In this document: positions 1-64,000 of the stretch, in pieces
Layout: every line of letters begins with the position of its first letter
Numbering within the stretch: the stretch's first letter is position 1
Assembly: GCF_003815775.1 (NCBI RefSeq)
Contig: NZ_CP033926.1
Location: 1,736,001 to 1,800,000 of the forward strand
Direction: 5' to 3'
Origin: Chryseobacterium joostei
Lineage (GTDB): Bacteria > Bacteroidota > Bacteroidia > Flavobacteriales > Weeksellaceae
Length of the DNA stretch: 64,000 nt
Position numbers and translations under genes: made by a program
The notes under the pieces: generated by a model
The model's database searches: none
Told to the model about the DNA's origin: nothing
The model's input: only the letters and a program-made list of their open reading frames with translations

Positions 1-291
1 GCCAAGTACGCCCGTATTTTTGAATATAAAAAATTCTACGAGGCAAAAGGTGATGTAAGGATTAAGACCAATGAAGGGCAAAGATTTGCCATGCAAAGTA
101 TTTATTGGGATCAAAAGAAAAATAGAATCTATACGAAAGATACAGTGTATGTAACCATGGAAGACGGCTCTACCCTAGTAGGCGCCAATGGGATGACTGC
201 TAAAGATGACTTCTCTGAATATACATTTTACAACAACTCAGGAGATTTCAGTTCAAAAAGACTTTCTGAGAATAAAAAAACGACTCCTTAA
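1..291 (+). CDS. lptC: LPS export periplasmic protein LptC, C-terminal part
   Basis: The reading frame is open from the first base, so the gene starts outside the window; 96 residues remain. They look like the C-terminal half of the LptC beta-jellyroll: short strands with the pattern YEAKGDVRI, an IYWDQKKNRIYT segment, and a closing SEYTFYNNSGDF motif, as in the short LptC proteins of Bacteroidetes. LptC is anchored in the inner membrane and hands lipopolysaccharide from LptBFG to LptA. The stop codon lies two bases before anmK, so the two are probably co-transcribed. The assignment rests on motif resemblance of a fragment. Confidence 0.72.
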   Translation, partial: AKYARIFEYKKFYEAKGDVRIKTNEGQRFAMQSIYWDQKKNRIYTKDTVYVTMEDGSTLVGANGMTAKDDFSEYTFYNNSGDFSSKRLSENKKTTP

Positions 292-293
292 TC

Positions 294-1337
294 ATGAAAT
301 TTCGGGTTATCGGGCTTATGTCCGGAACAAGTCTGGACGGCTTGGATATTTGTCTTGTAGAGTTTAAGAAACAAGACAGATGGACCTTTGAGATCCTAAA
401 TGCCGATACCCTGCCCTATTCCACAGATTGGGAGAATAAGCTTAGAAACTCTATTCATCTTTCCGTAGACGACCTGTTGGAGCTCCACTCGGAGTATGGC
501 TTTTATTTGGGACAACAGGTGAAAGAATTTATTGAAAAATATCAGCTTGAAGATATTGACATGATTTCATCTCATGGGCATACGGTTTTTCATCAGCCTC
601 AAAGAAAATTCACCCTTCAGGTCGGAGATGGCAGAGCTATCAAACTAGAAACGAATTTACCCGTTATCTATGATTTCAGAAGCCAGGATGTTTTGATGAA
701 AGGAAACGGAGCACCTTTGGTACCTATTGGTGATGAGCTTCTTTTTTCAGAATATGGTGCCTGTCTTAATCTGGGTGGATTTTCAAATATCTCCCTTCAA
801 GACAATGGGAAAAGAATAGCCTTTGATATTGCTCCTGTTAATATTATTTTGAATACTCTAGCCAGGCAGCTCGATAAAGGTTTTGATGAAAACGGCGATC
901 TTGCAAGAAAAGGAAAAATAAATGAACGTTTACTCAACCAATTTAATTCCCTGGACTTCTACCAACAGTCTCACCCAAAATCTTTGGGTATAGAATGGTG
1001 CAATCAGCATGTATTTCCATTGCTTGAAAACATAGAACCACTAGAGGCACTTGCTACTTTTACAGAACATATTGCCCAGCAAATTTCAAATACCATCAAT
1101 AAAAATAAGATTAAAGATATATTGATAACCGGAGGAGGTGCCTATAACACCTTTTTAATAGAAAAAATAAAGGCAAAAACAAAATCTGAGGTAATCATCC
1201 CTGAAAAGGAGATCATTGATTATAAGGAAGCTCTGATCTTTGCATTCATGGGTGTTTTAAAAATAAATAACGAGATAAATATCTTATCTTCAGCCACAGG
1301 AAGCACTTCTGACCACAGCTCAGGAGTCATTGCTTAA
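294..1337 (+). CDS. anmK: Anhydro-N-acetylmuramic acid kinase AnmK
   Basis: This 347-residue protein begins with the nucleotide-binding GLMSGTSLDGLD motif (residues 7-18) and carries the other ASKHA-fold blocks of AnmK: SSHGHTVFHQP, NGAPLVPIGDELLF, LNLGGFSNIS and ITGGGAYNTFLI. AnmK phosphorylates and opens 1,6-anhydro-MurNAc released by lytic transglycosylases, giving MurNAc-6-phosphate for peptidoglycan recycling in the cytoplasm. The length fits the family (about 350-370). The ATG follows the lptC stop by two bases and a strong hairpin terminator follows the gene. Confidence 0.95.
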   Translation: MKFRVIGLMSGTSLDGLDICLVEFKKQDRWTFEILNADTLPYSTDWENKLRNSIHLSVDDLLELHSEYGFYLGQQVKEFIEKYQLEDIDMISSHGHTVFHQPQRKFTLQVGDGRAIKLETNLPVIYDFRSQDVLMKGNGAPLVPIGDELLFSEYGACLNLGGFSNISLQDNGKRIAFDIAPVNIILNTLARQLDKGFDENGDLARKGKINERLLNQFNSLDFYQQSHPKSLGIEWCNQHVFPLLENIEPLEALATFTEHIAQQISNTINKNKIKDILITGGGAYNTFLIEKIKAKTKSEVIIPEKEIIDYKEALIFAFMGVLKINNEINILSSATGSTSDHSSGVIA

Positions 1338-1354
1338 CAGTACAATTTACAGCA

Positions 1355-1388
1355 TAAAAAAACCTTCATTTTCATGAAGGTTTTTTAT
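1355..1388. terminator. Bidirectional terminator between anmK and the SRPBCC gene
   Basis: An inverted repeat (AAAACCTTCAT / ATGAAGGTTTT, four-base loop) is flanked by A-runs on the left and T-runs on the right, so it can end transcription of anmK from the left and of the convergent SRPBCC gene from the right. Confidence 0.85.
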
Positions 1389-1391
1389 TTA

Positions 1392-1781
1392 TTATTTATA
1401 AGCTTCGATCTTATCTGTCAACGTATTGATAAAGTTCTGTAATGGTTTTTCTACCATCATTTTGATAAATGGATTGAATTTTCCTTCAAACAACATCTGA
1501 ACTTCAGTCTGGTTCTCATTGATAGGATTTAAAGTTGCTGTTAATGAAAAATCCAAGCTTGAGCTTGCAGACTTCAAAATAGCTTTTTGGTCAGTTACTT
1601 CATCTATTTTCAATGCAATTTCCGGCATCCCCTGCAGTCCAAACTTAAAGCCATTATCTTTTGTTTCAAATTTTTGAAGACCGTCTGGCATAAAATCTTT
1701 GTAATTTTCAGGCGTTTTCAATAATTCCGACAGCTCTTTAGATGATTTATTGACAATAATTTTTCGTCCTTCTAAATTCAT
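1392..1781 (-). CDS. SRPBCC-fold (START-like) small protein
   Basis: A 129-residue cytoplasmic protein without signal peptide or membrane segment. Its layout, an N-terminal strand, the NYKDFMPDG helix region, a run of alternating beta strands and a long amphipathic C-terminal helix ending in LTDKIEAYK, is that of the SRPBCC/polyketide-cyclase helix-grip fold, which binds hydrophobic ligands. The ligand cannot be told from the sequence. It converges on anmK. The start ATG is preceded by an A/T-rich stretch without a recognisable ribosome binding site, as is usual for this phylum. Confidence 0.7.
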   Translation of the reverse strand: MNLEGRKIIVNKSSKELSELLKTPENYKDFMPDGLQKFETKDNGFKFGLQGMPEIALKIDEVTDQKAILKSASSSLDFSLTATLNPINENQTEVQMLFEGKFNPFIKMMVEKPLQNFINTLTDKIEAYK

Positions 1782-1816
1782 TTTTTATTTTTGTTTTTAG
1801 TTTCTTACTTCTTACA

Positions 1817-1882
1817 AATGTATAAAGTTTTTTGAACGAAAAAAAATTATTAATACCTAAGCATCCTGAGAAACTTAAAAAA
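1817..1882 (+). pseudogene. Vestigial copy of the NUDIX gene 5' end
   Basis: About 65 bases match the first bases of the NUDIX gene at 2671-2736. The copy keeps the ATG and first five codons (MYKVF), then has lost one base (G) so that the frame runs into TGA; six substitutions follow, several of them non-synonymous. The similarity ends near 1882. It looks like the original or duplicated start of the NUDIX gene, separated from the intact gene by the 1913-2476 gene. Confidence 0.75.
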
Positions 1883-1912
1883 CTAAATAATCATTGATAA
1901 TTCAATTAAATC

Positions 1913-2476
1913 ATGAAAAAAAATAGAAGCCTGCCTAAATTCCTAATAGCTCTTGTTCTTTTTATTCCTGCTTACGGCTTTTCACAAACCTATCTTGATG
2001 TAGAAAAGTATAAATCTAAAATAGGGGCTCCTATAAATAATATACTAAAGAACTTCAAGCAAAAGAAGATTGAACAAGAATCTTTTGGAATAAGCATTAA
2101 GTCTGTTCATATTAATAAGTATTACTATCTCTCTTTTCTGGAGACAGAAGATAATGATAAAGTGGGCAGTATTAATTTTTATAGCAAAATTAAACTAGAC
2201 AAACAATATACAAGTAAAAACTGGTATGATATTGTAAAATATTATTCGGATAAATTAAAGCTGATTGAAATAAACGTGGTGGTTCGAGGGCAGCTAAATA
2301 AGTTTAACGAATATAATGAAGCTATAAAATTTTTGCAAAGTCAAAATACAGATGATCTGGATGTTTATATGGCCTCTTTCAATACGGATGATTACCTTAC
2401 TTATCATTTTATGATTAGTGAAGATGTATTATATTATAAGATTGAAAGAACGGATAATCAGGAGAATGCTGATTGA
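1913..2476 (+). CDS. Secreted protein of unknown function
   Basis: I do not recognise this 187-residue protein. Residues 1-25 form a typical Sec signal peptide (basic MKKNR start, hydrophobic core, cleavage near GFSQ-T). The mature part is lysine- and tyrosine-rich, with no cysteines, no further membrane segment and no repeats. It sits between two copies of the NUDIX gene start, which suggests that it arrived by insertion or local duplication. The coding stretch is more A/T-rich than its neighbours. Likely periplasmic or surface-exposed; function open. Confidence 0.6.
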   Translation: MKKNRSLPKFLIALVLFIPAYGFSQTYLDVEKYKSKIGAPINNILKNFKQKKIEQESFGISIKSVHINKYYYLSFLETEDNDKVGSINFYSKIKLDKQYTSKNWYDIVKYYSDKLKLIEINVVVRGQLNKFNEYNEAIKFLQSQNTDDLDVYMASFNTDDYLTYHFMISEDVLYYKIERTDNQENAD

Positions 2477-2671
2477 TAATATAAATGTTCCTAAAGCCCG
2501 CAATAGAACGTAAAAATAAAGCTCTTAAGCAGAACATATTGTGCTTTATTTTATATATTTGCGAATATATTGTAGCGAAGAGAAAATAAAACATGTCGGA
2601 ATACCGGCATATTTTCACATCTTTACAAAACCCATTTTACTGATTATCAATACCCTCAATAAATATTAGAA

Positions 2672-3283
2672 ATGTATAAAGTTTTTGTGAACGAAAAAAA
2701 ATTATTGATATCTAAGCATTCCGAGGAACTTGAAAAAAACCTTGAGTATGAAAGTTTCACCACTTTAGAAATTGCATTGGATCTTCTGGAGAATACTTCT
2801 GTAAAGGAACTTAATGTTTTTGGAGAGAATATTGATGAGATCTGGCACGAGTTCCAAAAGCTATTCAGAATTATAGAAGCTGCAGGCGGCCTTGTGAATA
2901 ATCCCGGAGGAGAAATGCTTTTTATCAAAAGATTGGGTAAATGGGATCTTCCGAAAGGAAAAATGGAGAAAGGAGAATCCAGGGAAGAGTCTGCCATAAG
3001 GGAAATTGAAGAAGAAACCGGACTGTTAGATGTAGAGCTTGCAGAATTCATTAATACTACCTACCATATCTATATAGAAAGAAATGGTGACAAAATCCTG
3101 AAATGTACCCATTGGTTTGAAATGAATTTCGATGGAGAAGATACTTCAAAACCACAGATAGAGGAAGGAATTACTGAAGTTGCCTGGAAAAACACCACTC
3201 AGATTGAAGATGAAGTTTTCCCAAGCACATTCCAGAATATTAAACTTATTGTAAGGGAGTTCTGGGATTCAAAGGCTAAATAA
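2672..3283 (+). CDS. NUDIX hydrolase
   Basis: A 203-residue protein with a perfect Nudix box at residues 96-118, matching GX5EX7REUXEEXGU (G96, E102, R110-E111, E114-E115, G117), which binds the metal-pyrophosphate of a nucleoside diphosphate derivative. An N-terminal extension of about 70 residues precedes the catalytic domain, as in several Bacteroidetes NUDIX proteins; its role and the substrate are unknown. No signal peptide. The 3' end overlaps the convergent murF by 8 bases. A decayed copy of its first 65 bases lies at 1817-1882. Confidence 0.88.
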   Translation: MYKVFVNEKKLLISKHSEELEKNLEYESFTTLEIALDLLENTSVKELNVFGENIDEIWHEFQKLFRIIEAAGGLVNNPGGEMLFIKRLGKWDLPKGKMEKGESREESAIREIEEETGLLDVELAEFINTTYHIYIERNGDKILKCTHWFEMNFDGEDTSKPQIEEGITEVAWKNTTQIEDEVFPSTFQNIKLIVREFWDSKAK

Positions 3284-4547
3284 ATTCTATTACCCTTTCC
3301 AGAGCTATTCCTCTTGATCCTTTCAGTAGTATATTTTCTGAGTGAATTTTATGCTGTTTAAGGTATTCAATCAAAGCAGATGTATTTTCAAAAGCAAGAT
3401 CTGAAAGATTGATTGCCTTAAAATATTTTCCTACTGTAATAATTTCGTTAAACTTAAGCTCCTGAGCCAGATTAAGGATATTCTGATGCTCTTTTTCACT
3501 CTCAGCACCCAATTCCAGCATATCACCAATAATAATGGTTTTACTGCCCTCAAAAGTGATAAAGTTATTCAATGAAGCAGTCATCGAACTTGGGTTGGCA
3601 TTATACGTATCCAAAACTAATGTTCTGTTCTCTTTCTTTACGACCTGTGAGCGCATATTTGTTGGCGTATACTGCTCTACAGCATGCTTTATTTTTTCAA
3701 AGCTAATTCCGAAGTGAAGCCCAAGGCTTGCCGCAGCACACAGATTGGTAAAGTTATATTCCCCGGTTAACTTTGACACCGCTTTTTCACCCTGATAAAT
3801 CAACCCTACAAAATGATCCTCTGAAAATGCTTCAAAATCATAATCTGCACTTTCTTTTCCAAATGTAATGGTGGGAGAATATCCCTCTGTTTTTTCAACC
3901 TGAATAGGGTCATTTTCATTAACAACAATGGTTTGATGATTCTCCTTAAGGTAAGTATAAAGCTCAGACTTTCCTTTAATCACTCCTTCGAAGCCTCCAA
4001 ACCCTTCCAGGTGAGCTTTCCCAAAGTTCGTAATATATCCAAAATCAGGTTTTGAAATTGTACAAAGGAACTCTATTTCTTTCTGATGATTTGCTCCCAT
4101 TTCAATCACAGCCATTTCGTGTTCCGGCTTGATGGAAAGAATGGTAAGAGGAACTCCAATATGGTTATTCAGGTTCCCTGAGGTATACTGTACATTAAAT
4201 TTTTCAGAAAGTACAGCATGGATCAGTTCCTTTGTAGTAGTCTTACCGTTGCTTCCTGTAAGCCCAATAAAAGGAATATTAAGCAAACTTCTATGATGAA
4301 TAGCCAATTGCTGTAGGAATTCAAGGGTAGATGGAACATAGAAAATATTCCTTGCTTTATTTTCAAATTCAGATTGTTCAACAATTACAGCCAATGCACC
4401 CTCATCAATGGCTTTTTCTGCCAATGTTGCTGCATTAAAGTTATCACCGGAGAAAGCAAAAAAGATGTCATTTTCGCCTATTTTTCTGCTATCGATTGTT
4501 ACTTTATTGGCCTTCAAAAATAAAGGATAAAATTGTTCTATATTCAT
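3276..4547 (-). CDS. murF: UDP-MurNAc-tripeptide--D-Ala-D-Ala ligase MurF
   Basis: This 423-residue Mur ligase carries the ATP-binding GLTGSNGKTTTKELI loop (about residues 95-109), the central-domain segment VIEMGANHQKEIEFL and the DTYNANPSSM motif of MurF. It adds D-alanyl-D-alanine to UDP-MurNAc-tripeptide, the last cytoplasmic step of the peptidoglycan precursor. The length is slightly below the E. coli enzyme (452). It lies downstream of gldJ on the same strand but is separated from it by a terminator and has its own TATTTTTG box four bases before the ATG. Confidence 0.95.
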   Translation of the reverse strand: MNIEQFYPLFLKANKVTIDSRKIGENDIFFAFSGDNFNAATLAEKAIDEGALAVIVEQSEFENKARNIFYVPSTLEFLQQLAIHHRSLLNIPFIGLTGSNGKTTTKELIHAVLSEKFNVQYTSGNLNNHIGVPLTILSIKPEHEMAVIEMGANHQKEIEFLCTISKPDFGYITNFGKAHLEGFGGFEGVIKGKSELYTYLKENHQTIVVNENDPIQVEKTEGYSPTITFGKESADYDFEAFSEDHFVGLIYQGEKAVSKLTGEYNFTNLCAAASLGLHFGISFEKIKHAVEQYTPTNMRSQVVKKENRTLVLDTYNANPSSMTASLNNFITFEGSKTIIIGDMLELGAESEKEHQNILNLAQELKFNEIITVGKYFKAINLSDLAFENTSALIEYLKQHKIHSENILLKGSRGIALERVIEFI

Positions 4548-4551
4548 AGTT

Positions 4552-4559
4552 CAAAAATA
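4552..4559 (-). promoter_or_regulatory. -7 box of murF, four bases before the ATG
   Basis: On the minus strand TATTTTTG is followed by AACT and then the murF ATG. It fits the Bacteroidetes -7 consensus TAnnTTTG. A clear -33 TTG is not seen; the region upstream is the gldJ terminator hairpin. The spacing would place the transcript start at the start codon. Confidence 0.55.
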
Positions 4560-4560
4560 A

Positions 4561-4593
4561 AAAACCTTCCGAAAATCCGGAAGGTTTTTTTTA
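4561..4593. terminator. Terminator between gldJ and murF
   Basis: Inverted repeat AAAACCTTCCG / CGGAAGGTTTT with a short loop and A/T runs on both sides. On the minus strand it ends the gldJ transcript just before the murF promoter box. Confidence 0.8.
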
Positions 4594-4612
4594 AGTATTT
4601 TTTTGATAAATA

Positions 4613-6214
4613 TTATCTTCTAGTTCTAGCTTTCTCGTTGGTTCTAGCATCCTGTGCAACACGGAAACCAATCCAACCATAAGCTCTACCTTGATTTTTA
4701 TATCTTCTTTGTCCCGGATCCAGCCAATATGCTGTATCTTGCCAAGATCCTCCTTTTACTACTCTAACATCGTTAGAAATTCCAGAAGTTCTATCTTTAC
4801 CATCTTTCTGCATTTTCACTCTACCATTAGCATCTACAACAAAGCTTTTTCTAGGAGAGTTATACATATCGAATCCAGAAGCAGAATCTGAAGCTCTGTA
4901 ATACTCTAGAGAAGACTGTCTGTCTCCATCTCTATAGTTTCTGTAGTCAGCGATTGTTTCTCTTTCGAATTGCCCAGGAAGTCCTTTATATACTAATCTT
5001 CCGTCAGCTAATGTATCATATTTAATAGTACCTTCATCTACCATTTTGTAAGTTCCGTCTCCGTTTCTTACAATAGCCTGAGGCATATTTCCTCTGTAGT
5101 AATTGAAGTCATTATAATCTTCATCAATAATAGGTCTGTAGACATCAGCAGTCCATTCTGCAACGTTACCATACATACCATAGATTCCTAGGTCGTTAGA
5201 TGGATATTGTCTTACGTCTGAAGTTTGTGCAGATCCGTCATTTTTCCATCCTGCGATACCAGAATAGTCACCTTTACCCATTTTAAAGTTTTCAAGGAAC
5301 ATTCCTCTCTCCTTTCCTTTGGTACCTCTTAATCTTTCGATTTCAGGTTTTTTACCTAGGTATTGGTTGTATTCTCTGTTTTTAGCCATACCAAGAGCTG
5401 CATATTCCCATTCCACTTCTGTTGGAAGTCTGAATTTCTGAACCATTGCAGAATTTGGAGCTCTGTTTGCAGATAATAATCTCTGGTTGGTTGTTTTCAT
5501 ACCAGATTTTTGCTGCATTCTTTTTTCGTTGATATACCCTTGCATTTCAGGATCATTCGCTTTGAATTTATCCATGTTGAATGCAGTACCTCCTTGGTTA
5601 TTGGATTCATTGATGTACAAATCCTTAGCAATAACACCTGCCTGCATCAAAGCTTTTTCATTCGCTCTGTCTGTAAGCCATTCACAGTATCTGTTTGCCT
5701 GAGTCCAAGAAACACCTACAACCGGATAGTAATCGAATTCCGGAGAACGTAGATAGGTCTCATTATAATCGTTTCTAGCTAGTTTGTTGTCCCATAATAA
5801 GGTATCCGGTAAAGCACCGTTATAAATTTCCTTAAAACTTGGGTCACTTGGAGGGAATACATACTTCAACCATGTAAGGTATTCGCGGTATTCGTAGTTA
5901 GTAATCTCAGTTTCTCCGATAAAGAATGAACTCACCTGCATTCTTCGCGGTGTGTTATTCCAATCGTGCATAACATCATCTTTCACTAATCCCATTGTAA
6001 AAGTTCCACCTTCTACATATACCATTCCCGGCCAACCCTTCTGCTTCTGTTGCTTTCCTGCAAAAAACCAACCCTGTTTTTCGTTTGGCTTCCAACCCGT
6101 TTTACTGACAAATTTTTTGGTACCACCACCTTTGCTGGTTCCGGACCCGCCACAACTGGTTAATGCAAGTGTAGAACTTAATGCTATTAATGAAAACAAC
6201 TTTAGTTTTTTCAT
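4613..6214 (-). CDS. gldJ: Gliding motility lipoprotein GldJ
   Basis: From the ATG at 6214 the product is 533 residues. It begins with a lipoprotein signal (MKKLKLFSLIALSS...LTSC, lipobox cysteine near residue 20); an ATG 21 bases upstream would put seven extra residues before it. The body is an FGE-sulfatase (SUMF1-like) domain: GMVYVEGGTFTMG at its start, the VVGVSWTQANRYCEWL block, and a closing VVKGGSWQD...GWIGFRVA block. GldJ is an outer-membrane lipoprotein needed for gliding and for a stable type IX secretion motor. Its position head-to-head with porU and next to murF supports GldJ rather than the related GldK. Confidence 0.92.
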   Translation of the reverse strand: MKKLKLFSLIALSSTLALTSCGGSGTSKGGGTKKFVSKTGWKPNEKQGWFFAGKQQKQKGWPGMVYVEGGTFTMGLVKDDVMHDWNNTPRRMQVSSFFIGETEITNYEYREYLTWLKYVFPPSDPSFKEIYNGALPDTLLWDNKLARNDYNETYLRSPEFDYYPVVGVSWTQANRYCEWLTDRANEKALMQAGVIAKDLYINESNNQGGTAFNMDKFKANDPEMQGYINEKRMQQKSGMKTTNQRLLSANRAPNSAMVQKFRLPTEVEWEYAALGMAKNREYNQYLGKKPEIERLRGTKGKERGMFLENFKMGKGDYSGIAGWKNDGSAQTSDVRQYPSNDLGIYGMYGNVAEWTADVYRPIIDEDYNDFNYYRGNMPQAIVRNGDGTYKMVDEGTIKYDTLADGRLVYKGLPGQFERETIADYRNYRDGDRQSSLEYYRASDSASGFDMYNSPRKSFVVDANGRVKMQKDGKDRTSGISNDVRVVKGGSWQDTAYWLDPGQRRYKNQGRAYGWIGFRVAQDARTNEKARTRR

Positions 6215-6379
6215 AGTCGATATAAATATTTTCAAGAGTACAAAGAAAAAATAAATTATTCAATAAATCAAATAAAGATTTGATTTTTTTGAAAAACGTT
6301 AACAATTTAATTTTATTGTATCACAATTTAATTCTAAATTTTTGATTTATTTTGTAATTTAGCAATTTCAATAATAAAC

Positions 6380-9300
6380 ATGAGACGAAAAATCACGCTT
6401 TTATCCTTAATCGCTTTTACATCAGCACTTTACGCTCAAAGAAACACCATAGAATGGAGTGGTTCCAAAATTCAGGATTTTGGTGACACAAAAATAAATC
6501 TTCCAAATTTCAAAAATGAAGGTTTTTCTTTCAGCCAAAATAATGTTTTTATCGTAACTAAGCAAAAAATAGGAGAAAACCAGCTAAAGATTTCAGACTT
6601 TACCTGGGACAGTGTTTCTAACCAGGATTTATTTGAATTAGACAAAAGTAGCCTTCCTGATCATGATATTGCAGATGTTGTTTATTATACACTAGATGGA
6701 GAAAGATATGCAAGTATTAATGTTGCTTTATTTAAAAATGTAAAAGGACGTATTCAAAGACTGTCTTCCTTTAATGTTTCAGAAGCTTCTACTCCATTGA
6801 ATACTTCCGGGGGTGTTAATAAAATAGGAACAGCCGGTAATCCATTGGCGAGTGGTAACTTTTACAAAATAAAAGTTGACAAGTCCGGAGTATTTAAAGT
6901 GACAGCACAATTTTTAAGAGATAATGGAATCAATCCATCTTCTGTAAATCCAAAAAACATGAGAATTTACGGAAATGGTGGAAATATGCTTCCAGAGTTC
7001 AACCAAGACCCAAGATACAATTCATTACAAGAAAATGCCATTCAGGTAGTAGGTGAAGATGACGGGGTATGGAATGATAGTGACTATGCTCTTTTCTACG
7101 CACAGGGTCCGGATGGATATAATCTTTATGATACTTCCAATGGAAATGGTATTAAGAGAAAAGAAACCAGATCTGACACCAGTAACAATCTGAAAAATAT
7201 ATATGATGATTTTTCATATTATTATATCAACTTTGATAAAGGTATGGGAAAAAGGGTTCAGACTATTGACGGAACTCTCCCTCCACAGTTGATTACAAGG
7301 TATGACAACTACCAGGTCATCAACAATGATCAGAAAAATCTTCTGAAAGTAGGAAGAACATGGGTAGAAGATTCTCCTTTCAGTTCTGAAAAGGTAATCA
7401 CCCTTACTACCAACTCTCCTATTCAACCCAATGACCTCATCAGATATAGAACGCGAGTAATAGGGTACAGATCCCAACAGAACTCCATTGAGATTAAACT
7501 CAATGATCTTCCTGCGTTTTCTCAAACTGTATCTACTGATACAAGTAGCTACCAATATACTTTCTTCCCGATATTATATTCTGGAACCACTACCAACCTT
7601 ACAGGAAACCAGATTACCTTTAAATATAATCCGGATATTGCCAAAAACCCTAACGGAACATTCTACCTTGACTATGTTGAAGTACAGTATAAGGAGAATC
7701 TAGCTTTTAATGGTACTCAGATGAACTTCAGGGATTATTCTCTTCTAAGTGGAAGTAGTACAAACTATGGATTTAGTGTCTCCAATGCATCCAGTCTGGA
7801 ACAGGTATGGGATGTTACAGATATTACCAATGCTAATAGAAGAGTAAATAAAGCGGGAGCAGGATCTTTTAACTTTGGTTATATTGCTGCCGACCAGAAC
7901 TTCAATAATGAGTTTGTAGCCTTTCGTGCAGATGCAGCTTATACCCCACAGTTTGTAGGGAGAATCTCTAATCAGAATCTTTCTGCATTGCAGGCAATAG
8001 ATTATCTGATCCTTACTGTACCTGAAATGATGGGACAGGCACAAAGACTTGCCAATTATCATCAGACAAAGAATAACTATAAGGTAGAAATTGTAGATGT
8101 AAACAAGATCTATGAAGAATTTGGGAATGGAAGCAAAGACCTTACTGCTATAAGAGATTTCGTAACCAAGCTGAATACTCCGGCCGGAAGACTGAAGTAT
8201 GTATTTATCCTTGGTGACACATCCTATGACTATAAAAACAGGGTTCCAAATAACACCAACGTTGTTACTTCTTATCAGAGTGAGCACTCTTCAGATTATA
8301 TAGCTTCATTCGTTACGGATGACTATATTGTAATGACTCAACCACAAACAACCTTATTTGTTGAACATAATTTACCGGATCTTCCTGTAGGTAGAATTCC
8401 GGCAGCCAATATCACGGAAGCAGGGAACATGATTGACAAAACCCTGGCTTATTATAATTCACTTCCGGGACAATCCAGTCCTTTTGGAGAGTGGCGTATG
8501 CGACTTGACTTCGTAGTGGATGATAATGGAGAAGGCGGAGGACCATTCCATAATGTAATGAACAACACATTATCCGGTCTTTTTGAGCAACCAGGTGTGC
8601 AAGGGCTTAAGGAGTATAATGTCAAAAAATTATATCAGGATGCCTTTACGATTCAAAGTACATCAGGAGGGCCAAGATATCCACAGGTAAACCAGGCTAT
8701 ATCTAATAGTATAGGAAACAGTCTTTATCTGTTTTATTTCGGACATGGGGGAATCAACGGTTGGGCACAGGAAAGAGTATTAACAAGTACTGAGATCCAG
8801 AACTCCAATAACTTCTCTAATGTATACAGTAGGTTCCCGCTTGTATCCACAATAACCTGTGAATTTACCTTATGGGATGAACCAGCAACAAATTCTGCGG
8901 GAGAACAATTCATGAAGCTTAAGCAAGGAGGTCCGGCTTCTATGATTACTTCCAGCCGTGCCATTGGGGTAGATTACGGACGTGACTTTACAGATGTATT
9001 TACAAGAAATATATTCAAATTAACAAGTGATGATTTTAATACCCTAGGGTATGCACACTTAAATGCAAGAAAAGAAAAAGGAGCCAACGCCAACCACTTA
9101 AGAGTAAATTTCCTGGGTGACCCTGCAATGAAATTAAGCAGACCTCAAAGATTATTAGCGATTGATAATATTGAAACTCCTGTTCCCGGATTAATCAGAG
9201 GATTAGACTTTGTGAAAATCAAAGGACACATCAATAATCCGAACGGAACCTTGAATAATACATTTAATGGTAGAGTTTCCATCAATATTTTTGATAAAAG

Positions 9301-10276
9301 ATTAAATAAAAAGACCCTGAATAACAACGGGTCACTATCCCCGATATTATCGTACACAGAAGAAGGAAGTGCTATTGTAAAGGCTTCCGGAATGGCAGTA
9401 AACGGTGTATTTACCGCAGAATTCTATGTTCCAAAGGATATTAATTATGCCGTAGGAGAAGGAAGACTATTGGGATATGCAGATAATAAGGTAATGGATG
9501 TATTCAACAACCAGTCTGTACAGGTAGGTGACATTAACCCTAACGGAGTAAATGACAATCAACCACCAAAAGTAAAGTTATACATGAATAACACGAACTT
9601 TGCAGATGGTGGAATCACCAACCAAAACCCTATGTTGCTGACATGTCTTACAGATGACACAGGAATCAACTCCACAGGATCAGGGATTGGCCATGATATT
9701 ACAGTATACCTGGATGGCCAGATTATCAATACTGTTATCTTAAATGATTTCTATGCTTCAGGAGAAGGAAACGGATGCTTAAATCCAAGTCTTGCCGACT
9801 ATCAAAAAGGGAATGTAACCTATCCTTTCAGAAATCTTGCTATTGGACAACATCAATTGACATTTAAAGTTTGGGATATAAACAATAATTCAACAACTAC
9901 TACGTTAAATTTTGAGGTTAAGGATGAGTCTGATCAACATCTGACCATAAACCGTCCGCTGAACTGGCCAAATCCTTTCACCAACAAGACATATATTCAG
10001 TTTGAACATAACTGTGATGATATTTTGGATGTGAATGTACAGATCTACACAATAACCGGAAGATTAGTAAGAACTTTATCTCAACCGGTAGTTGCAGAAC
10101 CGTTCCTACAGGGCTTTAGAACCCCTCGTCAGGCTATAGAATGGGACGGAAGAGATGATTTTGGGGCTACAGTTGCAAAAGGTACGTATATTTTTAAGAT
10201 ATTTGCAAAAAGTCAAAATCAAGAAAAATGCAAAGGAAGTGCTACAGCTGTAGAAAAAATGGTACTTTTGAAATAA
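6380..10276 (+). CDS. porU: Type IX secretion system sortase PorU
   Basis: A 1298-residue secreted protein with a Sec signal peptide (ends near LYAQ) and a gingipain-like C25 peptidase core. The catalytic histidine is H789 in FGHGGINGW and the cysteine C827 in STITCEFTLWDEP. The last 85 residues (NWPNPFTNKT ... GTYIFKIFAK) resemble a type IX sorting domain, which PorU retains. PorU removes the C-terminal signal of type IX cargo at the cell surface and attaches the cargo to lipid. It is followed 60 bases later by porV, its partner, and lies divergent to gldJ. Confidence 0.95.
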   Translation: MRRKITLLSLIAFTSALYAQRNTIEWSGSKIQDFGDTKINLPNFKNEGFSFSQNNVFIVTKQKIGENQLKISDFTWDSVSNQDLFELDKSSLPDHDIADVVYYTLDGERYASINVALFKNVKGRIQRLSSFNVSEASTPLNTSGGVNKIGTAGNPLASGNFYKIKVDKSGVFKVTAQFLRDNGINPSSVNPKNMRIYGNGGNMLPEFNQDPRYNSLQENAIQVVGEDDGVWNDSDYALFYAQGPDGYNLYDTSNGNGIKRKETRSDTSNNLKNIYDDFSYYYINFDKGMGKRVQTIDGTLPPQLITRYDNYQVINNDQKNLLKVGRTWVEDSPFSSEKVITLTTNSPIQPNDLIRYRTRVIGYRSQQNSIEIKLNDLPAFSQTVSTDTSSYQYTFFPILYSGTTTNLTGNQITFKYNPDIAKNPNGTFYLDYVEVQYKENLAFNGTQMNFRDYSLLSGSSTNYGFSVSNASSLEQVWDVTDITNANRRVNKAGAGSFNFGYIAADQNFNNEFVAFRADAAYTPQFVGRISNQNLSALQAIDYLILTVPEMMGQAQRLANYHQTKNNYKVEIVDVNKIYEEFGNGSKDLTAIRDFVTKLNTPAGRLKYVFILGDTSYDYKNRVPNNTNVVTSYQSEHSSDYIASFVTDDYIVMTQPQTTLFVEHNLPDLPVGRIPAANITEAGNMIDKTLAYYNSLPGQSSPFGEWRMRLDFVVDDNGEGGGPFHNVMNNTLSGLFEQPGVQGLKEYNVKKLYQDAFTIQSTSGGPRYPQVNQAISNSIGNSLYLFYFGHGGINGWAQERVLTSTEIQNSNNFSNVYSRFPLVSTITCEFTLWDEPATNSAGEQFMKLKQGGPASMITSSRAIGVDYGRDFTDVFTRNIFKLTSDDFNTLGYAHLNARKEKGANANHLRVNFLGDPAMKLSRPQRLLAIDNIETPVPGLIRGLDFVKIKGHINNPNGTLNNTFNGRVSINIFDKRLNKKTLNNNGSLSPILSYTEEGSAIVKASGMAVNGVFTAEFYVPKDINYAVGEGRLLGYADNKVMDVFNNQSVQVGDINPNGVNDNQPPKVKLYMNNTNFADGGITNQNPMLLTCLTDDTGINSTGSGIGHDITVYLDGQIINTVILNDFYASGEGNGCLNPSLADYQKGNVTYPFRNLAIGQHQLTFKVWDINNNSTTTTLNFEVKDESDQHLTINRPLNWPNPFTNKTYIQFEHNCDDILDVNVQIYTITGRLVRTLSQPVVAEPFLQGFRTPRQAIEWDGRDDFGATVAKGTYIFKIFAKSQNQEKCKGSATAVEKMVLLK

Positions 10277-10336
10277 TTAATTGATACAATAGATAATAAT
10301 ATTAATAAAAAACTGATAATATATAAAAGACAACAT

Positions 10337-11497
10337 ATGAATTTAACTACTAAACTGCTTTTAGGATTTGGGTTAAGTGCTGGTTTTCTAGGCTATTCGC
10401 AAGATTTAGGTAAAATAAACCCTGTACTAACCGGAGCTCCTTTCCTAAGAATTGCACCAGACGCAAGATCAGGAGGTATGGGAGATCAAGGGGTAGTAAC
10501 CTCGCCTGATGCATTCTCACAATTCTGGAATGCAGCTAAATATCCTTTTAGCAGAACAAGTTCTTCCGTAGGTCTATCCTATACACCATATATGGGCAAG
10601 CTTACCAATGATGTATTCTTATTATATGGTGCATTCCATAAATTCTTGGGACAGGATGAAAGATCTACGATCTCTGCGAGTATTTATTATTTCAATATGG
10701 GGCAGGTAGACCTGACTCAGTTGGTAGGAACAGATGTTGCCTCAATGGGAGTATCTAAGCCTAATGAATTCTCTATTGATGTTGCCTATGGTTTGAAACT
10801 TTCTGATTCCTACTCAATGGCTGTAACAGGTAGATTTATCCGTTCAGACTTAGCCGGAGGATTCAATACAGATACTACACTTAAAGCAGCAAACTCTTTT
10901 GCTGTAGATATTTCAGGATATTACACTTCCGAGAGATTCTCAAGTTTTGGAGGATATGATGGTAAACTGAATGCTGGTTTTGCAGTACAGAATTTAGGTC
11001 CTAAACTGGATTATACAGGAAACGAAGAATCAAGATCTTATTTACCTACCATGGCAAGATTAGGGGTTGGTTATGATATGTATATGGATGATCTTAATAG
11101 AATAGGAATTAGCTTCGAGGGATCAAAGCTTTTGGTACCAGGATCTGAATATGCAGGAATGGGCCCAGACAGACAGCCTAGATATGAAATTCCAAACGTA
11201 GGCCCAATGGCCGGTATCGGAAAATCTTTCAAGAACAAAAACAGTATCATGTATAGTGGGGCCTTAGAATATTCATATGACAATGCTTTCTCTGTAAGAG
11301 GTGGTTACTTCCACGAAAGTGAAGAGCAGGGAGCAAGACAGTTTGCTACTGCAGGTCTTGGATTGAAGTACCGTTCTTTCGGATTGGATCTTTCTTACCT
11401 GATCAATATGTCAAAAGTAAACAGTGCTTTAGATAATACACTTCGTTTCGGGCTTACCTGGAACATTGGAGATGAAACATCCAATAACGATCGTTAA
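10337..11497 (+). CDS. porV: Type IX secretion outer membrane protein PorV
   Basis: This 386-residue protein has a signal peptide (cleavage after GYSQ) and the PorV/LptO start pattern TGAPFLRIAPDARSGGMGDQ, followed by GLGLKYRSFGLDLSYL-type amphipathic strands to a C-terminal LRFGLTWNI, typical of a FadL-like beta-barrel. PorV takes cargo from the SprA translocon and presents it to the PorU sortase. It follows porU directly, presumably in one operon, and ends in a clear terminator. Confidence 0.95.
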   Translation: MNLTTKLLLGFGLSAGFLGYSQDLGKINPVLTGAPFLRIAPDARSGGMGDQGVVTSPDAFSQFWNAAKYPFSRTSSSVGLSYTPYMGKLTNDVFLLYGAFHKFLGQDERSTISASIYYFNMGQVDLTQLVGTDVASMGVSKPNEFSIDVAYGLKLSDSYSMAVTGRFIRSDLAGGFNTDTTLKAANSFAVDISGYYTSERFSSFGGYDGKLNAGFAVQNLGPKLDYTGNEESRSYLPTMARLGVGYDMYMDDLNRIGISFEGSKLLVPGSEYAGMGPDRQPRYEIPNVGPMAGIGKSFKNKNSIMYSGALEYSYDNAFSVRGGYFHESEEQGARQFATAGLGLKYRSFGLDLSYLINMSKVNSALDNTLRFGLTWNIGDETSNNDR

Positions 11498-11516
11498 GAA
11501 CTGTAACAACTATATA

Positions 11517-11551
11517 AAAAAGCCTCATCAATATGTATGAGGCTTTTTTTA
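11517..11551 (+). terminator. Terminator of porU-porV
   Basis: Hairpin AAGCCTCAT / ATGAGGCTT followed by a run of T at 11543-11551. Confidence 0.85.
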
Positions 11552-11659
11552 TAATCATTGGTACTTATATGATGTAACCTTCTCACCATTATTAAAAAAA
11601 TATAACATTTAAGTTCACAAAAGTCTCTTCTTTATGGCTATTTTGTTAAATTCAATAGC

Positions 11660-11667
11660 TATTTTTG
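11660..11667 (+). promoter_or_regulatory. -7 box of the FUSC gene, four bases before the ATG
   Basis: TATTTTTG followed by TAGT and then ATG. A TTTTG occurs only 14 bases upstream, closer than usual for the -33 element, so the promoter assignment rests mainly on the -7 box. Confidence 0.45.
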
Positions 11668-11671
11668 TAGT

Positions 11672-13936
11672 ATGAACTATTCGGCAGAGCTAAAGAAATT
11701 TGTAACCAGTCAGTATTTGTATTCTGCCATCAGAATTACATTAGCCACTGTTCTGCCTTGTCTGGTTCTCGCCCACTTTGGAATCTTAAAAGAATACTTC
11801 CTCTTCCCTCTTGGAACCAGCTTTGTAGCCCTTACAGACCAACCAGGACCTTTCATCCGAAGAAGAAATGCACTTGCTTTTGCAATCTGCTGTTTTGTCT
11901 TTGTTGCATTAATTGCAAGTTTAGTGATGAACTTTAAATTGTTGGTCATCCTTGAAATCATAGTATTCGGTATGTTTTTCTCCCTTATTGGGGTATATGG
12001 CCAGCGATTGGCCGCCGTAGGTTCCTTATCACTTGTTGTACTCGCGATCTTTATTGATGGGCATCTTACCGGAAGTGATATTTTTAAAAGTTTACTGATC
12101 TTTGCCTGCGGATGCATCTGGTTTTTATTGATATTCCTTATAGTAACCACCATTCGTCCCTATACACTGGCGGGGCAGATGATTGGAGAAAACTATCTTC
12201 AGCTGGCAGAATTTTTAAAAATTAAAGCCAATTATTATCAAAAAAATCCGGACTTTGACAAGCTTACGACTCAGGTCATTGCAAAGCAGATTGAAATAAA
12301 AAACCTTCAGGAAGAAACCAGGGAAACCGTTTTCAAAACAAGAACCATCGTTAATGAATCTACAACAACCAGCCGTTTGTTGATGTTGATGTTTTTGAAT
12401 TCCATGGACCTTCATGAGAAGCTGATGACCTCTGAAAGTGATTACCAAAAGCTGCAGCAGAGCTTTGAGGACAGTATGATCCTTGTCAACATTCACGATT
12501 ATCTGAATCTTCTGGCTGAAGAAATAACCAATATTGGGATTGCCCTCCAAAGCGGAACAAGAGCAAAACCAATGTTTAACCTTGAGCTTGAATTAAAGAA
12601 TCTTAATTATAATTACTTCGAACTCAGAAACAGACAGCTGTCCTCAGACAGTCTGGAAAACTTCATGGTTCTGCGCCAGATTCTGATGCGCATCAATGAA
12701 ATTACAAAAGAGATCAACGAGATTTATAAGGTATTCTCCCAAAACGTAAAGCTTGCAAAAAGTCTATCCACCGGACTAGACCTGAAAAAGTTTATGCCTA
12801 ATGAACCTAAGCTTAATTCTAAGGTTCTAAGAAATAATATTTCATTATCCTCTTCCCAATTCCGTCATGCCATAAGAATTACAACAGCCCTGTTACTCGG
12901 CTATATTTTCTCCATGTTTGATTTTCTGGGACTGGGGCACACGTATTGGATATTAATTACCATTACAGCCATCCTGAAGCCAGCATACTCCATTACCAAG
13001 CAACGAAATCTGCTTCGTCTCTACGGAACGGTTACCGGAGCTACAATTGCCTATATTATTCTGCATTTTATACATATCAATGGAGTATTATTTGCCATTC
13101 TGCTCATCAGTATGATTATGTGCTTCAGTTTCTTGAAAGGACGCTATTTCTGGGCCGTATTGTTCATGACGATCTATGTTTTTCTAAGCTTTAATTTCTT
13201 AAATCCTGGAAAAGTAAACATTATCTTCAAGGATAGGGTTCTGGATACTGCCATTGCCGGAATTATTGCTTTTGCAGTTTCTTATATTGTATTGCCTGTT
13301 TGGGAGCATACACAAAACCTTGATCTGATGAAAAAATCTGCTGCAGATAATCTCATCTATTTTCAGAGTGTAATCTCGAAGTTTCTACAGGGAGATTTTG
13401 ATATTGAAGATTATAAGATGAAACGAAAAAATGCGATCATTTCATTGGCCAACCTTTCCGATAACTTCCAGAGAATGATTTCTGATCCTAAAAATCAGCA
13501 GAAAAAACTTGAAGTCGTTCATCAGTTTGTGGCAACATCACATCTTGTCACCGCCTACACCGCATCTTTGTCTCAATACTCCAAAAGCAATGAACAATAT
13601 CCAGAGATAGATGCCGAGAGCTGGAGTAGAAAAATAGAAGCAGAAATGCAACAGACCTCAACCCTTTTAAATGGGGATGATGTGGATGAAGCCCTTAAGA
13701 TGGAAAGCCGTCTTGAGCCAGAAGATTCTTCCATTGAAGATATGCTTATGAAAAGAAAAACAGAGATTGAGGAAAACGAAATTGTTGACAGAAGAGATCC
13801 TGACAAGATTTCCCATCTAACGGAGCTTAAAAATATTCATGATATTCTGGAACTAATCTATGACGTGGCCAAAGAACAGAGAAAGGTCATTGAAAAATAC
13901 AGAAGCGAAAAGCATGCTACTCCTCCACAATCGTAA
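11672..13936 (+). CDS. FUSC/YccS-family inner membrane protein
   Basis: A 754-residue membrane protein with the duplicated architecture of the FUSC (fusaric acid resistance, YccS/YhfK) family: an N-terminal group of about six hydrophobic helices (residues 20-165), a long hydrophilic helical middle, a second group of helices (about 405-550) starting with the FRHAIRITTALLLGYI pattern, and a charged C-terminal tail. The family is thought to export aromatic acids, but the substrate of this member is unknown. Its last 20 bases overlap the convergent phosphopantetheinyl transferase gene. Confidence 0.85.
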   Translation: MNYSAELKKFVTSQYLYSAIRITLATVLPCLVLAHFGILKEYFLFPLGTSFVALTDQPGPFIRRRNALAFAICCFVFVALIASLVMNFKLLVILEIIVFGMFFSLIGVYGQRLAAVGSLSLVVLAIFIDGHLTGSDIFKSLLIFACGCIWFLLIFLIVTTIRPYTLAGQMIGENYLQLAEFLKIKANYYQKNPDFDKLTTQVIAKQIEIKNLQEETRETVFKTRTIVNESTTTSRLLMLMFLNSMDLHEKLMTSESDYQKLQQSFEDSMILVNIHDYLNLLAEEITNIGIALQSGTRAKPMFNLELELKNLNYNYFELRNRQLSSDSLENFMVLRQILMRINEITKEINEIYKVFSQNVKLAKSLSTGLDLKKFMPNEPKLNSKVLRNNISLSSSQFRHAIRITTALLLGYIFSMFDFLGLGHTYWILITITAILKPAYSITKQRNLLRLYGTVTGATIAYIILHFIHINGVLFAILLISMIMCFSFLKGRYFWAVLFMTIYVFLSFNFLNPGKVNIIFKDRVLDTAIAGIIAFAVSYIVLPVWEHTQNLDLMKKSAADNLIYFQSVISKFLQGDFDIEDYKMKRKNAIISLANLSDNFQRMISDPKNQQKKLEVVHQFVATSHLVTAYTASLSQYSKSNEQYPEIDAESWSRKIEAEMQQTSTLLNGDDVDEALKMESRLEPEDSSIEDMLMKRKTEIEENEIVDRRDPDKISHLTELKNIHDILELIYDVAKEQRKVIEKYRSEKHATPPQS

Positions 13937-14531
13937 AGCAGTAGTCATCAAAAAATTCCACTCTGGCCTTAAATTCATCTGAAAACTGCTCGTCATACAC
14001 CCTACAGCTTATTTTATGAAGATGCTTCAGCTCAAATGGCTTCACTTCATAGTTTTTCTTTAAAGACCAATACTTGGAATGGTGGATCTTGTACATACTT
14101 TCCTTTACACTCCAGATAATGGTGTAAAAAGTATCCGCCTTATCCTTCGGAATAAAACCCCGCTCATTTTCATACGTGAATTTATCAATCACCCTTAAAA
14201 TCTTAGGGTTGAATTTTTCCACATCTATTCCTATCTTATTTTTAGAAATAGCAATGGCTGCAAAAGGAAAAGAATGGGTAATGGAAATTTCTGCGTCATT
14301 GGGAGAAAGAAAAGGCTCCCTTTCCTTATATAAGATCTTGGATTGAGGTTTTAAACCTTTTAAAAGCTTACGTACCATCAATACCTCAAGCAATTTTTTA
14401 GGATGATAATCTTTTACTTTTTCGGCATTTTCCGGTTCCAGAAGTTCATTGATATCAAGTTCTTCACTTTCATCATACTTCCAAACAAGGATGGTGGCAT
14501 TATCATCTGAAAAATCTCGGTAAAGGGGCAT
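13917..14531 (-). CDS. 4'-phosphopantetheinyl transferase superfamily protein
   Basis: Counting from the ATG at 14531 the protein has 204 residues; a longer in-frame start would add a serine/phenylalanine-rich stretch that is not part of the family. The two PPTase motifs are present: GIDVE (residues 101-105, Mg2+ binding) and WSVKESMYK (140-148). Such enzymes move the phosphopantetheine arm of CoA to acyl or peptidyl carrier proteins. No carrier protein or synthase lies nearby, so this may be a general Sfp-type enzyme. It overlaps the end of the FUSC gene by 20 bases, tail to tail. Confidence 0.88.
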   Translation of the reverse strand: MPLYRDFSDDNATILVWKYDESEELDINELLEPENAEKVKDYHPKKLLEVLMVRKLLKGLKPQSKILYKEREPFLSPNDAEISITHSFPFAAIAISKNKIGIDVEKFNPKILRVIDKFTYENERGFIPKDKADTFYTIIWSVKESMYKIHHSKYWSLKKNYEVKPFELKHLHKISCRVYDEQFSDEFKARVEFFDDYCFTIVEE

Positions 14532-14705
14532 CGTTTTTTTATTCGATAAAAATAGTGAAAAGATGTGGAAAGAGAAAATGGATGAAAGAAGAGAAGATGA
14601 GAGCAGGAATCTGGAAGCTATGATCTGCCAATAGAAAAAGCTGTACAATTAGGTTAAAAAGAAATTAACCATTAACACAACGTCTAAATTCCTGCCCTTA
14701 TTTTT

Positions 14706-15224
14706 TTATTTAGATTGATGGTTTGCATCATTTCGATGTTCAATAATCTCAAGATTTGAATTTACAAAATAGGCACTTCCAAATCCGTTTACGTAGGAAC
14801 CTTTTACCGGCTGTAGAGCAATTAGGATAAAATCTCCCATTTCAGAAATAACATCTACTACTTTTCCGTGTGTTTCCTTAAGTTTTACAATAACATTATC
14901 CCATGTCTCTGAATCTCTTGCTATCTGAGAAGTTGTAGCTTCAAGCGTCAAACGTTCACGGGCATAGATCTGTTTTGTAGCAGATTCATCTTCAATAAAC
15001 ATTACAGAAGTTTTTCTTCCCTCTGAAAGGTTTTTCGTGTGTCTGGCCATGAAAGAAACCAAGATATAAAATGTCTGTTCTATCTGTACGAATGGTGCAT
15101 AGCTGGAATTGGGATTTCCTTCAGCATCTACAGTAGCCAGCATTACACTTTTTGTATTGGCTATTAGTTCTTTTATTTTTGGAGCAACCGGTTTTGTTTT
15201 TTTCTCTGTATTGGTATGATTCAT
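14706..15224 (-). CDS. HugZ-like pyridoxamine-phosphate-oxidase-fold protein
   Basis: A 172-residue protein with the split-barrel FMN-binding fold: SVMLATVDAEGNPNSSYAPF near the N-terminus and the FYILVSFMARHTKNLSEGRKTSVMFIEDE block typical of HugZ-type heme utilisation proteins, with the TLEATTSQI strand following. HugZ proteins bind or degrade heme for iron acquisition. No heme receptor lies nearby, so a role in heme use is inferred only from the family; other PNPOx-like proteins bind FMN or F420. Confidence 0.75.
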   Translation of the reverse strand: MNHTNTEKKTKPVAPKIKELIANTKSVMLATVDAEGNPNSSYAPFVQIEQTFYILVSFMARHTKNLSEGRKTSVMFIEDESATKQIYARERLTLEATTSQIARDSETWDNVIVKLKETHGKVVDVISEMGDFILIALQPVKGSYVNGFGSAYFVNSNLEIIEHRNDANHQSK

Positions 15225-15342
15225 AAGATATTATTTATCATATAAAAGTATTTATTTATATTAAGACTAAATAACTTTTAATCATGTTTAATCTCATGAA
15301 ATTGAAATTGATCTGTCGTTTTTTTATCTTAATTATAAATTG

Positions 15343-15350
15343 TAATTTTG
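15343..15350 (+). promoter_or_regulatory. -7 box of ahcY
   Basis: TAATTTTG matches TAnnTTTG and lies 39 bases before the ahcY ATG. A run of T (15319-15325) at the -33 distance is a weak partner. Confidence 0.4.
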
Positions 15351-15389
15351 CCTTTCGTTATCAACTGAATTTAAATATATTCATTACAT

Positions 15390-16703
15390 ATGAGTACTAC
15401 AACACAATACGTTCCTTATAAAGTTAAGGATATCTCCCTTGCAGAATGGGGAAGAAAAGAAATTACCCTTGCAGAAGCAGAAATGCCAGGTTTGATGTCT
15501 ATCCGTGAAGAATACGGACCATCTCAACCGCTTAAAGGAGCAAGAATTGCTGGATGTCTTCACATGACGATCCAAACAGCTGTGCTTATCGAGACATTGG
15601 TAGCTTTAGGAGCTGAAGTTACTTGGTCATCTTGTAATATTTTCTCTACACAGGATCACGCTGCTGCTGCTATTGCTGCTGCAGGAATTCCGGTTTATGC
15701 TTGGAAAGGATTAAATGAAGAGGAATTTGACTGGTGTATTGAGCAGACTTTATTCTTCGGTGAAGACAGAAAACCATTAAACATGATCTTGGATGATGGT
15801 GGAGATTTAACAAACATGGTTTTTGATAAATACCCTGAATTCACAAAAGATATCAAAGGACTTTCTGAAGAAACTACTACAGGAGTTCACAGACTTTACG
15901 AAAGAATGAAGAACGGAACTTTAGTAATGCCTGCTATCAACGTAAATGATTCTGTAACTAAATCTAAATTCGACAACAAATACGGATGTAAGGAATCTGC
16001 AGTAGATGCTGTAAGAAGAGCTACTGACGTAATGTTGGCAGGAAAAAGAGTGGTAGTTTGCGGATACGGAGACGTAGGTAAAGGTACTGCTGCTTCTTTC
16101 AGAGGTGCTGGTTCTATTGTTACAGTTACTGAAATTGACCCAATCTGTGCGCTTCAGGCTGCAATGGACGGTTATGAAGTAAAAAGATTAGATACTGTGG
16201 TAGACAATGCTGATATCATCATTACTACAACGGGTAACTTCAACATCGTAAGAGGAGAACACTTCCTTAAAATGAAAGATAAGGCTATCGTTTGTAACAT
16301 CGGTCACTTCGATAACGAAATCGATATGGCTTGGTTAAACCAAAACTACGGTCAGACTAAATCTGAAGTGAAGCCTCAGGTTGATATCTATACAATCGAA
16401 GGAAAAGAAGTAATCATTTTAGCAGAAGGAAGACTAGTAAACCTAGGATGTGCTACAGGACACCCAAGTTTCGTAATGTCTAACTCTTTCTCTAACCAGA
16501 CTTTGGCACAGATCGAGCTTTGGAACAACTCTGCAGCTTACGGAAACGAAGTATATATGCTACCTAAGCATTTAGATGAAAAAGTAGCTGCTTTACACCT
16601 TAAGAAATTAAGTGTAGAGCTTGAAACGCTTTCTCCTGAGCAAGCTGAATATATCGGAGTAGATGTAAAAGGGCCATTCAAGCCTGAGTACTACAGATAC
16701 TAG
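15390..16703 (+). CDS. ahcY: Adenosylhomocysteinase (SAH hydrolase)
   Basis: This 437-residue protein shows the diagnostic SAH hydrolase blocks: [15 protein letters not shown], the substrate-binding [24 protein letters not shown], the NAD-binding [17 protein letters not shown], and the C-terminal [10 protein letters not shown]. It reversibly splits S-adenosylhomocysteine to adenosine and homocysteine in the cytoplasm, keeping methyltransferases free of product inhibition. Codon choice is visibly biased (many GCT, AAC, TAC), as expected for a highly expressed gene. It is followed by a strong terminator. Confidence 0.97.
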
Positions 16704-16723
16704 GATTCATAAAAATATGATAC

Positions 16724-16757
16724 AATCCCACTATTTTGAAATAGTGGGATTTTTTTA
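16724..16757 (+). terminator. Terminator of ahcY
   Basis: Thirteen-base stem AATCCCACTATTT / AAATAGTGGGATT followed by seven T. Confidence 0.9.
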
Positions 16758-16803
16758 TTTCCTAAACTTAATATATTCTTTATTTTTGAAAACAAAAACT
16801 AAC

Positions 16804-17604
16804 ATGAAAAACTACCTATTTCTAGGGATGATGAGCACTGTTATACTCTTTAACAGCTGCAGCAACGGTGATGACAATACCAATGATTCTTCAGAAAAAA
16901 AATTACTCCTGAGCAAAGTGACCACTACCTATATGGGTATTCCTGACAACGTGGAAACAGGCATACTTACATTTCAATACAATAATAAGGGACAACTTGT
17001 AAAAATGCAATCTAAAGACGGAACCACTACCTTTGAATATAATAATAATAATAATAAACCCGTAAAATCAAATTATTACAACAGTCAACAAAAATTAGAA
17101 TATTATTCTGAATTTAGCTACGACGGAAACCAGTTGATAGGTAATAAAGTTGTATCTCCAACCCCTCAAAACAATATAACTTATAAATACACTTATGCTC
17201 TCAACGGCCAGCTTGCCACTTCAACTATTTGTAATTCTGTAAATTGCTCCAGCCCTACTATTGAATATTATACCTATAACGGTGATAATGTTTCTGTATA
17301 TACTGTAAATATTGGTGAAACTAACTTTAGCCTAAAAAACGAATATTCTTCTGATAATAAATTTACTCCTTACACCAATATCAATAAGTATCTGAAAATT
17401 TTCTTTAGAAGGACCGAAACTTTAAGTAAAAATAACTACTTAACAGATAAAAATAGCTCTAACTCTTCAGGAAATTGGCTACCCAATGATACTATCACTT
17501 ATACTTTAGAATACAATAGCTCAGGGTTTCCTATCAAATCTTTAGGAAAAAACCAAAATGGAAAATCTATTGTTCAATATGATTACGAATATATTATCCA
17601 ATAA
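16804..17604 (+). CDS. Lipoprotein with YD-repeat-like strands, unknown function
   Basis: The ATG at 16804 gives 266 residues beginning with a lipoprotein signal (MKNYLFLGMMSTVILFNSC, cysteine at 19 followed by an acidic SNGDD stretch). The mature part has short strands of the form FEYNNNNNKPVKSNYYN and FSYDGNQLIGNK, reminiscent of the YD/RHS-like strand repeats seen in many Bacteroidetes lipoproteins. A longer in-frame start exists but reads through the ahcY terminator. A TATTTTTG box lies 15 bases before the ATG. No partner gene; terminators on both sides suggest a single-gene unit. Confidence 0.7.
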   Translation: MKNYLFLGMMSTVILFNSCSNGDDNTNDSSEKKLLLSKVTTTYMGIPDNVETGILTFQYNNKGQLVKMQSKDGTTTFEYNNNNNKPVKSNYYNSQQKLEYYSEFSYDGNQLIGNKVVSPTPQNNITYKYTYALNGQLATSTICNSVNCSSPTIEYYTYNGDNVSVYTVNIGETNFSLKNEYSSDNKFTPYTNINKYLKIFFRRTETLSKNNYLTDKNSSNSSGNWLPNDTITYTLEYNSSGFPIKSLGKNQNGKSIVQYDYEYIIQ

Positions 17605-17610
17605 TAAACA

Positions 17611-17640
17611 AGCTCTCCATTCTTGGGGAGTTTTTATTTT
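17611..17640 (+). terminator. Terminator after the lipoprotein gene
   Basis: Stem AGCTCTCC / GGGGAGTT with G-T pairs, followed by a T-rich tail. Confidence 0.65.
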
Positions 17641-17642
17641 AT

Positions 17643-17747
17643 AGAAGCTAATCCCACTATCCGTTCATACTCCTCACGCCTTGCATTCCCTATTCTAATC
17701 TATCAACTTCCTTGCTTTTACTGTGGGATATCCACTTCTACCGGGCT
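17643..17747. repeat. Degenerate intergenic repeat, copy A
   Basis: Shares AGAAGCT, the core TATCCG(T/C)TCATACTCCTC and a distal part (CTGNGGG ... ACTATC/ACTTCTACCGGGCTA) with 49636-49721. Both copies are intergenic and GC-richer than their surroundings. The short open frame running through it looks accidental. Confidence 0.6.
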
Positions 17748-17850
17748 AAAATTTTTGTTTCTGTTCCGTATTTTGCCCATATTTTTTCATCATCATAGGG
17801 AAGTTAGCAAAAAATGAATATATTTAGCTCCTTAAACAAAACATTAATTC

Positions 17851-18243
17851 ATGAAAAAACAAAGAGTATCGAATGCGTTTGTCGCAGCATCTTGGATAGC
17901 ATTGGGAGCCGGAATGATTGGTTTTATTGTAGGTCTTGTAAGAGCTGAAATGCTGCTGAACGAGAAAGGCTACTATTTCACCATTCTATTATATGGTTTA
18001 TTTGCAGTAGTATCCTTACAAAAAGCGGTGCGTGATAAATTAGAAAACATTCAGGTAACTGATATTTACTATGGGATCTGCTGGTTCGCTACATTATCAT
18101 CAATTGTATTACTGGCTATCGGACTTTGGAATGCTACCATACTTCCGAGTGAAAAAGGATTCTATGCCTTCGCATTTCTCCTCGCTCTTTTTGGTGCCAT
18201 CGCCGTTCAGAAAAATACCCGAGACAATATGCTTCAAGAATAA
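17851..18243 (+). CDS. YiaA/YiaB family inner membrane protein
   Basis: A 130-residue membrane protein made of two similar halves, each with two hydrophobic helices and a motif of the form NEKGYY...GLFAVVSLQKAVRD (first half) and SEKGFY...ALFGAIAVQKNTRD (second half). This is the YiaAB two-helix domain in tandem. The family is widespread but has no established function. The gene stands alone between terminators. Confidence 0.85.
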   Translation: MKKQRVSNAFVAASWIALGAGMIGFIVGLVRAEMLLNEKGYYFTILLYGLFAVVSLQKAVRDKLENIQVTDIYYGICWFATLSSIVLLAIGLWNATILPSEKGFYAFAFLLALFGAIAVQKNTRDNMLQE

Positions 18244-18246
18244 TAC

Positions 18247-18278
18247 AAAAACTCTCCAGATCTGGAGAGTTTTTATTT
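18247..18278 (+). terminator. Terminator of the YiaA/B gene
   Basis: Palindromic stem AAAACTCTCCAGA / TCTGGAGAGTTTT followed by T-rich sequence. Confidence 0.85.
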
Positions 18279-18400
18279 TATAAAATCCACAACCATTACC
18301 CTCTTATCATATACAAAAATCTAGCATTGTTATTATTATTTTCTTCATTACATTTCAGATAACAAATGCACATAACGAATTCATCAAAAAATAAAAACAA

Positions 18401-18432
18401 GAAAGCCCCACTGTAATGAGTGAGGCTTTTAT
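18401..18432 (-). terminator. Terminator of purE
   Basis: On the minus strand a stem AAAGCCTCACT / AGTGGGGCTTT with one mismatch is followed by TCTTGTTTTT. Confidence 0.7.
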
Positions 18433-18448
18433 TTTTAAGCTTTAAAAA

Positions 18449-18958
18449 CTATTTGTCGAAGTAGTTGGGATGGTGATTTTTAATATCATCCACCGTTCCC
18501 AGTACTTTATCCTTTAAAGAATCCTGATACTTTTGAAGTTTTCCGGCCACTTCCTCATTACCGCTTCCTATAATTTTAGCAGCTAAAATACCAGCATTCA
18601 ATGCTCCATTCAAAGCCACTGTTGCCACAGGTATTCCTCCCGGCATCTGAAGAATTGATAGTACAGAATCCCAACCATCAATAGAATTGCTTGATAAAAT
18701 GGGAACCCCGATTACCGGAAGTGTTGTACAGCTTGCCACCATTCCCGGAAGATGTGCTGCTCCTCCTGCACCGGCAACAATTACCTTTAAGCCTCTTTCA
18801 TGGGCTGTCTTTGCATAATCGAACATTCTTTCAGGTGTTCTGTGTGCTGAAACTACTGTCAATTCATATGGAATATCCAGACTTTTCAGGAAATTTGCAG
18901 CCTGTTCCATGATTGGCAGATCACTCTGACTGCCCATAATAATTCCTACCATCTTCAA
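18449..18958 (-). CDS. purE: N5-carboxyaminoimidazole ribonucleotide mutase PurE
   Basis: A 169-residue class I PurE with GSQSDLPIM near the N-terminus, the SAHRTPERM loop and GAGGAAHLPGMVA, the residues that hold N5-CAIR. It converts N5-CAIR to CAIR in purine synthesis, using the product of PurK. PurK is encoded about 5 kb away on the same strand (23939-25051) instead of next door. A TATCTTTG box (complement of 18974-18981) lies upstream. Confidence 0.96.
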   Translation of the reverse strand: MKMVGIIMGSQSDLPIMEQAANFLKSLDIPYELTVVSAHRTPERMFDYAKTAHERGLKVIVAGAGGAAHLPGMVASCTTLPVIGVPILSSNSIDGWDSVLSILQMPGGIPVATVALNGALNAGILAAKIIGSGNEEVAGKLQKYQDSLKDKVLGTVDDIKNHHPNYFDK

Positions 18959-18973
18959 TTTTTATTAGATGTT

Positions 18974-18981
18974 CAAAGATA
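18974..18981 (-). promoter_or_regulatory. -7 box of purE
   Basis: On the minus strand TATCTTTG lies 15 bases before the purE ATG, with TTTAG about 18 bases further upstream as a weak -33 element. Confidence 0.45.
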
Positions 18982-19186
18982 AAAAATTTAAACCTGTCAC
19001 TAAAATTTAGTCTAAAAGTTTAAAATATAAATCAAAAAGAAATCAATAGGTTTAAATAATCAATTCACGCTTTTTGTAATGATAGATAAATTCATTATTT
19101 AAATCTGTACCTGTAAAAATTAAAGTAACTGCAACCATAATGTTTATTTTAAAACAGGTAAATTTGCCTATTACACCACGATTTCC

Positions 19187-20095
19187 TTGAAAGATTATAA
19201 ACTTATTTTTGCCGTTTTTACTGTTGCCATTGTATGGGGAACTACATTTTTAGCCATCCGTATTGCCGTAGAAACTATCCCTGCATGGTTTGTTGCCGGA
19301 ATCCGCCAACTTTTTGCTTCCATCATCATGCTTGTCATTCTTCTTTCAAGAAAAGAATTTAAATGGATTGGCTGGAAAAATCTAAAATATCAGATCATTT
19401 TTTCTTCCCTAATGCTCATCATAGCCAACGGAATGGTTACGGTAGCAGAAGAAAGTGTAACCAGCAGTCTGGCTTCACTCATCAGTGCCTGTGCCCCTAT
19501 TTTAGTTTTTCTGGGGAGTCTTGCCTTTGGTTTACAAAAATTCAGTCTCCGCGCCTTGGCTGGAGTCCTGATATGCTTTAGTGGTGTGCTTTTTGTGTTC
19601 TGGGACGGACTTAAAGATCTGGCTAATCCGGATTACAGAACCGGAATGCTTTTTCTTTTTTGCGCTATTTCAGGTTGGGCTTCCGGAACAATCTTTACTA
19701 AAAAATTAAATATTCAAAGCGGTAATATTACTCTTAATTTATTTTATCAGTTTTTGTTTGCAGGAGTTGTTCAGGTTATTTTTGCGTTTCTGTTTTCAGA
19801 GAATTATAATTTTGGAAACTGGACATTGAAAAGCATCTCTGCAATGCTGTATCTTTCTATATTCGGATCTGTGGCAGCCTTTTTTGCATTTCATTATGCC
19901 TTAACGAAGATCTCACCGGTACAGGTTTCTATTTTAGCCTATATCAATACCATTATTGCCATATTTTTGGGTTGGTTGATTATGGATGAACCTATCTCAG
20001 TCAAGTTTATTTTGGCAGCAGCCTTGATTATTTGTGGAGTATTTATCATCAATTACAAACCTGAAATGTTTAAAAAGCAGAAAGCAGTACAATAA
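19187..20095 (+). CDS. EamA-family (DMT) transporter
   Basis: A 302-residue membrane protein with ten hydrophobic helices in two EamA repeats; the first opens with AIVWGTTFLAIRIAVETIPAW and has the QLFASIIMLV segment, the second includes FCAISGWASGTIFTKK. DMT proteins export metabolites such as amino acids; the substrate is unknown. The start is TTG (no in-frame ATG precedes the conserved first helix), 20 bases after a TAAATTTG box at 19159-19166. It begins the plus-strand block that lies between purE and purK. Confidence 0.87.
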   Translation: MKDYKLIFAVFTVAIVWGTTFLAIRIAVETIPAWFVAGIRQLFASIIMLVILLSRKEFKWIGWKNLKYQIIFSSLMLIIANGMVTVAEESVTSSLASLISACAPILVFLGSLAFGLQKFSLRALAGVLICFSGVLFVFWDGLKDLANPDYRTGMLFLFCAISGWASGTIFTKKLNIQSGNITLNLFYQFLFAGVVQVIFAFLFSENYNFGNWTLKSISAMLYLSIFGSVAAFFAFHYALTKISPVQVSILAYINTIIAIFLGWLIMDEPISVKFILAAALIICGVFIINYKPEMFKKQKAVQ

Positions 20096-20125
20096 AAACA
20101 TTCTTTATTGTAAGCATAAACATAT

Positions 20126-20183
20126 AACACTTAAGTTTTTTAAGTAATAACGTTGATGTATCTAAAGAACACTTAAGTTTTTT
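20126..20183 (+). repeat. Pair of 16-base direct repeats
   Basis: AACACTTAAGTTTTTT occurs at 20126-20141 and at 20168-20183, start to start 42 bases. Each contains the palindrome ACTTAAGT. The rest of the roughly 300-base gap (20096-20395) is A/T-rich and holds no recognisable gene; an open frame of about 40 codons ending at 20313 lacks a convincing start. Confidence 0.6.
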
Positions 20184-20395
20184 GAAAATCTAAAATTTTC
20201 AACTCATTTCTATTTCTAGCTTGGGATTATTTTGATCTTATTGGAATGTTTAAAAATCAAAACTTTGATGATGATTATCTTCTGAAATTTCTATCTTATC
20301 AAGCCGAAATATGATGAACTTAACAGGTAGTTTACCTATTTGTAATTTGCCTCGCCGTCATTTTTTTCCTATATTGTATACTCAACCTACACGAT

Positions 20396-20959
20396 ATGCT
20401 AAAAAACACATTTTTCATCCTTCTTGCAAGTTCCTTTCTTTTGGTAAGCTGTGATTACAAGGAAAAGGAAAAGAGTCTGACAGACAGAGAGAAACAATTA
20501 TTGGAGAAAGAAAAGATATTTGCTAAAAAAGAATCCGAGTACCAGTCACTTTTGAAAATGAGAGACAGTATCTTCGCCAAAAAAGATTCGGTGAAAGTTG
20601 CGGTTTGGCCAACAGAAATCTCAGGAGCCTGGAATGGAAAGGTGATCTGTACAGAATCCAATTGCAGTGATTATGCAATAGGTGATCAACGGACAGACCT
20701 TTGGGAATTCGATAATGATTCTACCCAGCCCATCACCAAAATCATCAACAATAACAATCTGGTAAGGTTATATTCCGGTAAGTTTGAAAATAATGAGATC
20801 AAGCTATCTTTCAAAACCGATTCTACAGCCAAAAAGAATGTAGAAATGAATGTTCTTCTCAATGACATTTCCGACAACAAGATCAAAGGTACCAGAACCG
20901 TTACCTCAGACGGCTGTACGGCCAAGTTCTCTGTTGAATTAGTACGTTCCACAAAATAA
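20396..20959 (+). CDS. Lipoprotein with short coiled coil, unknown function
   Basis: A 187-residue protein with a lipoprotein signal (MLKNTFFILLASSFLLVSC, cysteine at 19). Residues 21-67 are a charged heptad-like helix (KEKEKSLTDREKQLLEKEK...), followed by a beta-rich domain starting ISGAWNGKVICTESNCSDYAIGDQ that contains three cysteines. It resembles other small periplasmic lipoproteins of the phylum but I know no functional family. It lies six bases before the antiporter gene, so it is likely co-transcribed with it. Confidence 0.7.
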   Translation: MLKNTFFILLASSFLLVSCDYKEKEKSLTDREKQLLEKEKIFAKKESEYQSLLKMRDSIFAKKDSVKVAVWPTEISGAWNGKVICTESNCSDYAIGDQRTDLWEFDNDSTQPITKIINNNNLVRLYSGKFENNEIKLSFKTDSTAKKNVEMNVLLNDISDNKIKGTRTVTSDGCTAKFSVELVRSTK

Positions 20960-20965
20960 ACACTT

Positions 20966-23089
20966 ATGATTTTACTGAGTATACATAATCTGAGTCTTCC
21001 TATCGAAGATCCGGTACTAAAGTTCCTATTGGTACTGATTATAATTCTTGCGGCTCCCCTATTACTAAATAAAATTAAAGTTCCACACTTGTTAGGACTT
21101 ATCATTGCCGGAGCTATTATCGGTCCCAATGGCTTCAATGTATTATCAAGGGACAGCAGTATTGTAGTTACCGGAACCACAGGGCTTCTCTACATCATGT
21201 TTCTGGCCGGACTGGAGATTGACATGGGTGATTTTAAAAAGAATAAATGGAAAAGTCTCACCTTTGGTATTTATACCTTTATAGCCCCTTTTGTACTGGG
21301 ATATTTGGGTGGATATTATCTTCTTCATTTCTCTATGCTGACTTCCATATTATTTGCCAGCCTTTTTTCATCCCATACACTTATTGCCTATCCATTGGTG
21401 AGTAAGTTGGGAATTGCAAAAAACAAAGCCGTCAATATTACGGTTGGAGGAACCATGATTACGGATATTCTTGCCTTATTGGTACTTGCCATCATTGTAG
21501 GAATGTCTCAGGGAGATGTAGGGACAGAATTTTGGGTTAAGCTCTCTGTTTCCTTTATTGTTTTTGCCTTGATCGTTTTAATCGTCTTCCCTATTATCGG
21601 ACGTTGGTTTTTCAAAAGGGTGGATGATAAGATTTCGCAATATATTTTTGTATTGGTGATGATTTATCTTGCAGCAATGCTTGCCGAATTGGCGGGTGTA
21701 GAGGCCATCATCGGAGCATTCTTTGCAGGATTAGCTTTAAACAGGCTGATTCCTCATACTTCTTCTCTGATGAACAGGGTTGAGTTTGTAGGAAATGCCA
21801 TCTTTATCCCATTCTTCCTGATCAGCGTAGGAATGTTGATTGATTTTAAGGTATTCTTTAAAAGCTGGGAAACCCTTGAGGTAGCCGGAATTATGCTCGT
21901 AGCCTCCATTGGGGGTAAATATATTTCTGCGGTAGCCACACAAAAAACTTTCAGGCTGACTAAGGAGGAAGGAAAATTAATTTTTGGATTGAGCTCTGCT
22001 TCTGCTGCTGCCACACTGGCTTCCGTAATGGTGGGTTATAACATTATTCTTTCTGAAACCGAAACAGGAGAACCTGTAAGATTATTGAATGAACACGTTC
22101 TGAACGGAAGTATTTTACTGATTCTTATTTCATGTACCATCTCATCCTTTATTTCAATGGCCAGTGCTCAAAAAATTGCAGAGGCTGATAATGAAGACAC
22201 TGTTTCCGGAAACAGCCACGAGGAAGAAAACATCCTTTTGGCCATCAATCATGAGGAAACCATTGAGAGAATGGTTAATTTAGGAATTCTGATAAAGGCA
22301 CATTCCAATACGGAGGATTTGTTTGCCTTAAATGTCATTAATGAAGATAAAAACGAGTCATCCGTTAAAAATGCAGAGAAACTTCTTCACCAGGCAACTG
22401 ATGCCGCAGCCGCAGCTGATGTAAAGCTACAGGCTCTTAAAAGATATGATAATGACGTCATCAATGGGGTAAATAATGTCATTAAGGAACAGAATATCAC
22501 AGATCTTATTATTGGTCTGGAGGATGAAAAAGGGTTCTCTCCATCTTTCATTTATAATCTGTATAATGGTTATCTTCAGAATGATGATGTAAATGTCTTG
22601 GTATACCATGCCGCACAGCCACTTTCTACCATCAAAAGATACGCTGTAATGATTCCTGAGAATGCGCACAAGGAGGCAGGATTCTTCCATGCACTTTTAA
22701 GGGTTTGGAACATTGCACGAAATTCTGGAGCCACTGTCGTTTTTTATGCTCCTGAAAACATCGTGGATATCCTTCAGAAGATCATCAAAAAAGCCAATAT
22801 AGAAGCTGAATTTATCATTATGAATACCTGGCAGGATGGTGAAAGAACCGCTGCTCAGCTGAAGGATGATGAGGCTCTGATTATTTTCATGGCAAAACGA
22901 GGAATGCAGTCCTATATTCCACGAATGAGGCTTATTCCGGAGCTATTGAACAGAAACCTGAATGATAATAATTATCTTCTGATCTTCCCATTCTCGGAAT
23001 ATGACAAAAACAGTCCCGAAATACGCTCTGTAGGAAATCACGGAGATTTTGTGGAGATTGGAAACGTGATTCAGAAAATTTTTAAATAA
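20966..23089 (+). CDS. CPA2-family cation:proton antiporter
   Basis: A 707-residue protein. Residues 20-400 contain about twelve membrane helices with Kef/NhaS-type features: HLLGLIIAGAIIGPNGFNVL, FLAGLEIDM, SSHTLIAYPLVSKLG and AGVEAIIGAFFAGLALNRLIP. After the membrane part a cytoplasmic region of about 280 residues has two universal-stress-like stretches (ENILLAINHEETIERM...; KRYAVMIPENAHKEAGF...). It should exchange Na+ or K+ for protons; the ion cannot be read from the sequence. It follows a lipoprotein gene by six bases. Confidence 0.88.
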   Translation: MILLSIHNLSLPIEDPVLKFLLVLIIILAAPLLLNKIKVPHLLGLIIAGAIIGPNGFNVLSRDSSIVVTGTTGLLYIMFLAGLEIDMGDFKKNKWKSLTFGIYTFIAPFVLGYLGGYYLLHFSMLTSILFASLFSSHTLIAYPLVSKLGIAKNKAVNITVGGTMITDILALLVLAIIVGMSQGDVGTEFWVKLSVSFIVFALIVLIVFPIIGRWFFKRVDDKISQYIFVLVMIYLAAMLAELAGVEAIIGAFFAGLALNRLIPHTSSLMNRVEFVGNAIFIPFFLISVGMLIDFKVFFKSWETLEVAGIMLVASIGGKYISAVATQKTFRLTKEEGKLIFGLSSASAAATLASVMVGYNIILSETETGEPVRLLNEHVLNGSILLILISCTISSFISMASAQKIAEADNEDTVSGNSHEEENILLAINHEETIERMVNLGILIKAHSNTEDLFALNVINEDKNESSVKNAEKLLHQATDAAAAADVKLQALKRYDNDVINGVNNVIKEQNITDLIIGLEDEKGFSPSFIYNLYNGYLQNDDVNVLVYHAAQPLSTIKRYAVMIPENAHKEAGFFHALLRVWNIARNSGATVVFYAPENIVDILQKIIKKANIEAEFIIMNTWQDGERTAAQLKDDEALIIFMAKRGMQSYIPRMRLIPELLNRNLNDNNYLLIFPFSEYDKNSPEIRSVGNHGDFVEIGNVIQKIFK

Positions 23090-23130
23090 TAACCGGTATT
23101 TTTATTCCAATTAAAACTCATAAAATAATA

Positions 23131-23832
23131 TTGAAAACAACGAAGATATTTCTTTTAGCAGCTGCTCTCATCACACAATTATCCTTTGCCCAATTTGCAA
23201 AGATTGTGGACAAGGACGGCTATGTGAATGTAAGGGAAAACGGAGATGCAAAAAGTAAGATTACGGGAAAAATCAATTCGGATGAGATTGTCTATGTCTT
23301 TGAAGCTGATCAGCCTAACACTGACTGGCTCAACGTAGACTATAATGAAAAAACGGGCGGATATATTCACCGTTCAAGGCTGAAGTTTATAGAATCTTAT
23401 GAAAAGGTAACGCCAGTGGTACGCGATGAAAACAAGGCTGTTTTTAAATCCGGAAATATTAAGGTAGATATCCTCTCTGAAAAGTTCAATTATAAGGAAA
23501 ATAAAAAGTTCTTTTCCTCTTCAGAGTACAGTGGTCAAAAAATTGAAGATCAATATAAGGGTCAACAGATATGGGGAACAGATGGAACAATTCCTCAAAC
23601 CCACTACCAATCAATCATAGTACAAATTGGAGATAGGAAGATTAAAATTCCCGGCAAAGAAATTGAAAACCTTTTTAATGTCAGTAATGAATATACCAAC
23701 TGCTACTTTGATCGTAAAAATGACACTTTGTATATCACCATGCTCAACTCTGACGGTGCCGGTGGCTATGTAGCTCTTTTTAAGATTGTGAAAGGAGAAT
23801 ACAAAGGAAGAGTCGTAAAGATGCCTTTTTAA
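23131..23832 (+). CDS. Secreted SH3-like domain protein
   Basis: A 233-residue secreted protein with a signal peptide ending at LSFAQ and an SH3-like domain (residues about 25-90) beginning DGYVNVRENGDAKSKITGKI, the usual bacterial SH3 start, and ending TGGYIHRSRLKFI. The C-terminal 100 residues form a second unnamed domain. The start codon is TTG. It resembles the 265-residue protein at 46607-47404 over its whole length, so the window holds two paralogues. Such domains often bind cell wall or peptides. It may be the last gene of the unit starting at 19187. Confidence 0.75.
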   Translation: MKTTKIFLLAAALITQLSFAQFAKIVDKDGYVNVRENGDAKSKITGKINSDEIVYVFEADQPNTDWLNVDYNEKTGGYIHRSRLKFIESYEKVTPVVRDENKAVFKSGNIKVDILSEKFNYKENKKFFSSSEYSGQKIEDQYKGQQIWGTDGTIPQTHYQSIIVQIGDRKIKIPGKEIENLFNVSNEYTNCYFDRKNDTLYITMLNSDGAGGYVALFKIVKGEYKGRVVKMPF

Positions 23833-23887
23833 AGGCTTTTAAAAGGGACTGCATTTTTTAAGTCTTGATAGAACTATAACAATAAGT

Positions 23888-23926
23888 GCGGCCTATTTCA
23901 ATGTTTGAAATAGGCCGCGTTTTATA
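23888..23926. terminator. Strong bidirectional terminator before purK
   Basis: Thirteen-base stem GCGGCCTATTTCA / TGAAATAGGCCGC with a five-base loop, T-rich on the right side. It separates the convergent SH3-like gene and purK. Confidence 0.85.
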
Positions 23927-23938
23927 TTTTGAGTTCAA

Positions 23939-25051
23939 TTATTTCGCAATCACCCTCATCATTCCCTTCACCATGATAAGCTTTTCCATAAGCTCTTCTC
24001 TGGAATCTGCCAACACATTGATGTGTCCCATTTTTCTTCCCGGCTTGGTTTCTGTTTTTCCGTATAAATGAATATAAGTTTCAGGTAATTTAAGAACCTC
24101 ATCCATTCCTTCATACACTACTTTTCCCTCATATCCTTCTGCACCTACCAGATTCAGCATTCCACTATAGGTAATGGCATCCGTATCTGCTAAAGGAAGA
24201 TTTTTCACTACACGGTACATCTGCTCAAACTGTGAGTTTGTATTTCCTTCCTGAGTCTGGTGCCCAGAATTGTGAAGCCTTGGAGCGGTTTCATTTACCC
24301 AGACTTTTCCTTCTTTATCAAGGAATAATTCGATGGCAAAAAGTCCCGGAGAATTTATGGTACCTAAAAACTTCTCTGTAATAGAATCAATCTGCTGCTG
24401 CACATCCTCCGTAAGAAGAACCGGACAAACATTGAAATCTAACAGATTAAGTTTAGGATCAGCAACCATTTCTGTTACCGGAAAAGTATTGGTTTCTCCT
24501 CTTTCATTTCTGGCAACAATCACGGAAAGCTCTTTGTCAATATCTACAAGGCTTTCAATTACAGAAGCCTCTTTCCATAGGTACTGATAATCCTCTTCTG
24601 TTTTGATCACCTGTACCCCTTTTCCGTCATAGCCTCCCGTATTCATTTTCTGAACGAAAGGTAATGGCATGATAATTTTTTCATCACTGTTCCAAACTAC
24701 CTGAAATTCCGGACTTGGGATATCATGAGTCTTATAAAATTCTTTCTGAAGAATCTTCTGCTGAATGGTTTTGATGATATTGGCATTAGGAACCACTCGG
24801 ATTCCCTGTTTTTCAAGTTCGGCCAATGCATCTGCATTTACGTGTTCTATCTCAATGGTAACAACATCTTTATCTTTTCCAAAGTTCAAAACTGTTTCAT
24901 AATCATTGAAATTTCCCTGCGTAAAGTAAGAAATGTTATGACATGGTGCATCAGAAGCCGGATCTAGTGTATAAAACTCATCATCATATTTCAGTGCACT
25001 TTGTATCAACATTCTTCCCAGCTGTCCGCCACCCAGAATTCCTATTTTCAT
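23939..25051 (-). CDS. purK: N5-carboxyaminoimidazole ribonucleotide synthase PurK
   Basis: A 370-residue ATP-grasp enzyme. It opens with the phosphate-binding GILGGGQLGRMLIQSA, has the ATP-grasp blocks PLPFVQKMNTGGYDGKGVQVI and ELSVIVARNERGET, and the metal-binding VNETAPRLHNSGHQT. PurK carboxylates AIR with bicarbonate and ATP, feeding PurE. The gene follows the DUF1543 gene by 25 bases on the same strand and may share its promoter. Normally purK and purE are neighbours; here they are apart. Confidence 0.96.
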   Translation of the reverse strand: MKIGILGGGQLGRMLIQSALKYDDEFYTLDPASDAPCHNISYFTQGNFNDYETVLNFGKDKDVVTIEIEHVNADALAELEKQGIRVVPNANIIKTIQQKILQKEFYKTHDIPSPEFQVVWNSDEKIIMPLPFVQKMNTGGYDGKGVQVIKTEEDYQYLWKEASVIESLVDIDKELSVIVARNERGETNTFPVTEMVADPKLNLLDFNVCPVLLTEDVQQQIDSITEKFLGTINSPGLFAIELFLDKEGKVWVNETAPRLHNSGHQTQEGNTNSQFEQMYRVVKNLPLADTDAITYSGMLNLVGAEGYEGKVVYEGMDEVLKLPETYIHLYGKTETKPGRKMGHINVLADSREELMEKLIMVKGMMRVIAK

Positions 25052-25076
25052 TTTTTATTTTTATTAGATTTATTTC

Positions 25077-25628
25077 TTATTGAATTTTATCAATTTTTAA
25101 ATATCCAAGTCCCATTGGGTTCTCCTGATTTTCAGCATCAGATTTCTGAAGAACAATGGAATACTTTTCTTTCATTTTTTCCGGAAGAATATCACTCACA
25201 TTGAAAATATCGTCAATATCTACTCCATGCTTATCATCAATATGACTTACTGCTCCCTCAAATCCCATGGTTTGATAAAACTCGGTAGCCTTTGCTCTTT
25301 TCACGATTTCTCCCATTGATTGGCCCACCATCAAATGCTGCTCATGGAATTCTTCGAAAAAACCTCTTTTATACCCTCCCAGATTAAGAAAGTACAATTG
25401 CTCCTCCGATGTTTTCTCGCCCTTTTCTACAATCTTTACTTCATATCCATCTGCAAACTTCACTTCCTGATAACAATCAAGGTGAATTTTCCCTTCTGCT
25501 TCTTTCCAGAAGTCTTTCATATCAGGAACCAAATCCTTAAGGTTCTCTGCAATCCCGAAAAATACATCGTGCTGCTCTATATTTCTTCCTTTAGGAGTTG
25601 CTCCAAGAATAATATAAAATAATTTCAT
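25077..25628 (-). CDS. DUF1543 domain protein
   Basis: From the ATG at 25628 the product has 183 residues starting MKLFYIILGATPKGRNIEQHD, the DUF1543 start; an ATG 12 bases upstream (25640) is also possible. Two copies of the domain can be made out: residues 1-60 (ending HLDCYQEV) and about 75-130 (LYFLNLGGYKRG ... EQHLMVG ... HIDDKH). The function of DUF1543 is unknown. It lies directly upstream of purK and has a canonical divergent promoter. Confidence 0.78.
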   Translation of the reverse strand: MKLFYIILGATPKGRNIEQHDVFFGIAENLKDLVPDMKDFWKEAEGKIHLDCYQEVKFADGYEVKIVEKGEKTSEEQLYFLNLGGYKRGFFEEFHEQHLMVGQSMGEIVKRAKATEFYQTMGFEGAVSHIDDKHGVDIDDIFNVSDILPEKMKEKYSIVLQKSDAENQENPMGLGYLKIDKIQ

Positions 25629-25645
25629 TTCACTTTTCATGCATG

Positions 25646-25675
25646 CAAAAATACGTTAAATTTATCTTTTTCAAA
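25646..25675 (-). promoter_or_regulatory. Promoter of the DUF1543-purK unit
   Basis: On the minus strand TTTG (complement of 25672-25675), 18 bases, then TATTTTTG (complement of 25646-25653): a canonical Bacteroidetes promoter. It ends five bases before the ATG at 25640. Confidence 0.7.
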
Positions 25676-25677
25676 TG

Positions 25678-25709
25678 TTTGGCAGACTACTACAATAATT
25701 TTATATTTG
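25678..25709 (+). promoter_or_regulatory. Promoter of the TauE/SafE gene
   Basis: TTTG (25678-25681), a 20-base spacer, then TATATTTG (25702-25709), a canonical -33/-7 pair; the ATG follows 16 bases later. It is back-to-back with the DUF1543 promoter. Confidence 0.75.
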
Positions 25710-25725
25710 TAGCATTAATTGTAGT

Positions 25726-26556
25726 ATGTCAGAAATCATCATACTCTTCCTTGGCGCTATTTCCGCAGGTCTTTTAGGGTCACTTACGGGTTTAGGAGGT
25801 GGAGTTATTATCATTCCTTTATTAACGCTGGGTTTTGGTGTTCCAATGCATTATGCCATCGGCGCTTCCCTTATCTCTGTAATCGGTACTTCTTCGGGAG
25901 CTGCTGTAGCTTTCGTAAAAGAAGGTTTCACCAATATGAGGATCGGAATGTTCCTCGAAATAGCGACTACGGCAGGAGCTATTGTGGGAGCCTTAGTTTC
26001 TGGAATGCTTAACCCGAATACCATCGGAATTATTTTTGCAAGTATTCTTCTTCTCACTGTTGTTTTAAATCTCAAAGGGAAACCTGATCATCAGGAACCT
26101 TTAATTAAAGGAAGTCTGGAAGAAAAACTGAAGCTTTACGGAACTTTTCCTGATAAAGGAATTCTAAAAAGCTATTCTGCAAGAAATACAGTTCCCGGAT
26201 TTTTGATGATGATGTTTGCAGGAGCCATGTCCGGACTTTTAGGAATAGGTTCCGGGGCATTGAAGGTATTGGCAATGGATAATATGATGAAACTGCCATT
26301 TAAGGTTTCTACAACTACCAGTAATTTTATGATTGGGGTAACTGCTGTAGCCAGTGCATTGATCTACTTTCAAAGAGGTGAAATTATTCCCGTAATTGCT
26401 GCACCTGTAGTAATAGGTGTTGTAATAGGAAGTTTCATTGGTTCGAAAACATTAATGGTTTCCAAGACAAAAAAGCTAAAAGTATTTTTCGCGATTGTCA
26501 TCACCATTCTGTCTATTTACATGATGTATAACGGTATCAATAAAAGCTTCAGGTAA
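25726..26556 (+). CDS. TauE/SafE family sulfite/sulfonate exporter
   Basis: A 276-residue membrane protein with about eight helices and the duplicated glycine-rich motif of the TauE/SafE family: LGSLTGLGGGVIIIPLL (residues 16-32) and GLLGIGSGALKV in the second half. Members move sulfite, sulfoacetate or other small anions. The stop codon TAA overlaps the ATG of the following DUF1634 gene by one base, a pairing that recurs in bacteria and suggests that the two proteins act together. Confidence 0.87.
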   Translation: MSEIIILFLGAISAGLLGSLTGLGGGVIIIPLLTLGFGVPMHYAIGASLISVIGTSSGAAVAFVKEGFTNMRIGMFLEIATTAGAIVGALVSGMLNPNTIGIIFASILLLTVVLNLKGKPDHQEPLIKGSLEEKLKLYGTFPDKGILKSYSARNTVPGFLMMMFAGAMSGLLGIGSGALKVLAMDNMMKLPFKVSTTTSNFMIGVTAVASALIYFQRGEIIPVIAAPVVIGVVIGSFIGSKTLMVSKTKKLKVFFAIVITILSIYMMYNGINKSFR

Positions 26557-26939
26557 TGAAAAAGAATTTTACAGATGTAGATCTGAACCGTTCCGTAGGA
26601 AATCTTCTGAGACTGGGGGTTATTCTTTCTGTAGCCACTTCGTTTATTGGCTTTATCAAGTTATTTACTGAAGGCTTTGAAATGCCTAAAAAATATACCA
26701 ACCTTGTTGTAGGTAATTCTTCTGAAAAAGTATGGGGCCAGTTTTGGGACTCTTTATCCAAGGGAGAAGGAATGGGCATCATCCAACTGGGAATCCTTTT
26801 GTTGATTTTCACTCCTTTGATGAGGATTATCTTTGCTTTAATAGGGTATCTAAAAGAAAAAGACTACGTGTATGTAGTCATTTCCTCAATTGTTTTAGCG
26901 ATTATGGCGGTAAGCTTCTTTGCAGGCTACGCACACTAA
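26556..26939 (+). CDS. DUF1634 family membrane protein
   Basis: A 127-residue protein with three hydrophobic helices (about residues 17-36, 72-92, 101-122) and the IGNLLRLGV-like start (VGNLLRLGVILS) and IQLGILLLIFTPLMRI core of DUF1634. It is translationally coupled to the TauE/SafE gene (TAATG). Probably an accessory subunit of that exporter; this is inferred from the conserved pairing. It ends one base before the convergent VOC gene. Confidence 0.85.
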   Translation: MKKNFTDVDLNRSVGNLLRLGVILSVATSFIGFIKLFTEGFEMPKKYTNLVVGNSSEKVWGQFWDSLSKGEGMGIIQLGILLLIFTPLMRIIFALIGYLKEKDYVYVVISSIVLAIMAVSFFAGYAH

Positions 26940-26940
26940 T

Positions 26941-27318
26941 TTACATTTCATAAAACTCCAACGGCAACTGATCAGGATCCTGGGTAAAGAAAAATTCTTT
27001 TCCGGTGAATTCATCTATTCGGATTTCTTCACAAACCAGTCCCTTTTCTATAAGTTCGTTTCGTTTTTCGTTTACATTGTCCACTGAAAAGGCAAGATGC
27101 CTTAAACCACATGCTTCTGGTCTGGAAGGACGATTGGGAGGATCTGGAAAGGAAAAAAGCTCAATTACATAATGATCTCCAATAGCAAGATCAAGCTTGT
27201 AAGATTGTCTTTCCTCGCGATAAACCTCACGAATAATATGTAAGCCTAAGACGTCAGTATAGAACTTCTTTGACACTTCATAATCTGAACAGATGATTGC
27301 AATATGATGGATCTTCAT
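26941..27318 (-). CDS. VOC-family (glyoxalase-like) protein
   Basis: A 125-residue VOC-fold protein with the start MKIHHIAIICSDYEVSKKFYTDVLG and the metal-ligand positions expected of the family: H5 in the first strand, E near VIELFSF, H in GLRHLAFSVD and E in LPLEFYE. It is closest to the YaeR/SMU1112c group of small VOC proteins. Substrate unknown. Confidence 0.85.
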   Translation of the reverse strand: MKIHHIAIICSDYEVSKKFYTDVLGLHIIREVYREERQSYKLDLAIGDHYVIELFSFPDPPNRPSRPEACGLRHLAFSVDNVNEKRNELIEKGLVCEEIRIDEFTGKEFFFTQDPDQLPLEFYEM

Positions 27319-27349
27319 TTTTTTAATTTTAAACTACTTCTTATTTTTA

Positions 27350-27790
27350 TTATTGGATTTCTTTACAGTTATCTTTTCTTCTTGTGTCTATAATATATTG
27401 GATTTTCCATTCCTCACTCTGCTTTACAAGCTGAAAACTATTAGCTCCGCAATGTGATAATTTCCCTTTTAAATAAAAAGAATATGGCGTAAATACACTA
27501 GCCAGATTTCCATCCGCATGAACGGCTTCTATTATAATTCTTTCATCCAGATCTCCTTTTGTAAATTTTGAAACAGAAGCTACGAATTCCTGTATGCTAT
27601 CACTTTTTACAGTACCGTCTTTAGTGATGGTCTGAAGAACTGCATTCTCTGTAAAGACCGTTTTCATAAGTTCTGGATCTGCATTTTTCATCGCAAGGAA
27701 CAAATTACGGATCGGTTTTTCAATATCCTTATTTTGCTGACCGAAAGCTGAAATACTGATCAGCAGTAACAATGCTATAATTTTATTCAT
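27350..27790 (-). CDS. Secreted NTF2-like protein
   Basis: A 146-residue protein with a signal peptide (MNKIIALLLLISISAFGQ) and an NTF2/SnoaL-like cone fold: a helix with PIRNLFLAMKNADPELMKTVFTEN, then alternating strands ending in W-KIQYIIDTRRKD. Similar to the lumazine-binding-like nuclear transport factor 2 proteins common in Flavobacteriia. Periplasmic; ligand unknown. It lies 31 bases upstream of the VOC gene on the same strand and could share a transcript. Confidence 0.72.
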   Translation of the reverse strand: MNKIIALLLLISISAFGQQNKDIEKPIRNLFLAMKNADPELMKTVFTENAVLQTITKDGTVKSDSIQEFVASVSKFTKGDLDERIIIEAVHADGNLASVFTPYSFYLKGKLSHCGANSFQLVKQSEEWKIQYIIDTRRKDNCKEIQ

Positions 27791-27899
27791 AGAATAGATT
27801 TAGATAAATAAAAATAGATAAAATAAAATTTAAATTGATTAACAAATTTTAAAAATCATTTTTCTTAAATTGTAGTCAAAATTATTTCATAGCTTTTAT

Positions 27900-28982
27900 A
27901 TGTGGATTATTTATCTGACTTTGGCCATACTCCTTCTGGTCATGACAATACTGCCAAAAATCCAGCATTCTCACTGGATATTCAGAGTTCCGGAATTTGC
28001 TAAAATACAGGTTACGTATCTTATCTTTTTCACTTTTCTATTAGGTTTTCTTACTGATTCTATAGAATATTTATGGTATTACCAGGGCGTTTTGCTGGTC
28101 TTGTTTTTTCATCATAGCCATACTCTTATCAAGTACACCCGTTTCTACCCTGTAAAGAAGCACAGACAGCGTCACAAATCTTCTGATCAACTACATTTTA
28201 TTTCTGCTAATGTCTATCAGTTCAATAAAGAATATGAAAAATTCACTGGACTTGTTAAAAAGCATAATCCTGATTTTTTCATGACTATGGAAAGTAATGG
28301 TGACTGGGAAAAAGCAATGAGACCTTTAGAAAAAGAGTATAGTTACCAGCATAAGGTGACCCTTGAAAACACCTACGGCATGCATTTCTATTCCAGAATT
28401 GAAATCAAAGAAGCTAAGACTCATTATTTCGTAGCTGATGATATTCCAAGTATTGAGGTACATATGAAAACAGCTGATGGTTTTTCTTTTGTCTTCTTTG
28501 GAGTTCACCCACCACCACCAAGTCCTACGGAAGAAGAAACATCAAAGGAAAGAGATGGCGACCTTCTAAGCACAGCCAAATGTGTAAAAGACATCAAAAA
28601 ACCTGTTATTGTAGTGGGAGATTTCAATAATGTTGCATGGTCAAGATCATCTGTACTTTTCAGAAAAACAAGTCATCTGATAGATCCGAGAATCGGGCAT
28701 TCTTTTGTTTCCACCTTTCATGCAAAATACCGTCTTTTAAGGTTTCCTATCGATCTGATGTTTCACAGTGAAGATATTTTTATTAACCAGCTGAAGACAT
28801 TGGAGAATTTTGGTTCAGATCACCTGCCGGTATATTGTGAGTTTTTCATAGATCATCACAATGATGAACAGGAAGAGCTTATAGAAACAGCGACTTCTGA
28901 GGAGAAAGAAGAGGCCGAAATCATGATAGAAGAAGGAAAGAAAGAAGATGGCGAACGGGAAACAGTTGTTACTGAGGATTAA
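27900..28982 (+). CDS. Membrane-anchored endonuclease/exonuclease/phosphatase protein
   Basis: A 360-residue protein. Residues 1-85 hold two or three membrane helices (WIIYLTLAILLLVMTIL; VTYLIFFTFLLGFL; the YYQGVLLVLFFHHSH stretch). The rest is an EEP-fold hydrolase with MTMESNGDWEKAM (metal-binding E), VFFGVHPPPP (H), VVGDFNNVAWS and the closing NFGSDHLPVYCEF. The last 50 residues are highly acidic (E/D/K). Family members cleave phosphodiesters in nucleic acids, lipids or inositol phosphates; the substrate here is unknown. Confidence 0.83.
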   Translation: MWIIYLTLAILLLVMTILPKIQHSHWIFRVPEFAKIQVTYLIFFTFLLGFLTDSIEYLWYYQGVLLVLFFHHSHTLIKYTRFYPVKKHRQRHKSSDQLHFISANVYQFNKEYEKFTGLVKKHNPDFFMTMESNGDWEKAMRPLEKEYSYQHKVTLENTYGMHFYSRIEIKEAKTHYFVADDIPSIEVHMKTADGFSFVFFGVHPPPPSPTEEETSKERDGDLLSTAKCVKDIKKPVIVVGDFNNVAWSRSSVLFRKTSHLIDPRIGHSFVSTFHAKYRLLRFPIDLMFHSEDIFINQLKTLENFGSDHLPVYCEFFIDHHNDEQEELIETATSEEKEEAEIMIEEGKKEDGERETVVTED

Positions 28983-28985
28983 AAA

Positions 28986-29016
28986 AAGTGGGCTAAGTAA
29001 GGCCCACTTCTATTGA
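28986..29016. terminator. Terminator between the EEP gene and mvaD
   Basis: Stem AAGTGGGC / GCCCACTT in A/T-rich sequence, between convergent genes. Confidence 0.7.
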
Positions 29017-29029
29017 ATATTTTTTAATT

Positions 29030-30085
29030 TTAAAATTTCATCACATCCTTCACTACTCCATTCTTCTGTGTATGCTGCAATAACTCTGCTTCAATGAATG
29101 TTTTGATCTGCTCTTCGGATGTATCACTTGGGAATAAAAGGTGTACGTTAGCACCTGCATCCAAAGTAAAGAATAATGGCAATCCGGTTTCTCTTCTGAA
29201 ATCCCAGATCTTATTGATCACTTCCAATGTTCCTGTCTTCATCAGAATAAAAGCAGGATCACTCATCATCATCATCGCGTGCAGCGTAAGGGCTTCATGT
29301 TCTACCAATTTGATAAAACGCTCCATGTCTCCGCTTTTCAGGATGTCTTTCATCGGAACAAAGTTTTCTCTTGCTTCCTGAAATCTTCTTTCTGCATAAG
29401 GATTGGTATTCATTAAGCCATGTCCTACAGTTGAAGAAACACTTTTCTGTCCTTCATGGATCAATAAAACCCAGTCATTAAAATTCTTGAATACCTCATG
29501 AATTTCTGTGTCGGGATATTGTACCGCAAACAGGTCTGAACTTCCGTTAACTTCATCAGTTTCTCCCCACACTACAAGTCCGTTGTATAAACTTCTACAA
29601 GCGCTTCCACTTCCCAATCTTGCTAAAAATGAAGCTTTTCTCAGAGACTCTTCTTCAGAGTTTTTCCCTGTAAATGTTTCATCCAAAGCCATCAGACATT
29701 TTGCAATTGCTCCAAATCCAGATGCAGAACTGGCAATTCCTGAACTATGCGGAAATGTATTTTCTGTTCTGATGATATATTTTCCTTTCAATATCCACGG
29801 AAGATATTGCTCGATATTTTTGAAATATTTTTCTATTTTTTCAGCAAATTTCACTTCTTCATTTCCAGCCAGAAAAGTCTGAACAGAAAAAGATTCATCT
29901 GCTAAAAATTCCATTGTTGTATTGGTTTTACAATGGTTTAAAGTATAACTGATACTTGGGTTTGCAGGAATCTGGTTGTTATATTTTCCCCAATATTTAA
30001 TCAGGGCAATATTGGACGGGCAGCTTTCTGAAACCGTCTGTGTATGGATGGTAAAATTTTCTTTTCCTATAAATTGTTGTTGCAT
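29030..30085 (-). CDS. mvaD: Diphosphomevalonate decarboxylase
   Basis: A 351-residue GHMP-kinase-fold protein with the MvaD start SCPSNIALIKYWGKYN, the ATP loop PHSSGIASSASGFGAIAKC and GSGSACRSLYNGLVVW. It converts mevalonate diphosphate to isopentenyl diphosphate with ATP, the last step of the mevalonate branch of isoprenoid synthesis, so this organism appears to use the mevalonate route. No other pathway gene lies in the window. It follows a small unknown gene on the same strand by about 20 bases. Confidence 0.94.
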   Translation of the reverse strand: MQQQFIGKENFTIHTQTVSESCPSNIALIKYWGKYNNQIPANPSISYTLNHCKTNTTMEFLADESFSVQTFLAGNEEVKFAEKIEKYFKNIEQYLPWILKGKYIIRTENTFPHSSGIASSASGFGAIAKCLMALDETFTGKNSEEESLRKASFLARLGSGSACRSLYNGLVVWGETDEVNGSSDLFAVQYPDTEIHEVFKNFNDWVLLIHEGQKSVSSTVGHGLMNTNPYAERRFQEARENFVPMKDILKSGDMERFIKLVEHEALTLHAMMMMSDPAFILMKTGTLEVINKIWDFRRETGLPLFFTLDAGANVHLLFPSDTSEEQIKTFIEAELLQHTQKNGVVKDVMKF

Positions 30086-30107
30086 TTTGTTTCTCTATTA
30101 TAAAATC

Positions 30108-30524
30108 TTAATTCTTAAGATATTTAATTATTTCCTTGTCTTCATTTACAATATGATTTGTAATATGGAACACATCTTGTTTCCAAGGATGTTGTAAAGC
30201 CTCTTCTCTGTGCAGTATTTTTCCCAGTATTTTATTTTGCCATGGAGATTCGCTACCATCTAAAATAATAACACTATACTCATCATTCTCAATTCCTAAT
30301 CTAAAAAGAAATGATGTTCTACAATCAGGAATGTCACCAGTTCCCCATTCACCAAGAGATATTAATCCTAATACATTTTTTCCCTCATGTCCCTCCGTAA
30401 AATTTGCATAATATATTGCGAAAGCACTATCATCTAAATATACAAATCTAGTAAGTTGTGTTATTATATTCCCACAACAATCACAAATCCCAACATTAGG
30501 TTCTTCAAATTCGATTTCAAGCAT
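30108..30524 (-). CDS. Small protein with an N-terminal CxCC motif, unknown function
   Basis: I do not recognise this 138-residue protein. It is acidic, has no signal peptide, and has CDCCG at residues 14-18 plus one more cysteine (DIPDCRTSF), which could bind zinc. The rest is mixed alpha/beta with several aromatic residues. It lies between the acyl-CoA ligase and mvaD genes on the same strand. The codon use is more A/T-rich than that of mvaD. It could be an accessory or immunity-type protein, but nothing in the sequence shows it. Confidence 0.55.
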   Translation of the reverse strand: MLEIEFEEPNVGICDCCGNIITQLTRFVYLDDSAFAIYYANFTEGHEGKNVLGLISLGEWGTGDIPDCRTSFLFRLGIENDEYSVIILDGSESPWQNKILGKILHREEALQHPWKQDVFHITNHIVNEDKEIIKYLKN

Positions 30525-30565
30525 AAGATAAATTGAGATTAGCTTTGACGCAGATGGATAAAAAA

Positions 30566-32335
30566 TTAGTACATCTTCTCTATAATATCTGCATATTTTT
30601 TAAGAACCACATTTCTCTTTACTTTCAATGTAGGGGTAATTTCTCCTGTATTGATGTCAAACTCTGCCGGCATTAAGGTAAACTTTTTCACTTTCTCATA
30701 GTCGGCAAGGTGATCTTGTAATTCCTTAAGTTTTTCTTTATAAAGGCTTATTACCTTATCATTTTTTACAGCATCCTCCCAATTGGTGAAAGGGATATTA
30801 TTCTTTTTAATATAGTCCTGTAGAAATTCAAAGTTAGGAACGATTAGCGCTGAAACAAACTGTCTTCCCTCAGCCACCAGCATGATCTGCTGAATGAAAT
30901 TATTATTGGTGAGAAGATTTTCAATTTGCTGCGGAGCAATATACTTTCCATTGGAAGTCTTCATCAGGTCTTTAATTCTGTCTGTAATGATCAGGTTACC
31001 TTTATCATCAAACTTACCTGCATCTCCGGTTTTAAACCAGCCGTCTTCTGTAAATACTTTCTCAGTTTCTTCAGGTCTGTTGTAGTACCCTTTCATGATT
31101 CCGTTTCCTCTTGCCTGGATCTCATCGCTTTCACCGATACGGATTTCTACGCCTGGTAATGGTTTCCCGCTGGTAGCATGTTCAAAGTGAGTCAAAGGGA
31201 AAAGAGTTAAAGTCGCTGTAGTTTCAGTCAACCCATATCCTACCGTCACATGAATGCCCACAGATTCAAAGAATCGGGTTACTTCAGGGGATAAAGAAGC
31301 TCCTCCACATGGTAAAAACCATAGTCTGCCCCCCATTTTATCTTTAATCTTACTGAAGACCAACATATCTGCAACAGATTCCTTTAATTTTAACCCAAAA
31401 GGAACTGATCTTTCATTTCTTCTTAATTCTGCGGTTTCCCATCCGGTTTTTAAGGCCCAATCAAAGATTTTTTTCTTTAATGATGAACCCTCTTCTGCCT
31501 TTTCAAGAACTCCGGCATATACTTTCTGGAAAAATCTTGGTACCGCACACATGGTAGTGGGTTTTACTTCTTCCAATGCCTTTGCTATATTTTTCGGATC
31601 TTCGAGGAAATATACCCTTGCCCCTCCGTATAAACATAGTAAGCTCCAGCTTCTTTCAAAGACATGGCTTAATGGTAAAAAGGCTAATGAAAGCTCATCT
31701 TCAAAGTTTTTAAACTTAAAAAACTCAAAGTGAGAGTCGAATGCCTTGATGAAATTTCCATGGGTAAGCATCACTCCTTTTGGAATTCCCGTTGTTCCTG
31801 AAGTATAGATTAACGTTGCCGTGTCATCATTTTCTTTTTTACAGATCTCTAGCTCAGCAGAAGCTTTTGCGATAAAATCCTCAAGATAGAAGCTGTTGAA
31901 TTCTTTCTTAATCCACACTGCTTTTTTGGAAACAATGATGGTCTCAAGATGGTTCTCTTCTTTATGTAAAATATCCAGACAGGCATCATATTGCATCTGG
32001 TTTCCTACCAGAATCGCTTTAGCCCCGGAATCATTAATGATATATTCTGCCTGTTCAGCATTATTGGTAGAATAAATAGGAACAGTAATCGCTCCAATAG
32101 CCATTGCAGCCAGATCAACGATCATCCATTCTGAGGAATTGTCTGAATAAATAGCAACTTTATCATTTTCCTGAACCCCAGCTTCTTTCAATGCATTACC
32201 CATTTTAAAGATAATTTCACCGAATCTTTTCCAGCTTAGCTCTTTCCAGGCTTCATCTTTCTTTTTAAAGCCAATTGCAGCTTTTATAGGATGTTTTTCT
32301 ACATTTTTAAGGATAATTGCCTCTGCAAGATTCAT
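30566..32335 (-). CDS. Long-chain fatty acid--CoA ligase (AMP-binding)
   Basis: A 589-residue ANL-superfamily enzyme with the AMP-binding loop YTSGTTGIPKGVMLTHGN (about residues 178-195), the VGYGLTETTATLTLF block, the hinge region DGWFKTGDAGKFDDKGNL and ITDRIKDLMKTSNGKYIAPQ. It activates fatty acids to acyl-CoA via acyl-AMP, feeding beta-oxidation or lipid synthesis; it is of the FadD15/long-chain type. Its start overlaps the end of the epimerase gene by four bases, so the two are translationally coupled. Confidence 0.92.
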   Translation of the reverse strand: MNLAEAIILKNVEKHPIKAAIGFKKKDEAWKELSWKRFGEIIFKMGNALKEAGVQENDKVAIYSDNSSEWMIVDLAAMAIGAITVPIYSTNNAEQAEYIINDSGAKAILVGNQMQYDACLDILHKEENHLETIIVSKKAVWIKKEFNSFYLEDFIAKASAELEICKKENDDTATLIYTSGTTGIPKGVMLTHGNFIKAFDSHFEFFKFKNFEDELSLAFLPLSHVFERSWSLLCLYGGARVYFLEDPKNIAKALEEVKPTTMCAVPRFFQKVYAGVLEKAEEGSSLKKKIFDWALKTGWETAELRRNERSVPFGLKLKESVADMLVFSKIKDKMGGRLWFLPCGGASLSPEVTRFFESVGIHVTVGYGLTETTATLTLFPLTHFEHATSGKPLPGVEIRIGESDEIQARGNGIMKGYYNRPEETEKVFTEDGWFKTGDAGKFDDKGNLIITDRIKDLMKTSNGKYIAPQQIENLLTNNNFIQQIMLVAEGRQFVSALIVPNFEFLQDYIKKNNIPFTNWEDAVKNDKVISLYKEKLKELQDHLADYEKVKKFTLMPAEFDINTGEITPTLKVKRNVVLKKYADIIEKMY

Positions 32336-33345
32336 TTCTTCAGCTTTTTGTCGTTAATATAATTGTTCAGGTGAAAGTCTATACTTTCTTTTACAGGAAT
32401 AAACTCATAGTTCAGTTTTTCCCTGACTTTGTGATTGGAAATGGTGTTGAATGAAGAGATGGCCTCAATATTTGATTCTGTGGCCATTCTCAGTTTTGGA
32501 ATCAGCCATCCGAATAATGTATTGGCTAATTTTCCGATATTCAGTTGGGATCTTGTAAGGATTCTTGCCTCTTTAAGACCTAATCGGGTTCTGACCTGTT
32601 TTGCCAGATCGGCATATTTATTATTTTCAGCAACAATGATAAATCGTTCCCCGAAAATGTTATTATCCATCAGTTCAATGGCTGTTTTTGCAACATCTCT
32701 TACATCTACGTAAGCAGAGCCGCCTGCAAATGTAAAACTATTGTCTTCAAATGTTGAGAAAAGCTCACCACTACTTTGGCTCCAGTTTCCGCTTCCCACA
32801 ATCATTCCCGGATTGATGATAACAACATTCAATCCTTCTGCAGATGCTCTCCAGGCTTCCATTTCAGATAAATGCTTGGATATGGCATAGGCAGAATGCT
32901 CTAATTTTGGGTTAAAATCAGATTCTTCATCCAGTTCTCCCTTTTCATTAAAGCTATCTAACACTGCCACAGAACTTACGTGCAGGAATTTTTTAACTTC
33001 GGAACCCTCACAGGCAAACAATAGGTTTTCTGTACCTTTAATATTGGTATGGTACATTTCTTTCTCATCTTTGGGATGAAAGCTTACCTTTGCGGCACAG
33101 TGATAGACTTCATTCACACCTTTCAGAGCATCTGTCAAAGAGTCGATATCATCAAAATCGACATTTACCCATTCAATTTTATTGAAAAAATCGTCAGGAT
33201 TCTCTGTATAAAAGCTGTATGAATGCCTTACTTCGTTTAAATTGCTGCCAGGTCTCTTGGAAGCACGTACATTTTTACCTCTTTTTAGAAGTTCCAGCAC
33301 AATTATTCTTCCCAAAATTCCGGTTGCACCCGTTACAAAAACCAT
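32332..33345 (-). CDS. NAD-dependent epimerase/dehydratase family protein
   Basis: A 337-residue extended short-chain dehydrogenase with the Rossmann loop FVTGATGILGRIIV (residues 3-16), HVSSVAVLD and the catalytic YAISKHLSE (YxxxK). Similar to dihydroflavonol-4-reductase-like proteins of Bacteroidetes. Substrate unknown; coupling to a long-chain acyl-CoA ligase hints at a lipid-related role. A promoter lies 24 bases upstream. Confidence 0.88.
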   Translation of the reverse strand: MVFVTGATGILGRIIVLELLKRGKNVRASKRPGSNLNEVRHSYSFYTENPDDFFNKIEWVNVDFDDIDSLTDALKGVNEVYHCAAKVSFHPKDEKEMYHTNIKGTENLLFACEGSEVKKFLHVSSVAVLDSFNEKGELDEESDFNPKLEHSAYAISKHLSEMEAWRASAEGLNVVIINPGMIVGSGNWSQSSGELFSTFEDNSFTFAGGSAYVDVRDVAKTAIELMDNNIFGERFIIVAENNKYADLAKQVRTRLGLKEARILTRSQLNIGKLANTLFGWLIPKLRMATESNIEAISSFNTISNHKVREKLNYEFIPVKESIDFHLNNYINDKKLKK

Positions 33346-33368
33346 TAATTATTTTACTTGATTGCTGA

Positions 33369-33399
33369 CTAAAATATGACAATATTTTCTATCCGGCAA
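33369..33399 (-). promoter_or_regulatory. Promoter of the epimerase-acyl-CoA ligase unit
   Basis: On the minus strand TTG (complement of 33397-33399), a 20-base spacer and TATTTTAG (complement of 33369-33376), one mismatch from TAnnTTTG, 23 bases before the ATG. Confidence 0.55.
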
Positions 33400-33553
33400 T
33401 TCTTCAGGTTCCTGCAAAAGTTCCTTTGAAAAACTGCTTTTGCAAATTTGCGATTTTTAAAGCAAAATTCAACTTTATTTAACCAATATTATCACTCTGA
33501 AAACAAGAATTATGAAGCTTAAAATAGTTTAAACCTCAATGATTGTAAAAAAT

Positions 33554-33593
33554 GAAGCCCTGAAAGTATTCAATGAAAAACTTCCAGGACTTC
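33554..33593. terminator. Hairpin after the graspetide ligase gene
   Basis: Imperfect inverted repeat GAAGCCCTGAAAGT / ACTTCCAGGACTTC with two mismatches lies just beyond the stop of the MvdD-like gene and probably ends the graspetide transcript. The rest of the gap to 33345 shows nothing besides the epimerase promoter. Confidence 0.55.
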
Positions 33594-33619
33594 TTATGAT
33601 TTTAAAAACATCTTATTAT

Positions 33620-34624
33620 TTATGCTAAAACTACATTATTTCTTCTTGGAGCCTTATCACAAAGAACATCTGCAATGCTTCTGGAAATCATATTTCCTTC
33701 CGTAAGATTATCCAGCCAGAAAAACTCACCTGCGGCATTGATCTCAATAAAGTAATATTGATCTTCAGGAGAAACAATAATATCTATTGCACCATAGTCT
33801 ACATTATAAATATCCAGCAGCTCCAGCAGTTTCTCTTCAACATCCTTCGGAAGTTCTGTTTTTGTCCATTTATCAAGTAAATTAACACCATCCTTTCTCC
33901 AATCTACCTTTGCGTCTTCAAATTGTTGCGAATCCACTTCAAAAGCATAGACATCTCTTCCTACAATGGTAACACGAAGCTCTCTTTTCTTTTCGATCAT
34001 CTGCTGAAACTGCATCGGGCAGTACAACAGAGAATCCAGCTCTTCAAACTTATCTTCTTTTACCACATTAGTAAAAACCACATTTTCTACTCCGTCTTCG
34101 TAAATAGCAAAACCCGTTTGCATTTTAGCAACAACATTCTGATGTTTAAGAATAAATTTCTTTGCTTCTTCCGGATTGTTTGTAAGACAGGTTTCCGGAA
34201 CTGAAAGACCTATTTTATGAGCTAATTTCAATTGTTCTTCTTTGCTATCCAGTCTTCTGTAAACACTTGGTTTACCTAATGAATAAGCATCAATAGACTC
34301 CAGAAAACCGAACAATGTATTACGAATTTCCCCCATTGCGGCTCCGAAAAACTTAGTATCCATCTCTTCTTTCAAACCTTTTCCTATATTGTAGGCTCTT
34401 CGGTACCATACTGCTGAAATATCATCCAGACGATACTTGGCAGATGGTGTTTCAAGAATACTTATCCATTCTCCATCCTGAAAAATGGTTGACAGTTTAT
34501 TTTCTAAGGGATATAAATCAACATCAAAGCGAATGACTTCACAGTTATTATCTGCAACGTATTCTGTTACTTTTTCAATTGAAAAATTATCTGCGGTATG
34601 TGTTATAATTAAAATTTTATTCAT
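33620..34624 (-). CDS. mvdD: MvdD-like ATP-grasp graspetide ligase
   Basis: From the ATG at 34624 (MNKILIITHT) the product has 334 residues; an ATG 33 bases upstream lies inside the preceding gene. It belongs to the RimK-like ATP-grasp enzymes that modify microviridin-type peptides: a divergent N-terminal domain with AVWYRRAYNIG, then KPSVYRRLDSKEEQLKLAHKIG, the central YCPMQFQQMIEKKRELRVTIV and the Mg-binding YYFIEINAAGEFFWLD. The MvdD/MdnC type joins Thr and Ser hydroxyls to Asp/Glu side chains as omega-esters. It overlaps the MvdC-like gene by 8 bases. The assignment to MvdD versus MvdC is by overall resemblance. Confidence 0.9.
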   Translation of the reverse strand: MNKILIITHTADNFSIEKVTEYVADNNCEVIRFDVDLYPLENKLSTIFQDGEWISILETPSAKYRLDDISAVWYRRAYNIGKGLKEEMDTKFFGAAMGEIRNTLFGFLESIDAYSLGKPSVYRRLDSKEEQLKLAHKIGLSVPETCLTNNPEEAKKFILKHQNVVAKMQTGFAIYEDGVENVVFTNVVKEDKFEELDSLLYCPMQFQQMIEKKRELRVTIVGRDVYAFEVDSQQFEDAKVDWRKDGVNLLDKWTKTELPKDVEEKLLELLDIYNVDYGAIDIIVSPEDQYYFIEINAAGEFFWLDNLTEGNMISRSIADVLCDKAPRRNNVVLA

Positions 34625-35573
34625 GGAAATTAATTCTTTTGATAAGGTTATCGGCAATTCTTTCTGCTATGGGAAAGCCTAGTTCTTTTTGCAGCATTCC
34701 CCATTCTCCCTGCGGATTGACTTCAAGAAAATAATATTCTCCGTCTTTTCCTTTTATTACATCAATGGCTCCCATATAAAGCCCCATTTCCTTCATCATG
34801 GAAGTCAAATTTATTTTGATATTTTCAGGTAGCTCATAGGCAGACCAGAAGTAGTTTTCATTGCTTATTCTCCAGTCTGCATTGCTACTGTTATTGATCT
34901 TACCTGTAAAGAAAACTCCGTCTACATACATGATTCGCAATTCATATTCTTTATCAATGTAAGGCTGGAAGATCATTGGACAGTAGGCAATATCAGAAAG
35001 ATATTCCAGGGTTTCTTCCTCAATAATCATGGTAGAAATAAGGTTTTCACCACTCATGGTTTTGGATTGTACACCATGCAGTTTGGCAATTGCTTTTCCT
35101 GAACAATATTGATGAAAAAATGTGGTTATTTTCTCTTCATCATTAGAAAACATAGTTTTGGGAATGGTCAGGTGATTTCTTTGGGCAATTTTAAGCTGAA
35201 GCATCTTGTTTCCATCAATTTTCTTTTCTTTTTCAAAGGGATTGATCCAAGGAATATCTTCAAGGGAAGTGAACAAATTATAACGAAGACTTCCATATTC
35301 GATCTGAAAGATCTTCTCGTAGTTCTCATCCAGTTCTTCCGGAACACTTATCCGCCATGCTTTTCTGTGCCATACTCCTTTAATATCATCAGAATGGATG
35401 GTATTTCCGGACTCATCAGTAATTTCAAATGAGTTTTCATTGATGCTGATTTTCTGAAGATGATTAAGCTGATCGGAATTCAACCTAAAATAAGGAATAT
35501 TTTTAGAAGAAAGATATTGAAAGAAAAGATCAATAGTATAAAAATCCTGCGAGTGGGTGATACAGAGAATCAT
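34617..35573 (-). CDS. mvdC: MvdC-like ATP-grasp graspetide ligase
   Basis: This 318-residue ATP-grasp protein is a paralogue of the next gene: GVWHRKAWRIS near residue 67, KKIDGNKMLQLKIAQRNHLTIPKT, YCPMIFQPYIDKEYELRIMYV and the Mg-binding YYFLEVNPQGEWGMLQKELG. In microviridin pathways the MvdC/MdnB enzyme closes the last ring, an amide between the core lysine and an acidic side chain, after MvdD has made the esters. It lies 87 bases downstream of the precursor gene, behind a hairpin, and overlaps mvdD by 8 bases. Confidence 0.9.
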   Translation of the reverse strand: MILCITHSQDFYTIDLFFQYLSSKNIPYFRLNSDQLNHLQKISINENSFEITDESGNTIHSDDIKGVWHRKAWRISVPEELDENYEKIFQIEYGSLRYNLFTSLEDIPWINPFEKEKKIDGNKMLQLKIAQRNHLTIPKTMFSNDEEKITTFFHQYCSGKAIAKLHGVQSKTMSGENLISTMIIEEETLEYLSDIAYCPMIFQPYIDKEYELRIMYVDGVFFTGKINNSSNADWRISNENYFWSAYELPENIKINLTSMMKEMGLYMGAIDVIKGKDGEYYFLEVNPQGEWGMLQKELGFPIAERIADNLIKRINFHE

Positions 35574-35591
35574 TTGCCAGTTTTACTAAAA

Positions 35592-35625
35592 AGGGAAACT
35601 TAAAGTTTAAGTTTCCCTATTATTA
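35592..35625 (-). terminator. Hairpin between precursor and ligase genes (possible attenuator)
   Basis: Read on the minus strand, AGGGAAACTTAAA pairs with TTTAAGTTTCCCT and is followed by TTTTTAG. It fits an intrinsic terminator placed directly after the precursor gene, which could let the peptide be made in excess over the ligases. Confidence 0.75.
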
Positions 35626-35660
35626 CAATTTTGTTAATATGTTACTGTAAAATGATCATT

Positions 35661-35882
35661 TTATAGTAAGATCGCATCATCATCACCATCAGAAGGATAT
35701 TTCATAGTATGCTGCAAATCAGCCTGAGGAGAAGTTACATTGTCTATTGTAGGCTTTGTAATACTGTCTCTTTCAGGAATCGTGATAATATCCGTTCCTC
35801 CTTTTACTGTTTCAGGATCTTTAAGTTGTTTTTCAAGAAATGACGCGAAAAACGGTTTCTTTTTTGAGTTTTTGTTTTCCAT
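35661..35882 (-). CDS. Microviridin-type graspetide precursor peptide
   Basis: The ATG at 35882 gives 73 residues; an upstream in-frame start adds a hydrophobic stretch foreign to the family. Residues 9-20 (KPFFASFLEKQL) match the PFFARFLExQ leader helix that the ATP-grasp ligases recognise. The core near the C-terminus, T59-M-K-Y-P-S-D65 followed by G-D-D-D, has the TxKYPSD motif with the Thr, Ser and Lys that form the two esters and one amide. Unlike classical cores no Trp follows the first Asp and all acceptors are Asp; four residues (AILL) trail. The product is expected to inhibit serine proteases, as microviridins do; this is inference. Confidence 0.9.
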   Translation of the reverse strand: MENKNSKKKPFFASFLEKQLKDPETVKGGTDIITIPERDSITKPTIDNVTSPQADLQHTMKYPSDGDDDAILL

Positions 35883-35910
35883 AAGTGAATATGTTTGTTT
35901 ATTTGATAAT

Positions 35911-35918
35911 CGAAAATA
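35911..35918 (-). promoter_or_regulatory. Probable -7 box of the graspetide unit
   Basis: On the minus strand TATTTTCG, one mismatch from TAnnTTTG, lies 28 bases before the precursor ATG, with a TTT about 21 bases further upstream. Confidence 0.4.
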
Positions 35919-35998
35919 CACAATTTTCAACTCATGGAGAAATATTTTCACATTTTAAGAAAATTTTAACATAATCAACAAAAAACAACAGCATATCA

Positions 35999-36778
35999 TT
36001 AGCTTAATCCCAGAAATTGCTTAACTACATTAGCAAAATCTACAGGATTTTCAGCCTGCACCCAATGTCCTGCATTTTTCACAGTAACAATTTTAGCCTT
36101 TGGAAACTGCTGCTTTATCCCATATTCGTCCTGTGGAAGGATATAGTTGGATTTCTCTCCGGCAATAAATAAGGCTTCACCATCAAAGATTCCGAATTTC
36201 ACAGCGTTGGAAACAAATTCATTATACTTTTCGGATAGTGTTTTAAGGTTAAACCTCCAGTTCAGCTTTTTATTATCATCCCAATACAGGTTTTTTGTTA
36301 AAAACTGGATCGTTGATTTTTCAGGAATGTACTGGCTTAAAATAGCTTCCACATCATTTCTGGAACCCACGGTATTAAAGTCAACACTTTCCAAAGCCTT
36401 GATTACTCCTTGATGATGTGGTGGATAAGCTTTTGGAGAAATATCCACTACAATCAGCTTTTCAACTCTTTCAGGATATTTTATGGCAAACTGCATTACC
36501 GCTTTTCCACCTAAAGAATGTCCCAAAACATGTGCTTTTTGAATTCCGTAATGATCCATATAACGGGCAATATCATCCGCCAGATCATCATGGGACATAT
36601 CATCTGAATGAAAACTTCTTCCGTGGTTTCTAAGATCAATCAGATGTACCGGAAGATATTCTCCAAGATCTTTTCCGAAACTTCCCCAGTTGTCAAGCAT
36701 CCCGAACAATCCGTGGAATACCAAAAGCGGTGTAGCCGTTGAAGCCTCACCAAATATTTTTGAGTTTAAGATTTCCAT
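35999..36778 (-). CDS. Alpha/beta hydrolase (YbfF-like esterase)
   Basis: A 259-residue alpha/beta hydrolase with the oxyanion-hole segment LLVFHGLFGMLDNWG, the nucleophile elbow GHSLGGKA (Ser about residue 87) and the C-terminal GHWVQAENP histidine. It resembles YbfF-type acyl-CoA or short-chain esterases. It precedes the graspetide precursor on the same strand with a 116-base gap that contains a promoter-like box, so it need not belong to that cluster. Confidence 0.85.
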   Translation of the reverse strand: MEILNSKIFGEASTATPLLVFHGLFGMLDNWGSFGKDLGEYLPVHLIDLRNHGRSFHSDDMSHDDLADDIARYMDHYGIQKAHVLGHSLGGKAVMQFAIKYPERVEKLIVVDISPKAYPPHHQGVIKALESVDFNTVGSRNDVEAILSQYIPEKSTIQFLTKNLYWDDNKKLNWRFNLKTLSEKYNEFVSNAVKFGIFDGEALFIAGEKSNYILPQDEYGIKQQFPKAKIVTVKNAGHWVQAENPVDFANVVKQFLGLS

Positions 36779-36860
36779 ATTTTTTAGAAGTTAGATACGA
36801 AAAAGTAGAAGTTAGAAAAAGGCATTGGTTTCCTCTAACTTCTAGCTTCTCCATTATTTA

Positions 36861-37580
36861 TTACCATTTTGCCAATCTCTTCAAATAAGATTGAACTGTA
36901 TTTTCCAGTCCCATATAAAGTGCCTCGGAAACTAAAGCATGCCCGATGGATACTTCCAATAGATTAGGGATATTGTCTGCAAAGTATTTTAGATTCTCTA
37001 AGCTCAGATCATGTCCTGCATTGATTCCTAGTCCAAACTCAGTAGCTGCAACAGCTGTATCATAATAAGGTTTTATAGCCTGTTCTTTATTTGTCAAATA
37101 ATCTTTCGCGTAAGCTTCAGTATATAGTTCAATTCTGTCTGCTCCTGTCTTTGCTGCATATTCTACCAGCTCAGGCATTGGATCAAGGAAAATTGAAGTA
37201 CGGATTCCTGCTTTTTTAAATTCTGCGATGATTTCCGTAAGATAATCCAAATGTTTTTTTGTATCCCAACCTGCATTTGAAGTGATGGCATCATCTGCAT
37301 CAGGAACCAATGTCACCTGCTCAGGTTTTACATCTAGCACCATATCAATAAAAGACTGATGTGGATTTCCCTCAATGTTGAACTCAGTCGTAACCAATGG
37401 TTTCAGATCATAGACATCTTTTCTTGTAATATGTCTTTCATCAGGTCTTGGATGAATGGTAATTCCCTGTCCTCCGAATTCCTGGATCTTTATCGCTGCT
37501 TCTGTAACACTTGGTGTTTCTCCTCCTCTTGCATTTCTTAAGGTCGCAATCTTATTAATGTTTACGCTTAGTTTTGTCAT
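36861..37580 (-). CDS. pdxJ: Pyridoxine 5'-phosphate synthase PdxJ
   Basis: A 239-residue TIM-barrel protein with the PdxJ start KLSVNINKIATLRNARGG, the phosphate/active-site segment ITIHPRPDERHI, QVTLVPD, and the C-terminal GLGINAGHDLSLENL ... EVSIGHALVSEALYMGL. It condenses 1-deoxyxylulose-5-phosphate with 3-amino-2-oxopropyl phosphate to form vitamin B6. It lies 82 bases upstream of the hydrolase on the same strand; the gap holds an imperfect inverted repeat (AGAAGTTAGA / TCTAACTTCT). Confidence 0.96.
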   Translation of the reverse strand: MTKLSVNINKIATLRNARGGETPSVTEAAIKIQEFGGQGITIHPRPDERHITRKDVYDLKPLVTTEFNIEGNPHQSFIDMVLDVKPEQVTLVPDADDAITSNAGWDTKKHLDYLTEIIAEFKKAGIRTSIFLDPMPELVEYAAKTGADRIELYTEAYAKDYLTNKEQAIKPYYDTAVAATEFGLGINAGHDLSLENLKYFADNIPNLLEVSIGHALVSEALYMGLENTVQSYLKRLAKW

Positions 37581-37729
37581 TTTTTTATTTAAGATATTAG
37601 ACGTCAGATATCGGATGTAGACTTACAATATAGTATCGTAAGATTAACTTCTAATGCTGACTCTTTTATTATTTTTTGAGTAAGGTTTTAAAAACTAATT
37701 TCTAGCCTTAATATCTCACTTTCTGTTCA

Positions 37730-38992
37730 TTATACTTTTACACTTACCTGCATTACCTGAAGCTCAAATTCCTTCGAAGCTACCAGCAAATGGTCGAAAA
37801 TATCTGCCTGAATCTGTTCAAAATGCTCCCACTTTGAATCATTTGCAAAACAGTAGATTTCCAGAGGAAGCCCTTGTGGAGTAATCTCCAGCTGACGAAC
37901 CATTCTGGCTCCACTTTTCTCAATATCAGGATCGTTTTCTATATATTTTTGTGCATAATATCTGAAAACACCGATATTGGTAAGCTGTCTTCCGTTGATT
38001 TCTTTATCATTATGGCTCACATTCTCTTTTTCTTTTTTGATTTCCTGTCTTTTTTCTTCCAGATAATCTGCAATTAAGTTGATTTCCTTTAAGCGCTCAA
38101 TATCTTCATCAGTAAGGAATTTAAAGGAATTGATATTGAAATAAATGGATTTCTTGATTCTTCTGGTATTGGATTCTGACATCACCTGCAGATTTTTGAT
38201 CTCAGTGGTCAGTAAATCATAAGTAGGAATTGTGGAAACCGTTTTATCAAAATTGGTGATTTTTGTAGTCAAAAGATTGATCTCTGTAATGTTTCCTTCA
38301 ATGCTGTACTTGGGAATACTGATCCAGTCACCTACTTTCATGTTTTTGGATGTAGCAACGTGAAGTCCGGTAACAAATCCTAAAATGGTATCTCTGAAAA
38401 CTAAAACCAGAACAGCTGTTATTGCCCCCAAACTTCCTAAAATGGTTCCTCCTTTAATTCCAAAAATCAAACAGATTCCTATTACAGAAAGTACAAAAAT
38501 TCCAAAGATTTTTACTGTTTCAGAAATGGCATTAAGAGTCATGATTTTGTAGTAATCTTGTTTGATTACAAAATAATTTCTAAAAGCCGTTAAAGCTCTA
38601 AATAATAATCCTGCAATCACAAAAATAGTAGCAACCCCAACAATAATCTCCAACAATGCAAAGCTTTTCGGATGTCTGTAAAAGACGGAAAGCAATGCAT
38701 ATCCCGCAAAGTTCAATGCTCCTAGATGAACCACGGAATTGGTAATTCTTGAATCATAGATTGACTTTAAAATAGGGAATTTTTCTTTATCAAAAAAGAA
38801 TTTGAAAATAGTATTGACAATGAATTTAAAAACAAAATCCAAGAGATAGATCATCCCTGCCAGAAATAAAAATTTCAGCATAATCTGAATAGGAAGTGCC
38901 AGATCAGCATATACATGATCTCTCACAAAATAATGGATCTGATCACTGATATTCTGCAGAAAATCTCTGGTATCTTGTATTTCGTTTTTCAT
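37730..38992 (-). CDS. MscS-family mechanosensitive ion channel
   Basis: A 420-residue protein with about five membrane helices (the first near residue 40, the last before the pore), followed by the MscS-like pore and beta domain: GSLGAITAVLVLVFRDTILGFVTGLHVATSKNMKVGDWISIP (read in parts) and ITEINLLTTKITNFDKTVSTIPT. The C-terminal 120 residues are a cytoplasmic alpha/beta region with a charged EEKRQEIKKEKEN insertion. It should act as a safety valve under osmotic downshock. A TAAATTTG box lies five bases before the ATG. Confidence 0.88.
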   Translation of the reverse strand: MKNEIQDTRDFLQNISDQIHYFVRDHVYADLALPIQIMLKFLFLAGMIYLLDFVFKFIVNTIFKFFFDKEKFPILKSIYDSRITNSVVHLGALNFAGYALLSVFYRHPKSFALLEIIVGVATIFVIAGLLFRALTAFRNYFVIKQDYYKIMTLNAISETVKIFGIFVLSVIGICLIFGIKGGTILGSLGAITAVLVLVFRDTILGFVTGLHVATSKNMKVGDWISIPKYSIEGNITEINLLTTKITNFDKTVSTIPTYDLLTTEIKNLQVMSESNTRRIKKSIYFNINSFKFLTDEDIERLKEINLIADYLEEKRQEIKKEKENVSHNDKEINGRQLTNIGVFRYYAQKYIENDPDIEKSGARMVRQLEITPQGLPLEIYCFANDSKWEHFEQIQADIFDHLLVASKEFELQVMQVSVKV

Positions 38993-38997
38993 TACAG

Positions 38998-39005
38998 CAA
39001 ATTTA
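38998..39005 (-). promoter_or_regulatory. -7 box of the MscS gene, five bases before the ATG
   Basis: On the minus strand TAAATTTG is followed by CTGTA and the ATG at 38992. No clear -33 TTG is seen. Confidence 0.45.
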
Positions 39006-39109
39006 TAAAATTAAGAATGATGAATTTACTATTCATTATCAATTTTCATCCCAAATTTTAAACCTTTTATCAATTTACTTTTTTCATATCTTAGTTTATA
39101 TTTAAAAAA

Positions 39110-39601
39110 ATGGATACAACAATCATTAATATTCTCTGTCTTGTTTTATTATTTGTCGGAATATTGGGTACTTTTCTCCCGGTTCTTCCCGGCTTATTGC
39201 TAAGTATCTGCGGATTGCTGATCTATAAATTCGGGACTGATGCTGATCTTCCGATGATCTATATCTGGGCGTTTGGTATTCTCACGTTGGCTTCTGTAAT
39301 CTTGAGCTATGTAATTCCTGCTAAAACCAACAGGAAATATGGAGGGACGCGCTGGGGAAGCATTGGATCTGTAATCGGAACCATTGTAGGAATATTTATT
39401 CCGATACCCTTAGGCTTCCTGATCGGAATGTTTGCAGGGGTATTTATTGGGGAGCTTCTGCATGACAGCAAGGATATGAACAAGGCATTACAATCCACTA
39501 AAGGAGCATTAATTGGGTTTATTTACGGAACCGGATTTAGCTTTGTAGTGGGAGTGGCAATGTTTTTGGTAGTACTTCTGAATATGTTTGATATTATTTA
39601 A
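39110..39601 (+). CDS. DUF456 family membrane protein
   Basis: A 163-residue membrane protein with several glycine-rich hydrophobic helices and the DUF456 pattern LPVLPGLLLSICGLLIYKFG near the start and GTIVGIFIPIPLGFLIGMFAGVFIGELL in the middle (read in parts). Function unknown. The stop lies 17 bases before the next gene, a lipoprotein. Confidence 0.85.
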   Translation: MDTTIINILCLVLLFVGILGTFLPVLPGLLLSICGLLIYKFGTDADLPMIYIWAFGILTLASVILSYVIPAKTNRKYGGTRWGSIGSVIGTIVGIFIPIPLGFLIGMFAGVFIGELLHDSKDMNKALQSTKGALIGFIYGTGFSFVVGVAMFLVVLLNMFDII

Positions 39602-39617
39602 CAAAAAAAGAGAAATC

Positions 39618-40115
39618 ATGTTTCATAAAGCTATCATACTTAGTCTGGGAATATTTGCATTAACAGGATGCGATGCCCAAAAGAAAGCCAAGGCAACTCC
39701 AAAAACTTCTGAAATGACTACAAATACAACTCCTGATCAAAAGAACGGTATCGTTTATTTGAATCAGGGTGAAAACAAATTCCTGAAAGAATTCCAGATG
39801 AATGTTACTTTCAAGGGAATTTCTGAGGACAGCCGATGCCCTGAAGGGGTAAATTGTATTTGGGCCGGAGCAGCACTTGCTCAGGTTGAAGTCATGGGAA
39901 TCTCTACCCGACCTATGGTTTTAAATCTCGCCAGTATGGATTACCCCAATAGGAACTATCGACAATCAGCCGATTTTAACGGATATACGATTACATTGCA
40001 GGAGGTAAACCCTTATCCTAAGGCAGATGGAGGAACAACGGCATTAAACGGCAAATATAAGATCGGGATTTCCATCAAAAAAGCCGGAAAAACTTCCGAT
40101 TCTACCACGCAATAG
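39618..40115 (+). CDS. Small lipoprotein with a conserved CPxxxxCxW motif
   Basis: From the ATG at 39618 the protein has 165 residues with a lipoprotein signal (MFHKAIILSLGIFALTGC, cysteine at 18); a longer start would put ten charged residues before it. After a Thr/Lys-rich linker a domain contains DSRCPEGVNCIWAGAA, a two-cysteine motif seen in many short Bacteroidetes lipoproteins, and a C-terminal GKYKIGISIKK strand. Function unknown. Its last 14 bases overlap the convergent ung gene. Confidence 0.72.
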   Translation: MFHKAIILSLGIFALTGCDAQKKAKATPKTSEMTTNTTPDQKNGIVYLNQGENKFLKEFQMNVTFKGISEDSRCPEGVNCIWAGAALAQVEVMGISTRPMVLNLASMDYPNRNYRQSADFNGYTITLQEVNPYPKADGGTTALNGKYKIGISIKKAGKTSDSTTQ

Positions 40116-40743
40116 GCTTTTTCCCTTTGGAAACAAGATACTCGTTAATTTTTGAGAAGGGCTTGCTTCCAAAAAAACCTCTATAAACAGAGAAGGGCGA
40201 CGGGTGTGCCGATTTTATAATAAAATGTTTAGCCGGATCTATAAGTTCGGCTTTTTTCTGTGCAAAAGCTCCCCACAATACAAAAACCACATTTTCTTTT
40301 TTATCAGAAATTTCCTTAATGATAAAATTGGTAAATTGTTCCCAGCCAAGGTCTTTATGAGAATTTGGCGTGTGTGCACGAACTGTAAGGGTAGCATTCA
40401 GCAAAAGAACGCCTTGTTTTCCCCAGTCATCCAATTCCTTTGAAGTTCTTACTACTCCAAGATCATCTTTCAGTTCAATAAAAATATTCTTAAGGGATGG
40501 TGGTGCAGTAACCTGCTCAGAAACAGAAAAACACAACCCGTTGGCTTGATAATCATTATGATAAGGATCCTGACCAATGATAACTACCTCAACATCTTCA
40601 AATGAAGTCAGTTCCAATGCTCTGAAGATCTGATCTTTTGGTGGAAAAACCTTTGTGGTTGCATATTCATTTTTTACTTTCTCCCAAAGGGTTTTGAAGT
40701 ATTCAGTACTTTTTATTGGGGCTAAAATTTCTGTCCAGGTCAT
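40102..40743 (-). CDS. ung: Uracil-DNA glycosylase
   Basis: A 213-residue family 1 UDG with the catalytic water-activating loop GQDPYHNDYQANGLCFSV (Asp about residue 59), LLLNATLTVRAHTPNSH and the DNA-intercalation loop HPSPFSVYRGFFG. It removes uracil from DNA to start base-excision repair. The length fits the family (about 220). A TATTTTTG box lies four bases before the ATG. It converges on the lipoprotein gene with a 14-base overlap. Confidence 0.97.
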   Translation of the reverse strand: MTWTEILAPIKSTEYFKTLWEKVKNEYATTKVFPPKDQIFRALELTSFEDVEVVIIGQDPYHNDYQANGLCFSVSEQVTAPPSLKNIFIELKDDLGVVRTSKELDDWGKQGVLLLNATLTVRAHTPNSHKDLGWEQFTNFIIKEISDKKENVVFVLWGAFAQKKAELIDPAKHFIIKSAHPSPFSVYRGFFGSKPFSKINEYLVSKGKKPIAW

Positions 40744-40747
40744 GTTG

Positions 40748-40755
40748 CAAAAATA
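40748..40755 (-). promoter_or_regulatory. -7 box of ung, four bases before the ATG
   Basis: On the minus strand TATTTTTG is followed by CAAC and then ATG. The -33 position is T-rich without a clear TTG. Confidence 0.5.
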
Positions 40756-40780
40756 ATTAATATTAAAATAAAAGCATAGT

Positions 40781-41782
40781 CTATACCTTAAATATCTTCA
40801 CTTTTCTTTCAATCAAAATATAGGAGAAATAGGATAATACAATAGACAAAGCAATTAATATGAAGCTATTCAACAGCTCTGAGGATACAAAAACAATTTT
40901 CTGCACTAATACTATATAATGGATAATATATAATGAGTAGGAAATATTTCCCAGAAAATAAACGGCATTACTTCCCAAGAACCTTTTAACAATACTATCT
41001 TCCCCATCATACAACTGTTTAATCATTATCGCCGATAATAATGGAATAAAGAACAGTCCTTTTTCTGTATACAGTAATAACAAAGACAGAATCAATGCAA
41101 TATAAGTAACCAGATTTTTTCGCAATGTAATGCTAGGTAAAAAAGCAACTCCTATTCCCAGCAAGTAAGAGGATATGGTTCTTACTAAGGAATTTAGGCC
41201 AAAAGTAATATCAAGATAGGCCGAAGATTTAATCATTTGCATCTGCATGTCTGAGCCTAGGTACAGGTTATCCGGAAAGTACGGAAAGATCAGTCTTAAA
41301 ACCAGACCTGCCACAATTAATATTTCACTACGTATTTTGTAACGAACGATAAAGAAAAGCAAGAAAGGAAATATGAGATAACAAATCCACTCGGTACTTA
41401 ATGACCAATAAACACTCCCTAATGAATAATTAGGATTAAAAAAACACTGCAGTAAAGCAGCATTAATCAGAAATTTCGTTTTAGAAGTGTCTATTAAGAA
41501 TACTGCAATGAAAATAACGGATAAAAAATAGACGGGATAAATCCTGTTTACCCTTTTCTTATAAAATTTCTGTATTACACTAAAGTTTAGGGCCTTAAAT
41601 TTATCAGCATAAGAAATTGCCAATAAAAAAGCGCTTAACACAAAAAAGATATCCACGGCAACATAGCCTTTCTTTACAACAGTTTGAATCAGATCTATTT
41701 TAAAATGGATAAAATGAAAAAAGGTTACCCACAATGCTACAATTCCTCTCAACCCGGTTAAGGATTTTATTTCATTTTTCAT
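40781..41782 (-). CDS. Acyltransferase family 3 (OafA/YrhL-like) membrane protein
   Basis: A 333-residue membrane protein with about ten helices and the acyltransferase-3 start [17 protein letters not shown] (His in the first helix), the [16 protein letters not shown] block and [20 protein letters not shown]. Such proteins O-acetylate or otherwise acylate surface sugars such as O-antigen or peptidoglycan. No sugar-synthesis genes lie nearby, so the acceptor is unknown. Shorter than the OafA type with a SGNH domain. Confidence 0.88.
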
Positions 41783-41854
41783 ATATGCTCTATAATATCG
41801 ATCTGTCTGGCGATAAAGATAAAAAAAAACATGATGGATTCAAGGATTAATCCC

Positions 41855-42364
41855 TCAGAGCGGATTTTTTAAGCTAAAAATAAAATTATCTGGATTATTT
41901 TCATCTTTTTTACTTTCTTCCAAAACAAAATGATGCTTTAAGAGCAGCAACTGCGAATTAGTGTTTAGCCTATTTGTAAAGGCAAGCACGTTCTGTAAGT
42001 TCAATTGATTAAATCCAAACTCCAAAATGGCTTTCAAGGCTTCTGACATGATTCCTTTGTGATGATAATCCGGCAATAATTCATACCCAACTTCTGCTGT
42101 TTTCCTATCCTCAGAAAACTTCCACAGACAAATTGTTCCAATAAGGTTTGGATAACCTTTATAAGAGATTCCCCAGAAAATAATTTCTTTCTCCTGAGCT
42201 TTTCTTTTGATATGTAGAATAAACTCCAGAGCATCATAATTGGTTTTTGGAGAATTTCTTTTTACATACTGATTAATAACCTCATTGCTTCGGATTTTCA
42301 GAATATCTTCTACATGACTTTCATTGATGCCGCTTAAAATCAATCTTTCAGTTTCCAGTTTCAT
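41855..42364 (-). CDS. GNAT acetyltransferase (RimJ/RimL type)
   Basis: A 169-residue GNAT protein with the RimJ/RimL-like start LETERLILSGINESHVEDIL, the GTICLWKFSEDRKTAEVGYELLPDYHHKGIMSEAL block containing the acetyl-CoA loop (motif A, YHHKGIMSEA) and a LQNVLAFTNRLNTNS strand. It should acetylate an amino group of a protein or small molecule. Substrate unknown. Confidence 0.85.
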   Translation of the reverse strand: MKLETERLILSGINESHVEDILKIRSNEVINQYVKRNSPKTNYDALEFILHIKRKAQEKEIIFWGISYKGYPNLIGTICLWKFSEDRKTAEVGYELLPDYHHKGIMSEALKAILEFGFNQLNLQNVLAFTNRLNTNSQLLLLKHHFVLEESKKDENNPDNFIFSLKNPL

Positions 42365-42525
42365 TTAATCTTCTTTATTAAGGTTTCTCCATCTACATTC
42401 TGTTTTTGTCATCCAACTTGACTACTTTTCCAATTATTTTGGTCTTAAAAAGATCTGGGTCATATTTTCCCGGATGGATATATTTTGTAAATCACTCAAA
42501 TATACATAATAATCAAAATTCTCAC

Positions 42526-42533
42526 TAACTTTG
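42526..42533 (+). promoter_or_regulatory. -7 box of the mutS2-type gene, four bases before the GTG
   Basis: TAACTTTG is followed by CATT and then the GTG start at 42538. It predicts a transcript that begins at the start codon. Confidence 0.55.
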
Positions 42534-42537
42534 CATT

Positions 42538-44685
42538 GTGTATATAGATAAAGAAGATTTAGACGAATTAGAGTTTCCGCAATTGCTCGCGGAAATTTCC
42601 CCATTTGCGTATTCTCCGAAAACAAGAGAAAAAATTCTTCAACTTCGTCCCATGGAAATTGACGAGGCGGAACTTTCATTAAAAAAAACATCAGAATATC
42701 TGTCTAGTTTTGAAAGTTCAAATGCTATTCCGTTTGATGAATATGAAGATATTGAAAGTGAGCTGAAATTGATGCTGATTGAGAATTACCGTCTGGAAAA
42801 CAGTGCTTTCATCAAAATAAAAACCATCACGGAACAGATCGGAAGATTACAAAAGTTCTTCCCTACCATGCCTGAGACATTTCCTACTTTATTGGAAGAG
42901 ATTTCTGTACTGGAATTCAGAAAAGAGATCATTGATAAGGTAGATAAGGTTTTTAACCGTTTTGGTGAGGTAAAAAGTGAAGCTTCTCCGGCCTTAAAAG
43001 ATTTGAGAACCGAGATACAGCATGCCAAGAAAGCTATTCAGGAAAACTTCAACCGTGCTCTTACCACTTATGGACAGAGTGACTTTTTGGACGACATACG
43101 AGAAACAATTATTGATGATCAAAGGGTTTTAGCCGTAAAGTCAGGATTTAAGAAAAGAGTTCCTGGAAGAACCTTGGGAATTTCAAAAACAGGTTCCATT
43201 ACCTACATCCAGCCGGATAGTGTAGTAAAACATTACTTCAAGCTTCGTGAAAATGAGGAGGAGGAGAAAAAAGAGATCGACAAGGTTCTCAGAAAGCTTA
43301 CTGCAGAACTGGCAGAGTTTCAACCTCAGCTTTGGAGGTATCAGATTTATATTTTTGATCTTGACCTTACAAGAGCTAAGGCAAAGTTTGCAGATTTGGT
43401 AAACGGAATTCTTCCGAAGATCAACCGCCATAAAACATTGAAGCTGAAAGATGCTTTCCATCCATTATTATGGTTAAGAAATAAGGTTGAGAACAAGACG
43501 ATTCATCCACAGACACTGGCTTTAACGGAACACAACAGGATCATCTGTATTTCCGGGCCTAATGCCGGAGGAAAATCTATTACGCTGAAAACAGTTGGAT
43601 TACTGCAGTTGATGATTCAGAGTGGTATTTTGGTCCCCGTACATCCGAAGTCTGAAATGTTTTTCTTTGAAAAAGTAATGACCGACATTGGTGATAATCA
43701 ATCTATTGAAAACCATCTATCGACGTATTCTTCGAGGTTAAAGAAAATGTCAGGAATCATTCGTGAGGCTGATGCTAATACTCTTTTACTGATTGATGAG
43801 TTCGGAACCGGATCTGATCCTGAATTGGGAGGTGCCTTAGCAGAAAGCTTTATGGAGTTTTTCTATGATAAGAAAAGTTTTGCGATTATTACAACGCATT
43901 ATACCAACATCAAATTAGTCATAGAACAACTTCCAAATGCCCAGAATGCGGCTATGCTTTTCAATGAGGAAACTCTGGAACCCATGTACAAACTGGAAGT
44001 TGGCCAGGCAGGAAGTTCATTCACCTTTGAAGTGGCGGAAAAGAATAAAATCCCGAGGTTTATCATTCATTCTGCAAAGAAAAAGGTAGAGCACGATATT
44101 GTTAATCTTGATAAAACCATCGTAAAGCTACAGCAGGAAAAATATGAAGTTGAAAAACTGAAAACAGATCTTGCCGAAAGAAAAGAATCTGTAGAAGATA
44201 AACGTGATAATCTCCAAAAACTGAATGATCAGCTTCAGCAGAAACTCTTCAATTTCCAGAAGCTTTATGAAGAAGAACACCGTAAACTACAGTTTGGAAA
44301 TAAGATTGAAGCTTTTATCGACAGTTATGTAAAAGGAAAATCACGAAAGGATGTGGTAAAGGATTTCGTGAAAATTTTAGAACAGGAAAAGTTCAGGAAA
44401 ATTGGAGCTGATAAAGATGAAACCAAGCGACTTCAGGTAGTGAAGAGAAAGATTACTCAACAGCTTAAAAAAGAAGAAGTCATTGAGAAAATCACTGAAA
44501 CCAATGAAAAGCTGGAAGAAAAACGCAAAACCGATCGTGCAGTTTGGATGAAAATTGGCCAGCGTGTTCGCATCACCGGAAGTACCAGTGTTGGAACAAT
44601 TGAGAAAATTTCCAGAAACAAAGTGATCGTTAATTACGGAACTTTCAAGACGACGATTAATTCTGACGAATTAGAGAGAATTTAA
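42538..44685 (+). CDS. mutS2: MutS2-type mismatch-repair ATPase lacking the Smr domain
   Basis: A 715-residue protein with a GTG start. The N-terminal helical core (LEFPQLLAEISPFAYSP) and the ATPase are typical for MutS2: Walker A GPNAGGKSITLK (about residue 340), Walker B LLIDEFGTGSDPELGGAL (about 418) and ITTHYTN. A coiled coil (about 515-600) follows, then a KOW-like segment RVRITGSTSVGTIEKI, and the protein ends about 25 residues later. The C-terminal Smr nuclease domain of canonical MutS2 (about 780 residues) is absent. It may still bind branched DNA or stalled ribosomes, but cannot cut with an Smr domain. Confidence 0.9.
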   Translation: MYIDKEDLDELEFPQLLAEISPFAYSPKTREKILQLRPMEIDEAELSLKKTSEYLSSFESSNAIPFDEYEDIESELKLMLIENYRLENSAFIKIKTITEQIGRLQKFFPTMPETFPTLLEEISVLEFRKEIIDKVDKVFNRFGEVKSEASPALKDLRTEIQHAKKAIQENFNRALTTYGQSDFLDDIRETIIDDQRVLAVKSGFKKRVPGRTLGISKTGSITYIQPDSVVKHYFKLRENEEEEKKEIDKVLRKLTAELAEFQPQLWRYQIYIFDLDLTRAKAKFADLVNGILPKINRHKTLKLKDAFHPLLWLRNKVENKTIHPQTLALTEHNRIICISGPNAGGKSITLKTVGLLQLMIQSGILVPVHPKSEMFFFEKVMTDIGDNQSIENHLSTYSSRLKKMSGIIREADANTLLLIDEFGTGSDPELGGALAESFMEFFYDKKSFAIITTHYTNIKLVIEQLPNAQNAAMLFNEETLEPMYKLEVGQAGSSFTFEVAEKNKIPRFIIHSAKKKVEHDIVNLDKTIVKLQQEKYEVEKLKTDLAERKESVEDKRDNLQKLNDQLQQKLFNFQKLYEEEHRKLQFGNKIEAFIDSYVKGKSRKDVVKDFVKILEQEKFRKIGADKDETKRLQVVKRKITQQLKKEEVIEKITETNEKLEEKRKTDRAVWMKIGQRVRITGSTSVGTIEKISRNKVIVNYGTFKTTINSDELERI

Positions 44686-44710
44686 TCTGTTTGAAGATTA
44701 TTCAAATTAT

Positions 44711-44750
44711 AAAAGAGAGTGCTTTTCAGTACTCTCTTTCTATTTTTTAT
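44711..44750. terminator. Terminator between mutS2 and the convergent secreted-protein gene
   Basis: Stem AAAGAGAGT / ACTCTCTTT with a ten-base loop, followed by a T-rich tail on the plus strand and preceded by an A-run that serves the minus strand. Confidence 0.75.
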
Positions 44751-44756
44751 CATTTA

Positions 44757-46514
44757 TTATTCCTTGCCCAGCTTTTCTGAAATTCTCTTCAGGTTTTCAG
44801 ATCTCGGAAATTCTTTTATTTTCAAATTAAGATAGTCATTGATTTTCTTTTGAGTAGAAATATCTAATTTTGTATAAAATTCTTTAAAAGGCATCAAAAG
44901 GTCTTCCCTCTTTTCCATGAATGAACTGAAAAATAAATTTTCAAAATCTACAAAATCTAATCTCTGATTCAGGCAAAAGAAGTCCACTATATTTTTTAAA
45001 TAATCAAAGTAGAAATTCTGCCTTTCATTTTGGGGAACAAGCTCACTGAATTGATTTTTCAGAAAAATATACTTGAGTCTTATCCCTAAAGCTCCAGGAA
45101 AATCTGAAATTATTTTTTCCATTTTAGTATTAAACTCTCTAAGTTTTTCTTTTGAATTTATTTCCTTGTAACCGTTTTCTGATCCATAGTTTACTTCTTC
45201 GTAATACAAAGGATTTTCTGCAATATATTCCAATAAGGAAGATGTTGAAGAATAGATTTCTGTAGGTGTATTTTCCTTATATTTTCCCAATCCATCTTCC
45301 ATAAAAAGCAGCAATAACTTATTCATTGTATTGGTATATACCAGCAACCCATATCCCTGTTTCACAATTTCCAACGGATATTTGCCAAGTTCTTTCTGAA
45401 CTTCTGATAGAACCTGACTTTGCACTTCCTCCGAATTCCCCAAGACAGAATAATCTGTTTGTTTAATCAGTACTTTAAGTTTTTCGAAACAAGCTTCCCG
45501 ACTCTTGCACTGAAGAGTAAATTTCTTCAAAAATTCAGGGCTAAAATTGATTTTTCTAACTGCTCCCTCCATTAAAAACCCTAAATCCGGAACCTTATCC
45601 ATAGAAAAAGCAGTAACCAAACCTCTTAAGTGATCTTTTTGTTCTTCATTATTTTCCTTTTCATAAATTTCGGAAATCTTTTTTTGAAGCTCAAAAACAG
45701 AAAGCTTTTCTGTATCCTTTTTCATTTGTCTATTGAGAAGTACATACACTTTTTCAGTACTGGTGAATGGTCTGTCTTCTTCTCTTTTTTCAGAAATCCA
45801 TACCGAAACGGAGTCGCAGTCTGCCTCACAGTGACCAATGATTCTGCCTACCCCAATGTAATTCATTTTATCTCGTGAACTATTCCAAAGCTTTCTAAAT
45901 TCAGAAAACTTTATCTGCGAATTTTTAATACTTGCTCTGTCAAAATCCTTGAAATCTAATTTTAATAAGGAAAAGTATAACTGGGCATCGGAGCTAAGTT
46001 TCGTACTCATAAGGCTATCAATACTTACCAAAGCTTTCTGTTTTTCTGTATATGAAACACCTGACAATCTATTCGCATCTATCATCTTACTTCGGAAATA
46101 AAGTTTCATAGCTTCCATATTATAAGGATACTTTTTCCTGAAGCCAGAATATAAAATTTCATAATCTGCCGGGTTTTGAGTATATAATGCCAACCATACT
46201 TTTAAAAAATCCTGGTCTTCTCCTGAAAGTTTAGATTCTGAAATTTTGCGGTATGCTTTCTCCTTACCCAGAGTGTTATAATCCAGTAATGTTTGAATAA
46301 AAAAAGATTCCTTTGTATGCTTTTGGTAATAATCAGATTTCAACAAATCCTTTGCCTTTTTATAGCTTCCCTCTTTTGAAATTGATAAATTGATACCCAA
46401 CTGCTCCTGAAAAGATTCTTCCAGACAATCTGCGTAGGTATATGAAAAGAAATTGAACTGTGCTGAGAATATCACAGGAAAAAGTAGGGCTATGAATTTA
46501 AATATATTCTTCAT
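44757..46514 (-). CDS. Large secreted helical protein, unknown function
   Basis: I do not recognise this 585-residue protein. A signal peptide covers residues 1-19 (cleavage after FSAQ). The rest is predicted to be mostly helical, with several stretches of TPR-like spacing (KAKDLLKSDYYQKHTKESFFIQTLLDY; DQDFLKVWLALYTQNPADYEILYSGFRKKYPYN, read in parts), and is rich in Lys, Leu, Phe and Tyr. A few cysteines lie in GHCEADCDSV and QCKSREACF. It is probably a periplasmic TPR-like scaffold. A divergent promoter pair links it with the SH3-like gene on the other strand. Confidence 0.6.
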   Translation of the reverse strand: MKNIFKFIALLFPVIFSAQFNFFSYTYADCLEESFQEQLGINLSISKEGSYKKAKDLLKSDYYQKHTKESFFIQTLLDYNTLGKEKAYRKISESKLSGEDQDFLKVWLALYTQNPADYEILYSGFRKKYPYNMEAMKLYFRSKMIDANRLSGVSYTEKQKALVSIDSLMSTKLSSDAQLYFSLLKLDFKDFDRASIKNSQIKFSEFRKLWNSSRDKMNYIGVGRIIGHCEADCDSVSVWISEKREEDRPFTSTEKVYVLLNRQMKKDTEKLSVFELQKKISEIYEKENNEEQKDHLRGLVTAFSMDKVPDLGFLMEGAVRKINFSPEFLKKFTLQCKSREACFEKLKVLIKQTDYSVLGNSEEVQSQVLSEVQKELGKYPLEIVKQGYGLLVYTNTMNKLLLLFMEDGLGKYKENTPTEIYSSTSSLLEYIAENPLYYEEVNYGSENGYKEINSKEKLREFNTKMEKIISDFPGALGIRLKYIFLKNQFSELVPQNERQNFYFDYLKNIVDFFCLNQRLDFVDFENLFFSSFMEKREDLLMPFKEFYTKLDISTQKKINDYLNLKIKEFPRSENLKRISEKLGKE

Positions 46515-46533
46515 GATTATTTAATAGGAAGTT

Positions 46534-46586
46534 CAAATATAATTTTAAAATTCAGAATTCTGAAAAGCATTTAATTTATATATTTG
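46534..46586. promoter_or_regulatory. Divergent pair of -7 boxes
   Basis: TATATTTG occurs on the minus strand (complement of 46534-46541, 19 bases before the 585-residue gene) and on the plus strand (46579-46586, 20 bases before the SH3-like gene). The two promoters are back to back within 53 bases. Confidence 0.55.
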
Positions 46587-46606
46587 GAGCATCAAAAAAA
46601 GTCACC

Positions 46607-47404
46607 ATGATTTTCATAAACAAAGCATTCTACTTATCCGCTTTCAGTATTTTTTCTTTAGCACTCGTTAAGGGTCAGAATAAAGTTCCCTTTGGTGTTG
46701 TAAAAGCAGAGGAAGGATATGCCAATGTACGTGTACACAAGGACAATTACAGAAAAATTGTCGACAAAATCCGTATGCGTAAAGGTGATGTATTTGTTTA
46801 TGTAAAGCCTGCTCCGGGAGAAACTGAGTGGATATGGATCAAATATCCTGAAAAACAGGATGATGATAAGCCTTTTGTACGTTATGAAACTCTTGACAAG
46901 GAAGGAATGGTCAATAAGGAACGTATCGCTTATATTGATCAGCTTCCAGCCTATACTCCTTCAAAATCTAAAAACGGAAAATCATTAATTTTCACAGATA
47001 ATTCTGATCCCAAAGTTCTGACTTCTCAAAGAAGCAAAGTGGTCATTGATATTTACCCATCCAATGCCGGCTACCGTAAAAAGGAAAAGGATGCGGAAGG
47101 AAAGCTTCTTACGATTGATAAAGTAAAACCTTGGGGAATAGGAAACGATCTTCCCGAAGGAATGACGGAAATTAAGTCTATCAGAGTACAACAACCCGGA
47201 AGAGGGTCTGTTTTTGTAAGGGAAGCTATCAAAAACATGTTCCAGCCTACCATGGATTTTAACAACATAGGGGTTACTTCTCTGGACAACGACAATATTT
47301 TCCTTTATATGATCAATGGTTCGGGAGAAAACAGATATACCACCCTTTGGACGATCAAGAAAGGAAGAGTGATCAGCCAGATTATTTATCATAATCCGGA
47401 ATAA
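46607..47404 (+). CDS. Secreted SH3-like protein, paralogue of 23131-23832
   Basis: A 265-residue protein with a signal peptide (about residues 1-23, ending VKGQ). An SH3-like region (about 30-110) starts EEGYANVRVHKDNYRKIVDKI and ends GMVNKERIAYIDQLP. The C-terminal domain has the same landmarks as the paralogue at 23131: a WG dipeptide, then a proline, an I-V/R-V strand, and a closing LW/LF-TIKKGRV strand. Function unknown; likely periplasmic. The cobalamin riboswitch starts about 20 bases after its stop. Confidence 0.7.
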   Translation: MIFINKAFYLSAFSIFSLALVKGQNKVPFGVVKAEEGYANVRVHKDNYRKIVDKIRMRKGDVFVYVKPAPGETEWIWIKYPEKQDDDKPFVRYETLDKEGMVNKERIAYIDQLPAYTPSKSKNGKSLIFTDNSDPKVLTSQRSKVVIDIYPSNAGYRKKEKDAEGKLLTIDKVKPWGIGNDLPEGMTEIKSIRVQQPGRGSVFVREAIKNMFQPTMDFNNIGVTSLDNDNIFLYMINGSGENRYTTLWTIKKGRVISQIIYHNPE

Positions 47405-47410
47405 ATTCAT

Positions 47411-47418
47411 TATTTTTG
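47411..47418 (+). promoter_or_regulatory. Probable -7 box for the riboswitch transcript
   Basis: TATTTTTG, 10 bases before the first riboswitch helix; the -33 element is weak. Confidence 0.45.
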
Positions 47419-47428
47419 TACCGAAAAA

Positions 47429-47612
47429 GTTTAACGCTTATTCATCACAGAAACTGGTTCTGCCTAACCGCAGATTAAAAGGGAACCGTGTGAAAATCAC
47501 GGACTGTCGCGCAACTGTAAGTAACTGAAATCTTTATCAAAAGATCCACTGTGCGAGGCATGGGAAGGAGATAAAAGATGTTACAAGTCAGGAGACCTGC
47601 CTTTTCTTAAAC
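47429..47612 (+). promoter_or_regulatory. Cobalamin (B12) riboswitch
   Basis: All conserved blocks of the cobalamin aptamer are present in order: AAAAGGGAA (47477-47485), a helix with CCGTG / CACGG, the B12 box GACTGTCGCGCAACTGTAA with CACTG, GGCATGGGAAGG and AGTCAGGAGACCTGCC (47587-47602). An outer helix can form between GTTTAA (47429-47434) and TTAAAC (47607-47612). Such RNAs repress the downstream gene when adenosyl- or methylcobalamin binds. The next gene on the strand is an acyl-CoA thioesterase, 121 bases further on, not a transport or B12 gene. Confidence 0.93.
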
Positions 47613-47658
47613 AAGAAACTTTCGCGATCTGAAGTTTTATTGATCTGATGGATTGTTT

Positions 47659-47690
47659 CAGGGATTTCTAAGATTCCTGTCATTATTCTG
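47659..47690 (+). terminator. Possible expression platform hairpin
   Basis: CAGGGAT / ATTCCTG form a seven-pair stem with one G-T pair and a seven-base loop, followed by a T-rich stretch (TCATTATTCTGTTGTTTT). It lies between the aptamer and the thioesterase gene and could be the switch terminator; the tail is less T-rich than in a typical terminator. Confidence 0.4.
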
Positions 47691-47733
47691 TTGTTTTAAT
47701 ATTATTTCATTTCGCCTTAATTAATAATGAAAT

Positions 47734-48117
47734 ATGACTACAGAAGAAAGAATTGAAGCAGCCGAAACCAGAATCTTTAAAGCGGTTTTCCCCAACACAA
47801 CCAATCATTATGATACTCTTTTCGGAGGTACTGCCATGCAGCTGATGGATGAAGTAGCCTTTATTACTGCTACCCGATTTGCAAGAAAAAGAGTGGTAAC
47901 GGTAAGCAGCGATAAGATTGATTTTAAAAAACCTATTCCTGCCGGAACTATTGTTGAACTGATTGGAAGAGTTTCACATGTTGGAAAAACAAGTATGAAA
48001 GTGAGTGTGGAGATCTTTACAGAACAAATGTACTCCTACGAAAGAGAAAAAGCAATTGTAGGTGATTTTACCTTTGTAGCAATTGACGAATTCAAAAAGC
48101 CAATTCAAATACTATAA
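47734..48117 (+). CDS. Acyl-CoA thioesterase (hotdog fold)
   Basis: A 127-residue hotdog protein of the YciA/ACOT type: the FPNTTNHYDTLFGGTAMQLMDEVAFITATRFA segment carries the catalytic Asn/Asp positions and the central helix, followed by PIPAGTIVELIGRVSHVGKTSMKV and a closing FTFVAID strand. It should release free acids from acyl-CoAs in the cytoplasm. Its only visible leader is the cobalamin riboswitch. A strong terminator follows. Confidence 0.9.
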   Translation: MTTEERIEAAETRIFKAVFPNTTNHYDTLFGGTAMQLMDEVAFITATRFARKRVVTVSSDKIDFKKPIPAGTIVELIGRVSHVGKTSMKVSVEIFTEQMYSYEREKAIVGDFTFVAIDEFKKPIQIL

Positions 48118-48118
48118 T

Positions 48119-48155
48119 AATTTTCGGGCGGCCAATGGCCGCCCGAAAATTTTCC
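48119..48155 (+). terminator. Terminator of the thioesterase gene
   Basis: Very GC-rich stem TTTTCGGGCGGCC / GGCCGCCCGAAAA with a three-base loop. Confidence 0.85.
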
Positions 48156-48213
48156 AAAACAGGAATAACCAATCTCTTTCTTTCATAGAAATAAGACCGG
48201 ATATTGAGTTATT

Positions 48214-48807
48214 TTATGATTTCACTACTTTTTCAGTTTCCAGGCTTCTGTTTAATAAGAGTTCAAATGCTTCACCCATCTCGTCCGATGCTCTGGTAAT
48301 GGCATTTTCAAGCATATTTCTAATTTGCTTTTCCGTAACTCCGGCTTCTGTCCAGCTTTTTCCTGAAGTATGAGAATTCAGGATAAAAGGCATAATTCTA
48401 TCGATGGCACAAGCAAAAATAGCATCAGGAGTCTTTTCCTCTTCAAATTCCAGCCATAAATTAAAGAACTCTGTACGCAAAGGCTCATCCAGAATTCCAA
48501 AGATCTTTTGGGCAGAGACTTTTTCTCTTTCAAATTTTCCAACCATTGCTTTCTCATCAAACAAAAAAGTATCACCAGCTTCAATCTCTACAAGATCATG
48601 AATAGAAAGCATTCTTATTACCCTCAGCAAATCAATATCTGTACGGTTTTTCGCATATGGATAAAGGATTTGTGCCAGAATAATAATTTGCCATGAATGC
48701 TCTGCCGTATTCTCTCTTCGGGAGTCATCTGCATTATAATTTCTTCTTTGTACATTTTTCAGGGCATCCACTGCCAGGATAAAATCGATCTCTTTCTGTA
48801 TCTTCAT
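48214..48807 (-). CDS. HD-domain nucleotidase (YfbR/HDDC2-like)
   Basis: A 197-residue HD-domain protein with the metal-binding sequence AEHSWQIIILAQIL (His), IHDLVEIEAGDTF (HD) and the later DRIMPFILNSHT. This is the layout of 5'-deoxynucleotidases such as YfbR and HDDC2, which dephosphorylate deoxynucleoside monophosphates. It follows the XAC2610-like gene by 8 bases on the same strand and probably shares its promoter. Confidence 0.85.
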   Translation of the reverse strand: MKIQKEIDFILAVDALKNVQRRNYNADDSRRENTAEHSWQIIILAQILYPYAKNRTDIDLLRVIRMLSIHDLVEIEAGDTFLFDEKAMVGKFEREKVSAQKIFGILDEPLRTEFFNLWLEFEEEKTPDAIFACAIDRIMPFILNSHTSGKSWTEAGVTEKQIRNMLENAITRASDEMGEAFELLLNRSLETEKVVKS

Positions 48808-48815
48808 CTTACTTT

Positions 48816-49508
48816 TTATTTATGATATTCTTCGGCTGGATATACCTTGGTTTTGGTAATCCATTTATTATTTATTTTTTCTTGTGTAATCACCTTTACA
48901 TACTTTTCATCACTCTTATCCTCTTCCTTTTCAAGTACCTTATCCAGTCCTTTATTCGGAATCACCCTATATTCTGTGGTAAAAAAATTACAACATCCCG
49001 ACTTTCCATAGCAAATCAAACGTTTACGAACAGGATCCGTTTCAAAAAGATCAAAATAGCTTGATGCAATGTCTGTAAGCTCTTTACTTTTTACAAAGGC
49101 CATCCTTGTACTGTTAAACACATATACATCATAAGAAGCACTGCTATAGTTACCAAGATTTCCATTTCTTATTGCTATGTCCTCCGTTCCGTCAAAATTA
49201 AAGTCATCAAAAACCACAGGACTTTGTTCCTTTTTTAGTTGAATCATTTTTCCCGGCATCGGTTTTTGATCATTTTCGAAACTTAGCACCAGATTATCAG
49301 ACGTAAAAGTTTGTACCTTGGCATTTTTGTTATCAAACAATTCTACAGTTCCCTTACCCATACATCCGTCATTATAACAGTTTTCAATATGGATCACAGC
49401 ATCGTAGTTTTTCGACGCATCTTTAACCTCAAATTGATATTGTCCAAAACACACAGGCCCTAATAAAATAAAGGCAGATAAACCTTTGTAGTAATTTAAA
49501 ATATTCAT
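48816..49508 (-). CDS. Secreted XAC2610-like protein
   Basis: The ATG at 49508 gives 230 residues with a signal peptide (MNILNYYKGLSAFILLGPVCFGQ); a canonical promoter 48 bases upstream confirms that the longer frame is not used. The FDDFNFDGTEDIAIRNG and SSASYDVYVFN motifs match the XAC2610-related family, a beta-propeller-like repeat with calcium-type Asp residues. Two cysteines in GKSGCCNFF and two in ENCYNDGCMG could form disulfides. Function unknown. Confidence 0.75.
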   Translation of the reverse strand: MNILNYYKGLSAFILLGPVCFGQYQFEVKDASKNYDAVIHIENCYNDGCMGKGTVELFDNKNAKVQTFTSDNLVLSFENDQKPMPGKMIQLKKEQSPVVFDDFNFDGTEDIAIRNGNLGNYSSASYDVYVFNSTRMAFVKSKELTDIASSYFDLFETDPVRKRLICYGKSGCCNFFTTEYRVIPNKGLDKVLEKEEDKSDEKYVKVITQEKINNKWITKTKVYPAEEYHK

Positions 49509-49555
49509 GGTAATAGTAAATGTGAATTCAACTGTTTCTGTAAAAATCTCCATAA

Positions 49556-49586
49556 CAAAAATACGAATCCTACTACCCATCTCAAA
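49556..49586 (-). promoter_or_regulatory. Promoter of the XAC2610-like/HD unit
   Basis: On the minus strand TTTG (complement of 49583-49586), a 19-base spacer and TATTTTTG (complement of 49556-49563) form a canonical pair. Confidence 0.75.
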
Positions 49587-49635
49587 ATTCATACGCCTTT
49601 ATATCTCAAAATATGAAATCAGATCTCTGGTTTTT

Positions 49636-49721
49636 AGAAGCTGTTCCCGCTATCCGCTCATACTCCTCGCACCACTCCAAAACCCCAATATGCTGCGGGG
49701 TAACCGCTACTATCGGGGCTA
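49636..49721. repeat. Degenerate intergenic repeat, copy B
   Basis: The GC-rich partner of the repeat at 17643-17747, sharing TATCCGCTCATACTCCTC and the CTGCGGGGTAACCGCTACTA part. It lies in a 600-base gene-free stretch (49509-50105) whose remainder is A/T-rich and holds only the two flanking promoters. Short frames running through the repeat look accidental. Confidence 0.6.
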
Positions 49722-49994
49722 TGAAGTCTCATTATAAGCAATGTTGCCATTGGGTATCAATCAATTTGATCAGGATTGCAAAATACCGGCTGTCATAAAA
49801 TCCTTGATGTTTCAATCCTATTTAAAGTAAAACAAATATTATCTCATTACATTTCTCTATCTAAAGCACTCAATTTTTAAGGTTAAAATCAATTATTTTG
49901 CCTTTAATAAGAATTCCTTAAAATCTGCAATAAAATTATAATGCTGATTATCAATTAGTTAAACTATTTATTTTAAAAATTTCACTACTTTGTA

Positions 49995-50035
49995 TTGCAT
50001 AATACCATTTTATTTACATATCTTTGTAATGTAAA
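49995..50035 (+). promoter_or_regulatory. Promoter of the PadR-PspC unit with overlapping inverted repeat
   Basis: TTG (49995-49997), a 21-base spacer and TATCTTTG (50019-50026). A perfect inverted repeat TTTACAT-N9-ATGTAAA (50013-50035) covers the -7 box. A repressor bound there would block initiation, so it is a candidate operator for the PadR protein encoded 70 bases downstream. Confidence 0.6.
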
Positions 50036-50105
50036 ATTAGAATAGGCCCAACTAGCTAGGGGTATTTTTCTAAAATATATAACTAATTAACAAAACTTAT
50101 CAAAG

Positions 50106-50435
50106 ATGAATACTGAAAATACCAAAGCGCAAATGCGAAAAGGGATTCTGGAATTCTGTATTCTAAGTCTCATCAATAATCGCGAAATGTATGTTTCCGA
50201 TCTTATAGATGAACTGAAAAAAGGAAAACTGGATGTAGTGGAAGGGACCCTCTACCCTCTTCTTACAAGACTTAAAAATGGAGAGTTTCTCTCCTACAGA
50301 TGGGAAGAATCTACCGGGGGACCACCCAGAAAATATTATCAAATTACAGAAAAAGGAAAACTTTTCCTGGATGAACTTCTCAATACGTGGAATGAGCTTA
50401 CAGCCTCAGTAAACCAAATCACCCAACAAAATTAA
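50106..50435 (+). CDS. PadR-family transcriptional regulator
   Basis: A 109-residue winged-helix protein with the PadR pattern: QMRKGILEFCILSLI, YVSDLIDELKKGKLDVVEGTLYPLLTRLKNGEFLSYRW (recognition helix and wing, read in parts) and GPPRKYYQITEKGK. PadR repressors bind ligands or respond through membrane partners; PadR genes next to HAAS/PspC-domain genes are a recurrent pair. The PspC gene follows after 11 bases. It probably represses its own promoter. Confidence 0.9.
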   Translation: MNTENTKAQMRKGILEFCILSLINNREMYVSDLIDELKKGKLDVVEGTLYPLLTRLKNGEFLSYRWEESTGGPPRKYYQITEKGKLFLDELLNTWNELTASVNQITQQN

Positions 50436-50446
50436 AAAACAAAGCT

Positions 50447-52171
50447 ATGAACAAGACACTCTCAATAGGACTCGCAGGTTTTTCTTTTACCATAGAAGAA
50501 CACGCATATATAAAGCTCAGCGATTACCTGAACGCACTAAGAAGCTCACTGGATGCTTCTGAAGCGGATGAGGTAATGCATGACATAGAAATAAGAATGG
50601 TGGAGATTTTCAGAGATTCTCTGGGAAAACGTGAAGTGATCAACGATACAGATGTAGAAAAAGTAATCGCACAGATCGGAACCCCTGAGAAGATTGAAGA
50701 ACAAGAAGAGGCTTATTTTTCTGAAAAAAATACGACTAAAAATACAAACAACACCGGAAATAGTTACACAGACAAAAAACAATTGTTCCGTGATCCTGAA
50801 AAACAAAAAATTGCAGGAGTTTGCGCAGGTTTAGCTCAATATGTAGGAATGGATATTACTGCTATGAGAGCCATCTGGCTAGGGATTTTCGTCTTAGGAA
50901 TCTTCACAGCAGCAATTTCTTCTTCATTGATCGGACTTCTCTATGTAATTCTTTGGATTGTACTTCCAAAAGCTGAAACAGCAGCAGATTTCCTGAAAAT
51001 GCAGGGAAAGCCTATGAACTTCGACAATCTTAAGAATGAGTCTAATAAACTGGTACAATTTGCCAATGAATCTACTCAGAGGGTCGGAGAAATCTACACA
51101 GAAAACAAACCTTACATCAACAATGCCGGAAGCGGTATCTGGAATGTATTCAAGTACATCGTAGGAGGGTTCTTCGTATTGATGGCGGTAGGAAGCATTA
51201 TCGGAGTATTTGTATTGTTTGGGCTTTTCGGAATGGATACTGATTTTCCAGGAGCCAATCAGATAAGATTCTATATGGATGATAATGGTCTGGATAAGGT
51301 ATTGGCAGCCATTATGGTGATTGGAAGTTTAATTCCTGCTATACTTTTCAGCTTATTAAGCATCAAAATCTTCTCTCCGAAAACAAAACTTAGAAATATC
51401 GGATGGGTAATAGGAGGTTTATTTCTTCTTCTGATCGGACTGGGAACTTACTTTGGACTTAGCATGGCAAAGAAAAACCTGATCTATAAAGGAAGCAAGG
51501 AAGACACGGAAAACGTAGCCATTAATACTACATCTGATACCATTTATGTAGACATAAAGCAGGTAAGCATTCCGCAGAACTACAAGGCTTATGATGATGA
51601 CATCTATTCAGACAAAAATTCAGTGTATGAGGAAGACTATATCTCTGTAGAAGTAACCAGAAAACCTGATGTAAAAACACCTTATCTGATCATTAAGAAA
51701 GAAGGAAACGGGTACAACTATCCTCTTCAGCTGACAGTTCCTGTAGAAGTTATAAACAATAAGGTTATACTTCCTAACTACATCAAATATCCTTACGATC
51801 ACAGATTCAGAGACTACAGAGTAGATTATGAACTTGTAGTTCCTCAAAAGGCTGTTGTAATTCCATTGAAAAAAGACAGAATTGATTTCAACGGGGATCT
51901 GGATGGCGATGGCATTAATGATGACGATGAGAACAACGATGAAAACCACCACGGGGTAAGAATCGAAAAAAATAAAATCACAGTAAATGGTTCTAGTATA
52001 GAATACAACTCTGATGATAAGGACAGTATCATTATCAATGGTAAAAAAGTTCCTAATAACCAGGCTAAGAAAGTAATTGATTCCGTAGCATCCGATATTA
52101 AGAAAATAAATAAGGATATGGACATCAAAATCAAGGACGGAAAAAACGAAATTTCCATACAAACTAAATAA
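50447..52171 (+). CDS. PspC-domain membrane protein with HAAS-type N-terminus
   Basis: A 574-residue protein. Residues 1-83 look like a HAAS signalling domain (LSDYLNALRSSLDASEADEVMHDIEIRM), 111-177 form a PspC domain (LFRDPEKQKIAGVCAGLAQYVGMD with two helices), and three further membrane helices follow near 235-265, 285-305 and 318-340. The C-terminal 220 residues are extracytoplasmic and include an Asp-rich loop (DLDGDGINDDDENND, about 482-497) resembling a calcium-binding loop. PspC proteins sense envelope stress. Probably acts with the PadR protein encoded just upstream. Confidence 0.85.
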   Translation: MNKTLSIGLAGFSFTIEEHAYIKLSDYLNALRSSLDASEADEVMHDIEIRMVEIFRDSLGKREVINDTDVEKVIAQIGTPEKIEEQEEAYFSEKNTTKNTNNTGNSYTDKKQLFRDPEKQKIAGVCAGLAQYVGMDITAMRAIWLGIFVLGIFTAAISSSLIGLLYVILWIVLPKAETAADFLKMQGKPMNFDNLKNESNKLVQFANESTQRVGEIYTENKPYINNAGSGIWNVFKYIVGGFFVLMAVGSIIGVFVLFGLFGMDTDFPGANQIRFYMDDNGLDKVLAAIMVIGSLIPAILFSLLSIKIFSPKTKLRNIGWVIGGLFLLLIGLGTYFGLSMAKKNLIYKGSKEDTENVAINTTSDTIYVDIKQVSIPQNYKAYDDDIYSDKNSVYEEDYISVEVTRKPDVKTPYLIIKKEGNGYNYPLQLTVPVEVINNKVILPNYIKYPYDHRFRDYRVDYELVVPQKAVVIPLKKDRIDFNGDLDGDGINDDDENNDENHHGVRIEKNKITVNGSSIEYNSDDKDSIIINGKKVPNNQAKKVIDSVASDIKKINKDMDIKIKDGKNEISIQTK

Positions 52172-52177
52172 TTAACT

Positions 52178-52246
52178 TTAGAGAGTGGTAGAAGATGTGA
52201 ATGGATGGCAACCGTTTGAAATTCACATCCTTCTTCTCTCAAAAAA
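52178..52246 (+). terminator. Long hairpin after pspC
   Basis: GAGAG ... AGAAG-TGTGAAT pairs with ATTCACA ... CTTCT-CTCTC around an 18-base loop and is followed by six A and a mixed tail. Likely ends the padR-pspC transcript. Confidence 0.55.
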
Positions 52247-52344
52247 GTGAAAAAACCTAGTATTTAGTTCTCTATGTGAAAAAAAAAGTTTAATTTCGTA
52301 TAGTTAAAATTTAATAACCAAACAACCAAAAACACACTCTTATC

Positions 52345-52407
52345 ATGATACAATTTGCAATGGAATTCGTAATGAAAATCGTAGATTTAATCAACGGTTT
52401 GTTTTAA
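52345..52407 (+). CDS. Candidate 20-residue amphipathic peptide
   Basis: An ATG at 52345 opens a 20-codon frame ending in TAA at 52405-52407. The peptide starts MIQFAMEFVMK and ends LINGLF. Its polar residues (Q3, E7, K11, D14, N17, G18) fall every three or four positions and lie within about 120 degrees of a helical wheel, with Ile, Phe, Val, Met and Leu on the rest, so it would be a strongly amphipathic, weakly acidic helix like phenol-soluble modulins or small membrane peptides. A TAATTTCG promoter-like box lies about 40 bases upstream and a perfect hairpin with T-run follows. No homology claim is possible by eye; a chance ORF is not excluded. Confidence 0.5.
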   Translation: MIQFAMEFVMKIVDLINGLF

Positions 52408-52432
52408 GAGCAATAATATTTCAATATATTTG
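52398..52432 (+). promoter_or_regulatory. Promoter-like pair before the acyltransferase
   Basis: TTTG (52398-52401), a 23-base spacer and TATATTTG (52425-52432). Initiation would start at the following hairpin. Confidence 0.5.
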
Positions 52433-52434
52433 TA

Positions 52435-52466
52435 AAAGTATAACCAATAATTGGTTATACTTTTTT
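52435..52466 (+). terminator. Perfect hairpin with T-run
   Basis: AAAGTATAACCAA / TTGGTTATACTTT, loop TAA, followed by T; terminator of the small ORF, or a 5' stem-loop of the acyltransferase mRNA. Confidence 0.75.
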
Positions 52467-52485
52467 GTTTTTAATTCAAAAATCT

Positions 52486-53082
52486 ATGAAAAAGCTGATA
52501 GGCAAACTGATGTTAAAATTATTAGGCTGGAAAGTCGTTCTGCAAGGCGATGTAAACAACCTGAACAGATGCATCCTTGTGGTAGCACCACATACCCACA
52601 ATATGGAATATATTTTAGGAAACCTTGCCTATTGGTCCTTAGAAAAGCCATTAAAAATAATCATTAAGGACGCACATACCAAAGCCTGGTACGGAAGTGT
52701 GGTAAGAGGACTGGGAGGAATAGGTATAGACAGAAGCCAGAAAAATGATTTGGTTAACTTTGTAGCGAATCAATTTGCAAAGGAGGACTTCAGCCTTGTT
52801 ATCACCCCTGAAGGTACGAGAAGCTGGGTTCCGAAATGGAGAAAAGGCTTCTATCATATGGCTCTGGCAGCAAAGGTTCCTATTGTACTGGCAGCAGGAG
52901 ATTTCAAAAGGAATATTGTATATTTAGGCTACACGATACCTTATGAAAGACTTGCATCCGTTCCTTTTTCAGAAATCATGCAGGAGATTGAAGAATATTA
53001 TATAAAAAATGACATCGGCCCTAAAATTCCTGCCAACTGGAACCCTAATATTATGGGGAATGGAGAGGAAGCCAAAGGTTAG
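52486..53082 (+). CDS. 1-acyl-glycerol-3-phosphate acyltransferase-like protein
   Basis: The ATG at 52486 gives 198 residues; an upstream TTG would lie inside the hairpin. It has the PlsC-like blocks VVAPHTHNMEYIL (the HX4D motif, here HX4E), RGLGGIGIDRS, the acyl-acceptor loop ITPEGTRSWVPKWRKGFYHMA and VPIVLA. Such proteins acylate lysophospholipids or related lipids at the inner membrane. The replacement of Asp by Glu in the catalytic motif is uncommon. It starts a short run towards the MenI-like gene. Confidence 0.87.
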   Translation: MKKLIGKLMLKLLGWKVVLQGDVNNLNRCILVVAPHTHNMEYILGNLAYWSLEKPLKIIIKDAHTKAWYGSVVRGLGGIGIDRSQKNDLVNFVANQFAKEDFSLVITPEGTRSWVPKWRKGFYHMALAAKVPIVLAAGDFKRNIVYLGYTIPYERLASVPFSEIMQEIEEYYIKNDIGPKIPANWNPNIMGNGEEAKG

Positions 53083-53126
53083 AAGTTAGAAGCAGAGTTA
53101 CTTATTAATCATCTATTCATCATATA

Positions 53127-53555
53127 ATGAAAGGTCAAACAAAAGAAGAAATCTTAGCATTTATCAATAACTGGGGAGACGTAACCCTGGCAAAAACCCT
53201 TGAAATAAAATTCATCGATATTGATCTCGAGAATGAAACCCTTACCGCTACCATGCCGGTACTCCCAAGAACACATCAGCCCTTTGGAATTATGCACGGA
53301 GGAGCAAGTTGTGTCTTGGCTGAAACTTTGGGTTCAAGCCTGTCCAACATCTTCATCGATGGTGAAAAATATTATGGTGTAGGAACCAATATTAACTCCA
53401 ACCATTTAAGAAGTAAAAAAGACGGAGTGGTAACTGCTACCGCACGTTTTATCAGAAAGGGAAAAACCATGCACGTCTCTGAAATTGAAATTAGGGATGA
53501 GAAAGGAACCCTTATTAATCATACCACGATGACCAATAACATCATCCTGAGATAA
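53127..53555 (+). CDS. Hotdog thioesterase, probable MenI (DHNA-CoA hydrolase)
   Basis: A 142-residue hotdog protein of the PaaI/MenI group: THQPFGIMHGGASCVLAETLGS carries the HGG motif and the catalytic Glu, followed by GVGTNINSNHLRSKKDGVVTATARFIRKGKTM. The next gene downstream encodes an isochorismate synthase, so it very likely cleaves 1,4-dihydroxy-2-naphthoyl-CoA in menaquinone synthesis. The reaction is inferred from the family and the neighbour. Confidence 0.85.
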   Translation: MKGQTKEEILAFINNWGDVTLAKTLEIKFIDIDLENETLTATMPVLPRTHQPFGIMHGGASCVLAETLGSSLSNIFIDGEKYYGVGTNINSNHLRSKKDGVVTATARFIRKGKTMHVSEIEIRDEKGTLINHTTMTNNIILR

Positions 53556-53578
53556 TCAAGACAATAAGTGTACAAAAT

Positions 53579-53609
53579 ATAAGGCTCAATTCTTTTGGGT
53601 CTTTTTTTA
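53579..53609 (+). terminator. Terminator after the MenI-like gene
   Basis: Stem AAGGCTCAA / TTGGGTCTT with G-T pairs, followed by seven T. Confidence 0.6.
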
Positions 53610-53708
53610 TACTTATCACAACTCTTATTTTTCACAAGATTCAATAATAAGCCCTTTGAAATACAACCAAGAATAAATAATGTTTCGTTAAAAAAGAGCG
53701 CTTTTAAT

Positions 53709-53739
53709 TTTGAGATCTTTAAGACTAGTAATACCTTTG
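53709..53739 (+). promoter_or_regulatory. Promoter of menF
   Basis: TTTG (53709-53712), a 19-base spacer and TACCTTTG (53732-53739), a canonical pair about 74 bases before the menF start. Because a terminator precedes it, menF is probably transcribed separately from the thioesterase. Confidence 0.65.
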
Positions 53740-53812
53740 CAGAAAGGAAAATCAGCCTCGGAATTTCCTATATCATTTCCGGCCGGTGATTTTCAAAATC
53801 CATTCATAGCTA

Positions 53813-54781
53813 ATGATTTATTTCAAACTTCCTTTCGATGAAAGACTGCATTCTGTAGATAAAGAAGCCCATAAAAATGCTGTTAATTTTTATTCCTACA
53901 ACAGCCTTAGTCATATTGACTTTAATGGAAACATTATCAAAGTTAATCAGGAGGAATTTAATACTACTCCAATCACCAGTGAATCATTAATCAATGACAC
54001 TACAAACTTCATTGCCGAAACTAAGGAGGAATATTGCAACACCTTACAACAGGTTATTGGTGTTATTAAAGAAAACGATCTTCCCAAGCTTGTTTATTCA
54101 CGCAGGAAGATCTTCACAGATTTTAATATCATCGATTATAAAGAGAGTTTTAATAACTTATGTAAATCCTACCCAAATGCGTTCAGATATCTTTTTAATG
54201 ATGGTGAAAATGCCTGGATGGGAGCTTTTTCCGAGGTATTGGGAAAGTTCAATAAGATAACCCATGAGTTTGAAACCATGGCTTTGGCAGGAACCCTTCC
54301 TGTTTTGGAAGAATGGTCTGAAAAAGAAATTGAAGAACAAAAACCTGTTACCACCTACATTCAGAATATCCTGAAAAACTTCTCGGAACAAATTCAACAA
54401 TCCGAGACCTATGATCATGTTTCCGGGAATATCAAACATCTGCGTACAGATTTTAAAACGACCATAAAGCCAGAAGATCTTGACAAAATTATTAAAGACC
54501 TCCATCCTACTCCCGCAGTTTGTGGCATTCCAAAAGACTTTTGCAATGAAAACATCAGGAAATACGAGAAATTCCCACGTGAATTCTATGCCGGCTACAT
54601 TAAAGTTGAAACTGAAGAAAACATTCTATATTTTGTAAACCTACGATGTGCAAGACTTTATAAAGATTCTGTGCATGTTTTTGTAGGTGGCGGAATTACT
54701 GCACAAAGCAATCCGGAAAAGGAATGGACAGAAACAGAACTGAAATCAGAAGCTATTTTGAAAAATCTAGTTACTTTTTAA
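53813..54781 (+). CDS. menF: Isochorismate synthase (chorismate-binding)
   Basis: A 322-residue chorismate-binding enzyme, shorter than E. coli MenF (431) because the N-terminal part is reduced, as in Bacteroidetes. Conserved blocks: LPKLVYSRRKIF, MALAGTLPVLEEW (the GT of the family), HLRTDFK, LHPTPAVCGIPKDF, REFYAGYI and the closing FVGGGITAQSNPEKEWTETELK. It isomerises chorismate to isochorismate, the first step of menaquinone synthesis; a siderophore role is the alternative. Confidence 0.88.
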   Translation: MIYFKLPFDERLHSVDKEAHKNAVNFYSYNSLSHIDFNGNIIKVNQEEFNTTPITSESLINDTTNFIAETKEEYCNTLQQVIGVIKENDLPKLVYSRRKIFTDFNIIDYKESFNNLCKSYPNAFRYLFNDGENAWMGAFSEVLGKFNKITHEFETMALAGTLPVLEEWSEKEIEEQKPVTTYIQNILKNFSEQIQQSETYDHVSGNIKHLRTDFKTTIKPEDLDKIIKDLHPTPAVCGIPKDFCNENIRKYEKFPREFYAGYIKVETEENILYFVNLRCARLYKDSVHVFVGGGITAQSNPEKEWTETELKSEAILKNLVTF

Positions 54782-54793
54782 TTCAAAAAAACA

Positions 54794-54826
54794 AAAAACC
54801 TCTTTCAAATTGAAAGAGGTTTTTAT
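54794..54826. terminator. Bidirectional terminator after menF
   Basis: Stem AAAACCTCTTTCA / TGAAAGAGGTTTT with a three-base loop, between convergent genes. Confidence 0.85.
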
Positions 54827-54846
54827 TATCTATTGTAAATATTTGA

Positions 54847-55047
54847 TTATTTTTTCAAACCGATTCTGCTCCAGGTATCCATTACAAAAAGTAGGATAAG
54901 ACCTATAGCAGCGGCTCCTGCTGAAAATACAAATCTCAGATTATCTTCGTCTGCCAAGATATCCGGTAACTGCCAGTTTATAGCATAAAGATTAATGGCC
55001 ATGAATGCAATAAACACTACTAAAAATACTTTATAAAACTTCTTCAT
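54847..55047 (-). CDS. Small membrane protein, unknown function
   Basis: From the ATG at 55047 the protein has 66 residues with two hydrophobic helices (VFLVVFIAFMAINLYAI and FVFSAGAAAIGLILLFVM) joined by a short acidic loop (LADEDNL) and a basic end (GLKK). It follows marC by four bases on the same strand and is probably the last gene of that transcript. I know no named family. Confidence 0.65.
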   Translation of the reverse strand: MKKFYKVFLVVFIAFMAINLYAINWQLPDILADEDNLRFVFSAGAAAIGLILLFVMDTWSRIGLKK

Positions 55048-55051
55048 AATT

Positions 55052-55654
55052 TTAAAAATTAACATAATTCAGCACCAACTGTGCGAAATTTGCGGTAAAT
55101 AATTTAATGGAAATTGCTAAAAGGATAATACCGAAAACTTTCTGAAGGATCATTAATGTAGCATCCCCTATTTTCCTCTCTAACCATTTCGCTGATTTCA
55201 GCACCAAATATACGAAAATTGTATTAAGAATAATTCCGCAGATAATATTAATATCATGGAATTCAGCTCTCAGGGATAAAGCAGTTGTTAAGGTTCCTGC
55301 ACCTGCAACCAGCGGAAATGCGATGGGAACGATGGATGCGGCCTTTGCTTCTGTGGTTTTATTGATCTCAATTCCTAAAATCATTTCCAGCGCTATGACA
55401 AAAATCACAAAAGCTCCGGCAATGGCAAAGGAATTTACATCCACTCCAATGAGTTTTAGAATCTTATTCCCTACAAATAGGAAAACAATCATAATTGCTC
55501 CGGCAGTAATTGCAGCCTTACCGGCTTCAATCTTCCCGAACTTCTGTTGAAGGCTTACTATAATAGGAACTGAGCCGATAATATCGATAACGGCAAAAAG
55601 AACCATAAAGCTGGTAACGATCTCTTTAATAGAGAAACCATCAAAAATTTCCAT
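55052..55654 (-). CDS. MarC-family membrane protein
   Basis: A 200-residue protein with six hydrophobic helices and the MarC patterns FAVIDIIGSVPIIVSL, IFVIALEMILGIEI and IVPIAFPLVAGAGTLTTAL. Despite its name MarC is not established as a drug efflux protein; the function is unknown. A TATTTTTG box (complement of 55677-55684) lies 22 bases upstream, so it may be expressed separately from batD, 45 bases away. Confidence 0.88.
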   Translation of the reverse strand: MEIFDGFSIKEIVTSFMVLFAVIDIIGSVPIIVSLQQKFGKIEAGKAAITAGAIMIVFLFVGNKILKLIGVDVNSFAIAGAFVIFVIALEMILGIEINKTTEAKAASIVPIAFPLVAGAGTLTTALSLRAEFHDINIICGIILNTIFVYLVLKSAKWLERKIGDATLMILQKVFGIILLAISIKLFTANFAQLVLNYVNF

Positions 55655-55698
55655 CTCTTTGTAATTAAAAATTTCGCAAAAATATGAAAATAAATTAA

Positions 55699-57438
55699 CT
55701 ATTTGCTAATTTGTGAATATAAATTAACAATTGTTTTCAAAAGTTCATCAATTCCATCAGCAGATTTCACAGGAGAATATTTCTCTATCTGAATTCTTTG
55801 CTGTAGTTTTCCATACTCTTCTGCCACTAAAGAACCATTGTGTTTTTCAAGAAAAGTCTTAAACTCCATAACAGAGCCTTGAACGTGCTGGTTTCTTACT
55901 TCCTGATCTAACTCCTCCAGTGTTACAAAGAACTTCTCATAATCACCGTTATCCTTAAGGTTTTCAAGGTAACCAAAATAATCATTGATATCAGTTTTCA
56001 ATGATTCTCTGATTTCTTTTTCTGTTTCAGCTACTGAACCTAAAGGTTTTTGAGATACAGTTTCCCTAACTAATGTACGTTTTTTTTGCCAAGTCTTAAA
56101 TAACAGATAGACAATAAATAAGCCTAAAAGAATGACAATATTGGTTAAAAGAATATTCCAATGGAACTTATTTTTCTCTTTTACTTTAAATGATGTAGTC
56201 TTTAAAACAGGTGTATCAACTGTTTCCAGAAGATTATTGGTGTATTCATTTACCTTTTCTACAGCGGTGCGGGATTCTAGAATCTGATCATGAGAGAAAG
56301 CATTTACAGACAATGTCTTTTGTCCAAGATCTACGTATTCTTTATTCTCAGGATTAAAAAAGGCAAATTGCTCTGTCTTGATGGAGATTGCTCCTGATTT
56401 ATTGGGAACAATCACATAACTAGCAGAAACCTCTCCTTTCATTCCTGTAGAACCCGGAGAAACCTTGGATGTAATCTTAGGCGCAAAAACCTCATAATCT
56501 GGAGAAGCCATTATTTTTGGAAGCTCCATATCCGGCAAATTCCCTTCTCCTGAAACCCTAACAACAACATTTAATGGTTTCTTTGCTTCTGGTTTTTCCT
56601 TTGATGCGTTATAAACGCTTACATTAAAGTTTCCAACAGCATTTTTAAAGCACTCTGGAGCTCCCTCAGGAAGTTTTCTCACATTAAGCTTCACCTTATT
56701 GGAAACAATCTTATTTTTATTGGAATAGGTACTTACTGATGCTGATACGCCAGGAACTTCAATATATCCTGCTTCATTCGGAAATACCATAAACACAGCC
56801 AGAACCTGAGATGCCATATTTCCATTACCGGAAGGATCTATTTCAGACTTATTGAAATTGACAGCATGTACGTTGATATTTTCCTGCTGTGGAAGACGAA
56901 TATTCTTTACCTTTCGGAGATTATCCATATTTCTGGAATACACCTTAAGGACAGCAATGGTTGGCTGATCCTGATACACTTCCCTGTCCTCAATCTCCAT
57001 ATTCAGATAAACATCATTGGAAGTATTACCGGCCAATGCCCGCTTATCAACAATATCTCGGATATTGACGTCAAAAGGTTCTGTTTTGTAAATTTTGTTA
57101 TTAACCGTTACCAGTACTGAACCTATTTTTATTTTTCCTTTTTTCTTAGGTTCAAGGGCTATTCTGGAAACTTTTTGAGTAATCAGTGTATTGGTTGCGG
57201 GGTCAATGACTGTATTGGTAACAGAGCCACTGCCTATAATGTTAAATTTTGATAGATCCGGAAGCTGAAAACCTGTCTGCTGAACAAGGTCACTTCCGTT
57301 CAGTTCCAAAACAATGGTAAGATTTACAACATCTTTTCCTGCGTAATCAGATTTATCGGCGTCTAGGGATAGATTTACCTGTCCGTAAGTAATCACGGAT
57401 GCTAGAGTAAGCAATATGTAAATCAATTTGTGCTTCAT
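55699..57438 (-). CDS. batD: BatD (oxygen tolerance) protein
   Basis: A 579-residue protein with a signal peptide (start at 57438), a long region of immunoglobulin-like beta domains with LDADKSDYAGKDVVNLTIVLELNGS at the start, then one membrane helix (ILLTNIVILLGLFIVYLLF, about residue 445) and a cytoplasmic tail of about 110 residues. This matches BatD. The start codon overlaps the stop of batC by one base (ATGA). BatD is thought to work with the VWA proteins BatA and BatB in the periplasm, with a role in envelope or aerotolerance that is not settled. Confidence 0.87.
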   Translation of the reverse strand: MKHKLIYILLTLASVITYGQVNLSLDADKSDYAGKDVVNLTIVLELNGSDLVQQTGFQLPDLSKFNIIGSGSVTNTVIDPATNTLITQKVSRIALEPKKKGKIKIGSVLVTVNNKIYKTEPFDVNIRDIVDKRALAGNTSNDVYLNMEIEDREVYQDQPTIAVLKVYSRNMDNLRKVKNIRLPQQENINVHAVNFNKSEIDPSGNGNMASQVLAVFMVFPNEAGYIEVPGVSASVSTYSNKNKIVSNKVKLNVRKLPEGAPECFKNAVGNFNVSVYNASKEKPEAKKPLNVVVRVSGEGNLPDMELPKIMASPDYEVFAPKITSKVSPGSTGMKGEVSASYVIVPNKSGAISIKTEQFAFFNPENKEYVDLGQKTLSVNAFSHDQILESRTAVEKVNEYTNNLLETVDTPVLKTTSFKVKEKNKFHWNILLTNIVILLGLFIVYLLFKTWQKKRTLVRETVSQKPLGSVAETEKEIRESLKTDINDYFGYLENLKDNGDYEKFFVTLEELDQEVRNQHVQGSVMEFKTFLEKHNGSLVAEEYGKLQQRIQIEKYSPVKSADGIDELLKTIVNLYSQISK

Positions 57439-58181
57439 CACCAATCTTTCTCGTTGCTTTCAGGCATCGAATAAGAATTTTTGTTTAAAATTCTTCTGGC
57501 GGTTTCTTTTTCTTTTTCGTTTATTTTATCTAGGATTGCATTTTCAAGATTCTTTGGTATTTTTCCTTCATTATTTTGATTTTGCTGAGGGTTATTACCT
57601 TGGTCACTTTTACCTTCGTTCTGTTGACCGTTTCCTTGATCCTGCTTTTGATCTTTATCTCCTTTCTGATCCTCTCCTTTGTTCTGATCATTACCTCCAC
57701 CGCCTTTTCCTGAGTTATTCTGCTGGTTCTTCTGTTGTTCTTTTTCTTTTTCCTTTAACTTGGCAATCTCATAGTTTTTTCTGGTTGCCTCACTATATGG
57801 ATTTTGCTTCAGAGCCTTTTTATAATAATCTGCCGCTTTTTCCGGCTGGTTCATCTGCATATAGGTATTTCCTAGATTATGAAGAGCTGCTGATTTATCG
57901 GGAATTGTCTGTGAAAGCTTCTCTGCCTTTTCAAACTCTGCCTTTGCATCCTCATATTTTTTACTCTTGTACAAAGCGTTCCCCATATTGTAGTGAGCCA
58001 TAAAATCCTTATCGTTGAACTTTACTGCTTCCATGTATTTTGAGGAGGCTCCATCATAGTCTTTACCATCAAATTTCTGATTGCCTTCATGAACCAATGT
58101 TCTATAGTTCTCCTGCCCAAACAAGAGGCTTGAGAATGAGAAAGCAACTATTAACGATAAAAATATGATTTTAGTATTCAT
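57438..58181 (-). CDS. batC: BatC-like TPR protein
   Basis: From the ATG at 58181 the protein has 247 residues: a signal peptide (ends LLFGQ), three to four TPR motifs (about residues 30-130, e.g. HYNMGNALYKSKKYEDAKAE), a low-complexity stretch of about 70 residues rich in Gln, Asn, Lys, Gly and Asp (about 140-210), and a C-terminal NKNSYSMPESNEKDW. Position between batB and batD identifies it as BatC. A TAATTTTG box lies six bases before the ATG and a 100-base gap separates it from batB, so it may have its own promoter. Confidence 0.82.
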   Translation of the reverse strand: MNTKIIFLSLIVAFSFSSLLFGQENYRTLVHEGNQKFDGKDYDGASSKYMEAVKFNDKDFMAHYNMGNALYKSKKYEDAKAEFEKAEKLSQTIPDKSAALHNLGNTYMQMNQPEKAADYYKKALKQNPYSEATRKNYEIAKLKEKEKEQQKNQQNNSGKGGGGNDQNKGEDQKGDKDQKQDQGNGQQNEGKSDQGNNPQQNQNNEGKIPKNLENAILDKINEKEKETARRILNKNSYSMPESNEKDW

Positions 58182-58281
58182 CACTTGCAAAATTATTCCT
58201 TTATATGTTAAGAAACAGGGTTTTATTTGTTAAAGTTCGGTTAAAGTAGCTGTTTTCAATCCCTATCAATAATAAAGAAAA

Positions 58282-59289
58282 CTACACATTAAAATCATTT
58301 TTAGGATTAAAAATATAAATTAAAAAGAAAAACAAGATAGATACTGCTAAGAAATACTGATAATAATGGTTAGCATTTTGTGATTTCACTAGTGTTTCAG
58401 CTCCTGAAGATTTCTTATTTAGAGCATCAATAATCCTATCCGGAGCTTCATTAATGTTATTTCCATCAATATAGGTGCCACCTGTGGATTCTGCCATTTT
58501 CTTAAGAGCCTCTGTTTGTCTTTTTGAGATTACGGTACCTCCATTTACATCTGTTTTATATCCCATCAACTGGCCAAAGACATATTCCGGAACGGGGGCA
58601 CCTTCTTCTGTACCAATTCCTACAGAGGTAATGCTTATACTTTCTTTGTTGGCAAGTCTTATGGCAGCATTATCATTTCCCTCATTATCTTCACCATCAC
58701 TCAACAGAATAATCTTTCTTGATCCTTTGCTTACATTTTTAAATTTCTCAACAGCAGCCTGCATTCCTTTCAGGAAATCTGTTCCCTGAATCTGCATGGA
58801 GTTTGTTTCAATACCACTGATATAGGTTTCTGCGGAATTGTAATCTGTTGTCAAGGGCATAATGGAGGTTGCCTGTCCTGCAAAAATGACAATTCCAATC
58901 TTATCGTTCTTCATTTTCTGCATGGTGCCTATCATCAGATTTTTTGCCTCAGTAAGACGGCTTGGATCAATATCCTCAGCATTCATTGAATTGGATACAT
59001 CCAGCATAAAAATCACATTATTCAGCTTCTGGTTGCTTTTCACTTCTTCTGAACCATTTAAAAGATCAATAATGGAGAAAATCAGGAATAATGTTCCTAA
59101 CAGATATAGTGCAGGAAAAAACCTAATAAATCTTGAATCTTTTTCAAATAAATTATCATGAAACTGGCTTGCGGCAAAGATTTCTCTTTTTTTCTTTCTC
59201 CATTTTAAAAAACGGATCAAAAAGAAAGCTAACAGCGGCAGAAGCAACAGTAATAATAAATACCAATAATTTCCTAACGACCAACTCAT
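58282..59289 (-). CDS. batB: BatB-like VWA-domain protein
   Basis: A 335-residue protein with two N-terminal membrane helices (about 8-26 and 58-75), a von Willebrand factor A domain with the MIDAS motif DVSNSMNAEDIDPSRL and a TTDY/ILLSDGEDNEG metal site, and a C-terminal membrane helix (YYQYFLAVSILFFFLIYIF). It matches BatB. Its start overlaps the end of batA by one base, showing tight coupling. Confidence 0.88.
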   Translation of the reverse strand: MSWSLGNYWYLLLLLLLPLLAFFLIRFLKWRKKKREIFAASQFHDNLFEKDSRFIRFFPALYLLGTLFLIFSIIDLLNGSEEVKSNQKLNNVIFMLDVSNSMNAEDIDPSRLTEAKNLMIGTMQKMKNDKIGIVIFAGQATSIMPLTTDYNSAETYISGIETNSMQIQGTDFLKGMQAAVEKFKNVSKGSRKIILLSDGEDNEGNDNAAIRLANKESISITSVGIGTEEGAPVPEYVFGQLMGYKTDVNGGTVISKRQTEALKKMAESTGGTYIDGNNINEAPDRIIDALNKKSSGAETLVKSQNANHYYQYFLAVSILFFFLIYIFNPKNDFNV

Positions 59290-60281
59290 CAGCTTAAAAT
59301 TTTATAAAATACCCATCTCAATAACGCATCCAGCATCAATACTCCTAAGGCAATCCATAGGAAAATGGCAAAATACTCATTGTAGTTATACAATTTAGAA
59401 ACCTTTACATCGGATTTTTCTAGCTGGTTGATTTCGTCGTACACTTCTTCAAGACTACTGTTTGAAGTTGCTCTGAAATATTTTCCACCTGTTGTTTGTG
59501 CCACTTCTCTAAGGGTGTTTTCATCAATGGTAACCTCTGCTTCTGTAAAAATAAGATCTCCGAAAATATCCTGTGATGTGGGCATCAATGCATAACCATT
59601 GGTTCCTATTCCAATAGCATATACCTTTATATTATTATTTTTTGCAAGCTCGGCAGCAAGTTGTGGCGGAATGGCATTTTGTATATTGCTTACCCCATCC
59701 GTCATCAGGATAACCACCTTGCTTTTGGCTTTACTTTTAATCAAATGATTTACTGCAACAGAAAGCCCCTCTCCAATGGCAGTTCCCGGCTCCAATCCTG
59801 CAGAGTTAAGGTTTTTAATTTCATCAATCACCACCTGATGATCTGAGGTAACAGGGACCTTTGTAAAGGCCTCTGCTGCGTAGGCAACAATTCCTATTCT
59901 GTCATTCGGGCGCTTCTGAACAAACTTCACCGCAATATCCTTGAGCGCAGTAATACGGTCCGGATTAAGATCCTTTGCCAACATACTGAGAGAAACATCA
60001 ATTGACAGCATAATATCAACTCCCTTGGTATCGTCCCTATCTTGTGAAACGGTAAAGGTTCTTGGCCTTGCCATCGCAATAATAAGTGCGGAAAGAATAA
60101 TATACTTTGATAATTTCAGTAAAAAAAGCACCCCTTGAATTCCATTGCTGACATCCATATTTTTTACCGTAGGAACTTTTACTCCTTTCCTTTTCTGTTT
60201 ACCCGCATCTTTTATAAAAAGTGGAATAAACAGTAGAAAAAGTAATAAGAACCACGGACTATAAAACTCGAAATCAAACAT
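59289..60281 (-). CDS. batA: BatA-like VWA-domain protein
   Basis: A 330-residue VWA protein with membrane helices at both ends (WFLLLFLLFIPLFI; the closing IALGVLMLDALLRW) and the MIDAS motif DVSLSMLAKDLNPDR, the TSDH site and VVILMTDGVSNIQ. This is the BatA arrangement. Its first 8 bases overlap the end of the preceding BatD/DUF4381-like gene. BatA and BatB probably form a membrane-linked complex served by the MoxR ATPase. Confidence 0.88.
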   Translation of the reverse strand: MFDFEFYSPWFLLLFLLFIPLFIKDAGKQKRKGVKVPTVKNMDVSNGIQGVLFLLKLSKYIILSALIIAMARPRTFTVSQDRDDTKGVDIMLSIDVSLSMLAKDLNPDRITALKDIAVKFVQKRPNDRIGIVAYAAEAFTKVPVTSDHQVVIDEIKNLNSAGLEPGTAIGEGLSVAVNHLIKSKAKSKVVILMTDGVSNIQNAIPPQLAAELAKNNNIKVYAIGIGTNGYALMPTSQDIFGDLIFTEAEVTIDENTLREVAQTTGGKYFRATSNSSLEEVYDEINQLEKSDVKVSKLYNYNEYFAIFLWIALGVLMLDALLRWVFYKILS

Positions 60282-61170
60282 CCTTTCTTAAGTTTTCAAA
60301 TTCTAAATCCTTGGATGATCTTTTTACAAAATCCTTGATATCTGCAAAATCCTTTTCCATTGTCTGCTGATCCGGAAAGGTCTTGGCAAATTTCACCAAG
60401 TCTCCTCTCAGAAAAACATCTTCAATTACCTTTTCATTATCCTGGGAAATTGTATTGTTCTTTTTCATGACATCAATAAGATCATCGGTAAGAAGAACAT
60501 CTGCAGGCAAATGATACTGCTTGGCAATAAAATCTCTTGAAATATCAATTAGTTCAACATAAAACGCACGAAAGTTTCCTCCTTCAATATATTTTTTCTT
60601 TTTAAGTGAGTCCAGTTCTTTCAGGGTTTGGTTAGTTGCAATAACCGGAGAACTTTTTGATTTTCTTCCCCATTTTACAATCATAAAGATGGCAATGATC
60701 AATGCGATACCTGCCAATGCTGCAAGAATATAGAATTTGTATAACTCCCAATAGTCTTTAGGAGCCAGCTTAACCTCTTTATTCTTCATGATATCATTAA
60801 TCTGATCTGCTTTTTGAGCTGTATTAATGACGTCTATTTCGTAAGGAATTGTTTTAAGAACCTTATCTCCCACTTTAAATTCCAGTTCAGGAATGGTAAA
60901 TTTCCCTTCATCAAAAACTGCAAATTCTATTTTTCTTTCATATGAATTGGCATTTTGTCCGATACTGTCCTTTGTTTCTTCAAAATGAAAAGGAAGCAAT
61001 TCGTTTTTGGGTGCAGAGATCACCTGTTGATCATTAAGGTTATCAACTTTTATGGTAAGATGATTGACTTCACCAAGGGCAATGGTCTTCTTCTCTATGT
61101 TGGAGGATAATATCTGTGAAAAAGCATTTGCACAGATTAGAAAAGATAGTATTAAAAGTATTTTTTTCAA
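60274..61170 (-). CDS. Membrane protein of the Bat cluster (DUF4381-like)
   Basis: A 298-residue protein starting at TTG (no in-frame ATG precedes it). It has a signal peptide (ends NAFSQ), a beta domain of about 120 residues with the EKKTIALGEVNHLTIKVDNL start typical of BatD-type repeats, one membrane helix (FYILAALAGIALIIAIFMIVKW, about 148-170, read in parts) and a cytoplasmic helical region with RDFIAKQYHLPADVLLTDDLI. Equivalent proteins sit between DUF58 and BatA in Bacteroidetes. It probably helps to anchor the VWA proteins. Confidence 0.75.
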   Translation of the reverse strand: MKKILLILSFLICANAFSQILSSNIEKKTIALGEVNHLTIKVDNLNDQQVISAPKNELLPFHFEETKDSIGQNANSYERKIEFAVFDEGKFTIPELEFKVGDKVLKTIPYEIDVINTAQKADQINDIMKNKEVKLAPKDYWELYKFYILAALAGIALIIAIFMIVKWGRKSKSSPVIATNQTLKELDSLKKKKYIEGGNFRAFYVELIDISRDFIAKQYHLPADVLLTDDLIDVMKKNNTISQDNEKVIEDVFLRGDLVKFAKTFPDQQTMEKDFADIKDFVKRSSKDLEFENLRKDV

Positions 61171-61223
61171 TGTTAAATAATAAAGGTCAAGCCTTATGTT
61201 TTATTTACGGTTAAAATCCGATG

Positions 61224-62087
61224 TTATTTTTTCTGAAAATAATTATATAATAATTTTGAGTAATCCGAGCCTGTATTAATATTCATAAAACTGGCCGAAC
61301 TGTTGGCAAAATCTTCTTCTAATGCTCTTAGCTTCTTTTTTTGAGCTTCAGCAAAAGTGTATCTCCATCTTGCACTGGAAGTATTTGCCCATATTTGTTT
61401 TCCTGTTTCTGCATCGTATAATAATGTATATCCTACATCAGGAATTTCGTTGTCTTTTTCATCATAAATCCTCATTCCCAGCAGTTGATGTTTTTTGGCT
61501 GCTACTCTCAGCATTTTGGAGTCATATTCATCCTCAAAATCTGAAAACAGAAATACCAATGATTTTCTTTTAAAGATCCCCATCATATATTCCATGGCTT
61601 TGTCTATTTTGGATTCAGCCGGAACATAATCTGCAGTCAGAATATTACTGATAATTGAAAGAATATGCTTTCTTCCTTTTTGAGGTGGAATCACTTTATA
61701 TACTTTATCTGCAAAAAGGATCAGCCCAACCTTATCATTATTGCCTGCTGCTGAAAATCCTAAACTGGCAGCAATTTCTGCTACATATTCTCTTTTCAGC
61801 TGAACCTTTGTTCCGTAGTCCATAGAAGCGGAGATATCTACCAAAATCATCATGGTAAGTTCTCTTTCTTCTTCCATTACCTTAACGAATGGTTCCCGGA
61901 AACGTGCTGTTTTATTCCAATCGATTCTTCTAATCTCGTCACCAAACTGATAGGGACGGACTTCGGAAAATGTCATTCCCTGCCCTTTAAAGGCACTGTG
62001 ATATTGTCCCATTAAAGTAGCCTCCGTCTTTTTTCTGGTACGGATTTCTATCTGCTTTACTTTTTTTACAATATCTTTTATCTGCAT
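61224..62087 (-). CDS. DUF58 domain protein
   Basis: A 287-residue protein with the DUF58 start LMGQYHSAFKGQGMTFSEVRPYQFGDEIRRIDWNKTARF (read in parts), and a VWA-like domain with MILVDISASMDYGTK. DUF58 genes accompany MoxR ATPases almost everywhere, and their products are thought to be MoxR clients or partners. Cytoplasmic; the gap to the next gene is 53 bases. Confidence 0.9.
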   Translation of the reverse strand: MQIKDIVKKVKQIEIRTRKKTEATLMGQYHSAFKGQGMTFSEVRPYQFGDEIRRIDWNKTARFREPFVKVMEEERELTMMILVDISASMDYGTKVQLKREYVAEIAASLGFSAAGNNDKVGLILFADKVYKVIPPQKGRKHILSIISNILTADYVPAESKIDKAMEYMMGIFKRKSLVFLFSDFEDEYDSKMLRVAAKKHQLLGMRIYDEKDNEIPDVGYTLLYDAETGKQIWANTSSARWRYTFAEAQKKKLRALEEDFANSSASFMNINTGSDYSKLLYNYFQKK

Positions 62088-62123
62088 ACTATCGTTTTAT
62101 GTTCAATGTATAAATTTCAAACT

Positions 62124-62582
62124 TTAAGCTTTGAACTCAATGGATACATTCAACCATTCATCATCAAACTTTGGACTGTATTTTTTATAGAAATTAATGG
62201 CCGGCTCATTCCAGTTCAATACCTGAAATACCATTCCATTGTATCCATTGGATTTTCCATGCTCCAATGTAGCCTCAAATAAGAGTTTTCCAATCTGTTT
62301 TCCTCTCATCCTTTCGGTTACCACCAAATCTTCAAGATACAATCTTCTTCCTTTCCAGGTTGAATATCTGTCATAATACAATGAAATCCCTACAACCTCA
62401 CCATTGAACTCAGCAACAAAGGCACCCCAAACAGGCGATTTCCCAAATCCATCTTCAATAAAATCATCCAGTGTTACGGTTACTTCATGCAATGCTTTTT
62501 CATATTCTGCCAGCTCCTTAATTAATTCCAGCATTGAAGCGCAGTCTTCCTGAATGGCTTTTCTAATAATAACATCGTTCAT
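62124..62582 (-). CDS. GNAT acetyltransferase (SSAT-like)
   Basis: A 152-residue GNAT protein starting IIRKAIQEDCASMLELIKELAEYE, with YLEDLVVTERMRGKQIGKLLFEA as the acetyl-CoA-binding motif and VLNWNEPAINFYKKYSP. This resembles the diamine/spermidine N-acetyltransferase group. It lies inside the MoxR/Bat cluster, its first base overlapping the moxR stop, an unusual position. Substrate unknown; polyamine or aminoacyl targets are typical. Confidence 0.85.
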   Translation of the reverse strand: MNDVIIRKAIQEDCASMLELIKELAEYEKALHEVTVTLDDFIEDGFGKSPVWGAFVAEFNGEVVGISLYYDRYSTWKGRRLYLEDLVVTERMRGKQIGKLLFEATLEHGKSNGYNGMVFQVLNWNEPAINFYKKYSPKFDDEWLNVSIEFKA

Positions 62583-63586
62583 TATGGTGCTTGGATTTTA
62601 GCTAAAATTCTATTGATAATCTCTTCTGTTGATATTTCTTCTGCTTCCGCTTCAAAGGTTAAGCCCATTCTGTGTCTTAATACATCTTTAGCCAATGCTT
62701 TTACATCTTCAGGAATAACAAAGGCTCTTCCTTTTAAGAATGCATATGCTCTTGAAGCAATAGCAAGGTTAATAGAAGCCCTTGGAGAAGCACCAAAACT
62801 GATATAATTTTTAAGCTCAGAAAGTCCGTAGTTTTCCGGATAACGGGTTGCAAAAACCATATCCAGAATATATTTTTCTATTTTTTCATCCAGATAGATC
62901 TGGTTAATTATTTCCTTAGCCTCTACAATATCCTGAAGTGAAATCACGGGGTTTACAGTAGGCTGATGTGATGTGGAAACCATTCTCATTACCTTTCTTT
63001 CATCTTCGAAAGAGGGATAATCTATGGTACACTTCAGCATGAAACGGTCACTCTGTGCTTCCGGCAAAAGATAAGTTCCCTCCTGATCAATTGGGTTCTG
63101 TGTTGCCAGTACCAAAAACGGTTTTGGAAGCTTCATGGTTTCATCACCTATGGTCACCTGCTTTTCCTGCATTACTTCCAAAAGTGCAGACTGCACCTTT
63201 GCCGGAGCACGGTTGATTTCATCCGCAAGTACAAAGTTTGCAAATACAGGACCTTTTTTTATAGAAAAATCGTTGTCTTTGATATTAAAGATCATTGTTC
63301 CCACCACATCTGCAGGAAGCAAATCCGGTGTAAACTGAATTCTTGAGAACTCGCCATGAACAGCATCTGCCAATGTTTTAATGGCTAAGGTTTTTGCCAG
63401 CCCGGGAACTCCCTCTAATAGTACATGACCATTTCCTAGAAGCCCTATCAAAAGGCGGTCTATCATGTATTCCTGTCCAATGATAACCTTATTGATTTCT
63501 TGTCTCAGAAGAGAAAATAAATAGTTTTTTTCTTTTACTTTTTCCGTCAATTGACGAATATCTTCTGCTTGATGTATATCTGACAT
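62582..63586 (-). CDS. MoxR-family AAA+ ATPase
   Basis: From the ATG at 63586 the protein has 334 residues; a longer start adds 15 residues with no counterpart in the family. It carries Walker A GHVLLEGVPGLAKTLAIKTLA, Walker B VLADEINRAPAKVQSALLEVM and sensor 1 LATQNPIDQEGTYLLPEAQSDRFM (read in parts). MoxR ATPases act as chaperones for VWA-domain proteins; it stands first in the row leading to batA-batB-batC-batD. No canonical promoter is visible in the gap to 63826. Confidence 0.94.
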   Translation of the reverse strand: MSDIHQAEDIRQLTEKVKEKNYLFSLLRQEINKVIIGQEYMIDRLLIGLLGNGHVLLEGVPGLAKTLAIKTLADAVHGEFSRIQFTPDLLPADVVGTMIFNIKDNDFSIKKGPVFANFVLADEINRAPAKVQSALLEVMQEKQVTIGDETMKLPKPFLVLATQNPIDQEGTYLLPEAQSDRFMLKCTIDYPSFEDERKVMRMVSTSHQPTVNPVISLQDIVEAKEIINQIYLDEKIEKYILDMVFATRYPENYGLSELKNYISFGASPRASINLAIASRAYAFLKGRAFVIPEDVKALAKDVLRHRMGLTFEAEAEEISTEEIINRILAKIQAP

Positions 63587-63746
63587 AGCTTGATTTAAAA
63601 TAGGTGGTAAATTTCTGATAAATACTTGCATTAATCAACACAATCAATGCCATTTTTGAGTTAAAGTTTGTTAAATATTCTGAAGACAATATCGAATTAA
63701 AAGCAATACTGCTTCAATTGTTTCACATCATCATAACCTAAAATAA

Positions 63747-63777
63747 AAATGTTGCGATGGAATTACCGCAACATTTT
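63747..63777 (-). terminator. Terminator of the gene at the window end
   Basis: Stem AAAATGTTGCG / CGCAACATTTT with a nine-base loop; on the minus strand it is followed by TTTTATTTTAG. Confidence 0.7.
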
Positions 63778-63826
63778 GATTATTGTAAATTACAGATCGG
63801 TTAAAATAAAAGAATGTATTGATGTA

Positions 63827-64000
63827 TTAAAGCTTTGTGATGGTAATAGTAAACACATCCTCCGGCTTATCTACTGAATCTTCATAAGATCCTACATTAA
63901 TATAATATTCAGTTCCTGCAGTGGTTGTAATGGTCTTAGTTTCGGAACTACCGCCCCCACCATTATCTTGTGTACCTACACAAACTAGATTATTACATGT
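63827..64000 (-). CDS. C-terminal part of a secreted protein (pre-peptidase-like domain)
   Basis: The minus strand is open from the window edge to a TAA (complement of 63827-63829): 57 residues, including CVGTQDNGGGGSSETKTIT, GTEYYINVGSYEDSVD and a last strand ending TITITKL. The motif GTEYYINVGSY...FTITI is typical of the beta sandwich of bacterial pre-peptidase C-terminal-like domains in secreted proteins. The rest lies outside the window, so the protein cannot be named. Confidence 0.6.
   Translation of the reverse strand, partial: TCNNLVCVGTQDNGGGGSSETKTITTTAGTEYYINVGSYEDSVDKPEDVFTITITKL

Follow-up and report, generated by a model that had tools for sequence, protein, structure and literature searches.

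By its gene content, the window (the whole stretch of Chryseobacterium joostei DNA analyzed here, 64,000 nucleotides) contains a chryseoviridin (cdn) locus with one precursor, in which all genes lie on the minus strand in the order precursor, MvdC-like ligase, MvdD-like ligase (33620-35882; Table 1). Its product is predicted to carry three single ester rings in addition to a microviridin-like core, about twice as many rings as an earlier, sequence-only reading had proposed, and a hairpin between precursor and ligases is a putative attenuator. This reading as a whole (a cdn locus, one precursor, six links, and an attenuating hairpin) is given a probability of about 0.88. The cluster is typical of the genus, and its kind is already known and common in Chryseobacterium; the conserved hairpin, together with its persistence where the cluster is absent, is the only unexpected part of the finding.

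Table 1. Features of the locus in window positions; conservation counts are from the best 120 of 220 precursor relatives.
Feature	Position	Strand	Remarks
Flanking epimerase-like gene	32332..33345	-	best NCBIfam match HpnA, under the HpnA cut-off
cdnC, MvdD-like ATP-grasp ligase	33620..34624	-	334 aa; proposed ester former
cdnB, MvdC-like ATP-grasp ligase	34617..35573	-	318 aa; proposed amide former
Terminator/attenuator-like hairpin, GGAAACTTA-loop-TAAGTTTCC	35594..35616	-	T run at 35588-35592
cdnA-type graspetide precursor, single copy	35661..35882	-	73 aa, ATG start
Microviridin-like core TMKYPSDGDDD, T59-D69	35676..35708	-	predicted T59-D65 and S64-D67 esters, K61-D68 amide
Ring unit 3 TSPQAD, T50-D55	35718..35735	-	predicted single omega-ester
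Ring unit 2 TKPTID, T42-D47	35742..35759	-	predicted single omega-ester
Ring unit 1 TIPERD, T34-D39	35766..35783	-	predicted single omega-ester
GG motif, residues 28-29	35796..35801	-	proposed leader cleavage site; G28, G29 identical 120/120
Putative leader recognition helix PFFASFLEKQ, residues 10-19	35826..35855	-	F11, F12, L16, E17, Q19 identical
Flanking alpha/beta hydrolase	35999..36778	-	no biosynthetic part as far as shown

Gene content and family assignment

The sequence-only reading had placed the locus among graspetide clusters of the microviridin/chryseoviridin kind, and family matches to all three genes agree with it. The precursor reaches the curated scores of both NF033738 (microviridin/marinostatin; 72.3 bits, cut-off 26) and PF12559 (Inhibitor_I10; 33.5 bits, cut-off 21). 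The two genes that follow it encode, as had been claimed, different RimK-like ATP-grasp ligases on the same strand (the minus strand, which that reading did not specify), with cdnB directly before cdnC and an overlap of 8 bases (34617-34624). The best family of cdnB is MvdC (TIGR04185), at 416.8 bits just below the cut-off of 425, and that of cdnC is MvdD (TIGR04184), at 481.6 bits with a cut-off of 475. Among solved structures, cdnB matches AMdnB (7m4s, E 1.9e-56) and 5ig8 (E 1e-50), and cdnC matches CdnC (7mgv, E 3.2e-185) ahead of 5ig9 (E 8.1e-69); 5ig8 and 5ig9 are MdnB and MdnC, respectively, according to the available text of PMC10452190.

At E <= 1, PF12559 has one match in the whole genome, which is the window precursor. 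This search gave no second precursor elsewhere in the genome, and a divergent copy could escape it, because Pfam also missed both precursors of another genome of the genus (G088). In comparisons with seven relatives, in many of which dS is near or above 1, dN/dS of the three cdn genes is 0.03-0.19 (cdnA, 0.05-0.19); relative to the nearest of them, Chryseobacterium aurantiacum F30 (dS 0.25-0.52), it is 0.04-0.05. The family matches, the single genomic match and these dN/dS values together indicate that the precursor is no chance open reading frame.

According to the available text of PMC8939145, Chryseobacterium cdn loci comprise CdnB, CdnC, and several precursors, flanked by an alpha/beta hydrolase and an epimerase, and the precursors, which share the motif TxxxxDxxxTxKxPSDxD[DE], carry one to three additional links in their variable part. 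Both flanks are present at the window locus, and so is the motif (T50-D55, LQH, T59.K61.PSD65.D67.D68), preceded by two more TxxxxD. A search of 32 genomes, including 29 that lack the cluster, found the hydrolase in every one, and the epimerase was likewise found in 32/32. Among named relatives, C. aurantiacum F30 is the nearest (CdnC 96% and precursor 97% identical). Counted in favor of the cdn reading were (i) the three family matches, (ii) the match to 7mgv, (iii) the flanks, (iv) the Thr-to-Asp spacing and the co-occurrence of precursor and ligase described below, and (v) dN/dS. Counted against it were the score of CdnB below the curated MvdC cut-off, a scan of five flanking genes that found neither a protease nor a peptide exporter, and a lactam acceptor that is Asp here and Glu in cyanobacterial microviridins.

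Precursor architecture and predicted product

Both marks on which the sequence-only reading relied, the PFFASFLEKQL leader (residues 10-20) and a TMKYPSD core (59-65), are in the precursor, the latter followed by GDDDAILL. PFFASFLEKQ is taken to be the leader recognition helix, with a role as in microviridins, and the five residues of it listed in Table 1 are identical in 120/120 relatives. These are the best 120 of 220 relatives found at E <= 1e-3, and since they were found with the window query and are mutually related, the counts made on them here and below are not independent and serve as descriptions, not as probabilities.

The region from GG29 to TMKYPSD reads TDIITIPERDSITKPTIDNVTSPQADLQH, and in it Thr34, Thr42 and Thr50, as well as Asp39, Asp47 and Asp55, are each exactly 8 residues apart. 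Among the best 120 relatives, position 34 is Thr in 110 and Ser in 9 and D39 is kept in 119; T42 and D47 are kept in 119 and 117, and T50 and D55 in 118 and 120. The interiors of the rings vary (for instance, position 45 is Thr in 23, Ala in 21, and Ile in 18 of 120), with a frequent Pro at the third position (88, 95, and 98 of 120). In the core, T59, K61, Y62, P63, S64, D65, and D67 are each found in 120/120, and position 68 is Asp in 107 and Glu in 13. Across the 120 precursors, Thr is followed by Asp at +5 on 357 occasions between GG and core, whereas 500 shuffles average 73 and reach at most 96. None of the other spacings from 1 to 12 exceeds its own shuffled maximum, +7 (68) and +12 (63) lying above their shuffled means of 66.7 and 51.6. 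For the window region alone, the chance of three +5 pairs is 0.006. Three T/S-x4-D/E units precede the core in 106 of the 120 precursors, four in 10, and two in 4.

The original chryseoviridin paper, by its title, reportedly deals with omega-ester macrocycles, both single and bicyclic, of a multicore product. If the window peptide were instead a plain microviridin, only TMKYPSDGDDD would be cyclized, with the loss of three waters, and the region between GG and core would be a linker. The C-terminal core is the most conserved part of the precursor (seven positions at 120/120), and a microviridin has two ester links and one amide link (available text of PMC8939145); a linker, however, would have no need of three Thr-Asp pairs at +5, repeated every 8 residues and held fixed while the interiors vary, and the described family is multicore, both in that text and in the title of the chryseoviridin paper. 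A plain microviridin is thus very unlikely. The sequence-only reading had expected a tricyclic peptide that has lost three waters. The first point is, judged by sequence, not supported in view of three further TxxxxD units with 8-residue spacing, whose Thr and Asp are nearly as conserved as those of the core, and these units, along with the multicore nature of the described system, raise the expected loss to five or six waters.

For the multi-ring product, the leader helix would recruit the ligases, and CdnC would use ATP to activate Asp side chains and join them to Thr or Ser, closing three single six-residue ester rings (T34-D39, T42-D47, T50-D55) and also the bicyclic ester core (T59-D65, S64-D67), while CdnB would close the lactam K61-D68. 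The roles given here to the leader, to CdnC (Asp activation and ester closure), and to CdnB (lactam closure) are those of the family and are assigned by homology, and the pairing within the core is assumed by analogy with microviridins. A protease would cut after GG29, a site inferred because the GG is fully conserved, to release 44 residues with a calculated mass of about 4744.33 Da if all six links form (4852.40 unmodified; 4762.34 without the lactam). This peptide would then be exported and is probably a serine protease inhibitor; Met60 occupies the position that governs specificity in microviridins, and trypsin would be expected to be inhibited less than subtilisin, chymotrypsin, or elastase. 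The revised ring count shifts the expected mass by up to three waters, and a mass search that does not allow for it would miss the product.

Relation to described systems

Like the chryseoviridin system of C. gregarium (CdnA precursors, CdnB, CdnC; 7mgv), the window locus has the order precursor-cdnB-cdnC, the same flanks, and repeated TxxxxD units followed by a microviridin-like core. It differs in having one precursor, as opposed to four at the locus taken as that of C. gregarium (L127), a number also given in the available text of PMC8939145. CdnC and CdnB are 80 and 74% identical to those of L127, and the window precursor finds its best match there in the last precursor (P0088; 67% identical). 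The characterized CdnA3 reportedly has four single rings before its core, and three are predicted for the window precursor.

The cyanobacterial microviridins (MdnA/MvdE, MdnB/MvdC, MdnC/MvdD) likewise have one MvdC-like and one MvdD-like ligase, as well as the PFFA.FLE leader helix and T.KYPSD core that the window precursor shows. In contrast to microviridins sensu stricto, with their single tricyclic core, the window precursor has three more conserved TxxxxD ring units before its core, and the five flanking genes scanned include no acetyltransferase or peptide transporter. Cyanobacterial microviridins also have Glu as the last acceptors, whereas the window core has Asp. The precursor shares the families PF12559 and NF033738 with the marinostatins (Inhibitor I10); marinostatin is a short ester-bridged peptide, as against a predicted multi-ring product of 44 residues.

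No sequence identical to the window precursor is among the best 120 of its 220 relatives. A literature search, with most subscription papers outside its range, recognized no paper on this peptide or on the hairpin. The exact peptide of the window is likely undescribed.

Distribution and precursor number

The cluster is widespread in the genus and, within a sample of the family, was found there alone. PF12559 and CdnC (E <= 1e-40) each match in 143 of 173 genus genomes, and the two sets differ by two genomes: G088, which has CdnC and, found on reading, the two precursors that Pfam missed, and G135 (73% complete), which has a precursor match but none for CdnC. Of 197 genomes sampled evenly across the family, 46 have CdnC, and all 46 belong to this genus (1/33 genera); it was found in none of the other 32 genera sampled. 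A conserved microviridin cluster is reported for all four Chryseobacterium genomes compared in the available text of PMC8151938.

Cluster absence and variation in precursor number are both common in the genus, and one cluster (G016) has a possibly broken cdnC, with an internal TGA in the match; the window locus could accordingly be a decaying one, in which the ligases remain and the precursor no longer matters. Against this, all genes of the window locus are open and under purifying selection, cdnA included, and all predicted cross-link positions carry conserved residues. Decay of the window locus is very unlikely.

In G016 (G016:C1:1041974-1042792), the CdnC match starts at residue 61 and lies beside an open single precursor; this cluster may have lost its ester ligase, or the stop may be a sequencing error. 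One precursor match in a further genome (G029:C1:1386715-1386900) has an internal TAA.

By motif count, precursors per locus range from one to five among the window and 32 named loci and from one to four among 20 further loci, where one of the four precursors of L020 is a short remnant, the second precursor of L022 is cut, and the counts for L022, an assembly with broken frames, are untrustworthy. The one precursor of the sequence-only reading is right for this strain, yet on a tree of the flanking genes it looks derived. Its 81 rows exclude L022, whose frames are fragmented, and L036, which shares its contig with G110; for L119-L126 (eight rows), no epimerase was found in the stretch examined; and the root is unsure because the chosen outgroup is not one clade. 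The window belongs to a starred group of 10 single-precursor rows, itself nested in a starred group of 19, the remaining nine of which carry two precursors. A hand-assigned label of single or multiple precursors, taken from the motif counts for the 52 cluster-bearing rows (18 vs. 34), needs three changes on the tree. The window precursor corresponds to the copy adjoining cdnB, and the simplest reading is that an upstream precursor was probably lost once, in the ancestor of the window's clade.

In L119-L126, whose CdnC is 74-78% identical to that of the window, the epimerase was not found in the stretch examined, nor in L036, which covers more of the same contig as L124; the downstream flank of these loci thus differs or lies further off.

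The window offers a naturally minimal, one-precursor chryseoviridin locus, handy for assigning each ligase to its link. Its related loci, with one fixed site, repeated absence, one to five precursors per locus, and two to four TxxxxD units ahead of the core, amount to a natural experiment in the expansion and contraction of a multi-ring peptide.

A conserved hairpin between precursor and ligases

The hairpin lies between the precursor stop and the cdnB start and is followed by T's. A loose pattern found it in 33/33 loci, only after the last precursor, and in 18 of the 20 further loci (one of these 20, L124, is on the contig already represented by L036); L119 and L125 escaped the pattern, and the hairpin was recognized there on reading the gap, with one arm changed. 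The minimum free energy of the gap is -17.8, compared with -9.4 +/- 2.4 in 300 shuffles (z -3.5). By eye, the arms are nearly fixed, the loop varies, and changes in the arms are mainly one-sided, which makes the hairpin a case of sequence conservation more than of covariation. The exact arms occur at one place in the window's genome, and the idea of a common genomic terminator was rejected on that ground. No known RNA family matches at the hairpin in the window at gathering thresholds, and no convincing promoter was seen by eye in the alignment upstream of cdnA.

The natural reading is that the hairpin is probably a terminator or attenuator favoring precursor over enzyme: it would end most transcripts, leaving more precursor than ligase. 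In the available main text of PMC8939145, "terminator" and "attenuat" do not occur, and "hairpin" does so only in a reference title. The hairpin offers a testable idea for how the amounts of precursor and enzyme are balanced.

Cluster-less sites

Of the 30 genomes without a PF12559 match, all except G088 have the hydrolase and the epimerase as neighbors, about 120-590 bases apart, and 13 of these 29 cluster-less sites (e.g., L060, L063, L067, and L068) keep the hairpin in the gap. The 13 sites form groups of six and seven that are also groups on the flank-gene tree. In both groups, conservation covers an A/T-rich block upstream (a possible promoter) and the hairpin with its neighbor, and the stretch between is not conserved. 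At the hairpin, none of six of the 13 sites matched a known RNA family up to E 1.

A profile (R1) was trained on 30 of these 33 intact loci, omitting L014, L022, and L025, and, because the alignment had shifted the arms, was used as a sequence profile with no base pairs. It matched all 20 further loci (L119-L138, of which L124 repeats the contig of the training row L036), G088 (L088), and all but three (G014, G041, and G162) of the 13 empty sites with a hairpin, hence 10, and had no match at E <= 1 in the other 16. The hairpin is palindromic and several sites matched better on the wrong strand, so the R1 matches owe more to the hairpin than to its neighbor; the A/T-rich neighbor itself is altered in several intact loci (e.g., L010, L013, L016, L018, L019, and L021).

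The hairpin-bearing empty sites are probably scars of lost clusters. They could conversely be ancestral: the hairpin would then have begun as the terminator of the hydrolase transcript, with the cdn genes inserted around it afterward. The unsure rooting of the flank-gene tree leaves room for this order of events, and the A/T-rich block and hairpin are conserved in both clades, which plain decay would not favor. It would, however, require separate arrivals of cdnA and cdnBC, one on each side of a single hairpin; the pattern occurs in 45 of the 50 genomes of the genus (G092 has it away from cdn) and in only 5 of 147 other genomes of the family sample; and cluster-bearing rows branch both outside and inside the hairpin clades, the outer ones being placed by the hydrolase only and by weak forks. 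An ancestral hairpin is therefore a minority possibility, unlikely but to be taken seriously, and scars are the preferred reading. It is improbable that the near-invariant hairpin, with its partly conserved A/T-rich 5' neighbor, forms the 3' terminus of a regulator (a functional small RNA or 3'UTR element) that is carried on the cdnA mRNA and has outlived the peptide genes in two lineages. If true, these lineages would keep an upstream block (maybe a promoter) and a hairpin with no recognizable coding sequence.

Protease and export candidates, and other loci

Class I microviridins of cyanobacteria are reported to have a dedicated protease, NosP (available text of PMC13039773). In the genome of the window, one C39 peptidase-transporter matches at E <= 0.01. 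It belongs to another RiPP locus, of the grasp-with-spasm type, and was rejected as the cdn exporter: C39 occurs with or without cdn, in 169 of 173 genus genomes. The four that lack it (G064, G068, G075, and G107) also lack cdn, a joint absence that says little because the genomes are related. The locus near this only C39 peptidase-ABC transporter (L156; G000:C1:3886000-3898000) is the second ATP-grasp RiPP locus of the genome and holds a grasp-with-spasm ligase (TIGR04192, 355.7 bits) and a SPASM maturase (TIGR04193, 408.6 bits). Elsewhere in the window, two known RNAs were matched: a cobalamin riboswitch (RF00174) on the plus strand at 47438-47618, with 104.7 bits, and a Flavo-1 RNA (RF01705) on the minus strand at 49639-49724, whose 42.4 bits barely exceed the gathering score of 42.
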